From positions 1 through 39,777 of the forward strand of contig JAIOTO010000060.1 of the NCBI GenBank assembly GCA_021106765.1: 39,777 bases of DNA, read 5' to 3'. The notes beneath the pieces are model-generated. The model was not told the origin of the DNA and ran no database searches. It worked only from the letters and a program-made list of their open reading frames with translations. A program made the translations under genes and the position numbers. Origin of the DNA: Methanosarcinaceae archaeon. Its GTDB lineage: Archaea > Halobacteriota > Methanosarcinia > Methanosarcinales > Methanosarcinaceae. Numbering within the stretch: position 1 is the stretch's first letter; every line of letters begins with the position of its first letter. Shown one piece after another: positions 1-39,777 of the stretch.

Positions 1-1112
1 CGTCCCACCCGCTGCAGGAGTCGGGATACCTGTCTCGGCGAACCATACTGTACTACATGGTCAACATTTCCAATATCGATGCCAAGTTCCATGGATGAAG
101 TGCAGATCAATCCCCGGATATCGCCATTCTTGAACGATTCCTCAGCCTCGATGCGCGTATCAACGGACAGTGAACCATGATGGACACTAATAGGAACCTC
201 GAGGAGCTTGAATCCGGCAGCAAGGGATTCTGCACTCTGGCGTGTGTTCACGAATATCAGGGTAGATAAATGATCATCAACAATATCCTTGATGATGCGA
301 AGATGAGATGCGAAATCTGGTTCGCAACCTAGTTTTCTGGCAACCGATATGTCGCTGTCCAATACCTGTGGACTGATCACATTGAACTCCAGCAGGTTGA
401 TCATATCGACCTTCTCTACGGAAACCTCACGCTGCGAGCCTACCAAAAATTGTGCTACAACATCCGGGTTCCCCACGGTTGCTGAGAGGCCGATCCTCTG
501 GAATTCCCCGGAAAGTTCCACAAGTCTCTCAAGGCCAATGGATAGCTGGGCTCCTCGCTTGGAAGACGCAAGCTCATGTATCTCGTCCACGACAACGTAT
601 CTCACATAACTCAGGTTCTTACGAAGTCGTGAGCCAGTGAACATAGCTTGGAGGGTCTCGGGAGTTGTGATCAGCAGGTCGGGAGGATCTTTTGATTGTT
701 TCTGTCGTTCGTACTGCGACGTATCCCCGTGCCTGACCTGCACTTTGATACCAAGTTCCCTGCCCCACCACTGCATACGTGAGAGCATATCCCGATTCAG
801 AGCCCGCAGAGGTGCGATATAGAGGGCAGAGATACCCTTTCTGTCCTCTTCGCTCTTGAGCAGTATGTGATGAAAAAGTGGGAGAACTGCAGATTCGGTC
901 TTTCCGGAGCCAGTGGGGGCTATGAGAAATGTGTGTTCGTTGTTGAGGATATGAGGGATAGAGCGCGCCTGTGGCCGGGTTGGTTCCATGAACCCCTGTT
1001 TTTCAAGAGCCGCACGTATGGCTGGGTGGAGACGATCAAAGATATTGTTGAATGAAAGTCCTTTCCCATTTAATGTATTCCTTACAACGTTATTTTCTTC
1101 ATTTTTTACCAT
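1..1112 (-). CDS. lhr: Lhr-family superfamily 2 DNA/RNA helicase, C-terminus cut by window edge
   Basis: ATP-dependent helicase of the Lhr type, expected to act on nucleic acid in repair or RNA metabolism. The N-terminal 370 residues are present and the gene continues past base 1. Visible motifs in order: Walker A APTGSGKT, the Lhr-like [10 protein letters not shown] stretch, motif Ic TTPETLQ, Walker B DEIH, motif III SAT, then the second RecA domain with [20 protein letters not shown]-like motif V ([12 protein letters not shown]) and motif VI QRVGR. The start ATG at 1112-1110 overlaps the stop of the upstream phosphoesterase gene by 7 bp, which fixes the start and suggests translational coupling. 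Helicase identity is firm. The Lhr subfamily (rather than another archaeal SF2 branch) is inferred from motif wording, because the Lhr-specific C-terminal domains lie outside the window. Confidence 0.88.
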
Positions 1113-1966
1113 TTAGTCCCCCCCTTCGGTCTTCTTCGTCTTCTTCCAGACCGTGATGTTTTTTTTGTAATATCGAGCTTTCGTATATTCTTCAGCATAC
1201 CGAGTTCTGTCCCATCGAGAAGATAGATCCTAGCCCTGTCAAGTTCGATCGCCTGGGAAACAAACATCGGTCCCAGCAGATCATAATATACCACTTCATT
1301 GAAAGCCACACCCCCACACAATTCATTAAAAGCAGGTATTACAAGGACGGGCGGATCGTTCCATTGATCATGTACATCCATTCCGATCGTGTTAAAATGT
1401 TTGTAAACGATCTCTTCATTGAATCGGGTCCTGATCCATACAGGTTCGATCGAAGAGTAACCCAGTTCATCCGTAAGTCGGACGGTGGGATGGTTGTGTG
1501 CAACGATCACATGCTCGGCGAACAGGATCTCAGGATCTGGCCAGGTGTGTCCATGGAAATAACCGACCCCGTCCACAACTGCCCCCCTTGAAGGATGAAG
1601 GGTCACATTTTTGTTTGGAGACAGTAGAGAACCGATGCCACCATCATGATTGCCAGGGAAGACGTCGACTTTGGCATATTTTGCAAGTGAATTGATGAAG
1701 TACGGGACCTCATCCCTCTCCTGCCATGACACCTGTGGGACGTTGTGCTTGATGTCACCAAGAAGGACGATGCGATCGGGGTGTGACTGCTCGATATATG
1801 TTTTGATACGATCCAATCGCTGCTCGAGTTGGCTGGGAATAGAAAAACCACTGTTGTAAAGGTCCCACTCGATACCGAGGTGAATGTCAGCTATCACCAG
1901 AGCCTTCGATCTGCCTGTGATGACCAGAGCAGGTTCATTCAGTATAGGTTCGATCTCGATCGTCAT
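1106..1966 (-). CDS. SbcD/Mre11-related metallophosphoesterase
   Basis: Calcineurin-like phosphoesterase of 286 aa, of the archaeal SbcD-related type. The five metal-binding blocks are visible: ADIHLG near residue 26, LLGDIKH near 69, GNHDGG near 105, VAHNHP near 154 and a GHTWPD block near 139. The C-terminus is very basic ([11 protein letters not shown]), which would suit nucleic-acid binding. It is the first gene of a two-gene unit with the Lhr-like helicase, whose start overlaps this stop by 7 bp. In bacteria Lhr helicases are also found paired with a metallophosphoesterase, so a joint role in DNA repair or processing is a reasonable inference. A TATA-like element lies about 30 bp upstream, so the transcript probably has a very short leader. 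Substrate is unknown. Confidence 0.85.
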
Positions 1967-1991
1967 CCTTGTAGTCTCTGTAATACCTGAT

Positions 1992-2010
1992 CAGTGTAGA
2001 TATATATATG
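1992..2010 (-). promoter_or_regulatory. TATA-like promoter element of the phosphoesterase-helicase unit
   Basis: An A/T block read on the minus strand as CATATATATATC lies about 30-45 bp upstream of the ATG at 1966. With normal archaeal spacing, transcription would begin within some 10-20 bp of the start codon, giving a short or absent leader. Assigned by eye only. Confidence 0.4.
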
Positions 2011-2093
2011 TCTGTATAGAAACCTTATTTCAAATGATGAGTTCACTCGTCTTAGTAGAAACTGTCGGATAATAAGACATTTAAAGCTTTTCC

Positions 2094-2116
2094 ATTCGCA
2101 TAAAGTGCGAATTTTT
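2094..2116 (+). terminator. Perfect 7-bp hairpin followed by a T run in a gene-free stretch
   Basis: The arms ATTCGCA (2094-2100) and TGCGAAT (2106-2112) pair perfectly around a 5-base loop and are followed by more T residues. The shape is that of a terminator, but no plus-strand gene ends just upstream, so it may be a relic of a lost gene or a regulatory site. The rest of 1967-2385 shows no gene that I can support. Confidence 0.3.
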
Positions 2117-2385
2117 AAGGAATTACTTAAATTTCATAGATATATCACTCTTTCGAATCGATGAAATCATTTCATCTCTCCTTGTTTCGGTTCTATGTGT
2201 GCCCTTATTCTCATGTCATCTTCAAAATCCTTGGATTTACCGTACATTTTCGCCTCCTTTTAAATCGGATAATGTTTGTTTATTGTGATAGTTCTGTGAT
2301 CTAGTTTTGACATTTTGGTTTCGAATTACAGTTATGAATATCATTTCTTTTGAAATGCTAAAGAAGGGACCTATTTCTCTTGTTG

Positions 2386-2475
2386 TTCGTAGAACTGCAC
2401 GGCGGAACAGTGTGGGTGGAAAGTGAGCCCGGAGAAGGAAGCACGTTTACCTTCATCATACCCCTCAGTGTTTAA
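2386..2475 (+). pseudogene. Remnant of a histidine kinase C-terminus
   Basis: About 29 codons ending in TAA read FVELHGGTVWVESEPGEG and then STFTFIIP, which is the canonical final strand and helix of a HATPase_c domain. An in-frame stop lies at 2359-2361, so nothing more of the kinase is left. The stretch closely matches the last codons of the intact kinase ending at 4497 at both protein and DNA level (the segment around VWVESEP is almost identical). It is best read as the scar of a kinase gene that was duplicated or deleted here. Confidence 0.7.
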
Positions 2476-2527
2476 GCTCCCAAATACCGACAAACGATGT
2501 TAATGGCATCGATGAACTTTCGCCACA

Positions 2528-2546
2528 ATGATAAATATATATCATG
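2528..2546 (+). promoter_or_regulatory. TATA-box promoter of the histidine kinase
   Basis: The block GATAAATATATATCA sits about 65-80 bp upstream of the kinase ATG and is the best TATA match in the upstream region. It is also part of a short inverted repeat (TGATA/TATCA). An SD-like AGGA lies at about 2596-2599. Assigned by eye. Confidence 0.45.
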
Positions 2547-2607
2547 CTAATCATAGTGTATACGGCGCATTATAGCAATCCATGAACATCGTTTCAGGAA
2601 TATAATA

Positions 2608-4497
2608 ATGGTACAGATACTTATTGTAGAAGATGAAGTCATCGTGGCCATGAGTATCAAAAGCAAACTGATAGCTCTGGGTTATTCAATATTAGCTATT
2701 GTGAGATCTGGCGAAGACGCCCTCAAAACGATCGAGTTAGACGAGCCAGACATCGTGATAATGGATATTGTCATCAAAGGAACGATGAATGGTGTGGAAG
2801 TCGTCAGGGAGATCAATCGTCATTATGACATCCCCATTATATATCTAGCAGCCCATTCCGATGAGCAGACCCTGACGCAAATAAAGCAGACCAGAGTCTA
2901 TGGATACCTGAAGAAACCCTTTGATATCGATGAACTTGGTCGCACCATTGAAAACGCTCTGTATTATCATCAAATGGAGCAGAAATCGGATATTAAGAGA
3001 AAACTGCATGCACAGATCGAAGAGCAGAAACATAAATTGGCAAATAGCGAGACCAGGTACAATAATATATTTGACTATGACCCCAACGGTCTATTCATAT
3101 CCAATGAACATGGCGATATCCTGGAAGTGAACAACGCTGCGTCACGGATGACAGGATACTCAAAGGACGAACTGCTGTCGATGAAACTTATCGACCTTAT
3201 TCCTCCTGAGCATAAAGATAATGCCAGAGAACACATCGATGAAATGGCTGAAAAGGGTCAAACATACTGGGAAGGAATCTTTGTCAAAAAGGATGGCAAC
3301 ATAGGATATTGCAAAATAAAAGCTGTCAAGATATCACACAATAGGTTCCTTGGATTTGTTGTCGACATGACCCGCGAACGAATAGCAGAACAAAAAGCGC
3401 ACCAAGCTGAGCAGATCATCAACAATAGTCCTGACATTTTGTTCAAGTGGAAGGCCCAACCCGGCTGGCCTGTTGAGTATGTAAGCAAGAATATTAGTAA
3501 ACTGGGATATTCCGCAAATGAAATGATCGATGGTACAGTATTATATTCAGATCTGATCCATCCCCTGGATCTTGAGCGGATAGAATCTGAGACCATATAT
3601 AACACAGAGAACCATATCGATCAGTTTGAACAGGAGTACCGTTTGATCGATGGTTATGGATCTATCAGATGGATTAACGACTGGACACTCATCATCAGGG
3701 ACGCAGATGGAAGTCCCACGTATTATCACGGGATCATCACCGATATCACAACACATAAAAAAACAGAACGAGCACTGCTCAATGCAAAACTGACCGCAGA
3801 GGCGGCCTGCCTTACCAAATCAGAGTTCCTGGCTAACATGAACCATGAGCTGAGAACACCCCTCAACGCGGTGATCGGATTTTCAGATGTGTTGCTTGAT
3901 GAAACATTCGGCGAACTGAACACTAAACAGAGAACATACCTGAAAAATGTATTAGAAAGTGGTAAACATCTGCTTCACCTGATCAGCGATATCCTTGATC
4001 TTTCAAAGATCGAGGTGGGAGGGATGGAGATGGAGTATGAAAAATTCTCTTTGGTTGATGTTATCAATGAGGTGAAGACGATGACAACTCAGCTGGCGGG
4101 TAAAAAGAACATAGTGGTAGAAACAGATATTGATCCCTGTCTTGATGAAATAACAGCTGATCTTACCAAGGTCAAGGAGATCCTCTACAATCTGGTGGAA
4201 AATGCCATCAAGTTCACAACAAATGAGGGATCCGTTACTGTCAAAGCAATATTTGCTGAAAACCTTGCACAGATATCGGTCACAGATACCGGCATCGGCA
4301 TTTCGAACAAGGATATGGATAAACTGTTTAAGCCCTTTATGCAGGTGGATGGCTCGACCACACGAGAGTATGGAGGCACCGGACTGGGACTCATGCTTGT
4401 GAAAGAATTTGTCGGCATGCATAACGGGGAGGTCTGGGTGGAAAGCGAGCCAACCGTGGGAAGCACGTTCACCTTCACCATACCCTCCAGTGCCTGA
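2608..4497 (+). CDS. Hybrid sensor histidine kinase, REC-PAS-PAS-HisKA-HATPase
   Basis: Cytoplasmic 629-aa two-component kinase. Domains in order: an N-terminal receiver (about 1-120) with the acidic pocket E8/D9, phospho-acceptor D53 and K103 in the KKP motif; a linker coiled coil (about 125-150); two PAS/PAC domains (about 150-265 and 270-385, the second with a typical GIITDIT end); HisKA with phospho-acceptor H413 in NHELRTPLN; and HATPase_c with an N box at N532, DTGIGI, and a G2 box GTGLGL near 592. No transmembrane segment is visible, so the signal is probably intracellular. Its receiver lacks an obvious partner kinase and no effector regulator is adjacent, although a lone receiver gene lies 1 kb downstream. 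Such receiver-first kinases are common in Methanosarcinales. The ligand is unknown. Confidence 0.93.
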   Translation: MVQILIVEDEVIVAMSIKSKLIALGYSILAIVRSGEDALKTIELDEPDIVIMDIVIKGTMNGVEVVREINRHYDIPIIYLAAHSDEQTLTQIKQTRVYGYLKKPFDIDELGRTIENALYYHQMEQKSDIKRKLHAQIEEQKHKLANSETRYNNIFDYDPNGLFISNEHGDILEVNNAASRMTGYSKDELLSMKLIDLIPPEHKDNAREHIDEMAEKGQTYWEGIFVKKDGNIGYCKIKAVKISHNRFLGFVVDMTRERIAEQKAHQAEQIINNSPDILFKWKAQPGWPVEYVSKNISKLGYSANEMIDGTVLYSDLIHPLDLERIESETIYNTENHIDQFEQEYRLIDGYGSIRWINDWTLIIRDADGSPTYYHGIITDITTHKKTERALLNAKLTAEAACLTKSEFLANMNHELRTPLNAVIGFSDVLLDETFGELNTKQRTYLKNVLESGKHLLHLISDILDLSKIEVGGMEMEYEKFSLVDVINEVKTMTTQLAGKKNIVVETDIDPCLDEITADLTKVKEILYNLVENAIKFTTNEGSVTVKAIFAENLAQISVTDTGIGISNKDMDKLFKPFMQVDGSTTREYGGTGLGLMLVKEFVGMHNGEVWVESEPTVGSTFTFTIPSSA

Positions 4498-4502
4498 AAC
4501 TC

Positions 4503-5414
4503 TCACATGCCAGAGCTTCCAAATATAGTGGTGATGATACATAACCCGATACCCAGCATTATGAACTGTCCATCCGCCATGACATCACATAGTGTATTCA
4601 TTCTTTTACCTCGATCAAAAAGATAAATATAGCAATGAGCATAGATAAAACCTGAAGCTAATATACATACTCCTGCAAATGACAAATACTCAAAGGATAT
4701 CGTCAAAGCAACCACACCAGCAAGCAAATTCATAAACCATAGCAGGTATTTTGTTCTCTGTGCGCCCAAAAGTACTGGTATCGTAACAATCCCTGATATG
4801 CGATCACCTTCGATGTCCCTCATATCAAATACAGCACTATTGATAAACACCAGTGTAAAGAAGAATAATATCGTAATAAACGACAGCATATCTGCACTAC
4901 TGCCATAGAACTGGAGCGGAAGAAGGGCTGGAGTCAATGACCATGCCAATGCGATCACAAGATTCTTTCCTGATGGTACCTCTTTTAACCTGCGATATTT
5001 GAAGGATCTGGGAAGCCAGGTAAAACTATAAAGCAAACCAGAGACCAGGGGGATCGAGGCAATCAGCACAGCCCCCAATCCAAAAGAAGCTGAAATCCCT
5101 AACGCTGTTACATAAGCGATCACTGAAGATGAAAATAGGAACTTTTCATATCGTTTCGTAAAAGCATAGCGTTGTGAATGGTTTATCGAATCTTCTTCCT
5201 CATCTGCTTTCCTATCAATGTTATACACGGAGTACGTCACAAGGAACATCACAGCAAATACCTGCCAGTTGAAAGGGATCCCATGTAGCATACATGATAT
5301 ATACCCCATTGCCACACCGGCGAAGGAGAGATATATCGAGGTGTAGATAAGCAGGTCGACAATCTGTACGATTTCAAATTTAACGGTCTTATTGAATTGT
5401 GTATATCCACTCAT
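4503..5414 (-). CDS. UbiA-family membrane prenyltransferase
   Basis: A 303-aa multi-helix membrane protein of the UbiA superfamily, which transfers prenyl chains to aromatic or lipid acceptors. Both Asp-rich motifs are visible: a variant first motif YNIDRKADEEED near residue 65 and the second motif DMRDIEGD near 195. Eight or nine hydrophobic segments can be counted. It converges with the sensor kinase (5 bp between stops) and diverges from the receiver gene at 5569. Possible roles are in lipid, menaquinone-like or methanophenazine side-chain chemistry. The sequence does not settle the substrate, and the first motif differs from the textbook NDxxDxxxD. Confidence 0.85.
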   Translation of the reverse strand: MSGYTQFNKTVKFEIVQIVDLLIYTSIYLSFAGVAMGYISCMLHGIPFNWQVFAVMFLVTYSVYNIDRKADEEEDSINHSQRYAFTKRYEKFLFSSSVIAYVTALGISASFGLGAVLIASIPLVSGLLYSFTWLPRSFKYRRLKEVPSGKNLVIALAWSLTPALLPLQFYGSSADMLSFITILFFFTLVFINSAVFDMRDIEGDRISGIVTIPVLLGAQRTKYLLWFMNLLAGVVALTISFEYLSFAGVCILASGFIYAHCYIYLFDRGKRMNTLCDVMADGQFIMLGIGLCIITTIFGSSGM

Positions 5415-5568
5415 AATACATTAGTGTGGATAACATGATGTACACATTAATTTCGGCAACTAATATTAATCAGAGTAATTAACATTATTCACAATAATAA
5501 ATGTATATGAGACAAACTATAATATCCACTGTATGATGACATTAACTCATCTTTAAGGATGTAAGTAC

Positions 5569-5991
5569 ATGGAACCTAAAACGATTTCAAAAGTTCTTAT
5601 AGTTGATGATGAACCAGATACGATTGAACTACTTCAAATCGTACTTGCAAAGAACTATAAAACTATATCTGCCTACTGCGGGCGTGAAGTACTCAACATT
5701 GCAAGATCTGAGAAACCAGATATCATCATCCTCGATATTATGATGCCGGATATGACAGGATATGAAGTCTGTAAAATACTTAAAAATGATATCGAAACCA
5801 TGTCCATTCCGATAATCTTACATTCAGCCCTTTCCGACAGTTCTGACAGGGAGATAGGGATGGACTCAGGAGCCGATGAATACCTTACCAAACCTGTAGA
5901 TATAGAAAATTTGAAATCGACAGTATCGACACTGCTCGATCGAAAACTGAACCACAATTCTCCCCTTCATGAAGAAAAGTCTGGTGTATAG
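5569..5991 (+). CDS. Stand-alone response regulator receiver protein
   Basis: A 140-aa protein consisting of a single CheY-like receiver: acidic pair D13/D14, phospho-acceptor D56 in ILDIMMPD, the switch Ser in LHSALS, and the conserved lysine in YLTKP. The last 20 or so residues are a polar tail with no output domain, so it must work through protein contacts or as a phospho-shuttle. A possible partner is the hybrid kinase upstream, but the two are separated by the oppositely oriented prenyltransferase gene. An SD-like AAGGATG lies just upstream of the ATG. Confidence 0.92.
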   Translation: MEPKTISKVLIVDDEPDTIELLQIVLAKNYKTISAYCGREVLNIARSEKPDIIILDIMMPDMTGYEVCKILKNDIETMSIPIILHSALSDSSDREIGMDSGADEYLTKPVDIENLKSTVSTLLDRKLNHNSPLHEEKSGV

Positions 5992-6025
5992 ATATACTAA
6001 AGGCATTGCAAAATAAACAATGGAC

Positions 6026-6838
6026 TCAAAATTGTATTGCCCTTGATCTTTTTCGGTAGTGGTCGAATAGCCGTTCTCCCCATCCGATGGCTTTTTCGTC
6101 GTAGCTGAAAATATCTGTTGTGGTGTCATACGTCACACCATCGCTACGATACAAACCAAGGGAGATGCACTTGTCGGTAACAGTGAACCCGGTCATGAGA
6201 TCAACATCACATACCATTATCTTAAAGTTAGAAAATGTGCTCAGTGTATCGATCTGATCACGATATGGTGGTCTCTGAAGTTCCCTGGCAACTTCGGGAG
6301 TTATGATCAATTCCACTGGAACTCCTTCCAGGACCCTTTGTGCCAGCATCTCAGCATGCCCTTCACCCATGATGGAGGTGACACCATATATCTGATCCGC
6401 TTCACTTAACATTTTCAGATAATTGTTGTAAACATTGAAGATCTCCACGGACCTGTCACTGATAATCTCGGAATTGTAAAGGCATCCGATATTGTTTCGC
6501 AGAGGGGATGGAATGCCCTCTAAATAATGCTCTTCCCAGAATGACTTGAACTTGTCGAGCACGCCCATGGTAATCACCGAATCAGATATCTTACCGGCAA
6601 ACACCTCTCCCATTGGAGTCAGATAATATCCATGGTCCGTAGGCATGATCAGTGCCTTCGATTCTAATATCCTGATCTTTGGGATCAATGCCTGGGACGA
6701 ACTACCGGTTATATCACGTAATTCTGCAAGGGATCTTTTGCCATTCAGGAGAGACAGAAGTACCTGGGTTTGGAGCCTGGAACGGTAGATTCCCTGCACA
6801 TTACCCTTTACCTCATTGAAAATATCAATAATATCCAT
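6026..6838 (-). CDS. HTH transcriptional regulator of the DUF1724 / Msr-like family
   Basis: A 270-aa DNA-binding protein. Residues about 20-85 form a winged helix (LLSLLNGKRSLAELRDITG, then a recognition helix SSSQALIPKIRILESKAL). The remainder matches the C-terminal domain (DUF1724) found with this helix in Methanosarcina Msr regulators of methylotrophic genes, which I recognise by layout and phrases such as YLTPMGEVFA and LGLYRSDG. The start ATG has a good SD (AGGTGG) upstream. Its promoter region contains a perfect 10-bp inverted repeat over the TATA box, suggesting autoregulation or control by another factor. It converges with the receiver gene (34 bp between stops) and follows cbiP in the same direction, 128 bp away. 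The effector and targets are unknown. Confidence 0.8.
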   Translation of the reverse strand: MDIIDIFNEVKGNVQGIYRSRLQTQVLLSLLNGKRSLAELRDITGSSSQALIPKIRILESKALIMPTDHGYYLTPMGEVFAGKISDSVITMGVLDKFKSFWEEHYLEGIPSPLRNNIGCLYNSEIISDRSVEIFNVYNNYLKMLSEADQIYGVTSIMGEGHAEMLAQRVLEGVPVELIITPEVARELQRPPYRDQIDTLSTFSNFKIMVCDVDLMTGFTVTDKCISLGLYRSDGVTYDTTTDIFSYDEKAIGWGERLFDHYRKRSRAIQF

Positions 6839-6910
6839 GTTCCACCTAGTCGGAGAGAAAGTTGAAACTATTTAAGAGTATCAATAGCAGATTTGTCAAG
6901 AGCTCTTTAT

Positions 6911-6937
6911 ATTATATTACGAATAGGGTAATATAAT
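6911..6937. promoter_or_regulatory. Perfect 10-bp inverted repeat over the regulator promoter, candidate operator
   Basis: ATTATATTAC (6911-6920) and GTAATATAAT (6928-6937) are exact reverse complements separated by 7 bases. On the minus strand the repeat overlaps the A/T-rich TATA candidate for the HTH gene starting at 6838, leaving a leader of roughly 40 bases. A dimeric regulator could cover it and block TBP. It lies 30 bp past the cbiP stop, so a terminator role is possible, but no T run follows on that strand. Confidence 0.55.
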
Positions 6938-6966
6938 GACATGTAAGGTAAAACTTTTTGACAGAA

Positions 6967-8463
6967 TCATCTGTCCTGCGATCCAACTCCTATGATCTCA
7001 TAGACCTTATTCATATCCAGATGATTTTGTATTATCTCTGCCAGTTCCTCATATGGATCTTTTTCAAAGACTATCTCATCTGAATAATCAAGACCTTTTT
7101 TGTTCAGGAGATAGGTAACCAGTGCCCTGCGCATATTCGCATTCTCAAACAAACCATGCAGGTATGTGCCAATTACGAGACCGGAGTCATCGACACATCC
7201 ATCATCCCCGAAGACAGGGTTCTTAGAATCCGTCATACCCATGTGGATCTCATAGCCAGATATGTTCTCACCTTCTATGGGGTCAAAGATCGGGCTGCCA
7301 TAGTTCACTACTTTGGTCACCTGAACGGTCCTTTTCTCATAAGCATCAAATTCAGTTTCAATATCCAAAAGTCCAAGGCCATCAAAACTGGCCGCTTCTC
7401 CATCCTCAATACCTGAATCAACAACATATTTGCCGAGCATCTGGTAACCGCCACATATCCCAAGGATGGGAACCTTGCCGGAGAGCTGTATGATCTGATC
7501 AGCCATTTTACTGTGCATGAGTTCCTTAAGATCACCAATGGTGTTCTTGGTACCCGGCAGGATCACGGCATCAGGCTCGCCCAGATCCTCATCGAGACCC
7601 ACATACCGGACCCGTGCAAGGGATTCGAGGGGTTCGAAATCAGTGAAATTGGATATGCGTGGGAAACGTATCACAGCGATCTCCACACTGGAAGCTGTGT
7701 CATTGGACCCACTTGAACCAGTAGATTTGTCATCAATGGAAACCGAATCTTCGGACGGGATCCGCAGGGTGGAATATGGGATCACTCCCAGGACTGGAAT
7801 ACCGGTCCGCTCCTCGATCTCCTCTACTCCCGGGCTGAGGATGTCAGGATCACCCCTGAACTTGTTGATGATGAGACCGCGCACGTTGCGGCGCACGTCC
7901 TCGGGCAACAGTTCAATGGTACCGTACAGACTTGCGAAAACCCCTCCACGCTCAATGTCCCCCACCAGGATGATGGGAGCATTGGTCAACCGTGCCGTCC
8001 CGATGTTTACAATATCGCGATCATATAGATTGATCTCAGCAGCTCCACCGGCACCCTCCATTACTACGATTTCGTATTCATCGCCCAATCGCCCAAGGGC
8101 GCCCCGGAGAACATCGTGTGTTTCCTCAATGGACCTATAGTAGGAGCCAGCACTTTTATCAGCATACGGCTCACCCATAATGATCACCTGGGAAACTCTG
8201 TCACCCTTTGGTTTCAAGAGAACAGGATTCATATCTACCGTGGGTTCGATACCGGCAGCTTTGGCCTGTATCGCCTGAGCGATGCCGATCTCCTTACCAT
8301 CCAGTGTGATCCAGGAGTTCAGGCTCATATTCTGTGCCTTGAAGGGTGCAACCCTGTGTTTCGCAGATAGGATCTTACAAAAAGCTGTCACTATCGCACT
8401 TTTACCTACATGTGAAGCAGTTCCGAGTACCAGCAGATATTTGGGATCGTTATTTTCTATCAT
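6967..8463 (-). CDS. cbiP: Cobyric acid synthase CbiP/CobQ
   Basis: Glutamine-dependent amidotransferase that amidates the b, d, e and g side chains of adenosylcobyrinate a,c-diamide late in cobalamin synthesis (498 aa). The N-terminal dethiobiotin-synthetase-like domain has the P loop GTASHVGKS and the EGAGGAAEINL segment. The C-terminal class I glutaminase domain has its nucleophile in GICGGYQ (C337) and the catalytic His in YLHGLFEN. The ATG at 8463 is preferred over the in-frame TTG at 8472 because an AGGT lies about 9 bases upstream of it. It is transcribed away from cbiT through a shared 95-bp promoter region. Confidence 0.95.
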   Translation of the reverse strand: MIENNDPKYLLVLGTASHVGKSAIVTAFCKILSAKHRVAPFKAQNMSLNSWITLDGKEIGIAQAIQAKAAGIEPTVDMNPVLLKPKGDRVSQVIIMGEPYADKSAGSYYRSIEETHDVLRGALGRLGDEYEIVVMEGAGGAAEINLYDRDIVNIGTARLTNAPIILVGDIERGGVFASLYGTIELLPEDVRRNVRGLIINKFRGDPDILSPGVEEIEERTGIPVLGVIPYSTLRIPSEDSVSIDDKSTGSSGSNDTASSVEIAVIRFPRISNFTDFEPLESLARVRYVGLDEDLGEPDAVILPGTKNTIGDLKELMHSKMADQIIQLSGKVPILGICGGYQMLGKYVVDSGIEDGEAASFDGLGLLDIETEFDAYEKRTVQVTKVVNYGSPIFDPIEGENISGYEIHMGMTDSKNPVFGDDGCVDDSGLVIGTYLHGLFENANMRRALVTYLLNKKGLDYSDEIVFEKDPYEELAEIIQNHLDMNKVYEIIGVGSQDR

Positions 8464-8558
8464 ATAAAACAACCTATTACAACAAGTTTTTATGTAACAA
8501 CTTCTATTAGATGCTTAGTATATCAAATTAACTCCAATTAACTTTATTTGGGATAATC
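8464..8558. promoter_or_regulatory. Divergent promoter region between cbiP and the cbiTLFGHC operon
   Basis: This 95-bp A/T-rich spacer must hold both promoters. TATA-like blocks lie near 8488-8496 and 8518-8526. An AATTAACT element occurs twice in direct orientation near 8524-8541, and an ACAAC/GTAACAAC pair lies near 8479-8502. Either could be an operator for joint control. No cobalamin riboswitch box is visible. Confidence 0.4.
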
Positions 8559-9122
8559 ATGTCAGAGCTATTATATATAAGCGGAGGCCCGACTAAGCCA
8601 GAGATCATATCCATCTCATTATCTAAACTTGATTTGTGTATGGCAGATACGTTCTTTGATATCGGGTGTGGCACAGGTGCAGTATCCATTGCTGCAAAAA
8701 CGATAAATCCGAACCTGAAAATATTTGCTGTCGATGCACGTGAGAATGCTATCGAGGTCGCAGCCCGGAACTTTGAGAACTTCAATATTGAGAATGTGAC
8801 CCTTGTTCACGGGGAATCGGCTGAAGTGTTGCAGGAAAAAGCAAATGTCGGAACTATCGATTGTGCATTCGTCGGCGGAACTAAGAATATTGATAACGTA
8901 CTGGAAGTACTGTATCTGAAAAAAGCACGCAACATCGTTGTGAATGCGGTCCGCATAGAAACGGTCGTAGCCGTGATGAACAAGATGAAGGAACTCGGAA
9001 TGTTCAGCGAGGTTGTGCATGTCGCACTCTCACGCGGACATTCCATCACCGGAGAAACAATGTTCAAACCAGAGAATCCCGTATATATCATCGTCGGAAA
9101 ATTACAGAACGGATCACAATAA
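8559..9122 (+). CDS. cbiT: Cobalt-precorrin C15-methyltransferase (decarboxylating) CbiT
   Basis: S-adenosylmethionine enzyme that methylates C15 and removes the C12 acetate carboxyl in the anaerobic corrin pathway (187 aa, usual length for a separate CbiT). The Rossmann methyltransferase motif I is DIGCGTGAVSIA near residue 38, followed by an acidic strand-2 end (VDARENAIE). The N-terminal SGGPTKPEI matches the family substrate-binding loop. It opens the plus-strand cbi operon. cbiE, the C5-methyltransferase partner often fused to it, is not in this window. Confidence 0.93.
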   Translation: MSELLYISGGPTKPEIISISLSKLDLCMADTFFDIGCGTGAVSIAAKTINPNLKIFAVDARENAIEVAARNFENFNIENVTLVHGESAEVLQEKANVGTIDCAFVGGTKNIDNVLEVLYLKKARNIVVNAVRIETVVAVMNKMKELGMFSEVVHVALSRGHSITGETMFKPENPVYIIVGKLQNGSQ

Positions 9123-9145
9123 TAGAATAACAGGAGATATAAAAA

Positions 9146-9772
9146 ATGCTGATAGGAGTAGGACTTGGACCGGGTGACCCGGAACTTCTAACATTGAAAT
9201 CGGTTGAGATCTTGAAGAACAGCGATAAGGTATATGTCCCGGGACGCATGGCGGCGGACCTGGTGGCCCCATATGCCGATGCAGAGGTCCTGGACTTCCC
9301 AATGCTCAGGGACTATGACGTTCTCAATGCCGTCTGGAAAAAGAACGCTGAGATCGTGGCCCAGCATGCCAGGAATGGTACTGTGGCATTCGGTCTTATC
9401 GGAGACCCCAATTTTTTCTCCACATTTTCCCATCTGGCCAAGATCATGAACAAACATTATCCTGATGTGGAGACTTCCACGATCCCGGGGATCAGTTCCA
9501 TCACATCGTTCGCCTCCCGGGCAGATGCCGCAGTGGAAACGTCCTTTGAGGTAAGTGATGGCTCAGAGAAACGATCAAAGATCATCCTCAAGGCAAAACA
9601 ACCAAGAAAGATCATAAACTCGCTTCGTGAAGAAGGTTTCACGGAGTTCATCTTTGCAGAAAGGCTGTTCTCCGATAAGGAAGTAATCATCAAGAACGTG
9701 GACGATATACCCGAACAGGGAAATTATTTCAGTATTGTCTATGCAAGACGACCGTCACTGGGAACTGAGTGA
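9146..9772 (+). CDS. cbiL: Cobalt-factor II C20-methyltransferase CbiL
   Basis: Tetrapyrrole methylase adding the C20 methyl group to cobalt-factor II/precorrin-2 (208 aa). The N-terminal GVGLGPGDPELLTLK is the classic SAM-binding start, and GLIGDPNFFSTF and IPGISSITSFASRA are the further conserved blocks. The CbiL subtype follows from the GLGPGDPELLTLKSV start and the VYVPGR segment. A strong SD (AGGAG) lies 8 bases before the ATG. It sits 23 bp after cbiT. The next gene, cbiF, follows after 65 bp. Confidence 0.92.
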   Translation: MLIGVGLGPGDPELLTLKSVEILKNSDKVYVPGRMAADLVAPYADAEVLDFPMLRDYDVLNAVWKKNAEIVAQHARNGTVAFGLIGDPNFFSTFSHLAKIMNKHYPDVETSTIPGISSITSFASRADAAVETSFEVSDGSEKRSKIILKAKQPRKIINSLREEGFTEFIFAERLFSDKEVIIKNVDDIPEQGNYFSIVYARRPSLGTE

Positions 9773-9837
9773 ACCTGAGTACATAATTTTAGAACATATG
9801 CTGCAAGGAAAAATGATCGAGATAAACGGTGTAAATT

Positions 9838-10569
9838 ATGACCAATAACATGATTACTTTTGTAGGTGCGGGACCAGGTAACCCGAAACTGATCACAGTG
9901 CTGGGACGCGAGTGTCTGGAAGAAGCAGATCTTGTGGTCTATGCAGGTTCCCTTGTCAATCCTGTGGTACTGGATTATTCAAGCGGGGAGAAGATCGATA
10001 GCTATGGAATGACTCTGAATGAGATCACAAAGGTCATGGCAGATGCACTCAAGGCCGGGAAAAAGGTAGTCCGGTTGCATAGTGGTGATCCTTCGCTGTA
10101 CGGTTCTGTCATTGAACAGATGGAAGAACTGAAGAAATATGACATAGACGTAGAGCGGATCCCGGGTGTTTCGTCAGTGTTCGCCACGGCTGCTGCACTC
10201 AATACACAGCTGACCTTAAACGGGGTCTCCGACTCGCTGATCATCACAAGACCAGCTGGAAAGACCCTTGATGAGGATAAGATAAAAGAACTGTCACGGC
10301 ACAATGAGACCATGGCCATTTTCCTGGGTACTCAGAAGATCGAGCAGATCATGGAAAAGGTGGAATATCCAAAGGATACGCCTGTGGCCGTTGTGTTCCA
10401 TGCTTCATGGGATGACCAGCAGGTGATCAAAGGTACTGTGGAGATTATCGCATCAAAGGTCAAAGAGGCAGGGATCAGGCGCTCTGCGATGATCATCATC
10501 GGTGGAGTGGTGGATCCAGTGAACTACAGGAGGTCTCATCTATACGGAGTAGCACAGGAACCGCTGTGA
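9838..10569 (+). CDS. cbiF: Cobalt-precorrin-4 C11-methyltransferase CbiF
   Basis: Tetrapyrrole methylase that methylates C11 before ring contraction products are opened by CbiG (243 aa). Typical blocks are [16 protein letters not shown] at the N-terminus, VYAGSLVNP, the [10 protein letters not shown] loop and the [14 protein letters not shown] segment. These phrases distinguish CbiF/CobM from the other methylases of the pathway. The GTG start of cbiG overlaps the stop by 4 bp (GTGA), indicating translational coupling. Confidence 0.95.
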
Positions 10570-11426
10570 TCACGTTCGAGAGGAATCTGCCAAATGCCAG
10601 GCGGCTCGGTGAGCATCTGGATGCCGATGTGATCATATATCATAAAGGAATATTCAGAGAAGCCTTCGAGAAATACGATGCCATCGTGGCCATGTTCGCC
10701 ACTGGTATTGTGGTGAGGGATATTGCTCCCCTGTTGAAGGATAAATGGACCGATCCGGCAATGGTGGTCGTGGACTCGAAGCTTGATTTTGCCATTGCCC
10801 TGCTGGGTGGGCATCACGGTGCAAACGAACTCGTACGGAAGATAGCACAACTGGGCACAGTACCGGTGATCACCACCGCCACCGAGGTGCATGACCGCAA
10901 CTCAGTGGAGGGCATAGCTGCAAAGCTTGGATGTGATATCGTCAACAAGGAATCCACCCGGGACGTTAACTGTGCCCTGCTGGAGCAGGACGTGGAAGTG
11001 CTGAGGATCAAAGGACCGAAGGTGGTTGTCGTGGACAATGACGTATCGGTACTAACCAAGGATAGAAGGCGAATTATCATTGGTATCGGTGCCCGACGCG
11101 GTGTCACCGCTGATGAGACGATCGAGGCGATCGAGGCTGCACTGGAAGAGATCGGTGCCAGTAGGAGTGACGTGGACATGCTGACATCTGCTAAAATGAA
11201 AGAGAATGAGACGGGACTCATAGAAGCAGCCAAATGTCTGGGTCTTGACATACAATTCATTCCGCACGAAGTGCTCAACCGCTTCGACGGTCCATCTGAA
11301 TCCCAGGCAAGGCGGTTTGGCCTGAAAGGTGTTGCTGAACCATCCGCACTGGCCCTATCTGACAATAACAATCTGATAATGAAAAAGAAAGTTTATGGAA
11401 GGATCACAATTGCAATCGCAGAATAA
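10566..11426 (+). CDS. cbiG: Cobalt-precorrin-5A hydrolase CbiG
   Basis: Opens the delta-lactone of cobalt-precorrin-5A and releases acetaldehyde in the anaerobic corrin pathway (286 aa). The N-terminal half carries [18 protein letters not shown] and the [14 protein letters not shown] block. The C-terminal CbiG domain begins at [18 protein letters not shown] near residue 178 and continues through [15 protein letters not shown]. The GTG start at 10566 overlaps the cbiF stop by 4 bp. The 3' end overlaps cbiH by 32 bp. The gene is shorter than some bacterial CbiG proteins but has both conserved regions. Confidence 0.93.
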
Positions 11427-12189
11427 AGGAAAATTGTATATCATCGGCATTGGGCCGGGATCTGTGGAACAGATGACTGTAAAAGCCAGGGATGTGGTAC
11501 TCGAATCCGATTACATCGTCGGGAACGGGACATATCTGGACCAGATAGAGAGTCTGTTAGGTGAACAGGAGATCATACGCAGTACCATGGGAAAAGAAGT
11601 TGATCGAGCTAAAAAGGCGGTCGAACTGGCAGCGGATAAAACGGTTTCCATGGTCAGTGGCGGAGATGCGAACGTCTATGGGATGGCAGGCCTTGTACTG
11701 GAAGTTGCCGAGCATCAGGATCTGGATGTGGATATAGAGGTTCTACCTGGTGTTACAGCCATCACCGCCGGTGCAAGCGTACTGGGTGCACCCATTGTCA
11801 ATGACTTTGCGGTGATCAGCCTCAGTGATCTGCTGACACCCTGGGAAGTTATCGAGAAAAGGCTGGATGCAGCAGCTTCGGCTGACTTCATTATATCCCT
11901 TTACAACCCGAAAAGCCGACAGCGTCACTCTAATTTCTCAAGGGCCATCGAGGTCATACGCAAGCACAGGGATAGTTCTGTGCCTGTGGGTCTTGTCAAG
12001 AATGCCCTTCGTGGCGAGGCACAGGAGCATGTGGTCACGACCCTGGGCAGGGTACTGGAAGATTATGATGACTGGGTGGACATGCGGACCACCATACTGA
12101 TCACCAGCAGTGTATCCCGGATATGGAAGAAGGGAGACGTCGAACGCATTATCACTCCAAGGGGGTATCAAAACAAATATGACTACTGA
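11395..12189 (+). CDS. cbiH: Cobalt-precorrin-3 C17-methyltransferase CbiH
   Basis: Ring-contracting tetrapyrrole methylase of the anaerobic pathway (264 aa). Key blocks: IIGIGPGSVEQMTVKA, VGNGTYLDQI, VSGGDANVYGMAG, LPGVTAITAGASVLG, and SLYNPKSRQR, which is typical of CbiH/CobJ. The ATG at 11395 gives a 32-bp overlap with cbiG. A TTG at 11434 just before the conserved core is a less likely alternative because its SD-like AGGA is only a few bases away. The stop overlaps the start of cbiC. Confidence 0.93.
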   Translation: MEGSQLQSQNKGKLYIIGIGPGSVEQMTVKARDVVLESDYIVGNGTYLDQIESLLGEQEIIRSTMGKEVDRAKKAVELAADKTVSMVSGGDANVYGMAGLVLEVAEHQDLDVDIEVLPGVTAITAGASVLGAPIVNDFAVISLSDLLTPWEVIEKRLDAAASADFIISLYNPKSRQRHSNFSRAIEVIRKHRDSSVPVGLVKNALRGEAQEHVVTTLGRVLEDYDDWVDMRTTILITSSVSRIWKKGDVERIITPRGYQNKYDY

Positions 12190-12901
12190 TAATATAAAAA
12201 CCACGAAAATAAGTGAGGATATCCCTGAACTCGAAGAGCTTGTCGAAATGACCACTGAGATCGACCCGGAACTTGTCGAACTATGTACCGACCTGGGTGC
12301 ACAGACCGATGAGGCAAAGGCCATCTACATGACAAGCCGTCGGATCGCCAGCAAACTCGTAGGGGATGATTCATCACAGGGACGTGTCAGACAGCGGTGC
12401 ATGATCTCCACCGGCGATCCAAATGTCGCTGATATCATGCGGTTCAAGCATGATCCCATCGATGCAGGGATCGAAGCCATCAAGAACGGTGCACCGATCT
12501 TTGTGGATATCAATATGGTCAAAGCAGGTATCACCAAGAAAGGCCATAACTGTGAGATAATCTGTGTACTGGATCAGGATAAGGATGCCGAAACAGCACA
12601 CAAGTACGGCATCACACGAACCGCAGCCGGGTTTCTGAATTCCAGGGACCAACTGGATGGTGCCATTGTTGCAATTGGTAACGCTCCCTCCGCTGCCCTG
12701 GCTGTGTGCCGAATGATCGAACATGGGATCAGGCCTGCACTAATCGTGGGCACGCCTGTAGGTTTTGTAAACTCTGCTGAATCCAAGGAAGTTGTGAGGA
12801 AGATGGATGTACCGTCCATTACCTGCGTGGGAACCCGTGGCGGCACACCCATTGCAGTGGCGTGTGTCAACGAGCTGGTAGCTATTGCAAATGAAAAGTG
12901 A
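12179..12901 (+). CDS. cbiC: Cobalt-precorrin-8 methylmutase CbiC
   Basis: Moves the C11 methyl group to C12, giving cobyrinate (240 aa). The core shows the MTSRRIASKLVGD segment, STGDPNVADIMRF, the VDINMVKAGI block and the GNAPSAALAVCRMIE stretch, ending in GTRGGTPIAVA. I place the start at the ATG at 12179 rather than an in-frame upstream codon at 12110, because AAGGGGG lies 12 bases upstream and the upstream start would overlap cbiH by 80 bp. Last recognisable gene of the cbi operon. cbiD, cbiE, cbiJ, cbiA and the chelatase are not seen here. Confidence 0.94.
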   Translation: MTTDNIKTTKISEDIPELEELVEMTTEIDPELVELCTDLGAQTDEAKAIYMTSRRIASKLVGDDSSQGRVRQRCMISTGDPNVADIMRFKHDPIDAGIEAIKNGAPIFVDINMVKAGITKKGHNCEIICVLDQDKDAETAHKYGITRTAAGFLNSRDQLDGAIVAIGNAPSAALAVCRMIEHGIRPALIVGTPVGFVNSAESKEVVRKMDVPSITCVGTRGGTPIAVACVNELVAIANEK

Positions 12902-12904
12902 AGC

Positions 12905-12935
12905 GTGAGTATTATCCTCACACTTTACTGTTCTT
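12905..12935 (+). terminator. Weak hairpin with T-rich tail after cbiC
   Basis: GTGAG (12905-12909) and CTCAC (12917-12921) can pair around a 7-base loop, and a T-rich tract follows. It is placed correctly to end the cbi transcript but the stem is short. Confidence 0.35.
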
Positions 12936-13077
12936 TATTTCACTTCATTTTATTTCATCGTCCAACTCACGTTCCGTACCAAATTTTAGCGATAGTATCT
13001 TGTGTGATCCTTTTTTCAAACAGGGATATCCTGGAGACATTACACCTTTAAACAATAAAATCAAAAGCTGGAATAGT

Positions 13078-13422
13078 ATGGCACGCAAACTCGATGAAAA
13101 AGACATAAGATTAATAAAAAAACTTGCTCCTGAATGCATTGATCTGGAATGCAGCAGTTCCGGATTTAATTTTAAGTCCATTCTTCCTCCGGTTGCAAAT
13201 CATTTTTCAAAAGATCTACCCGATTTTTTCAGTAGATTAAAGAAGCTTTCAGATAGTGATTTGGAATATTTATTCGACCTTATACAAGAAGGAAAGGAAA
13301 GCCTTGGTTGCCTGAGACCGGATTATGCCGGAGCTGTCCAGAAAGTTGTGGCAGCAAGGGTGGGTGATGAGGAGGCGAATGAGATCATCAGGATCTACAC
13401 CAGTAACGATGCCTGTGAATAA
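13078..13422 (+). CDS. Small conserved-looking protein of unknown function
   Basis: A 114-aa soluble protein with no signal peptide or membrane helix. The open frame runs further upstream, but the region before the ATG at 13078 reads as non-coding low-complexity sequence, and a GGA lies 5 bases before this ATG. The N-terminal half has the segment KKLAPECIDLECSSSG and then SILPPVANHFSKD. The C-terminal half is helical with an LSDSDLEYLFDLIQEGKESL stretch and three Cys overall. The wording looks like a conserved methanogen family, possibly metal- or cofactor-related, but I cannot name it. It lies between the cbi operon and thiM, all on the plus strand. Confidence 0.7.
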   Translation: MARKLDEKDIRLIKKLAPECIDLECSSSGFNFKSILPPVANHFSKDLPDFFSRLKKLSDSDLEYLFDLIQEGKESLGCLRPDYAGAVQKVVAARVGDEEANEIIRIYTSNDACE

Positions 13423-13635
13423 GCCACAGGATCTGCAAAAATATATCCATGATACCGATGTGACCATTCCTCAGTATCATTTCTTTATTTATCCCGACAG
13501 ACTGCAACAAATGAATTACTGTCGTGTTTGTCGATATCTCTGGTTTGCTCAGCGTAAGCTTTATAAGATTTCATGTAATCGCATATTCACGAATGTGATA
13601 TCTCCATTTTTAAAATAACTTCCCGGAGGAATACA

Positions 13636-14421
13636 ATGAAGGATGCATTAAAAGTAATGAGAGAGAAAAAACCATTGGTACATCACATCACTAATTGGGT
13701 GACAATTTATGATTGTGCGAATATGACAAGGACCTTTGGTGCGCTCCCTGTAATGGCCCATGCAGTCGAAGAATGTGCCGACATGACCAAAATCTCATCT
13801 GCCCTTGTACTCAATATCGGGACCCTGACATCTGAACTCATCGATGCTATGATCATTTCGGCAACTGCTGCAAATGAAAAGAAAATACCGGTGGTTCTTG
13901 ACATAGTAGGTGTTGGTGCAACAACTTTCAGGGATGATATGGCCGCAAAGATCCTTGACAGCGTTCATGTCGATATCATTAAAGGCAATTATTCCGAGAT
14001 CGCAAAAATGGCAGGTAAAAATGCCGAAACAAAAGGAGTTGAAGCGACTTCTATCAATGATGATGCCGGACAGATCGCAAAAGAAATGGCAAGATCAAGG
14101 TCATGTACAGTTGTAATGACCGGAAAAAACGATATAATAAGTGACGGAAAAAGAATATTTATAGTAAAGAACGGCCATGAGGATATGGGGTCAATTGTTG
14201 GCACCGGCTGCATGGCTGCATCAATAATTGGTTCATTTGCAGCTCTTAATAACGACTATTGTGACGCAGCGATAGATGCTTTATGCTCCTTTGGGATCGC
14301 CGGAGAACTTGCGGCTGAAAGATCAAACGGTAGCGGAAGTTTCAAGATGCATCTATACGATGAGGTATCCCGGCTTTCAGATGAGAAAGTAAAAAACATG
14401 ATGAATGTCGAAAAGTATTGA
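13636..14421 (+). CDS. thiM: Hydroxyethylthiazole kinase ThiM
   Basis: Phosphorylates 4-methyl-5-(2-hydroxyethyl)thiazole for thiamine synthesis or salvage (261 aa, standard length). Family blocks: [17 protein letters not shown] at the N-terminus, [21 protein letters not shown], the [13 protein letters not shown] segment and the anion-hole and catalytic Cys motif [12 protein letters not shown] strong SD (GGAGG) lies 8 bases before the ATG, and a TATA-like TTTATAAG near 13560 could be its promoter. Base composition of thiM, thiE and the preceding small gene looks lower in G+C than the flanking cbi and hisS regions. Confidence 0.95.
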
Positions 14422-14456
14422 TCTCTGGAGTATATTGATCAAATGGTTGAATAGAT

Positions 14457-15110
14457 ATGAACCAAAGAAAATCCTTGCTGGAACAGATCGACTTCTATCT
14501 TGTGACTGATTCAGAGCTCTCAAAAAACGGAACTCTATCCGATGTAAAGTGCGCAGTGGGAGCAGGATGCAAGATCGTTCAGTACCGGGAGAAAAACAAG
14601 ACTACAAAGAAGATGATCAGTGAAGCAATTGAGATCAGGAAGATTTGTGGTGATAATTCCATATTTTTGATCAATGACCATATTGATGTTGCCCATGCGG
14701 TTGATGCTGATGGAGTACACATTGGTCAGGATGATATGCCAATTAATACTGCAAGAGAACTTCTTGGTGATGATAAGATAATCGGTCTCACTGTTCATAC
14801 CATTAATGAAGCAATTGAGGCCGAAAGAAACGGTGCTGATTACGTAGGCCTTGGTCCCATATACAATACTGCTACTAAAAAGGATGCAGGAAATGGCATT
14901 GGTCCCGAAATGATAGGTGATGTTAAAAACATGATAGGGATCCCTATCGTTGCTATCGGGGGAATAAACAAAGTAAACTGCATGGATGTAATTAAAAACG
15001 GTGCTGACAGTCTGGTTGCAATTTCTGCAATCGTATGTAGTGATGATGTTAAAAGGGAAACAAACGATTTTATCGATATTATACAGGAAATAAAGCAATG
15101 TTCGATTTGA
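14457..15110 (+). CDS. thiE: Thiamine-phosphate synthase ThiE
   Basis: Condenses HMP-diphosphate with thiazole phosphate to thiamine phosphate (217 aa TIM barrel). The blocks [15 protein letters not shown] (diphosphate-binding Arg), [47 protein letters not shown] and IPIVAIGGI all match the family in order. It follows thiM by 35 bp and is presumably cotranscribed, giving a thiazole-salvage module. thiD and thiC are not in this window, so the pyrimidine half must come from elsewhere. Confidence 0.95.
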
Positions 15111-15139
15111 GATCCCGGTTGCTTTGACCCTTATATGAA

Positions 15140-15241
15140 GTGATATATCGAAAACAGGGAATCACGGAACTTATGCAGATAAATAGGATCGGCACAAGCC
15201 TGGGCCAGATGATCAAGACGATGTTTACGGAACACAACTGA
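15140..15241 (+). other. Possible short ORF or gene remnant
   Basis: A frame opening just after a stop reads as 33 codons from a GTG, ending in TGA, with the phrase GITELMQINRIGTSLGQMIK. It looks like real protein more than random sequence, but there is no SD and no long frame, so it may be the tail of a decayed gene. It lies in the convergent gap between thiE and ccdA. Confidence 0.2.
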
Positions 15242-15252
15242 TCAGCTTGATC

Positions 15253-15900
15253 TTACAACATGGCTATCAGTGGACTCGTGTATACCATCCAAATACCAAC
15301 TGCGACCAATGCCACTCCCGCGATCTTTTTGATCACAACATCATATCGGGACACCGTACCCAGCCTCGCAGACGAGAAGCTCGCCGAATAGGCGACCAGC
15401 AGCATAGGGATAGCAAAACCCAGTGAATAAATGAAGAGCATCAGGGCACCGTAGACAATATCACCCTCAACGGCCACCAGAGTAAGGATTGCACCAAGTA
15501 TGGGCCCTACACATGGCATCCATATGACCCCAAGAGAGAGGCCAAGCAACAGGCCACCGAGCAGTCCTTTGCCGCCCACATTCAAATTGGACAGGGTGGA
15601 CAGGAATCGGGGCATACCAAGTTCAAAAATAAGGGATATTCCCAGTATAATGATCACGCCGGCGGCGATAATGCTTAAATAGGCAAAGTACTGACGGAAG
15701 ACCGATCCAACCATAGATGTGGCGATCCCCATTGTGGTAAAGGAGATGGATAGACCGACAACGATGGCCAGCGGTCTGAGAGACCCTTTTTCAGTGGAAT
15801 AAGCAAGTATTGCCGGAAGCAGGGGAAGGACGCAGGGAGAGAACACGCTGATGATACCTGCTACAAAGGCTGCTATCGGGGATACTCCTGTAAGATCCAT
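15253..15900 (-). CDS. ccdA: CcdA-type thiol-disulfide membrane transporter
   Basis: A 215-aa, six-helix protein of the DsbD/CcdA family that passes reducing equivalents from cytoplasmic thioredoxin to the outside. The redox Cys pair sits in the two symmetry-related motifs SPCVLPLLP (C23) and MPCVGPILG (C130). It follows the thioredoxin-like lipoprotein gene by 25 bp in the same direction, a pairing that makes functional sense: CcdA would keep the exported CPPC protein reduced. In other organisms such pairs support cytochrome c maturation or repair of oxidised surface proteins. No cytochrome gene is seen here. Confidence 0.93.
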   Translation of the reverse strand: MDLTGVSPIAAFVAGIISVFSPCVLPLLPAILAYSTEKGSLRPLAIVVGLSISFTTMGIATSMVGSVFRQYFAYLSIIAAGVIIILGISLIFELGMPRFLSTLSNLNVGGKGLLGGLLLGLSLGVIWMPCVGPILGAILTLVAVEGDIVYGALMLFIYSLGFAIPMLLVAYSASFSSARLGTVSRYDVVIKKIAGVALVAVGIWMVYTSPLIAML

Positions 15901-15925
15901 TACTTTTCCTCAACAAATCAGTCAG

Positions 15926-16414
15926 TCATTCAATATTCGAATGGTTTGCTCTCATATCTATGGCATGGTCAAGTGTTGTTGCCAGGATCTGCTTATTTGT
16001 TAATCCCAGAAAACGTACACGTTCTCGGGTGTTATCTGTGATACCATCCAGTCCCATGTATACATATTGTCCGTCTTTCTGATCTACGATCACACAGGAA
16101 TCAGGAATGGAATAAACATTGAAGAAACTCGCCAGTTCCGGACTGGTATCAGTGTCAATATGCATCACAGCCACCTGGCCTTCATATTCCTCTACAAGGG
16201 CATCAATAATTGGCTCCTGCTTCTGACAAGGTGGACACCATTCTGCACCGATCTTGAGCAGTACGGGTCCCTTTTCAAGAGAGTCATTTATCTGTTGCAT
16301 ATCAGTTACCGAGGTTGAAAGACCCTCACTACCGGTCTCCGTAGCACTCATGTCACTAACACAACCACTTGCTAATACACCAAAAATGATAACTAGAACA
16401 ATTAATATCTTCAT
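15926..16414 (-). CDS. Thioredoxin-fold lipoprotein
   Basis: A 162-aa exported thioredoxin-like protein. The start is set at the ATG at 16414, which gives a proper signal peptide ending in the lipobox LASGC (C18) and has AGGTG upstream. An upstream in-frame codon at 16453 would bury the signal. After a Ser/Thr-rich linker the thioredoxin domain shows the active site WCPPC (C60 and C63) and the cis-Pro region YSIPDSCVI. It precedes ccdA in the same unit, so it is the probable partner receiving electrons outside the membrane. The target may be a cytochrome-c-type or other secreted disulfide protein. Confidence 0.88.
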   Translation of the reverse strand: MKILIVLVIIFGVLASGCVSDMSATETGSEGLSTSVTDMQQINDSLEKGPVLLKIGAEWCPPCQKQEPIIDALVEEYEGQVAVMHIDTDTSPELASFFNVYSIPDSCVIVDQKDGQYVYMGLDGITDNTRERVRFLGLTNKQILATTLDHAIDMRANHSNIE

Positions 16415-16584
16415 TGATCCAAACACCTTTTCTGCCCAAATTGGGCCTAACATGATTTAAAGGTTATGCATGGTTTGTGGATATAACCACAAAACCATAT
16501 GGGATAAATGTACCATGCGATCATATCATAGCGGAAGGTCATAGTATCCAATTCCGCAACAAATTGGAATATGATATGCTAACT

Positions 16585-17268
16585 TCAGGATCGAGGGGTT
16601 ATGCGCCATTTCAGGAGAATCCCATTATCCATTCTTTCAGCCGATAGAAGATCCAGTCCCAGTAACTCATCCTCGCCAAAACCAGTACCATCCACAAGTG
16701 TTGGTGCACCAACGCCACCGATTATCAGGTTCCCGACGAATGTATATATCTCATCCACCAAACTGTGCGACAGCAATCCCCAATTAAGGGTAGCACCACC
16801 TTCGACCATAAGACGATCAATACCCATGTTCTTCAATTGATGTACAAGTTCCTCAAGATCAACGCGGTCCTCACCAGCAACCATGATCTCTGCCTTCTGA
16901 CGGAGAGACGCCACACAGCCGTGTGGGGCTGCCTTTGAGACAGCGATCAGTATCCTGCCACTGCCCTTATCAAAGATACTGGCATCAAGTGGGGTCCTTG
17001 CATGGCTGTCCACAACGATCCTGAAAGGATCCTCGTTCATTCCATTATTTCTGCGGGTAGTCCGGCGTACATTGGACTTTACTGTCAGGCTCGGATCATC
17101 CGCAAGAACAGTACCGATACCTACCAGCACGGCATCAGACGTTGCCCGAAGCTCATCCATACGATCAAAATCCACATTACCGGATACCCGGACCTGTTTT
17201 CTCTGCTTCGTTGAGATCTTTCCGTCCGCAGACATCGCTGAATTTATAAAAATGAATGGTCTGTCCAT
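16585..17268 (-). CDS. arfC: 2,5-diamino-6-ribosylamino-4(3H)-pyrimidinone 5'-phosphate reductase
   Basis: Archaeal RibD-C type reductase (227 aa) that reduces the ribosyl side chain early in riboflavin and coenzyme F420 synthesis, using NAD(P)H. Family marks are INSAMSADGKIS at the N-terminus, SDAVLVGIGTVLADDPSL, the RIVVDSHART segment, and MVEGGATLNWGLL with the conserved Glu-Gly-Gly. The length is normal for the archaeal stand-alone enzyme, which lacks the bacterial deaminase half. The ATG has AGGTT upstream, and a TATA-like block lies near 17290-17300. Monocistronic by its spacing: 138 bp separates it from the CBS gene upstream and 170 bp from the next gene. Confidence 0.93.
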   Translation of the reverse strand: MDRPFIFINSAMSADGKISTKQRKQVRVSGNVDFDRMDELRATSDAVLVGIGTVLADDPSLTVKSNVRRTTRRNNGMNEDPFRIVVDSHARTPLDASIFDKGSGRILIAVSKAAPHGCVASLRQKAEIMVAGEDRVDLEELVHQLKNMGIDRLMVEGGATLNWGLLSHSLVDEIYTFVGNLIIGGVGAPTLVDGTGFGEDELLGLDLLSAERMDNGILLKWRITPRS

Positions 17269-17406
17269 GCTATGAACCTACATCCCGAAATATGTATACA
17301 GATATATTACAGGGATCAAGGAAACCATCTATATTTCCAGTCCCTGGCAGATATGTGGAGACGAACAGGGATCAGGCCTGTCGCATCCATGCCCATCTTA
17401 GAAATA

Positions 17407-18261
17407 TCAGTTCTTGATAAGTGCTTCCAAGAGGTGCCTGTCCCTGAGAAGACCCAGAAACGTATCATTTGAGTTCATGACCGGTATCTGATCGATCTTG
17501 TTCCGTCTCATCTTCAGGGCACAATCACTGACCCCTGTATTGTTCGATGCAGTTATCAATTCCTTGACCATTATATTTTTTACAGGAGTCTTTGGGACCT
17601 TTATCCTTGAGACACTGTAATAGATACTCATCGTATCTCTCATGGACTCCCAGGTCCATGCATCGTCATCGGAACCTGCAGACATATCGGACATTTCCAC
17701 AGTATCCTCGATCACACTGGCACCGATGATATCACGATCAGAGATGATACCCACCAGATTCAGGTCTGAATCGATTACAGGTGCAGCCTTCACGTGCCCC
17801 AGTTCCATGTTCCGTGCAACCACGGTCAATGGGGTATCACACCAAACAGGACCAATACCCCTTTTAAGATAGGATCCTATGGGTTCAGTAATGTTCAGGG
17901 ATGCGATACTCCCAACGATATCTGCCACCGTCACCAGTCCTAGCAGATGATGCTCCTCATCGACCACAGGCAAGCGTCTGAAACCATGCTCAACAAGCAG
18001 TTTAGCTGCATCGATGATGTTATTGTCTGGTCCGATGACGAACGGATCACGTACCATTATCAGTGCGATCTGCTCCTCTTCGGGATTTCTCAACAGGTCA
18101 CTTCGACTCACAACCCCAACGACTTTGTTATCCTTCAATACAGGAACACCTGAAATTTTTTTGCCCTTTAAAATTTCAAGTGCCTCGTCGCGGGAACCGG
18201 GCAGGGTCGTACATGCTACATCCCTGACCATTATATCTTTGATAAGTGTGTTTTCTGGCAT
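17407..18261 (-). CDS. Protein with four CBS domains
   Basis: A 284-aa cytoplasmic protein built of four CBS motifs, that is two Bateman modules, and nothing else. Repeats begin near DIMVRDVACTTLP, IMVRDPFVIG, SYLKRGIGPVWCD and NIMVKELITAS, each with the typical GVPVxD...VGVVSxxD pattern. Such proteins bind adenine nucleotides or SAM and act on partner proteins. The ATG at 18261 has GAGGT 8 bases upstream and is preferred to the TTG at 18285. It is third in an amidohydrolase-uspA-CBS unit (24 bp after uspA), suggesting a nucleotide-sensing role. The partner is unknown. Confidence 0.88.
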   Translation of the reverse strand: MPENTLIKDIMVRDVACTTLPGSRDEALEILKGKKISGVPVLKDNKVVGVVSRSDLLRNPEEEQIALIMVRDPFVIGPDNNIIDAAKLLVEHGFRRLPVVDEEHHLLGLVTVADIVGSIASLNITEPIGSYLKRGIGPVWCDTPLTVVARNMELGHVKAAPVIDSDLNLVGIISDRDIIGASVIEDTVEMSDMSAGSDDDAWTWESMRDTMSIYYSVSRIKVPKTPVKNIMVKELITASNNTGVSDCALKMRRNKIDQIPVMNSNDTFLGLLRDRHLLEALIKN

Positions 18262-18285
18262 GTTCTTAAAACCTCGACTGCACAA

Positions 18286-18738
18286 TTATTCTTTGCTGCT
18301 TCCCCGTATCACGAGGACCGGTACCTTTGAGTTCCGGGTTACCTTTTCAGCCACACTTCCAAGAAGGAACCTGTCCAATCCACCTTTACCAAGCGTACCC
18401 ACCACTATCAGGTCGATATCATTGTTCTCTGCGAACTCAATGATCTCATGACTTGGATGACCTTCCAGGATCTTGGATTCAACCTCCAGACCTGCCTCCG
18501 TCGCCAGTTCCTCTACCGTACTGGCAACATCCTTGCCTTCCGTTTCAAGCATTTTATACATCATTTCCCATCCGGCATCCATTGGAATGGAAGCAAACGC
18601 AGCAGTATCTACAACGTAGGCAACATACACTTTCGCCTCACTCAATCGTGCAAGCTCAATGCCATATGAAATAGCCATCTGATTCTGCTCAGAACCATCG
18701 GTAGTGATCATAATATTCCGGTACAGTTCACTTTTCAT
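18286..18738 (-). CDS. Universal stress protein, UspA family
   Basis: A 150-aa single Usp domain. The N-terminal strand NIMITTDGSEQNQMA has the conserved Asp, and the ATP-binding signature is complete (GTLGKGGLDRFLLGS, the G-2x-G-9x-G-S pattern), so it should belong to the ATP-binding branch. It lies between an amidohydrolase gene (26 bp upstream) and the four-CBS gene (24 bp downstream), all minus strand. Pairing of Usp and CBS proteins is frequent in archaea and suggests adenylate-dependent stress signalling. The specific signal is unknown. Confidence 0.93.
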   Translation of the reverse strand: MKSELYRNIMITTDGSEQNQMAISYGIELARLSEAKVYVAYVVDTAAFASIPMDAGWEMMYKMLETEGKDVASTVEELATEAGLEVESKILEGHPSHEIIEFAENNDIDLIVVGTLGKGGLDRFLLGSVAEKVTRNSKVPVLVIRGSSKE

Positions 18739-18764
18739 AAATTACCCTCTAATTGATCTTTTAA

Positions 18765-19898
18765 TTATATAGTACATGGACGGATTATCGATAATATATC
18801 ATCGGGTCTGCCCCTTCTGACGATACCGCCAAGAGGATCCTTGACCCCCATCAGGTTATTGGACCTACCGTTCAATATCATTAGACATGCCCTGTTACCT
18901 TCTTTTATTGAACCAATATTGTCAAGTCTCAATATCGAAGCCCCATTAAGCGTACACAACTTAAATACTTGTCTATCATCCAGACCAGCTATCTTTGATA
19001 GGAATTCCATCTCAGAGAACATATTGACAGAATTCAGCATCACATTATCCGTCCCCACAGCAACTTTGATACCCGCTTCAAGCATATTGCGAACAGGTGG
19101 CATACCTACATCAGTAATAAAATTTGATCTCGGACAGACGACCACCGGGACAGAGGCATCCGCTACCGCATTGAGATCTGCAGTATCTGCCTGTGTCAGA
19201 TGAATGAGCATATCCGGCTCAAGCGACAGGGCATCTTCAATATCCGTTCTGCTTTTCTCCCCGGCATGAATGGCAAAAAAGCGCTTCCATTTCCTTGTAT
19301 GGCCAGCAGCCTGCCTGAGCAGTTCCATATCCATATCATTAGTCCCGCTCATCCCAAGGCCATCGCCGTTCCTCAGTACCCGATCGACCTCTGAGAGAAT
19401 ATCTTCCAGCATACCTTCTGTGGAAGCAGGCCGCCCAAGGATAATACTATCAATGCATACCCCTTTGAGCACCTCCTTCAGGGCCATCAATCCCACAACA
19501 CCGCCTTCCCTGAAATCAGCAAACGCACATGTACCGGTAGACAGCATGTCCATGATGCTGGCCCGCATGTGTCGCATAAGCACATGATTTGGAGTACTGG
19601 AGAGGACACGATGTTTCAGCCCGTGTGGCGGGCGAACGAGCTGATCCAGGTCTCGCTGGACACAGATACCATCGCTGTTTCCAAGAGAAGGATCCTTGCA
19701 TACGGAATCTCCTATATGGGTTTGGGCATTGACAAAACAGGGAGCTATGATATTATCAGAAGAGGTAGCCTCCTCACCCACCTCGGTAATGATACCATCC
19801 TCTATGCAGACATACCCTTTGATGGGATCAAGATCATCACCATGCAGGATAGTACCATATATGATCTGTTCATAGGACTCGCAGGTTTCAGGAAGCAT
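18765..19898 (-). CDS. Amidohydrolase-family protein with altered metal-site motifs
   Basis: A 377-aa protein of the amidohydrolase superfamily (Atz/deaminase-like branch) with a small beta-sandwich made from both ends and a TIM barrel between. The strand 1 motif, normally HxH, reads NAQTHIGD here, with Q59 in place of the first His and H61 kept. Strand 5 HAGE is present with its His and Glu. Strand 6 reads IHLTQA, where homologues would be expected to carry a His at the Gln position. The strand 8 Asp in VGTDN is present. So it may bind metal poorly, use a changed site, or have lost catalysis. It heads the unit with uspA and the CBS gene. A TATA-like block lies about 30 bp upstream, implying a nearly leaderless message. 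Confidence 0.8.
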   Translation of the reverse strand: MLPETCESYEQIIYGTILHGDDLDPIKGYVCIEDGIITEVGEEATSSDNIIAPCFVNAQTHIGDSVCKDPSLGNSDGICVQRDLDQLVRPPHGLKHRVLSSTPNHVLMRHMRASIMDMLSTGTCAFADFREGGVVGLMALKEVLKGVCIDSIILGRPASTEGMLEDILSEVDRVLRNGDGLGMSGTNDMDMELLRQAAGHTRKWKRFFAIHAGEKSRTDIEDALSLEPDMLIHLTQADTADLNAVADASVPVVVCPRSNFITDVGMPPVRNMLEAGIKVAVGTDNVMLNSVNMFSEMEFLSKIAGLDDRQVFKLCTLNGASILRLDNIGSIKEGNRACLMILNGRSNNLMGVKDPLGGIVRRGRPDDILSIIRPCTI

Positions 19899-20060
19899 AT
19901 GGTATATGCAAATGGATATCCCTGTTAATATATGTAATGACAGTGTATCCTGTCAGATACCTTGATTCTATAAGCAATCGAAACAATAAAATAGAACATT
20001 TTTAAATTACCCGTTAGATAACACATTACGAACCTTTTCGATCACCAGGTGCAATCAAAA

Positions 20061-21293
20061 ATGAAAATCAGCAAGCCAAGAGGTACAAGGGATTTTCTTC
20101 CAGAAGAAACCACGCGTCGCAGACATGTAGAGAACATCATGCGGCAGGTTGTGAATAACTGGGGGTATCATGAGATAATCACTCCCACGTTCGAGAAACT
20201 TGACCTGTTCACTCTGAAATCCGGTGAAGGGGTCGTTGGAGAATTGTACAATTTTATGGATAAGGGCAACAGAGAGATGACCCTGCGGCCGGAATTGACC
20301 GCTCCAGTGATGCGGATGTATGTCAATGGGCTTCAGGCCAACCCGCGGCCGCTCAAGTTGTTCTATTTTGAGAACTGTTTCCGCTATGAAAGGCCACAGA
20401 AGGGACGGTACAGGGAATTCTGGCAGTTCGGTGTGGAAGTTATTGGGAGTAAACTGACAGATGCCGATGCTGAGATCATCGCACTTGCATCCGAAATGAT
20501 AAGGGCTGTGGGCATACAGGGTGATCTGCATGTAGGGCATCTGGGCATAATACGGCATGTTCTGCGGGACCTTGGCAGCGAGGAGCAGACAAAGATCATG
20601 AGACTCGTGGACAAAAAGGATGATTCAGGACTGGAGGATTACCTGGAAGAGATTCATGCAAGTGCAGAAATTCGTCGCAACGTGCTGGAGCTGATCTGCC
20701 TGAGTGGGGAAGATGCTGTCTTAAAAGCTCGTCAGATCATCGGTGACATTGAGGAACTTGATCATTTCGAGGAACTTCTCACTCTTCTTGCAGCCTATGG
20801 GGTTAACTATAATATCGACTTTGGGATCGCACGTGGCCTGGATTATTATACAGGCATGGTGTTCGAGATCTATGCTGAGGGACTCGGAGCCCAGAACCAG
20901 GTATGTGGCGGCGGGTCATACCAACTAATCCAGCTCTTCGGTGGAGGAGATGTACCATCCACGGGTTTTGGTCTTGGCTTTGATCGCATAATGGAGATCT
21001 GCAAGATCGAACCGGACCGTGCTGTAAACGCCGTTGTCATCGCCACAGACGAGACGCGTACTGATGCGATAAGGGTTGCCACTGCAATGAGAGAAACGAT
21101 ACCAGTGTACCTGGACATCATGAAACGGAACTTCAAGGCACAGCTATCCTATGCCAACAACATGAACGCCGATTTTGCTGTGATCGTTGGCAAACGGGAG
21201 GTCGAAGCCGGACAGGTGACTCTGAAGGATATGCACTCCGGTGAACAGACCCAGCTAACCCTTGAGGAAGCGATACGCCAGATCACACTATAA
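20061..21293 (+). CDS. hisS: Histidyl-tRNA synthetase
   Basis: Class II aminoacyl-tRNA synthetase charging tRNA-His (410 aa). Seen: N-terminal [12 protein letters not shown], motif 2 [19 protein letters not shown], the histidine-binding signature ARGLDYYTG and the [13 protein letters not shown] block, motif 3 GFGLGFDRI, and a C-terminal anticodon-binding domain. The ATG at 20061 is chosen over the GTG at 20049 because AGGTG lies 9 bases upstream of it. A TATA-like block ATTTTTAAATTA lies near 19997. The four pilin-like genes begin 2 bp after its stop and probably share its transcript. Confidence 0.96.
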
Positions 21294-21295
21294 AT

Positions 21296-21784
21296 ATGTG
21301 GATATTTGATCCTGCAGGATTCTGTAGTGATGAGGAGGCGGCTGATGCGCTGCCCATGCGGTTCACAGTGGCAGCCATGCTGGTACTGCTGCTCATGGTG
21401 CTGTTCACCACTGCAATACTTGATCTGAAGTATGTTGCAGACAGGCACCACACCGACGTTGCCCTGTCGAAGATCACATATAATGCCGAGCAGATGACAC
21501 TGCGGGGTGCAGGCACGATGATCAGCCTTAAGGTAGATATCCCTTCAGATACGAAGATCGTCCTTGGAGCACTTCCTGATAGCGAGAATACATGGCCTGA
21601 GGATGCGAGCAATTACTACATCCAGACCGGTGAACAGCGTGTTATCCATGAGACAGATGCCTTGTTCTCCAACATCCATCTGGATGGGACATACACACTC
21701 TCATCGGGACAGCACCAGGTGATGCTGGAGTCCGTAACAGAGGCCAGCAGCGGAAAAATATTCGTCAAAATATACGATATCTGA
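21296..21784 (+). CDS. Pilin-like secreted/membrane protein, cassette gene 1
   Basis: A 162-aa protein of unknown function. The start DEEAADALPMRFTVAAML resembles the N-terminus of archaeal type IV pilins (an acidic DEEA stretch before the helix), followed by one strong hydrophobic helix at about 22-42 and a beta-rich polar domain containing SLKVDIPSDTKIVLG. It begins 2 bp after the hisS stop. It is likely an N-terminally anchored, outward-facing subunit. Prepilin processing is inferred, not shown. Confidence 0.72.
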   Translation: MWIFDPAGFCSDEEAADALPMRFTVAAMLVLLLMVLFTTAILDLKYVADRHHTDVALSKITYNAEQMTLRGAGTMISLKVDIPSDTKIVLGALPDSENTWPEDASNYYIQTGEQRVIHETDALFSNIHLDGTYTLSSGQHQVMLESVTEASSGKIFVKIYDI

Positions 21785-21803
21785 AGGATGGATTGTCATA
21801 CCA

Positions 21804-22406
21804 TTGAACACATTCCGTGACCTTTGCAATGACCGGTCAGCATGGATAGATTTCGTGCTATCCAAAACCGCACTGATCATTGCAAGTGTGATACTGATAT
21901 CGGCCTCCTATCAGCTGGCTCAGGATCTGGGAGGCCAACACATGGAACAGGAACTGGATGTGATCGCCCTTGGCCTGAAATATGCCATCGATGATGTGGG
22001 AAGCTTATCGTACACGGGAAATGAGGGCCATACCTACACGTTCGATCGTGTGGATCTCGGTTGGGAACAGCCGATCAAAGCATACGTCAGCAGTGAATAC
22101 GTGCGCATTGAGGCATTGCATCAGGAACGTCCCATCCATTCGGTCGTGCCAATGACGTTCAGGATGTTGCCATTCAATGAAAGCACACTTCGAAACTTGT
22201 TATCTATAAACTTTGCAGGCCAGAATGGCAGTATGCAGGAACCTCTTAACAGTGATTGTGACCAGGTAATGGGAACTCTGGCGCAAACCGGGAGTTGGGA
22301 AATACTGTTAAATACGAGCAAAACGGTCTGTATGAAAAAAACACCCATATACATACAAAATAATTCAGAGGTATCATCTCTTGACCTTATTCTCGTTTAT
22401 CAATGA
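21804..22406 (+). CDS. Pilin-like secreted/membrane protein, cassette gene 2
   Basis: A 200-aa protein of unknown function with one N-terminal hydrophobic helix at about 20-36 (TALIIASVILISAS) preceded by NDRSAWIDF, then an extracellular-looking domain with two Cys in the C-terminal third. The start is a TTG at 21804 with GAAGGATGG about 12 bases upstream. No better ATG exists in frame before the helix. It follows gene 1 by 19 bp and overlaps gene 3 by 26 bp. Confidence 0.68.
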   Translation: MNTFRDLCNDRSAWIDFVLSKTALIIASVILISASYQLAQDLGGQHMEQELDVIALGLKYAIDDVGSLSYTGNEGHTYTFDRVDLGWEQPIKAYVSSEYVRIEALHQERPIHSVVPMTFRMLPFNESTLRNLLSINFAGQNGSMQEPLNSDCDQVMGTLAQTGSWEILLNTSKTVCMKKTPIYIQNNSEVSSLDLILVYQ

Positions 22407-22872
22407 TGATCGCGGAGTACTGGAACCGCACAATGATATACTGGCAACCGCCCTTATGATCATCGGTTTTGTGGTCCTTGCAGCGATCCTGGCACAGACC
22501 TATCTGACTTACGATGATAACTCCATGGTACTCCGGAACTATGAGGAAGCCACCCGTATCGCTGAGAATATTGCTTCATTCGATGAGATACAGGCAGCAG
22601 GCCCTGACAGAATCTCGGCACAGGCACTTGACACCATCAGCTATCCTATCTCCGACAGTGAGGCTCACCGGAGATTCTTTGCGAGGTATGCCGATGGCCT
22701 TGACCTTTCGGTACACATCACGACCGATGACGGACATCATCAGTGGACCATCGAACGGTATAGTACCCATACTTTGGGAAACAATGTGATCGCAGCATCC
22801 GTGCCGGTGGTGATCGAGCTGAGCCCTGCTGAGTTCGCATCGGGCACGATCAGGGTCAGTATCCAAAAATAA
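22381..22872 (+). CDS. Pilin-like secreted/membrane protein, cassette gene 3
   Basis: A 163-aa protein of unknown function. NDDRGVLEPHND precedes a helix at about 20-40 (ILATALMIIGFVVLAAILA). The Arg-Gly before the helix looks like a class III (prepilin peptidase) cleavage site. The rest is a mixed alpha/beta domain. The TTG start at 22381 has GAGGT about 9 bases upstream and lies inside gene 2, a 26-bp overlap that suggests coupled translation. Confidence 0.7.
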   Translation: MTLFSFINDDRGVLEPHNDILATALMIIGFVVLAAILAQTYLTYDDNSMVLRNYEEATRIAENIASFDEIQAAGPDRISAQALDTISYPISDSEAHRRFFARYADGLDLSVHITTDDGHHQWTIERYSTHTLGNNVIAASVPVVIELSPAEFASGTIRVSIQK

Positions 22873-22905
22873 GTGGTTTCGAGGGAATAGGGGATAGAGA
22901 TAGCA

Positions 22906-24081
22906 ATGAAACGAATAACAGAACTATCGGATAACACCACAGCATTTGCATCGACAGTGGATGCAATATTCTTCCTGGTCCTTGTCTCCGTTGCAGCGGT
23001 CATCCTCATGCCGTCCATCACCGCAGATGGACAATACGATGCAGCACGATATACGGCCACCCAGGACTTTGAGACGCATCTGCTGGAGACGCTGCTAAAT
23101 GGGAAGATCGATGATTTCGGATACACCCTTTCTCCAACCACCATCATCAACCTGTCCATGCCAAACAGTTCCATTGCCACCGACGCGACCGATGCGGTCC
23201 TTGGAAAACACCAACATCATCGGACGCTCTCGGACCTTATCGCAGAGGACATGCTCCTGGGACTATCCGTGGTGGGGAACAACAGTTATACCCCCATCAA
23301 TCCCATGGCAGAGGAGCATGGGACCCAGACACGTGACGCCATTCGCTCATACCTTGACAGTACGATAGGAAGGCGCTATGATTACCGGTTCGAGACACGT
23401 TGGGTGCCGTTTAATGGATTTCCTCTTGAAAGCCGTATTGTCGTGGGCAACGTGCCACTACCCGACGCCATCCGACAGAGTGCCATGATCACACTGCCCC
23501 TTGCACACCGTGTGTCCAGGGACGCCATCCTGGGCCCCATTAACGATACCGTCCTTGCAGATATGAACACGTCCTTACCCGCGATGCGTTCCACAGCATA
23601 CCATGCCGCATTCAACCAGAGCATCACGGTGGCTTCACATGATGCATCCCTGATGATCACTGAACTGGTGTTTCCGGCCGATCACCTGAGATCGCTGCTC
23701 AGGTCCGGTTCCCATACAAGCAATGAGCAAAGGGGTCTGATGGGAGACCCACAAACCATCAACTGTACCCCGGACCTGATGATGGCAACCCAGCTTATTG
23801 AACACATGACCACTGCCCTCAACCTGACAAACCTGACCGTGTCCACAAAACTAAGCAGCAGTGCTGTTACTCAGATAGAGGACGAAATGGTCCTGATGAA
23901 CCAGCGGCAGATAATGACCTCCATGAACGAGGAACTGTCCGGGGGTATCAACGCGACGGTGGCCCTGATGGTAAACAGCAGCGGACCGGAACAGACGACA
24001 GCACTACGGGATAAACAGGTTGATTCGATATACCGGACTGTCAATACTGCAGGTGTGGATGTCGTACTGAGCCTGTGGTGA
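22906..24081 (+). CDS. Large single-helix secreted protein, cassette gene 4
   Basis: A 391-aa protein of unknown function. A short cytoplasmic stretch ending FASTVDAIFF leads into one helix at about 18-38 (FFLVLVSVAAVILMPS), then a long exported domain rich in Asn-X-Ser/Thr sites (several NxS/T sequons), as in archaeal surface glycoproteins. No second membrane segment or known enzyme motif is visible. It ends the cassette. No assembly ATPase, TadC-like platform or prepilin peptidase gene is adjacent, so these subunits must use a machine encoded elsewhere if they assemble. Confidence 0.72.
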   Translation: MKRITELSDNTTAFASTVDAIFFLVLVSVAAVILMPSITADGQYDAARYTATQDFETHLLETLLNGKIDDFGYTLSPTTIINLSMPNSSIATDATDAVLGKHQHHRTLSDLIAEDMLLGLSVVGNNSYTPINPMAEEHGTQTRDAIRSYLDSTIGRRYDYRFETRWVPFNGFPLESRIVVGNVPLPDAIRQSAMITLPLAHRVSRDAILGPINDTVLADMNTSLPAMRSTAYHAAFNQSITVASHDASLMITELVFPADHLRSLLRSGSHTSNEQRGLMGDPQTINCTPDLMMATQLIEHMTTALNLTNLTVSTKLSSSAVTQIEDEMVLMNQRQIMTSMNEELSGGINATVALMVNSSGPEQTTALRDKQVDSIYRTVNTAGVDVVLSLW

Positions 24082-24123
24082 AGAGTTTGATATAGGAAAA
24101 ATGTGCAAAAATCCTTGGGATTA

Positions 24124-24162
24124 ACATCTGAGGTATCCAACGATAAGTTATATATCAGATGT
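24124..24162 (+). promoter_or_regulatory. rps15 promoter with TATA box inside an 8-bp inverted repeat
   Basis: A TATA-like element GTTATATATC (about 24147-24156) is flanked by ACATCTGA (24124-24131) and TCAGATGT (24155-24162), exact reverse complements. The leader to the rps15 ATG at 24314 would be about 130 bases, long enough for autogenous control by S15. The repeat could also end the upstream transcript. The gap 24082-24313 holds nothing else I recognise. Confidence 0.4.
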
Positions 24163-24313
24163 CTGGATTATTACGTTCACTTCGCCCACACAGTTATCAA
24201 GCTAATCTACAACATAATTTAGTTTGATCCGTCGAAACTGTATCTACAATAGCGTTTCGAACACATAACAGAGAAAATAAGATCATTACATTACCACTAT
24301 AGAGAGGAATGAT

Positions 24314-24772
24314 ATGGCAAAAATGCATACTCGCAAGAAAGGGAAATCCGGTTCAACGAAGCCGATAAGGACCGAAGCACCGGCATGGTCCCTGACAGAT
24401 GCGGATGAGATTACAAAAGTAGTACTGGACATGTGGAAACAGGGAAATTCCACAAGTGAGATCGGAATGTCACTCAGGGACAACTATGGCGTCCCGGATG
24501 TGACCCTTGCTATCGGCAAGAAGATCACAACGATCCTTGAAGAGAACAACGTCGCTCCTAACGTGCCGGAAGACCTGTACAACCTGATCACAAAGGCCAT
24601 CGGGGTCAGAAAACATCTTGCGATGAACACCAAGGATGTTCACAACAGACGTTCCCTGCAATCCACTGAATCCAAGATCAGGCGACTGGTCACATACTAC
24701 CAGTCTGAAAAGATACTCCCATTAGAATGGAAGTACAAACCTGAGACTGCAGAAATGCTGCTCACAAGGTAA
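24314..24772 (+). CDS. rps15: 30S ribosomal protein S15
   Basis: Archaeal/eukaryal type S15 (uS15, 152 aa), which binds the 16S rRNA central domain. The archaeal N-terminal extension [14 protein letters not shown] is followed by [11 protein letters not shown], then the S15 core with [19 protein letters not shown], the rRNA-binding helix region, and the usual end [24 protein letters not shown] lies before the ATG. A clear hairpin terminator follows, so it is transcribed apart from the glm genes. Confidence 0.97.
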
Positions 24773-24789
24773 ACGATCATCATATTGCT

Positions 24790-24833
24790 TGTCCGGCTCT
24801 GTGCCCTGCATATCCGGACATGTCGCTTTTTTT
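24790..24833 (+). terminator. Hairpin terminator after rps15
   Basis: TGTCCGG (24790-24796) pairs perfectly with CCGGACA (24814-24820). A run of seven T residues (24827-24833) follows 6 bases later. It separates rps15 from the glm operon. Confidence 0.6.
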
Positions 24834-24925
24834 ATTATCTCCTGAGTTATCCATTGGATCACGGCAGTTTGTCCCTGTAAACCGTTACTTTCATCTGATC
24901 TTATCCCGGGGACCATTTCTCAAAG

Positions 24926-24940
24926 GGAAGATATAAATTG
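24926..24940 (+). promoter_or_regulatory. BRE/TATA promoter of the glm operon
   Basis: GGGAAGATATAAATTG has a purine-rich BRE-like part before TATAAA (24932-24937). The ATG is at 24963, about 26-31 bases on, so the transcript should start at or within a few bases of the start codon. No SD is present, in keeping with a leaderless message. Confidence 0.6.
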
Positions 24941-24962
24941 TTATACTGACCACTATAGATAC

Positions 24963-26180
24963 ATGAAAGCGATTATTCTTGCTGCGGGGGAAGGGGTGCG
25001 ATGCCGACCCCTTACACTCACCCGTTCAAAGGTCATGCTTCCTGTTGCCAATAAACCAATACTTGAGCACATTATCCATTCACTTGCAACCAATGGGATA
25101 CAGGACATAATACTGATAGTTGGTTATGAAAAGGAACGCATAATGAACCACTTTGAGGACGGAGTGAATTTTGGTGTAAATATACGATATATCGAACAGA
25201 CCGCACAGCTCGGAACAGCCCACGCTATCCAGATGGCCCACACGCTGATAGAGGACGATGAAGAACGGTTCCTTGTCTTGAACGGTGACAACATTATTGA
25301 GCCACGCACGATATCTGACCTCATTTCCCGATGCCGGGGCGATGCCACTATTTTGACAACAAGGAGAGTACACACTACGGGTTATGGAGTAGTGAACGCA
25401 GACGGGGAGAAGGTCAGGAAGATCATCGAAAAATCTACTACAGCGATCAGCCATCTTGTGAATACTGGAATATACGTATTCAATCCCAGGATATTTCAGG
25501 AGATCGAGCGAACAGCTATCTCACAGAGGGGGGAATATGAGATCACAGACACCCTGCAACAGATGATCGATGAAGGTCAGGACGTGACAATGATATCTAC
25601 GGAATCATTGTGGCTGGATGCAGTGTACGCCTGGGACCTGCTGGAAGCGAATTCCACGGTATTGAACATCTCTGAACCGGGATCGATGAAAGGCTCTGTC
25701 GAGGACGGGGCAGTGGTCATCGGCGACGTCCGGACCGGAAACAACACGACCATACATCCAGGATGCTACATCGTGGGACCAGTGGCGATCGGTGACAATT
25801 GTGACATCGGGCCACATGCAGTCATCCTGCCTTCGACCACCATTGGTGACAATACATCCATAGGATCATTCACACATATACAGAACACCATCATAATGAA
25901 CGATGTGAGGATCGGACCACATGGTTATATATCCAATTCGGTCATCGGCAGCAATGACTCTATCGGACCGTATTTTATCACTGAAGAGAAGGATAACGTG
26001 AGCATGGAAGTAGAAGAAGTGCTCACCACCGCTGGCAAGCTGGGCACCATCACGGGCGATGATACAGTGATAGGACACCGCGTCCTTGTCAAAGCTGGGA
26101 TCCTTATCGCTGCCAACTGCAGTATCGAGTCAGGAAATGTTATCACGAAACATTTGCCAGTAAATTCTATTGTTATTTGA
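24963..26180 (+). CDS. GlmU-like sugar-1-phosphate nucleotidylyltransferase, divergent paralogue
   Basis: A 405-aa two-domain protein: an N-terminal nucleotidyltransferase (about 1-230) and a C-terminal left-handed beta-helix of hexapeptide repeats (about 245-400). The nucleotide-binding loop reads AAGEGVRCRPLT, where the usual TRM after GEG is VRC. The Asp of NGDN for metal is kept. The beta-helix lacks the GAGTKxANLRHD and KLGVIMGDD blocks seen in the paralogue at 29351, so acetyltransferase activity is doubtful. It begins the operon with glmS, glmM and a standard glmU. It may have a different sugar or only the uridylyl/thymidylyl step. It shares a 37-bp identical DNA tract with the paralogue. 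Confidence 0.85.
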   Translation: MKAIILAAGEGVRCRPLTLTRSKVMLPVANKPILEHIIHSLATNGIQDIILIVGYEKERIMNHFEDGVNFGVNIRYIEQTAQLGTAHAIQMAHTLIEDDEERFLVLNGDNIIEPRTISDLISRCRGDATILTTRRVHTTGYGVVNADGEKVRKIIEKSTTAISHLVNTGIYVFNPRIFQEIERTAISQRGEYEITDTLQQMIDEGQDVTMISTESLWLDAVYAWDLLEANSTVLNISEPGSMKGSVEDGAVVIGDVRTGNNTTIHPGCYIVGPVAIGDNCDIGPHAVILPSTTIGDNTSIGSFTHIQNTIIMNDVRIGPHGYISNSVIGSNDSIGPYFITEEKDNVSMEVEEVLTTAGKLGTITGDDTVIGHRVLVKAGILIAANCSIESGNVITKHLPVNSIVI

Positions 26181-26191
26181 AGGGTAAAAAC

Positions 26192-28039
26192 ATGTGTGGA
26201 ATTATTGGATACATCGGTAACAAACCTGCCATGCCGATACTGATCGAATCACTGAAAAAACTTGAATATCGGGGATACGACTCTGCAGGGATCACGGTTG
26301 CTGACGATAGCGAACTGCAGACATATAAGACCGCAGGTAGGATCTCGAACCTGGAATCGGTTTTGCCAGAGGCGATAACGGGGACAATTGGTATAGGTCA
26401 TACACGATGGGCGACCCACGGTGTTCCCAGTACGGACAATTCGCACCCCCACCTGTCCGGGGATGTTGCGGTGGTGCATAATGGGATCATCGAGAACTAT
26501 CTGCAACTCAGGGAACAGCTGGAAGCAGATGGATACAAATTCTTATCCGATACGGATACTGAGACCATTGCACATCTCCTGCATTCCAACCTCTATGGAG
26601 GAGTTGATGGCAACGAAAAGACAACTGACCTCCTGAGTGCGCTGCGTCGTACAATTCAACAGCTGGAAGGATCATATGCAGTTGCTACAGTCTGTGGGAG
26701 TGAACCGGATGTGATGGTCGCTGTGCGAAAGGATAGCCCCCTGGTCGTGGGACTCGGGGATGGCGAGTTCTATGCATCGTCCGATGTTACGGCATTCCTG
26801 AACCACACAAAGGATGTCGTTTTCATCGACGATATGGAACTGGTGCGTATCACTCCTCAGAGGATAGATTATTTCAATATGGACGGAAATCCTATCAAAA
26901 AAGATATCACGACCATCGAGTGGGACATCGAATCCGCGGAAAAAGCTGGTTATGAACATTTCATGCTAAAGGAGATACATGAGCAGGCCACATCTATACA
27001 GGATACCTTTTCCGGCAAGATCTTCGAATTTGGAGGGGCAGTAGAGCTAAAAGAGTTGAATCTCACCAGAGAGGATATACGCAACATACACCGGCTCGAG
27101 ATCGTGGCCTGTGGAACCTCATGGAATGCAGGATTACTTGGTAAGTATCTCTTCGAACGATTGGCTGGTATCCATACCGATGTAAGTACTTCCTCGGAGT
27201 TCAGGTATGGTGATCCTGTCATGAAGAACGATGTGTTGACGATCGCGATCACCCAATCCGGTGAAACGGCCGACACTCTGGCAGCCATACGCAGTTCAAA
27301 ATCCTACGGATGTAATTCCATTGCCATTACCAACGTGGTCGGTAGCACCATCACACGAGAGACCAATAATGTGATATACACACGTTCCGGACCCGAAATA
27401 GGTGTTGCAGCCACGAAGACCTTCACAGCACAGTTGATCATACTGTACCTGCTCGCCCTGCATTTTGGACGAGCGAATGGACATATCCGTGCCGACAATG
27501 CGAAGGATCTGCTTGTTGCGCTTAAACGTATCCCGGGACAGATACAGAAGATCCTTAATCATCAGGAACATATCCGTGAATGTGCAATCCAGTTCGCACA
27601 GTCCCACGATTATTTCTTCATTGGTCGGCATCTGAACTACCCCATCGCCCTGGAAAGTGCACTCAAGCTCAAAGAGATATCATACATCCACGCAGAAGGA
27701 TATGCTGCCGGTGAACTCAAACATGGGCCACTGGCACTTATCGATGTCAATACACCAGTTGTAGCCATTGCTACAAAAGGAAATACCTATGACAAGATCC
27801 TCAGCAACATCAAGGAAGTAAAAGCACGAGATGCCATGGTCATTGCAGTAGCTGACGAGGATGATACCGAGATCGAAAAATATGTGGATATTGTGTTACG
27901 GGTACCGCCCACACATGAACTGCTCTCTCCGATCCTGTCTGCAGTGGCACTACAACTCCTTGCATATTATACAGCCCTTGAAAGAGGATGTTCGATCGAC
28001 AAACCGCGAAACCTTGCCAAAAGCGTAACAGTAGAATGA
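26192..28039 (+). CDS. glmS: Glucosamine-6-phosphate synthase (glutamine, isomerising)
   Basis: Makes glucosamine-6-phosphate from fructose-6-phosphate and glutamine (615 aa). The class II glutaminase domain needs Cys directly after Met, which fixes the start at the ATG at 26192 (MCGIIGYIG) rather than the in-frame TTG at 26177. An AGGG lies upstream. Further marks: [17 protein letters not shown], and [11 protein letters not shown]. Two SIS domains follow, with [32 protein letters not shown] and the last motif [13 protein letters not shown]. First committed step of the UDP-GlcNAc pathway. It lies 11 bp after the GlmU-like gene and 13 bp before glmM. Confidence 0.97.
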
Positions 28040-28052
28040 AACCGGTGAAAAT

Positions 28053-29354
28053 ATGAAATTATTTGGATCGTCAGGCATCAGAGGAATTACCAACCAGGAC
28101 GTTGGTGTGGATCTTGCCCTTAAGGTCGGACTCGCCCTTGGTAGAACATGTAAAACTGCCGTTATCGGCCGCGACCCCCGTGTTGCAGGAGAGATGATCG
28201 AGCATGCTATCATATCAGGACTATCCTCTGCTGGTTGTGATGCGGTGCGTGCAGGAATGATCAGCACACCAACACTTGCATATGCTACGAGAAAGTTCGA
28301 TTGCGGCGTGATGGTAACTGCGTCCCACAATCCCTCCGAATATATCGGTATCAAACTGTGGAACCCGGATGGTATGGCCTTTGATTCAGCACAACAGCAA
28401 GGGATCGAGGAACTCGTTGCGTCCGAAGACTTTGAACCTGTACCCTGGAATAAGATCGGCACGATAACACAGGACGATAACACAATCCTGCAACATAGTG
28501 AAATGATACTGGGCAGGATGGGATGCTCAACAAAACGTGTGGTCGTCGACTGTGGCTGCGGCGCTGGTAGTACCATTACACCCTATGTCCTGCGAAAGAT
28601 GGGGTGTGAGGTCATAACCCTGAACTCACAACCGGACGGGCACTTCCCTGCACGTAATCCAGAACCCAATGACAAGAATCTCTGGATGCTTAAAAAGGCC
28701 GTTCGTGAGTTCGAAGCAGACATCGGTATTGCACAGGACGGAGACGCGGATCGGATGATGGCAGTGGACGAGAACGGTATTTTTATTACCGGGGATGAGA
28801 TGCTTGCCATATTTGCAAAACAAGAATGTAAGAAGGGGGCCACCCTTGTCGTGCCTGTGGATACGTCCATGATCGTGGATGATGCCATGCCAGACTCAAC
28901 GATCATACGTACACGGGTCGGTGATGTCTACGTCGCGGAAGCGATCAAACAATATGGTGCGGATCTTGGGGGCGAACCGTCCGGCAGCTGGATCTTCCCT
29001 GACGTGTCGTATTGTCCCGACGGGATATATGCCTCTGCAAAGATCGTGGACATGGTCTCAGAGAGACGATTATCAGAATTGCGTGATGAGCTCCCTCACT
29101 ACCCCACAAAACGTGGGACAGTGAAATGTGATACAGATAAGAAAGCTCATGTAATGGATACTATCCGCAAGGACCTCTCTGCAATTGGAAAGGTCAATGA
29201 TATTGATGGGGTCCGTGTGGACCTGGATGATGGATGGATCCTGGTGCGTCCTTCCGGAACAGAACCAAAGATACGAATCACCGCCGAGGCCAGGGAAGGA
29301 GTGGATGATATCTATGCTCAGGCCGAGAGACTTGTCAACGAGGCGTTGAAATGA
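28053..29354 (+). CDS. glmM: Phosphoglucosamine mutase
   Basis: Interconverts glucosamine-6-phosphate and glucosamine-1-phosphate (433 aa, alpha-D-phosphohexomutase fold). Domain 1 carries the phospho-serine loop [11 protein letters not shown] (S91). The metal loop is DGDADRM. The sugar-binding loop is [11 protein letters not shown] and the phosphate loop is [16 protein letters not shown] precedes the ATG. The glmM/GlmM-like assignment (rather than phosphomannomutase) rests on the GEPSGS loop and on lying between glmS and glmU. Its stop overlaps the next start by 4 bp (ATGA). Confidence 0.94.
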
Positions 29355-30541
29355 AAGCGGTCATCCTGGCAGCTGGAGAAGGCACGCGTATGCGCCCCCT
29401 TACCTCCGAATGTCCAAAGGTCATGCTTCCTGTTGCCAATAAACCAATACTGGAACATATCGTGAATGCCGTGGTCGAGGCTGGGATAGAGGGTATTGTC
29501 CTGATCACAGGATACAGGGAGGATGTGATCCGGAATCATTTCGAGAATGGCAGCCGGTGGGGTGTGGATATTGAATATGTGCATCAGGATGAACAACGGG
29601 GTACTGCACATGCCATCGGGTGTGCAGAGGAGCATGTGAATGGAAGGTTCATAGTATTGAACGGTGATGTCCTGATCACTCCCTCCCATATCAAGCATCT
29701 CATGTCCAGGAATGAGGACGCCGTACTTACGGTGAAAAGGGTAGTGAATCCATCAGATTTTGGTGTTATTGAAACGTCTGGTTCATTGGTCACACGAATC
29801 ATCGAAAAACCTTCAGAACCACCTACCGATCTGGCCAACGCTGGTATCTATCTGTTCAACGATACCATATTTGACCTCATACAGCGGACTGAACTATCTC
29901 CAAGAGGAGAACTTGAGATCACGGATGCCCTTCAGATGCTGATCGTTTCGGGTGCTGCGGTCGGGTATGAGATCCTGTCCAATGATTGGATAGATATCGG
30001 ACGCCCCTGGGAATTGTTGAACGCTAACGAAATATTGCTACGTGAGATCGGGAGAGATCGTGCGGGAACAGTTGAACCCAATGCCACCATTATTGGTGAT
30101 GTAGTGGTCGGCGAGGGGAGCATTATAAGGAACGGAGCATACATTATCGGTCCTGTTGTGATCGGCAAAAACTGCGATATCGGACCAAACTGTTTCATAC
30201 GTCCATCCACTGCCATAGGCAACGATGTCCATGTTGGTAATGCAGTCGAAGTGAAGAACAGCATCCTGATGGATGGTACCAAGATAGGTCACCTGAGCTA
30301 TATCGGGGATAGTGTGATCGGCAGGCGATGCAATTTCGGTGCTGGCACAAAGGTCGCGAATCTGCGCCATGATGGCAGGAACATAAGGGTAATGCTCAAG
30401 GGTAAACGTACCGATTCCGGAAGGCGGAAACTTGGTGTGATCATGGGTGATGACGTCCACACTGGTATCAATACCTGTATAAATGTTGGATGTATCATGG
30501 ATAGTGGAAGCAGCACCGGACCGGGAGAGATCATACGATAA
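29351..30541 (+). CDS. glmU: Bifunctional GlmU: UDP-GlcNAc pyrophosphorylase and GlcN-1-P acetyltransferase
   Basis: Acetylates glucosamine-1-phosphate and couples it to UTP (396 aa). The N-terminal nucleotidyltransferase has the standard loop [16 protein letters not shown] with the metal Asp, and IIEKPSEP. The beta-helix domain carries the archaeal acetyltransferase blocks [21 protein letters not shown] and [15 protein letters not shown], missing in the paralogue at 24963. It overlaps glmM by 4 bp and closes the pathway glmS, glmM, glmU. The product feeds N-glycans and other surface sugars. Confidence 0.93.
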
Positions 30542-30587
30542 TATACGGATATCATCGTACACCTGCTGGATACAATTACATATCTGA

Positions 30588-31946
30588 GTGATACTATTGG
30601 ATGAAATACAGGAACTTACTGGAATTGCAGAACAGGTTGCACAGGTCATTGTAAGCTACAGCCATGTGCGGGTGATCTCACACAATGATGCCGATGGACT
30701 CACCTCTGCAGCCATTATCTGCCAGACGCTCTTACGAGAGGGAATTTCCTACCATGTGACAATTACCAGCCGTTTGGATGAGGATGTCATTGAGACGGTC
30801 AACAACAGCACCTCTGAAAACGATCTGGTGGTGTTCTGCGACATGGGAAGTGGACAGCCTGATCTCCTCGGGAAGGTCAAGCAGGACGTTGTGGTGATCG
30901 ATCATCACCAACCGGTGGGAGAGTCACCTGCGATCGCTGCGATCAACCCACATATGGCAGGTATCGATGGTGCAACATACCTCTGCGCTTCAATGACCAC
31001 GTATCTGGTGGCCAGACAGATCAATGCCAATAATGTGGACCTGGCCGGGCTGGCCATTGCAGGTGCAGTTGGGGATAAACAACTATTCGGGGAACCGAAT
31101 CGGCGTATACTTGATGAGGTCATACAGGCCAATGTCATATCGGTGCAGAAGGGATTGAAAGTTGGTGGAGGGGATATAGCAGACGTGCTGGAGAACACAC
31201 CCGAACCATATCTCGACATCACCGGGGATCGCGATAAGATCAATGGATTCCTTGACATCCTGAACATCCACGGGAATATTGACGATCTGAATACCGATGA
31301 ACTGAAAAAGCTCACATCCGCCATTGCCCTGAAACTCACAAAGAATGCCAGTCCAGAGGCAGTGGATGCCGCTATTGGGGATGTATATATACTGAATCAT
31401 GAACTGATCCCGAATGTCTATGACATGGTGGCAACACTGAACAGTTGTGGGAAACAGGAAAAATACGGGTTGGCTCTGGCGCTATGCATGAAGGACAGGG
31501 ACTCATATGAGGAAGCACGTTCACTCACGACCGAACTCCAGAAAAAGATCATCCTTGATATAAAAAGAGCTGAAACAAAGATCAAGCGTGGGAAACACAT
31601 CTGGTATTTGAACGCAGCCAATCTGGAATCCACAGGGATCGTTGCAAGCACAGTGGTCAGGTATATACACCCGGACATGCCGTTCCTGGCGGTCAATCAG
31701 GTGGATGAACTTGTGAAAGTGTCCTCCCGTGGAACGCACGCACTGATACAACAGGGATTGGATCTTGCCAGTGCACTGAGAGAGGCAGCTGATGCAGTGG
31801 GTGGGCAGGGAGGCGGACACAATATTGCCTCAGGTGCATCCATACCGCAGGGAACTTCTGAGGACTTCATTCACAGGGTGGACGAGATCGTCGGTAAACA
31901 GCTTGGAGAAGATGGTGATGGAAATGAAAGCCGTAATGAAGATTGA
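30588..31946 (+). CDS. RecJ-like DHH-family single-strand nuclease
   Basis: A 452-aa archaeal DHH/DHHA1 phosphoesterase related to RecJ and to GAN, the nuclease that joins GINS and Cdc45-like complexes at the fork. Motifs: SHNDADGLTSA (H32 to D36), CDMGSG, the DHH triad (D105-H107), the GAVGDKQ block, and a C-terminal DHHA1 motif GGQGGGHNIASGA. The GTG at 30588 is used here. A TTG at 30597, with GAGTGA just upstream, is an equally good start. In many archaea this gene sits with rps15, pcc1 and rps3ae. Here pcc1 still overlaps its end. Replication, repair or RNA substrates cannot be told apart by sequence. Confidence 0.9.
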   Translation: MILLDEIQELTGIAEQVAQVIVSYSHVRVISHNDADGLTSAAIICQTLLREGISYHVTITSRLDEDVIETVNNSTSENDLVVFCDMGSGQPDLLGKVKQDVVVIDHHQPVGESPAIAAINPHMAGIDGATYLCASMTTYLVARQINANNVDLAGLAIAGAVGDKQLFGEPNRRILDEVIQANVISVQKGLKVGGGDIADVLENTPEPYLDITGDRDKINGFLDILNIHGNIDDLNTDELKKLTSAIALKLTKNASPEAVDAAIGDVYILNHELIPNVYDMVATLNSCGKQEKYGLALALCMKDRDSYEEARSLTTELQKKIILDIKRAETKIKRGKHIWYLNAANLESTGIVASTVVRYIHPDMPFLAVNQVDELVKVSSRGTHALIQQGLDLASALREAADAVGGQGGGHNIASGASIPQGTSEDFIHRVDEIVGKQLGEDGDGNESRNED

Positions 31947-32160
31947 ATTTATCGGTTCAGATACACCGCATATCTCCGAAACGGTCGCCCGATCACTTGC
32001 ACCGGACAATCTTTCGAACATGGATACGCAGATCACCGACAATTGCGCGACAATACACATATCCACTGAGAAACTTTCATCCCTGATCGCAGTCATGGAT
32101 GACTTGCTCATGAACGCGAAGATCGCAGAGGATGTACAACAACAGATAGAGGACAGCTGA
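31918..32160 (+). CDS. pcc1: KEOPS complex subunit Pcc1
   Basis: Small dimerising subunit of KEOPS, the complex making t6A37 in ANN-reading tRNAs (about 80 aa). The sequence MKIEFIGSDTPHISETVARSL, then SNMDTQITDNCATIHIST and SLIAVMDDLLMNAKIAED, is the family pattern. Several ATG codons compete (31912, 31918, 31924, 31936). The ATG at 31918 is 9 bases after GGAG and is the best placed. The gene overlaps the end of the recJ-like gene by 29 bp. Confidence 0.87.
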   Translation: MEMKAVMKIEFIGSDTPHISETVARSLAPDNLSNMDTQITDNCATIHISTEKLSSLIAVMDDLLMNAKIAEDVQQQIEDS

Positions 32161-32186
32161 TCTGCAAGGTGGATGGGGGGACAGAT

Positions 32187-32732
32187 ATGATGTTGAACAA
32201 CGAATTATCTGCGATCGAAGATGCAATTCGTGACTGCCAACGTTGTGAATTGCATGAGACCGTGACCAACAAGGTCATCCGAAAGGGATCCGACGATCCA
32301 AAAGTGCTGTTCATTGGCGAAGCTCCGGGGAAGAATGAGGATGAGACAGGTGTTCCTTTCTGTGGGCGTGCAGGGACGATCCTTGATGAGATCATCGGGT
32401 ACATGGATCTGCCGGACGAGGATTGGGCAGTAGTCAATACCGTTAAATGCAGACCACCAAAGAACAGGAATCCACACAAGATGGAACTTCAATCCTGCAA
32501 ACCATTCCTGATAAAGCAGATCGAACTGCTTGATCCGGACTTGATCATACTGCTGGGAAATACTGCACAGAAGGCTTTCTGTCCGGACCATCCGCTGGAA
32601 TGGGGTGCCACGGAGATGATCGAAGACAGGTGTATATTAAAAATATATCATCCGGCGGCGTTGATATACACAAGATCGCGTCGTGTGGATCAATACCGTT
32701 TTCTTGATGAGCAACGACACCTCTGGCAATGA
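32187..32732 (+). CDS. udg: Uracil-DNA glycosylase, family 4 (Fe-S)
   Basis: Removes uracil from DNA arising by cytosine deamination (181 aa). The four cluster Cys are visible: two in DCQRCELHE, one in TVKCRPPKNRNP and one in QSCKPFL. The active-site loop is GEAPGKNEDETGVPFCGRAG, and the C-terminal loop is IYHPAALIY. The start is the ATG at 32187, about 9 bases after a GGGGGG run. The in-frame GTG at 32169 lies within that run. It follows pcc1 by 26 bp, so it may be cotranscribed with the nuclease gene. Confidence 0.94.
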   Translation: MMLNNELSAIEDAIRDCQRCELHETVTNKVIRKGSDDPKVLFIGEAPGKNEDETGVPFCGRAGTILDEIIGYMDLPDEDWAVVNTVKCRPPKNRNPHKMELQSCKPFLIKQIELLDPDLIILLGNTAQKAFCPDHPLEWGATEMIEDRCILKIYHPAALIYTRSRRVDQYRFLDEQRHLWQ

Positions 32733-32913
32733 TCAATGAGGATGTAGACTATTATACGATTTAGAAACTTTCTTAAAGCTGGAGTCTATTGTAGAAGCTG
32801 TTACCAGATAGTTCGCCATAACCAACGAATACTGGAACATATTCACAATTGAACATCAATATAACATTTACAATTGAAATTCATGTAATACTTACTCCTA
32901 TGAGGAATAACAA

Positions 32914-34422
32914 ATGGATCTGGAATTCAAATTAAAGGGAACGTTCAGGACAAGCGCCGATCCGGCAGATGCTAAGGAGACCATTGAGCAATTGTTTGAG
33001 GAAGCGGGCGAGACAATACTTACAAAGGGCGCTCCCGCAGGACAGGGTGCACAGATCCGAAGCTGGAACCTGAAAGAGAATGGGGTAGAAGTTGAGATCG
33101 TGTCCGGTCGGTATGTTCGGGCACATGATGCCATAATACGCCTTCGCAAGCCTCTTGCCGGAAAACTTGGGAAGGAATTCCATATAGGGGTACGTGGGGT
33201 CGATGTGGATCATTTCACCATCAGTGTGCCTGCAGAACAATCAGTAGGCAACCTGAAGATACCTCATGTGAGCAGCATGGAATTTAAGGACGGTGCCATT
33301 ACCCTTGAACTGGATGTGGGGGAGTCAGAACTTGAGAACCGTGTACCTGACCGGATATTGACTCTAATGGAGGATAAGATCAATGAGAAACTCTATGGAG
33401 GAAAGACCGAACACTGGAACCTGCTCTGGGAAAGTGAAAAAAAGGAACCGAAGTTCACACAGGATCCCACTCCCGAAATGGTAAAACAAGGGTGGATCAA
33501 GCGTGGTGCAAGCCGTGGACAGTGGATACATGGCCCCCAGTCAACGAAACTGTTCAGGACATTTGAGAAGATCGTATACGATGAACTACTTGAACCTCTG
33601 GGATATAAGGAAATGATATTCCCAAAGCTTATACCCTGGGAGGTCTGGCAGAAGTCAGGCCATGCCAAGGGTGTCTATCCGGAGATATACTATGTCTGTC
33701 CACCAAAGACCCGGGATCCAAAGTTCTGGGAAGAGGTCTCTGATCACTACAAGGTGACCCATGAGGTGCCTGTAGAACTGATCAAGAGCAAGATCGGAGA
33801 TCCAATTGGTGGAATGTGCTACGCTCAGTGCCCGCCGTTCTGGATGTTCTTACAGGGGGAGACAATACCCACTACAGAATTCCCGATAACGGTATTCGAC
33901 CGATCCGGAACCTCCCACCGCTATGAGAGTGGCGGTATCCATGGAATGGAGCGTGTGGACGAATTCCATCGTATCGAGATCGTCTGGCTGGGACCAAAAG
34001 ACGATGTACTCGATTGTGCAAGGGAATTGCATGAGAGGTACATGCATATATTCAATGATATCCTGGATCTCGAATGGAGAAAGGCCTGGGTCACTCCCTG
34101 GTTCATGGCTCAGGAAGGCCTCACAGGTATATCGGAACAAGGTGAGACCGGGACCACAGACTATGAGGCGTCCCTTCCATACCGGGGAGAGGATGGGGAA
34201 TGGCTGGAGTTCCAGAATGTCAGCGTCAACGGGACCAAATACCCGTCCGGATTCAACGTCAAATGTCAGTCTGGTGAAGAACTGTGGTCCGGATGCTCGG
34301 GTGTCGGACTTGAGCGCTGGACATCAGCTTTCCTGGCACAGAAAGGACTTGATCCGGAGAACTGGCCGGATGAGTTCATAAAACGGTTTGGAGAGCTGCC
34401 AGAAGGGATCCGCTTCCTCTAA
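32914..34422 (+). CDS. serS: Seryl-tRNA synthetase, methanogen (type 2)
   Basis: Rare zinc-dependent SerRS found in methanogens (502 aa, the same length as the Methanosarcina barkeri enzyme). The three zinc ligands fall exactly at the known numbering: C306 (second Cys of MCYAQC), E355 (FHRIEIVW) and C461 (WSGCSG). Motif 2 is [14 protein letters not shown] with the downstream [11 protein letters not shown], and motif 3 is [10 protein letters not shown]. The N-terminal domain (about 1-165) replaces the coiled coil of the common enzyme. GAGG lies before the ATG. This gene is the strongest taxonomic marker in the window. Confidence 0.97.
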
Positions 34423-34465
34423 ATCCCGTAGGATGTATACAGATATCCAGTTGGACTATGACCGA

Positions 34466-34480
34466 TTCGTTTATATAGAA
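34466..34480 (+). promoter_or_regulatory. TATA-box promoter upstream of rps3ae
   Basis: CGTTTATATAGAAA is a near-ideal TATA block. The rps3ae start is at 34617, so the leader would be about 115 bases, long for an archaeal message and typical of ribosomal genes under feedback control. The remaining gap 34423-34616 shows nothing else. Confidence 0.5.
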
Positions 34481-34616
34481 ACGTGCATAGTATAGAGCGC
34501 TATTGATATCAACTTACAACAATTGTCTATGAATTGAGCGATCAAATAACATATAACTATTCAAAAACATCACTGAATTTCAACGAAAAATCACACTGAT
34601 ATATTGGAGGAATTAC

Positions 34617-35399
34617 TTGGCACGAAAAGTACAGCGGAAATTGGATAAGTGGAAATCTAAGGAATGGTATAACATAGAAGCCCCTGCGTTCATCGGTCGT
34701 AACGATATTGGGACTACACCAGCAGATGACCCCCGTAATCTGATAGGACGGATTGTCATAACTACTGTGGGAGATCTTACTGGCGATTTCTCGAAGCACA
34801 ACATCAAGCTTCATTTTGAGATCAACGATGTAACAGGCAATGTGGCTAGCACACGATTCATGGGTCATGAGATAACAACGGATTATCTCCGATCCATCGT
34901 AAAACGTCAGACATCAAGGATCGATACGAACATCAGTGTTACCACTAAAGATGGAAGCAAAATGCGTATAAAGCCTATATCATTCACAGTGAAAAGGGCA
35001 CGCACCAGCCAGATCAAGGCTATCCGCAATGTAATGGATGAGATTGTAGTGAAACGTGCATCTGAACTTGGTTATGAACATTTCGTAGAAGAAGTGGTTA
35101 CCGGTAAGCTCGCAGCTAATATCTACAGGAACTCAAAATCCATATACCCGATAAGAAGGGTAGAGATCAGGAAATCAGAAGTGATAACCCAACCAATTGC
35201 AGCACCAGTTAAAACACCAACTGAAGCTCCAACTGAAGAGCCGATTGAAGCACCGACTGAAGTGCCAACTGAAGCACCAACTGAAGAGCCGATTGAAGTG
35301 CCAACTGAAGAGCCGATTGAAGTGCCAACTGAAGCACCAACTGAAGTTCCAACCGAAGAGCCGATTGAAGCTTCAACTGAAACATCGACCGAAGTCTGA
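34617..35399 (+). CDS. rps3ae: 30S ribosomal protein S3Ae (eS1) with repetitive acidic C-terminal tail
   Basis: Small-subunit protein at the mRNA exit/platform region. The first 195 or so residues are a normal archaeal S3Ae: [36 protein letters not shown], the [15 protein letters not shown] block and a typical end [13 protein letters not shown]. The protein is 260 aa, about 60 longer than usual. From T200 on the sequence is tetrad repeats of the form PTE(A/V/E) and PIE(A/V). The tail is strongly acidic, without Lys or Arg. The start is TTG at 34617 with GGAGG 7-8 bases upstream and no nearby ATG. The tail is in frame and ends at one stop before a clear terminator. Confidence 0.95.
35214..35395 (+). 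repeat. 12-bp-period coding repeat array in rps3ae
   Basis: About 15 imperfect copies of a 12-base unit of the type CCAACTGAAG(C/T)(A/T/G), alternating with a GCCGATTGAAG version, encode the S3Ae tail. Copies with GAGCCGATTGAAG recur at 24- or 36-base distances, giving a higher-order pattern. Such arrays change length by slippage and can vary between strains. Confidence 0.85.
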
Positions 35400-35408
35400 T
35401 TTTTTCTC

Positions 35409-35460
35409 ATATGAATATGGTGATAAAACGATCACTATATTCATATAAATTTTATTTTAG
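35409..35460 (+). terminator. Strong 16-bp hairpin terminator after rps3ae
   Basis: Bases 35409-35424 pair with 35431-35446 over 16 positions with a single G-T wobble, around a 6-base loop. An A/T stretch with TTTTATTTTA follows. It starts 10 bp after the stop codon. Confidence 0.7.
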
Positions 35461-35470
35461 TCTATAATCT

Positions 35471-35563
35471 TCTAAAGATCTATTTGTTGGGTCACATGGA
35501 AGTTATAGGTATCTCAATGGTATCATTGATGAGGTCCGGAATATGGTAGGGCTCTGTCAGTAA
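35471..35563 (+). pseudogene. Remnant of a LamG-like (concanavalin fold) surface-protein domain
   Basis: In one frame, LFVGSHGSYRYLNGIIDEVR then NM is followed, seven codons on, by TAA. The phrase (Y/F)NGxIDEVR after an IGS-type strand is the end signature of LamG domains in archaeal and bacterial surface proteins. No start, SD or upstream domain is present. It is a fragment of perhaps 30 codons. The rest of 35400-35839 holds the rps3ae terminator and the rps13 promoter and leader. Confidence 0.5.
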
Positions 35564-35698
35564 CTGGGATCAATGGACACTGTAATGATCTGATACCCAA
35601 TGCGGAATGATGGGTAAATATATGTTTGTTCAGTTTCTGCCGTTTCTACGTTATGTGGAAATTCGTGTAACAACGTTTTGAATATTGTTTCAAATAGT

Positions 35699-35708
35699 GT
35701 TATATATG
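35699..35708 (+). promoter_or_regulatory. TATA-box promoter of the rps13-rpoD operon
   Basis: GTTATATATG is the best TATA match upstream of rps13. Expected initiation near 35730 leaves a leader of about 110 bases before the ATG at 35840. The leader contains repeated GAGGCT (about 35761 and 35799) and complementary GATGCATC/GGCATCAT segments that could fold, in line with autogenous control. Confidence 0.5.
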
Positions 35709-35839
35709 AGAATGACTATACTCAGCGAAGTTAATTCAGGTTTATACTATTATGAACGTGGAGAGGCTGTGTCAAAATGGCATCATATTTGTTGTTTTGA
35801 GGCTACGGGATGCATCTGGCATTCTTAAGGAGGAATATT

Positions 35840-36286
35840 ATGGCAGACGAAGAAATAAGACATCTTGTTCGTATTATGAACACTGACCTGCAGGGAAACC
35901 AGCCGGTTCAGTATGCATTGACAGGTATTCGCGGTATTGGTAGAAGGACCGCAAGGGTCATCACCGATAACACCGGTGTAGATCCACAGAAAATAATCGG
36001 TTATCTTCCCGATGAGGACGTTACGAAGCTTGATTCCGCAATACGCAAATTCGAGGATAACTTCCCTACATGGATGCTCAACAGACGAAACGATCCTGCA
36101 ACAGGTGCCGATAAACATCTGCTGGGACAGGATATCTATATGACCCTTAGAGAAGATGTCAACGATCTCAAGAAAGTTCGTGCATACCGTGGTATCAGGC
36201 ATGAAAGAGGTCTCAAGGTTCGTGGTCAGAGAACAAAATCCACCGGTAGGGGTGGCGCCACTATTGGTGTTAGCAAGAAGAAATGA
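35840..36286 (+). CDS. rps13: 30S ribosomal protein S13
   Basis: uS13, head of the small subunit, contacting the large subunit (148 aa). Archaeal pattern: [36 protein letters not shown], and the basic tail [20 protein letters not shown] then GRGG. The start is the ATG at 35840 with a full SD AAGGAGG. The in-frame ATG at 35810 has none. First gene of S13-S4-S11-RpoD, followed by rps4 after 10 bp. Confidence 0.97.
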
Positions 36287-36296
36287 GGTGATGTGA

Positions 36297-36851
36297 ATGT
36301 CATATCCAGGTAAAAAGCGAAAGAGCTATGATACACCAAACCATCCGTGGCAGGCTGCCAGAATGGCAACCGAGGTCGAGATGGTCAAGAAATATGGCCT
36401 TCGTAACAAAAAAGAGTTATGGAAGGCACACAGTTTCCTCCGAAAATACCGTGCTGATGCAAGACGCCTACTGGCTGAATCTGCAGAATCAGAGCTGACC
36501 GGTCACTCAAAGACCGAAGCAGATCAGGTCCTGTCTAAATTGATCAGATATTCAATACTGAAACCTGATTCTAATATCGATGATATTCTTGGGTTGACTA
36601 CGGAATCTATTCTGGAGCGTCGGCTTCAGACGTTGGTACACAGGCTCGGACTTGCCCGTACATCACGTCAGGCTCGCCAGTTCATAACGCATGGCCACAT
36701 ATCCCTCAATGGACAGAAGGTAACCGTTCCGAGTATGATGATATCCTCTGATCAGGAAATGGCGATCGATTATTATTCAACGTCACCAATTACAAGCGAA
36801 TCTCATCCGGAAAGACCAGCACAGGTTGCATCATCCCTTGTAGAGGAATAA
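36297..36851 (+). CDS. rps4: 30S ribosomal protein S4
   Basis: uS4, one of the primary 16S rRNA binders (184 aa). [18 protein letters not shown] is the archaeal N-terminus. The S4 RNA-binding domain runs through [20 protein letters not shown], then [20 protein letters not shown]. The last 15 or so residues form an acidic polar tail. GAGGTG precedes the ATG. Next gene after 18 bp. Confidence 0.97.
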
Positions 36852-36866
36852 AAAGGAGGGGTATAA

Positions 36867-37250
<384 letters not shown>

Positions 37251-37273
37251 TCCATAGATCGAGGCTCATTACA

Positions 37274-38074
37274 ATGGAAATAGATGTACTGGAGTTATCC
37301 GATAGATCCGCAAAGTTCATTCTATCAAACACAACTGCAGCTTTTGCAAACGGGCTTCGGCGAGCTATGCTCGCTGATGTTCCCACTCTTGCAATAGATG
37401 ACGTGAATGTCTATAACAACACGTCTGTTCTATATGATGAACAACTTGCACTTCGACTTGGTCTGATTCCTCTTGTGACCAGTTTTGATGATTTTGTACC
37501 GCAGGATGAATGTACATGCGAGGATGGTTGTCCGGCATGTGTTATCTCTCTCACATTAAGTGTTGAGGCCACCGCAGACGAAGGACGAATGGTATATTCT
37601 GGTGACATCGTATCCTCCGACCCCAAGGTCCAGCCAGCAGAGATGAATATTCCAATCATTGAGCTTAAGGTAAACCAGAAGGTCGTTCTTGAGGGTGTCG
37701 CACATATGGGTTATGGGCGAGATCATGCAAAATGGCAGGCTGGTGTGGCATGTGGTTACAAGAACCTGCCTATCATCACTATTGATGGTTGCGACAGATG
37801 CGGTGCTTGTGTGAATGTGTGTCCCAGGAATATTTTGTGTCTTGGGGACAAGTTTGTGGAAGTGTCCGATGAGAGTCGTCTGAATTGTTCTCTTTGTGGA
37901 CTATGTCAGGATGCCTGTGAAATCGATGCGATCTCTGTTACTGAAAACGAGAGTAGCTTTATATTCACAATGGAATCTGATGGATCCTACACTGTCAATG
38001 AGTTAATTATAAATGCAGTGAATACCATTAAGAGAAAAGCGTCCTCTATGGGTGATATCCTAAGTACGCTTTAA
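37274..38074 (+). CDS. rpoD: DNA-directed RNA polymerase subunit D (Rpo3) with two 4Fe-4S motifs
   Basis: Archaeal counterpart of the bacterial alpha N-terminal domain and eukaryotic Rpb3; it forms the assembly platform with subunit L (266 aa). Dimerisation and insert domains are normal: NTTAAFANGLRRAMLADVPT, YDEQLALRLGLIPL and YGRDHAKWQAG. A ferredoxin-like domain near residues 170-220 carries two full clusters of Cys, CDRCGACVNVCP and CSLCGLCQDACE, so two 4Fe-4S clusters are expected. An extra CTCEDGCPAC cluster lies in the insert domain near residue 80. Archaeal RpoD proteins vary in having none, one or two clusters. Two is typical of Methanosarcina. Last gene of the operon, followed by a terminator. 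Confidence 0.97.
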   Translation: MEIDVLELSDRSAKFILSNTTAAFANGLRRAMLADVPTLAIDDVNVYNNTSVLYDEQLALRLGLIPLVTSFDDFVPQDECTCEDGCPACVISLTLSVEATADEGRMVYSGDIVSSDPKVQPAEMNIPIIELKVNQKVVLEGVAHMGYGRDHAKWQAGVACGYKNLPIITIDGCDRCGACVNVCPRNILCLGDKFVEVSDESRLNCSLCGLCQDACEIDAISVTENESSFIFTMESDGSYTVNELIINAVNTIKRKASSMGDILSTL

Positions 38075-38075
38075 G

Positions 38076-38103
38076 TAGGAAATACCTGTTTCCTATTATT
38101 TTT
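38076..38103 (+). terminator. Hairpin terminator after rpoD
   Basis: TAGGAAA (38076-38082) and TTTCCTA (38089-38095) pair perfectly around a 6-base loop, followed by TTATTTTT. It lies just past the rpoD stop and before the tRNA. Confidence 0.65.
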
Positions 38104-38111
38104 CCCAAAAT

Positions 38112-38199
38112 GCGGGGGTTGCCCAGCCAGGTCAAAGGCGCTAGGTTGAGGGCCTAGTTTCGTAGGAATTCGTGGGTTCGAATCCCATCCCCCGCACCA
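38112..38199 (+). tRNA. tRNA-Leu, anticodon GAG, CCA encoded
   Basis: Type II tRNA. The acceptor stem GCGGGGG (38112-38118) pairs with CCCCCGC (38189-38195), then discriminator A and encoded CCA. The anticodon stem CTAGG/CCTAG holds the loop TTGAGGG, giving anticodon GAG, which reads CUC and CUU. A D arm with GCC/GGC, a long variable arm and a T arm GTGGG-TTCGAAT-CCCAT are all present. Its position right after the S13-S4-S11-RpoD operon is usual in Methanosarcinales. Confidence 0.96.
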
Positions 38200-38204
38200 A
38201 ACAC

Positions 38205-38211
38205 TTTTTTT
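38205..38211 (+). terminator. T7 tract ending the tRNA transcript
   Basis: Seven consecutive T residues begin 6 bases after the tRNA CCA. This matches oligo-T termination of archaeal stable RNA genes. The rest of 38212-38383 shows no supported feature. Confidence 0.5.
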
Positions 38212-38383
38212 AACTATTATTTCCCGATGTGCAACAATTAGTTCCACACTTTCCTTAAAGCATTATCGTTTACATTTTCGCACTTAATTATTTATCCACC
38301 AGATTCCCCAATAATACTGAGATCAATCTGGCGATGGCAAATGGATTGTTCAATAATTTCATATACGTTTTTTTAAATTCTTT

Positions 38384-38980
38384 TCATTTCCCATACCAGC
38401 AATAATCCCTGAGGCTATATGAACCGTTCACCTCGATAATTGACCCCTTATTTATCACGAACTCGCTTAATCCCACTTCACTGTCAGGATTGCCCCAATC
38501 GTAGGTATATCCCATCCTTGTCCATGGATAACCGCCCTGATCGTATGACTCTGCCTTCTGTTCATTGAGTGAGATTAGGGTTTTCTGTTTGATAATTGGT
38601 ACAGAAGTTCTTCAATTTCGGTGCAGCTGTGACCCAGACATATCTATCGACCTTAATGGGTCTGCTTACTTTATCATCATAAAAATCATCGGTCCATGTA
38701 ACAACCATAACCCTTGTTTGATTTGGTTCAGATTCATCCCATATTAGATTATTATTTGATTCGATGATTGGCGTCAGATTATTAGATATTTCCTCATGGC
38801 TTGCGATTTCAGCATCTTTTACTCCCATCCCATATATTTCTATAAATCCGGAGTATCAAGGGTTGCAGCCTGATCGGCAGTTTCTGTTCCCTCATATATG
38901 AGGGTGAAAAACAGAATTATGACTAAAGAAAAAACAATAGCATATCCTGTTTTTCGAATTTCCATTTTATTCATCCTCAT
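38384..38980 (-). pseudogene. Broken gene for a secreted or membrane-anchored protein of unknown function
   Basis: Three frame segments on the minus strand look like one protein. (1) From an ATG at 38974 or 38980 with GAGG upstream: a basic start KMEIRKTGYA and a hydrophobic helix VFSLVIILFFTLIYEG, stopped by TAG near 38845. (2) A second frame with EEISNNLTPIIES, VMVVTWTDDFYDD and RYVWVTAAPKLKNFC, stopped near 38562. (3) A third frame with YDQGGYPWTRMGYTYDWGN, then GLSEFVINKG and DYCWYGK, ending at 38384. At least two frameshifts are needed. The middle also seems short compared with the homologues I remember, in which the VTAAPxLKNFC and GYPWTRLGYTYDWGN blocks lie further apart. It lies 23 bp downstream of the acetolactate decarboxylase gene. 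Confidence 0.7.
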
Positions 38981-39003
38981 TTTTTATCAATAATGACCAC
39001 ATC

Positions 39004-39777
39004 TTATTTCTCTACCTTTTCCAGTTCTGTCTGTTTATCTTCTTCAAGGTCAACTTTATAAAACTCATCTGTTTCAGGTAATTCCATTAAAAAGTCGGCA
39101 GTATAATCAATTTCAATACTTGAATTACTCAGTATATATTCAAGTACGTGCCCACCTGCTGTCATATCATCGGTGATAAAATGGAAATGATACCCAGGAA
39201 CATTTATTCCTTTCATATAAACAGGAAACCAGAACCCAATTATAGTTCCATTTGTTTTATGAAATTCAAATATTGACTGGTTTTTAGTAACTTCAACCAG
39301 TTTTGGATAAGGCTTGTTTTGACTGGGAACACTTCTTGTCTTTATGTAATCGAAATTGCCTTTTATTTTAATAGCATAGATTATGTTTTTAGTTGGGAAT
39401 TTACTTTCTAAATAGTCTTGGAACTGCGTGTGATTCATAGTTGTGTCTAAAATGATTTTCTCATCAGCCTCGAAAAAAGTCACAGCAGAAAACGGTGTAC
39501 TCATCGAATCATCGACAGGATATGCAACTCCGTCCGTCTTTATTTGATACACATTCCCATCAAGTTCAAGCATCTCCCCATCAAGTCCGTTAAAAGTACC
39601 GAGTCCAAAATCACCATGTTCCTTCAACTCTCCAAAGGTAATGTCTCCGTCATAAACACCTTCAAGCAAAGCATCAATTGTCGATGTTTGAAAAAGGACA
39701 TCTTCATTTACCTGTTGATATGGAACTTCATCATTCGTTTGCGAGCTTAGGCATCCGGAAAGAGAGACTATAAATAC
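39004..39777 (-). CDS. Alpha-acetolactate decarboxylase, lipoprotein form, 5' end cut by window edge
   Basis: Converts acetolactate to acetoin in characterised homologues. At least 257 residues are present and the start lies beyond the right edge. The visible N-terminus ends a signal peptide with the lipobox LSGC, followed by a short linker, so the enzyme would be anchored outside the membrane. Family marks: GDFGLGTFNGLDGEMLELDG, TPFSAVTFFEAD, and the zinc site YHFHFITDD with the third His 11 residues on in GGHVLEY (HxH-x10-H spacing as in the bacterial enzyme). A charged C-terminal tail of about 20 residues follows. The next gene in its direction is the broken gene at 38384-38980. Function outside the cell is puzzling, since acetolactate is made inside. 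Confidence 0.88.
   Translation of the reverse strand, partial: VFIVSLSGCLSSQTNDEVPYQQVNEDVLFQTSTIDALLEGVYDGDITFGELKEHGDFGLGTFNGLDGEMLELDGNVYQIKTDGVAYPVDDSMSTPFSAVTFFEADEKIILDTTMNHTQFQDYLESKFPTKNIIYAIKIKGNFDYIKTRSVPSQNKPYPKLVEVTKNQSIFEFHKTNGTIIGFWFPVYMKGINVPGYHFHFITDDMTAGGHVLEYILSNSSIEIDYTADFLMELPETDEFYKVDLEEDKQTELEKVEK

Follow-up and report, generated by a model that had tools for sequence, protein, structure and literature searches.

A four-gene cassette behind hisS

The locus raises the question of which surface structure four consecutive genes behind a histidyl-tRNA synthetase gene help to build. The genes lie in the window, the whole stretch of 39,777 nucleotides that was analyzed, which comes from a Methanosarcinaceae-like genome (G000) of 1.74 Mb in 134 contigs; the named relatives found for its hisS are Methanosarcinaceae metagenome-assembled genomes. 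The features are as follows.

20049..21293, + strand: hisS, histidyl-tRNA synthetase; genomic anchor, outside the system
21296..21784, + strand: P1, 162 aa, pilin-like, DUF7311-type by profile-profile matches
21804..22406, + strand: P2, 200 aa, TTG start, single-helix surface protein without significant family match; by position a probable minor pilin or accessory subunit
22381..22872, + strand: P3, 163 aa, TTG start, pilin-like, DUF7285-type by profile comparison
22906..24081, + strand: P4, 391 aa, sequon-rich, pilin-like, DUF7284 family (PF23955 above cut-off)

A preliminary description of this region placed four same-strand genes right behind hisS, as the ORF coordinates confirm; 2 nt separate the end of hisS from the start of P1. 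The genes were also called partly overlapping, which holds for P2 and P3 (26 nt of overlap) and not for P1/P2 or P3/P4, which are 19 and 33 nt apart.

Each protein was said to have one N-terminal hydrophobic helix, and such a helix is predicted in all four (residues 24-42 of P1, 15-33 of P2, 20-38 of P3 and 20-38 of P4) as well as in the aligned families, where exactly one helix was predicted for 23/23 P1, 21/21 P2, 22/24 P3 and 22/23 P4 members. The prepilin-like N-termini reported for two of the proteins are present, namely DEEA in P1 and DRG in P3. In the alignment of the P3 family a conserved E-P stands ahead of the helix and behind a class III-like R-G. Counted with a loose pattern of the FlaFind kind, a class III-like motif is found in 14/23 aligned members for P1, 4/21 for P2, 22/24 for P3 and 13/23 for P4. 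P4 proved to be as rich in N-glycosylation sequons as had been stated: its N-X-S/T sequons number 12, whereas shuffled sequences average 4.0 and none of 2000 shuffles reached 12. Among the 23 aligned members of the P4 family, 18 showed sequon enrichment at <0.05 of shuffles, and the P4 of the window is one of these.

Structural comparison had been put forward as a check on a pilin fold. AlphaFold (AF2) single-sequence models of P1 (pLDDT 45) and P3 (pLDDT 40) were unusable for fold comparison. Searches of the solved structures with profiles of P1, P3, P4 and the small pilins discussed below returned nothing significant; the best PDB chain for P1 was a type IV pilin, at a non-significant E of 0.31. 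The minor-pilin reading developed here rests on homology, gene order, co-inheritance and motor phylogeny, and not on folds.

Conservation of the cassette and its neighborhood

Relatives of P4 occur in 28 of 60 genomes, a sample that, like every count of 60 genomes given here, includes the window's own. The co-occurrence of the four genes, on which their description as a set depended, was checked at 25 relatives' loci, and at 22 of these P1-P4 were all recognized, in the same order and on one strand. P2 was not recognized at L057 and L067, nor P1 and P2 at L070.

hisS lies immediately upstream of the cassette (gap of ≤41 nt, or overlap) at 13 of the 25 loci, 357-431 nt away at 2 and about 4 kb away at 1. 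At the other 9 the fetched stretch does not contain it; in one of these the stretch stops shortly after P1. The cassette has different neighbors in other families of the order (L065-L071) and in L123/L124. Because hisS is tight at 13/25 loci only and other families have other neighbors, the unit is the four-gene set itself, and hisS marks no more than its local address.

The surroundings of hisS also retain traces of loss. Two Methanosarcinaceae metagenome-assembled genomes (L030, L031) carry no cassette between hisS and rps15. In G188 a 30-residue P4 end stands directly behind hisS (L212), and the TadC gene of the motor described below is still present. In G007 (L213/L214) broken pieces of P2, P3 and P4 lie ahead of rps15, and the motor's TadC is absent. 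The 2-nt gap in the window and the tight spacing at 13 of the 25 loci could point to a surface complex with no relation to pili, one coupled instead to hisS or translation. However, such coupling is hardly credible given the varying neighbors in L065-L071 and L123/L124 and the persistence of hisS and rps15 in L030, L031 and G188, which lack the cassette, and it is contradicted by the co-inheritance with a motor.

Family identity of P1-P4 and a haloarchaeal operon

According to the preliminary description none of the four proteins matched a protein that could be named. This stands for P2, whereas profile methods name the other three. P4 passed the gathering cut-off of PF23955 (DUF7284; E 1.4e-12, 48.5 bits, cut-off 27) and matched DUF7284 with an E of 1.1e-15 in profile-profile comparison. 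P3 fell short of the gathering cut-off of DUF7285 (PF23956; E 0.0015, 19.6 bits vs 27); its profile matched that of haloarchaeal DUF7285 with a probability of 95.8 and an E of 7.7e-9. The profile of P1 matched haloarchaeal DUF7311 (probability 95, E 3.3e-8), and its N-terminus matched small tandem Ig-like pilins (probability 95, E 2.6e-8). The NCBIfam search of the cassette proteins gave no match over cut-off. P2 had nothing above cut-off in Pfam or NCBIfam, and its best haloarchaeal profile match, to DUF7283, was not significant (E 0.028). At 22 of the 25 relatives' loci P2 keeps its place between its two neighbors P1 and P3, and by position it is a probable minor pilin or accessory subunit.

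Haloarchaeal DUF7284 loci contain TadA, TadC and several single-helix proteins around the DUF7284 gene, and at 17 loci a TadA belonging to one clade lies within the stretch around it. In the haloarchaea, ORFs were picked according to length and acidity; some starts are wrong and the gene coordinates are approximate. Pfam resolves the order DUF7310-DUF7311-TadA (T2SSE)-weak TadC (T2SSF)-DUF7283-DUF7285 at L107 and DUF7283-DUF7285-DUF7284-DUF7286 at L113. At L123, in family f14, P1-P2-P3-P4-DUF7286 and a 202-aa protein are contiguous.

The haloarchaeal DUF7310-DUF7311-TadA-TadC-DUF7283-DUF7285-DUF7284-DUF7286 operon and the methanogen system therefore have homologues of P1, P3, P4, the motor and DUF7286 in common. 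The two differ in that the haloarchaeal genes form one operon whereas the parts are dispersed in the window's genome, in that haloarchaeal DUF7283 has no clear match to P2, and in the long tree branch that sets the haloarchaeal TadAs off from those of the methanogens.

A divergent TadA-TadC pair in trans

The earlier statement that no motor or platform gene is adjacent is accurate for the neighborhood of the cassette, where no motor gene adjoins P1-P4. It is nevertheless misleading, as a TadA-TadC pair is present elsewhere: the genome has several TadA/TadC sets, and a TadA of a divergent class lies beside TadC on contig C61. In a chosen sample the divergent TadA class was found in 10/10 genomes with P4 and in 0/5 without it, and TadC adjoins it at 10 of 11 loci. 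TadA and TadC of the C61 class resemble the haloarchaeal operon proteins far more than the genome's other sets do. In a TadA tree a branch with 100/100 support separates 17 haloarchaeal and 11 methanogen sequences, the genome's own included, from 35 others. The first 120 TadA residues contain 4-8 cysteines in 10/10 full-length methanogen members, a count that leaves out the genome's own TadA, whose C61 copy is truncated where the contig stops; the corresponding numbers are 3-6 in the 17 haloarchaeal members and 0-3 in the 35 others.

The C61-type TadC is overlooked by family searches because it falls below the Pfam T2SSF cut-off; any match was obtained for just 2 of 11 members, the better one with an E of 2.4e-4. 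The profile of the C61-type TadC matched the ordinary TadC profile with a probability of 90 and an E of 1.3e-6. The haloarchaeal TadC set alone gave no good match to the ordinary profile (E 0.011), nor did the C61-type profile match one ordinary TadC sequence. The C61 TadA is most likely the assembly ATPase, and the C61 TadC the membrane platform.

Other genes were seen near TadA-TadC in related loci. A HerA-like ATPase, a Peptidase_A24 gene and a P1-like gene lie near the TadA-TadC locus of family f14 (L157:10956-13097, L154:10853-13438), and Pfam confirmed both the HerA-like ATPase and the Peptidase_A24 gene in L157. The latter is possibly a dedicated prepilin peptidase. In the haloarchaeal locus L113 a HerA-like gene (760-1815) lies close to DUF7310.

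Co-inheritance of the cassette and the motor

The C61-type TadC was found in 28 of the 60 genomes, exactly the same 28 that have P4 (Fisher 1e-17, phylogeny ignored). Because P4 and the C61-type TadC vary together within five genera (g2, g5, g7, g8 and g19), the match does not reflect one ancient split. As a control, an unrelated C42-type TadC, for which strong matches only were counted, fragments included, was compared with P4 and gave 18/10/17/15 (Fisher p=0.44, phylogeny ignored). Phylum-wide, 44 of 196 genomes have DUF7284 and 46 have the C61-type TadC, with 43 shared; a closer search added G205, bringing the overlap to 44. Both PF23955 and PF23957 gave hits in Methanosarcina acetivorans. 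The exceptions were G199, with DUF7284 and no TadC, G129, with TadC and no detected DUF7284, and G188, with TadC and the 30-residue P4 scrap. A survey of the neighborhood for TadA/TadC-like genes, as had been suggested, thus found none beside the cassette and a cognate pair in trans with exact co-occurrence.

Another TadA-TadC pair of the genome is on contig C42 (L073:5970-10529), where no pilin genes were seen on the stretch. It was considered as the motor of the cassette and rejected, being present in genomes without P4 and absent from genomes with it. More generally, P1-P4 could be served by any of the several TadA/TadC motors of the genome and not by one dedicated pair. The C42 pair, with no pilin genes seen beside it, would suit such an arrangement; motors and pilin sets are argued to be exchangeable in main-text sections of Makarova, Koonin and Albers 2016 (PMC4858521), and a Haloferax pilB1-C1 deletion was rescued by PilB3-C3 according to passages of PMC6491452. 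Shared use is nonetheless unlikely here, since presence and absence match exactly with one TadC across the 60 genomes and do not match with the C42 type.

DUF7286, tandem pilins and a coiled-coil protein

Further candidate components are encoded at two more loci. DUF7286 is found on contig C113, followed by a secreted-looking protein of ~200 aa, and the two are paired in 20/20 fetched DUF7286 loci. In the 60 genomes DUF7286 and P4 are shared by 26; 2 have P4 only (G003, G040) and 1 has DUF7286 only (G030, a genome that is 72% complete). In G004 and G180 the DUF7286 gene stands beside hisS-P1-P4 in divergent orientation. The genome's own DUF7286 frame (L129:2342-6322) is interrupted by a single in-frame TAA and runs off the end of its contig, reflecting decay or an assembly error. 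The cassette of G003 is accompanied by an ORF of 1330 aa (L053:3071-7063), flanked by rps15 and the next conserved gene, for a probable secreted surface protein; as a candidate DUF7286 this ORF gave no match and was rejected.

Small pilins that combine a GLPI/V-type helix with an Ig-like tail come after TadA-TadC in families f14 and f5. A profile of these small pilins detected a tandem pair in the window's genome on contig C76. Outside the haloarchaea a simple longest-ORF caller was used and some genes were missed, for example the C76 pilins on the first pass. Tandem pilins were clear in 9 of 10 genomes with P4 that were tested (3 by construction) and weak in G004, and were found in 0/5 genomes without P4. 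A coiled-coil gene adjoins the tandem pilins at 6 loci, C76 included. The C76 coiled-coil protein (L201:5454-6011) has a long hydrophobic C-terminal region and is therefore probably membrane-bound; it did not match DUF7310.

Relationship to subclade 4F

Subclade 4F of the archaeal type IV pili comes from comparative genomics (Makarova, Koonin and Albers 2016, PMC4858521). As set out in main-text sections of that paper, the N-terminal domain of the 4F ATPase is variable and Cys-rich, most strongly so in methanomicrobia, and the systems include PilA-type pilins that often stand alone, a protein of S-layer-like type and, in halobacteria, a coiled-coil protein. Measured against those sections, the system described here is similar in its Cys-rich ATPase N-terminus, TadC partner, stand-alone tandem PilA-like pilins and large surface protein, possibly also in its coiled-coil protein (halobacterial in 4F), and differs in having its parts in four separate loci in the window's genome. 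We filed the system under 4F because the Cys-rich ATPase N-terminus is present, and the shared features suggest that the TadA clade found here is Makarova's 4F. The main-text sections of PMC4858521 do not name P1-P4 or tie them to Methanosarcinaceae. The PilB1-C1 and PilB3-C3 pili of Haloferax are likewise TadA/TadC-driven archaeal type IV pili and are placed in clades 4C and 2 in passages of PMC6491452.

In a literature search the six DUF families of the system were named in no paper found, the arCOG and 4F terms occurred in PMC4858521 alone, and no experiment on a 4F-type system was found. The present analysis adds to this by identifying the orphan cassette, linking it to a motor encoded in trans and describing a layout of four loci.

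Proposed assembly

On sequence evidence, P1-P4 very probably supply the minor pilins for a dedicated type IV pilus of the archaeal subclade 4F type, the remaining parts of which are encoded in trans. The suggestion that they are minor subunits of an undescribed pilus, secretion or surface structure has gained from the haloarchaeal pilin-like homology and the motor co-inheritance, whereas the word undescribed does not hold, as the system fits subclade 4F.

From the comparisons we infer cleavage, a filament, tip position, adhesion and function, as well as the division into major and minor pilins. P1-P4 would be inserted via their N-terminal helices, and a prepilin peptidase would trim at least P1, P3 and P4. 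The P1-P4 complex may then start or cap a filament, to which TadA/TadC would add major pilins, with the C76 pair as the shaft. Glycosylated P4 and DUF7286 would face outward for attachment. The two tandem Ig-like pilins on C76 are the probable major subunits and the coiled-coil protein a probable regulator, while DUF7286 is probably a large adhesin or S-layer contact.

The bacterial minor pilins offer a comparison. PilVWX/FimU go with PilY1, and GspHIJK is likewise a bacterial minor pilin set, of four subunits with one large member. The likeness, a few single-helix subunits together with one very large surface protein, is one of analogy alone; these bacterial proteins have no sequence match to P1-P4. 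A short pseudopilus for protein secretion, similar to the type II secretion endopilus and distinct from an extended pilus, might be proposed on similar grounds, since four subunits of which one is large resemble GspH-I-J-K in number and size, and the secreted ~200-aa protein that is always at the DUF7286 locus could be its substrate. This seems improbable, because the co-occurring tandem Ig-like pilins fit the description of 4F major pilins in main-text sections of PMC4858521.

An extended pilus with minor pilins is thus the preferred reading. As a tentative and more specific proposal, the Methanosarcinales may have a dedicated, all-or-none pilus encoded at four unlinked loci (P1-P4; TadA-TadC; DUF7286 with its secreted partner; and the tandem Ig pilins with the coiled-coil protein). 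Its archaeal tip complex would then consist of P1-P4 and the DUF7286 protein of >1300 aa, by analogy with minor pilins and PilY1.

Machines with parts scattered in this way escape operon-based annotation. Here, the four genes without a name, together with several DUF families and a TadC invisible to the Pfam model, would become one testable methanogen pilus system, and the proposed system reaches the genetically tractable Methanosarcina.

What the first reader, a model, noticed from the sequence alone, without database searches (positions are those of the whole stretch)
35197..35399. Ribosomal protein S3Ae with a PTE/PIE tetrad-repeat tail
About 60 extra residues of acidic tetrad repeats extend a ribosomal protein that normally ends near residue 200. 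The DNA array (period 12 bp) keeps an open frame with no Lys or Arg. Such a tail could reach from the platform near the mRNA exit, act as a flexible tether or be a salt adaptation. Array length should vary between strains.
Basis: partly seen in the sequence, partly recalled or inferred. Interest (0 to 1): 0.6.

Follow-up and report, generated by a model that had tools for sequence, protein, structure and literature searches.

The report
Ribosomal protein S3Ae with acidic repeat tail
A ribosomal protein of a methanogen-like archaeon carries a floppy, acidic tail built from 15 copies of a four-amino-acid repeat; relatives have grown acidic tails at the same spot from different repeats, so it is a real but minor variation of the ribosome surface whose function is untested.

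Summary
ORF 34617-35399 is archaeal ribosomal protein eS1/S3Ae (PF01015, aa 5-193, E 4e-74). After the usual core end it runs 67 residues further: a short linker, then exactly 15 four-codon units (35217-35396, [PS][TI]E[x]) up to the stop codon. Period-12 self-match is 121/168 against 60±7 for shuffled codons. The tail is net -18, the array has no Lys/Arg and occurs once in the genome. AlphaFold gives an ordered core (pLDDT mostly above 90) and an unstructured tail (51-61).

Comparison changes the reading. Several genera of the family end within 5 residues of the core, yet tails of 27-77 residues, mostly acidic and repetitive, occur in six separate lineages with different repeat units. Homologous Methanococcoides arrays vary from 2.6 to 7.5 copies. 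Across 127 eS1 tails of at least 10 residues, 113 are net negative and 4 slightly positive, while uS4 tails in several of the same genomes are basic. Tail length does not follow salinity where genera could be named.

Best reading: a disordered, charge-constrained C-terminus near the mRNA exit, lengthened by tandem duplication, with length largely tolerated. C-terminal low-complexity tails of ribosomal proteins are known (PMC6821194). New member of a known kind, modest interest.

The parts
34617..35195 (+). eS1/S3Ae conserved core (residues 1-193), TTG start with GGAGG just upstream
   Evidence: PF01015 E 4.3e-74 and NCBIfam NF003142; aligned to 50 archaeal homologues; pLDDT mostly above 90
35196..35216 (+). 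linker IAAPVKT with the only Lys of the tail; IAA aligns with the usual terminal VAA of relatives
35217..35396 (+). 15 in-frame 12-bp units coding [PS][TI]E[A/E/V/T]: acidic tail array, with a 24-bp higher-order unit PTEEPIEx
   Evidence: PF04886 match; only array of its kind in the genome
35397..35399 (+). TGA stop directly after the last unit
35409..35446 (+). 16-bp hairpin flanked by T-rich runs, probable transcription terminator of the S3Ae gene
   Evidence: -18.7 kcal/mol, z -6.6

Best explanation
The gene encodes ribosomal protein eS1 (S3Ae) whose solvent-exposed, disordered C-terminus was lengthened by tandem duplication of an in-frame 12-bp unit (then of a 24-bp pair) to a 67-residue polyanionic tail. 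Shown: identity, array anatomy, predicted disorder, recurrent gain of mostly acidic repeat tails at the same place in relatives, and copy-number change among homologous arrays. Inferred: eS1 lies on the 30S platform at the mRNA-exit chamber, so the tail projects from there; selection keeps it free of basic residues so that it stays off rRNA and mRNA, while its length drifts with repeat gain and loss. On this view it works as a tolerated, charge-constrained bristle, at most tuning electrostatics or crowding around the exit site, rather than as a dedicated binding module.
For: Anatomy and non-randomness. Disorder: pLDDT 51-61 with no secondary structure after residue 191. Unrelated units in relatives: 12 bp here, 18 and 27 bp in Methanococcoides, 30 and 51/24-27 bp in the ANME-3 genus; Methanococcoides arrays 2.6-7.5 copies; ANME-3 G107 has 3.8 identical 30-bp copies. 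The tree needs at least 7 changes of the long-tail state. Family long tails beyond the first 10 residues: 966 residues, 327 D/E, 4 K/R. 113 of 127 tails of 10 or more residues are net negative, 4 slightly positive. In G005, G007, G009, G011, G014 and G081 the eS1 tail is acidic (-5 to -19) while the uS4 tail is basic (+7 to +9), so base composition alone does not set the sign. Array RNA is not unusually structured (z -1.2). eS1 location: PMC7531240.
Against: Within this array alone, absence of Lys/Arg/stop is expected about 42% of the time after 10 random substitutions, so selection on charge rests on the comparison among lineages. Sampled genomes are related, so tail counts are not independent. 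Repeated gain could also mean a positive function. No expression, proteomic or structural data for this organism were available, and the tail's position is inferred from homologues.
Confidence: 0.55

Rival explanations
1. Docking tail: the acidic tail is an arm that recruits a basic factor (initiation factor, RNA polymerase in coupled transcription-translation, or a ribosome-associated protein) to the mRNA-exit side of the 30S.
For: Yeast uS2/RPS0A, also near the mRNA exit channel, has a disordered C-terminal tail that binds eIF3a and helps load eIF3 (PMC3390373); eIF3a contacts eS1 itself (PMC4151992). Acidic tails arose repeatedly at this site.
Against: Archaea lack eIF3 (general knowledge). 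Tail sequences and repeat units are not conserved between genera, and near relatives manage with about 3 residues.
Confidence: 0.2
2. Salt or environment adaptation: the tail adds surface acidity that helps the ribosome in saline cytoplasm.
For: Acidic low-complexity regions are enriched in halobacteria (PMC6821194). The order sampled from G145, which I take for haloarchaea from its sequences, has very acidic eS1 tails (-5 to -19).
Against: Length does not track salinity: Methanosalsum 3 residues, Methanohalophilus 7-17, marine Methanococcoides 27-77, Methanomassiliicoccales 33-53; the presumed haloarchaeal tails are only 11-32 and not repeat-built.
Confidence: 0.12
3. Purely neutral repeat growth: slippage at a permissive C-terminus, with neither length nor charge under selection.
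For: The C-terminus tolerates 2 to 77 extra residues among relatives; within this array the lack of basic residues is not significant.
Against: Sign of charge is consistent across lineages (113 of 127 negative) and opposite to uS4 tails in six of the same genomes.
Confidence: 0.1
4. Assembly artefact or untranslated/RNA-level element: the repeat is a mis-assembly, or acts as DNA or RNA rather than protein.
For: Draft genome in 134 contigs; tandem arrays are prone to collapse, so the exact copy number could be off.
Against: Array is inside a 39.8-kb contig, units differ from each other, frame is intact to the stop, a terminator-like hairpin follows, and relatives with single-contig genomes have comparable tails (G005, G016, G019, G020, G081). 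RNA fold z -1.2.
Confidence: 0.03

Closest known systems
C-terminal low-complexity (mostly Ala/Glu) tails of prokaryotic ribosomal proteins (PMC6821194)
   Same: C-terminal, surface, Glu-rich, low complexity, on an abundant ribosomal protein
   Different: The passages read name S3, S24, L10 and L12 for archaea, not S3Ae; here Pro/Thr/Glu tetrads with a clear 12/24-bp tandem origin
Acidic repeat tails of eS1/S3Ae in Methanococcoides, the ANME-3 genus (g14), g4 and g5
   Same: Same protein, same position, acidic, mostly repetitive, variable length
   Different: Different unit sequence and period; evidently separate origins
C-terminal tail of yeast uS2/RPS0A (PMC3390373)
   Same: Disordered C-terminal tail of a small-subunit protein near the mRNA exit
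   Different: Different protein; binds eIF3a, which archaea lack
PF04886 PT disordered repeat
   Same: Profile match at aa 217-251 above the curated cut-off
   Different: A compositional repeat family; says nothing about function

Membership tests
Ribosomal protein eS1/S3Ae (PF01015) | Full-length match to the family profile above cut-off | tested here: met
   248.7 bits vs cut-off 29.3, profile 3-191 of 191; NF003142 equivalog 283.8 vs 198 bits
Ribosomal protein eS1/S3Ae (PF01015) | Single copy in the genome, aligns along the whole core with homologues | tested here: met
   One match in G000; aligned with 50 homologues, up to 74% identity
Ribosomal protein eS1/S3Ae (PF01015) | Incorporated in the 30S platform | not testable with these tools
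   Inferred from homologous structures such as 9o17 and 6sw9 and PMC7531240
C-terminal low-complexity tail of a ribosomal protein (PMC6821194) | Low-complexity segment at the C-terminus beyond the conserved core | tested here: met
   Residues 201-260 are 15 tetrads of 7 residue types in all
C-terminal low-complexity tail of a ribosomal protein (PMC6821194) | Disordered and at the ribosome surface | tested here: inconclusive
   Disorder predicted; surface position not modelled on a ribosome
Factor-docking tail (RPS0A-like) | Binds a translation factor through the tail | not testable with these tools
   No binding data

The most novel reading that the evidence does not exclude
In Methanosarcinaceae the eS1 C-terminus is a repeatedly exploited, fast-evolving regulatory arm: different lineages independently built acidic tandem-repeat tails at the mRNA-exit site, and array copy number tunes translation initiation between species or strains.
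Probability: 0.12. Interest if true: 0.65.

Novelty: new member of a known kind. Interest (0 to 1): 0.33.

Why it matters
If the charge constraint is real, it shows that a core ribosomal protein can gain and lose long disordered acidic tails quickly and repeatedly near the mRNA exit, in cultured genera such as Methanococcoides and in one Methanosarcina-group species where the tail could be deleted. It is also a caution for ribosomal-protein phylogenies and for reading 'extra' tails as eukaryote-like features.

Tried and rejected
Other copies of the array in the genome: none (PF04886 once; DNA search gave only a 17-bp chance match). RNA-level function: array fold not unusual (z -1.2). Within-array test of selection against Lys/Arg: no power (P about 0.42). 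Is tail growth general to ribosomal proteins here? uS4 of the window has an ordinary 24-residue end; long uS4 tails exist in g3, g4, g5, g7 and g13 but are basic. A uS2 check in the own genome gave only a split profile match and was not pursued. Literature for S3Ae tails in archaea: no direct hit; no proteomic support found for Methanococcoides burtonii S3Ae.

Full report
OBSERVATION. ORF 34617-35399 reads as ribosomal protein S3Ae (eS1), 260 codons with a TTG start behind GGAGG. Pfam and NCBIfam place residues 2-204 in S3Ae, and Pfam adds a PT disordered repeat at 217-251. The tail beyond the core is IAAPVKT followed by 15 uninterrupted 12-bp units up to the stop codon. Codon 3 is GAA in 15 of 15 units, codon 1 is Pro or Ser, codon 2 is Thr or Ile, codon 4 varies (Ala, Glu, Val, Thr). 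A 24-bp pair PTEEPIEx recurs, which points to duplication at two scales. The periodicity is far beyond codon shuffles. The array is unique in the genome. A 16-bp hairpin with T-rich flanks follows the stop and is a probable terminator.

COMPARISON WITHIN THE FAMILY. The window lies in a 1.74-Mb, 134-contig draft genome (G000). On the eS1 core tree the window's genus groups with Methanohalophilus (99/92), near Methanosalsum. Extra residues after the core: 2-5 in g2, g8, g11, g12 and most g10; 7-17 in Methanohalophilus; 9-15 in g13 except G081 with 57; 27-77 in Methanococcoides; 51-60 in g4; 35-47 in g5; 60-72 in three of four g14. The long state needs at least 7 changes on the tree, one of them in an outgroup with a long branch. 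Repeat units differ between lineages in period and sequence, which argues against one ancestral array.

COPY-NUMBER VARIATION. The 27-bp Methanococcoides array has 2.6, 3.5, 4.5, 5.5 and 7.5 copies in G021, G016, G023, G015 and G022. The cores of G016 and G015 are identical in the tree while their arrays differ by two units.

CHARGE. Across 127 tails of at least 10 residues from Halobacteriota genomes, 113 are net negative, 10 zero, 4 slightly positive. In the family's long tails, beyond the first ten residues, 327 of 966 residues are D/E and 4 are K/R. The uS4 tails of six of those genomes are basic instead (+7 to +9), so genome composition does not dictate the sign. Within the window's array alone the absence of K/R is not significant. 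The counts are not corrected for relatedness. G081 is only weakly acidic (-5 in 57, PAPAS-type repeat), so acidity is a strong tendency and not a rule.

STRUCTURE AND PLACE. AlphaFold2 on a 51-sequence alignment gives a confident core and an unstructured tail from about residue 192. In archaeal 30S initiation complexes eS1, with uS11 and h26, lines one side of the chamber that holds the Shine-Dalgarno duplex (PMC7531240). The tail therefore probably leaves the ribosome on the platform side, but I did not model it on a ribosome.

MECHANISM. I favour a tolerated, charge-constrained bristle grown by tandem duplication (0.55). Docking is the main rival (0.2), with yeast RPS0A as a precedent (PMC3390373). 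Salt adaptation is weak because length does not follow salinity in named genera. Artefact is unlikely because comparable tails occur in single-contig genomes.

KNOWN OR NEW. C-terminal, surface, Glu-rich low-complexity tails are a described feature of ribosomal proteins (PMC6821194). The passages I read list S3, S24, L10 and L12 for archaea and not S3Ae. I therefore file this as a new member of a known kind; the recurrent gain at one site is the most interesting part.

Noticed in passing
L062:4001-4957: A Thermoplasmata S3Ae continues 126 residues past the core through a charged linker into a helix-hairpin-helix domain (PF14520, E 1.2e-14): an eS1-HhH fusion.
   Followed up: partly
L245-L255: uS4 in genera g3, g4, g5, g7 and g13 has long basic RGG/GRR-type C-terminal tails of 49-82 residues (24-29 in the window and the other genera sampled), opposite in charge to the eS1 tails.
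   Followed up: partly
L103:226-975: One Methanosarcina-group genome (G081) has a 57-residue, nearly neutral PAPAS-type eS1 tail while its sister G097 has 15 residues.
   Followed up: partly
window 35409-35446: Strong 16-bp A/T-rich hairpin just after the S3Ae stop codon, probable terminator (z -6.6).
   Followed up: yes
L183-L212: Genomes of the order of G145 (presumed haloarchaea) share a short acidic, non-repeat eS1 tail of the form EEVAAEEETSVDVDEEDVEV.
   Followed up: partly
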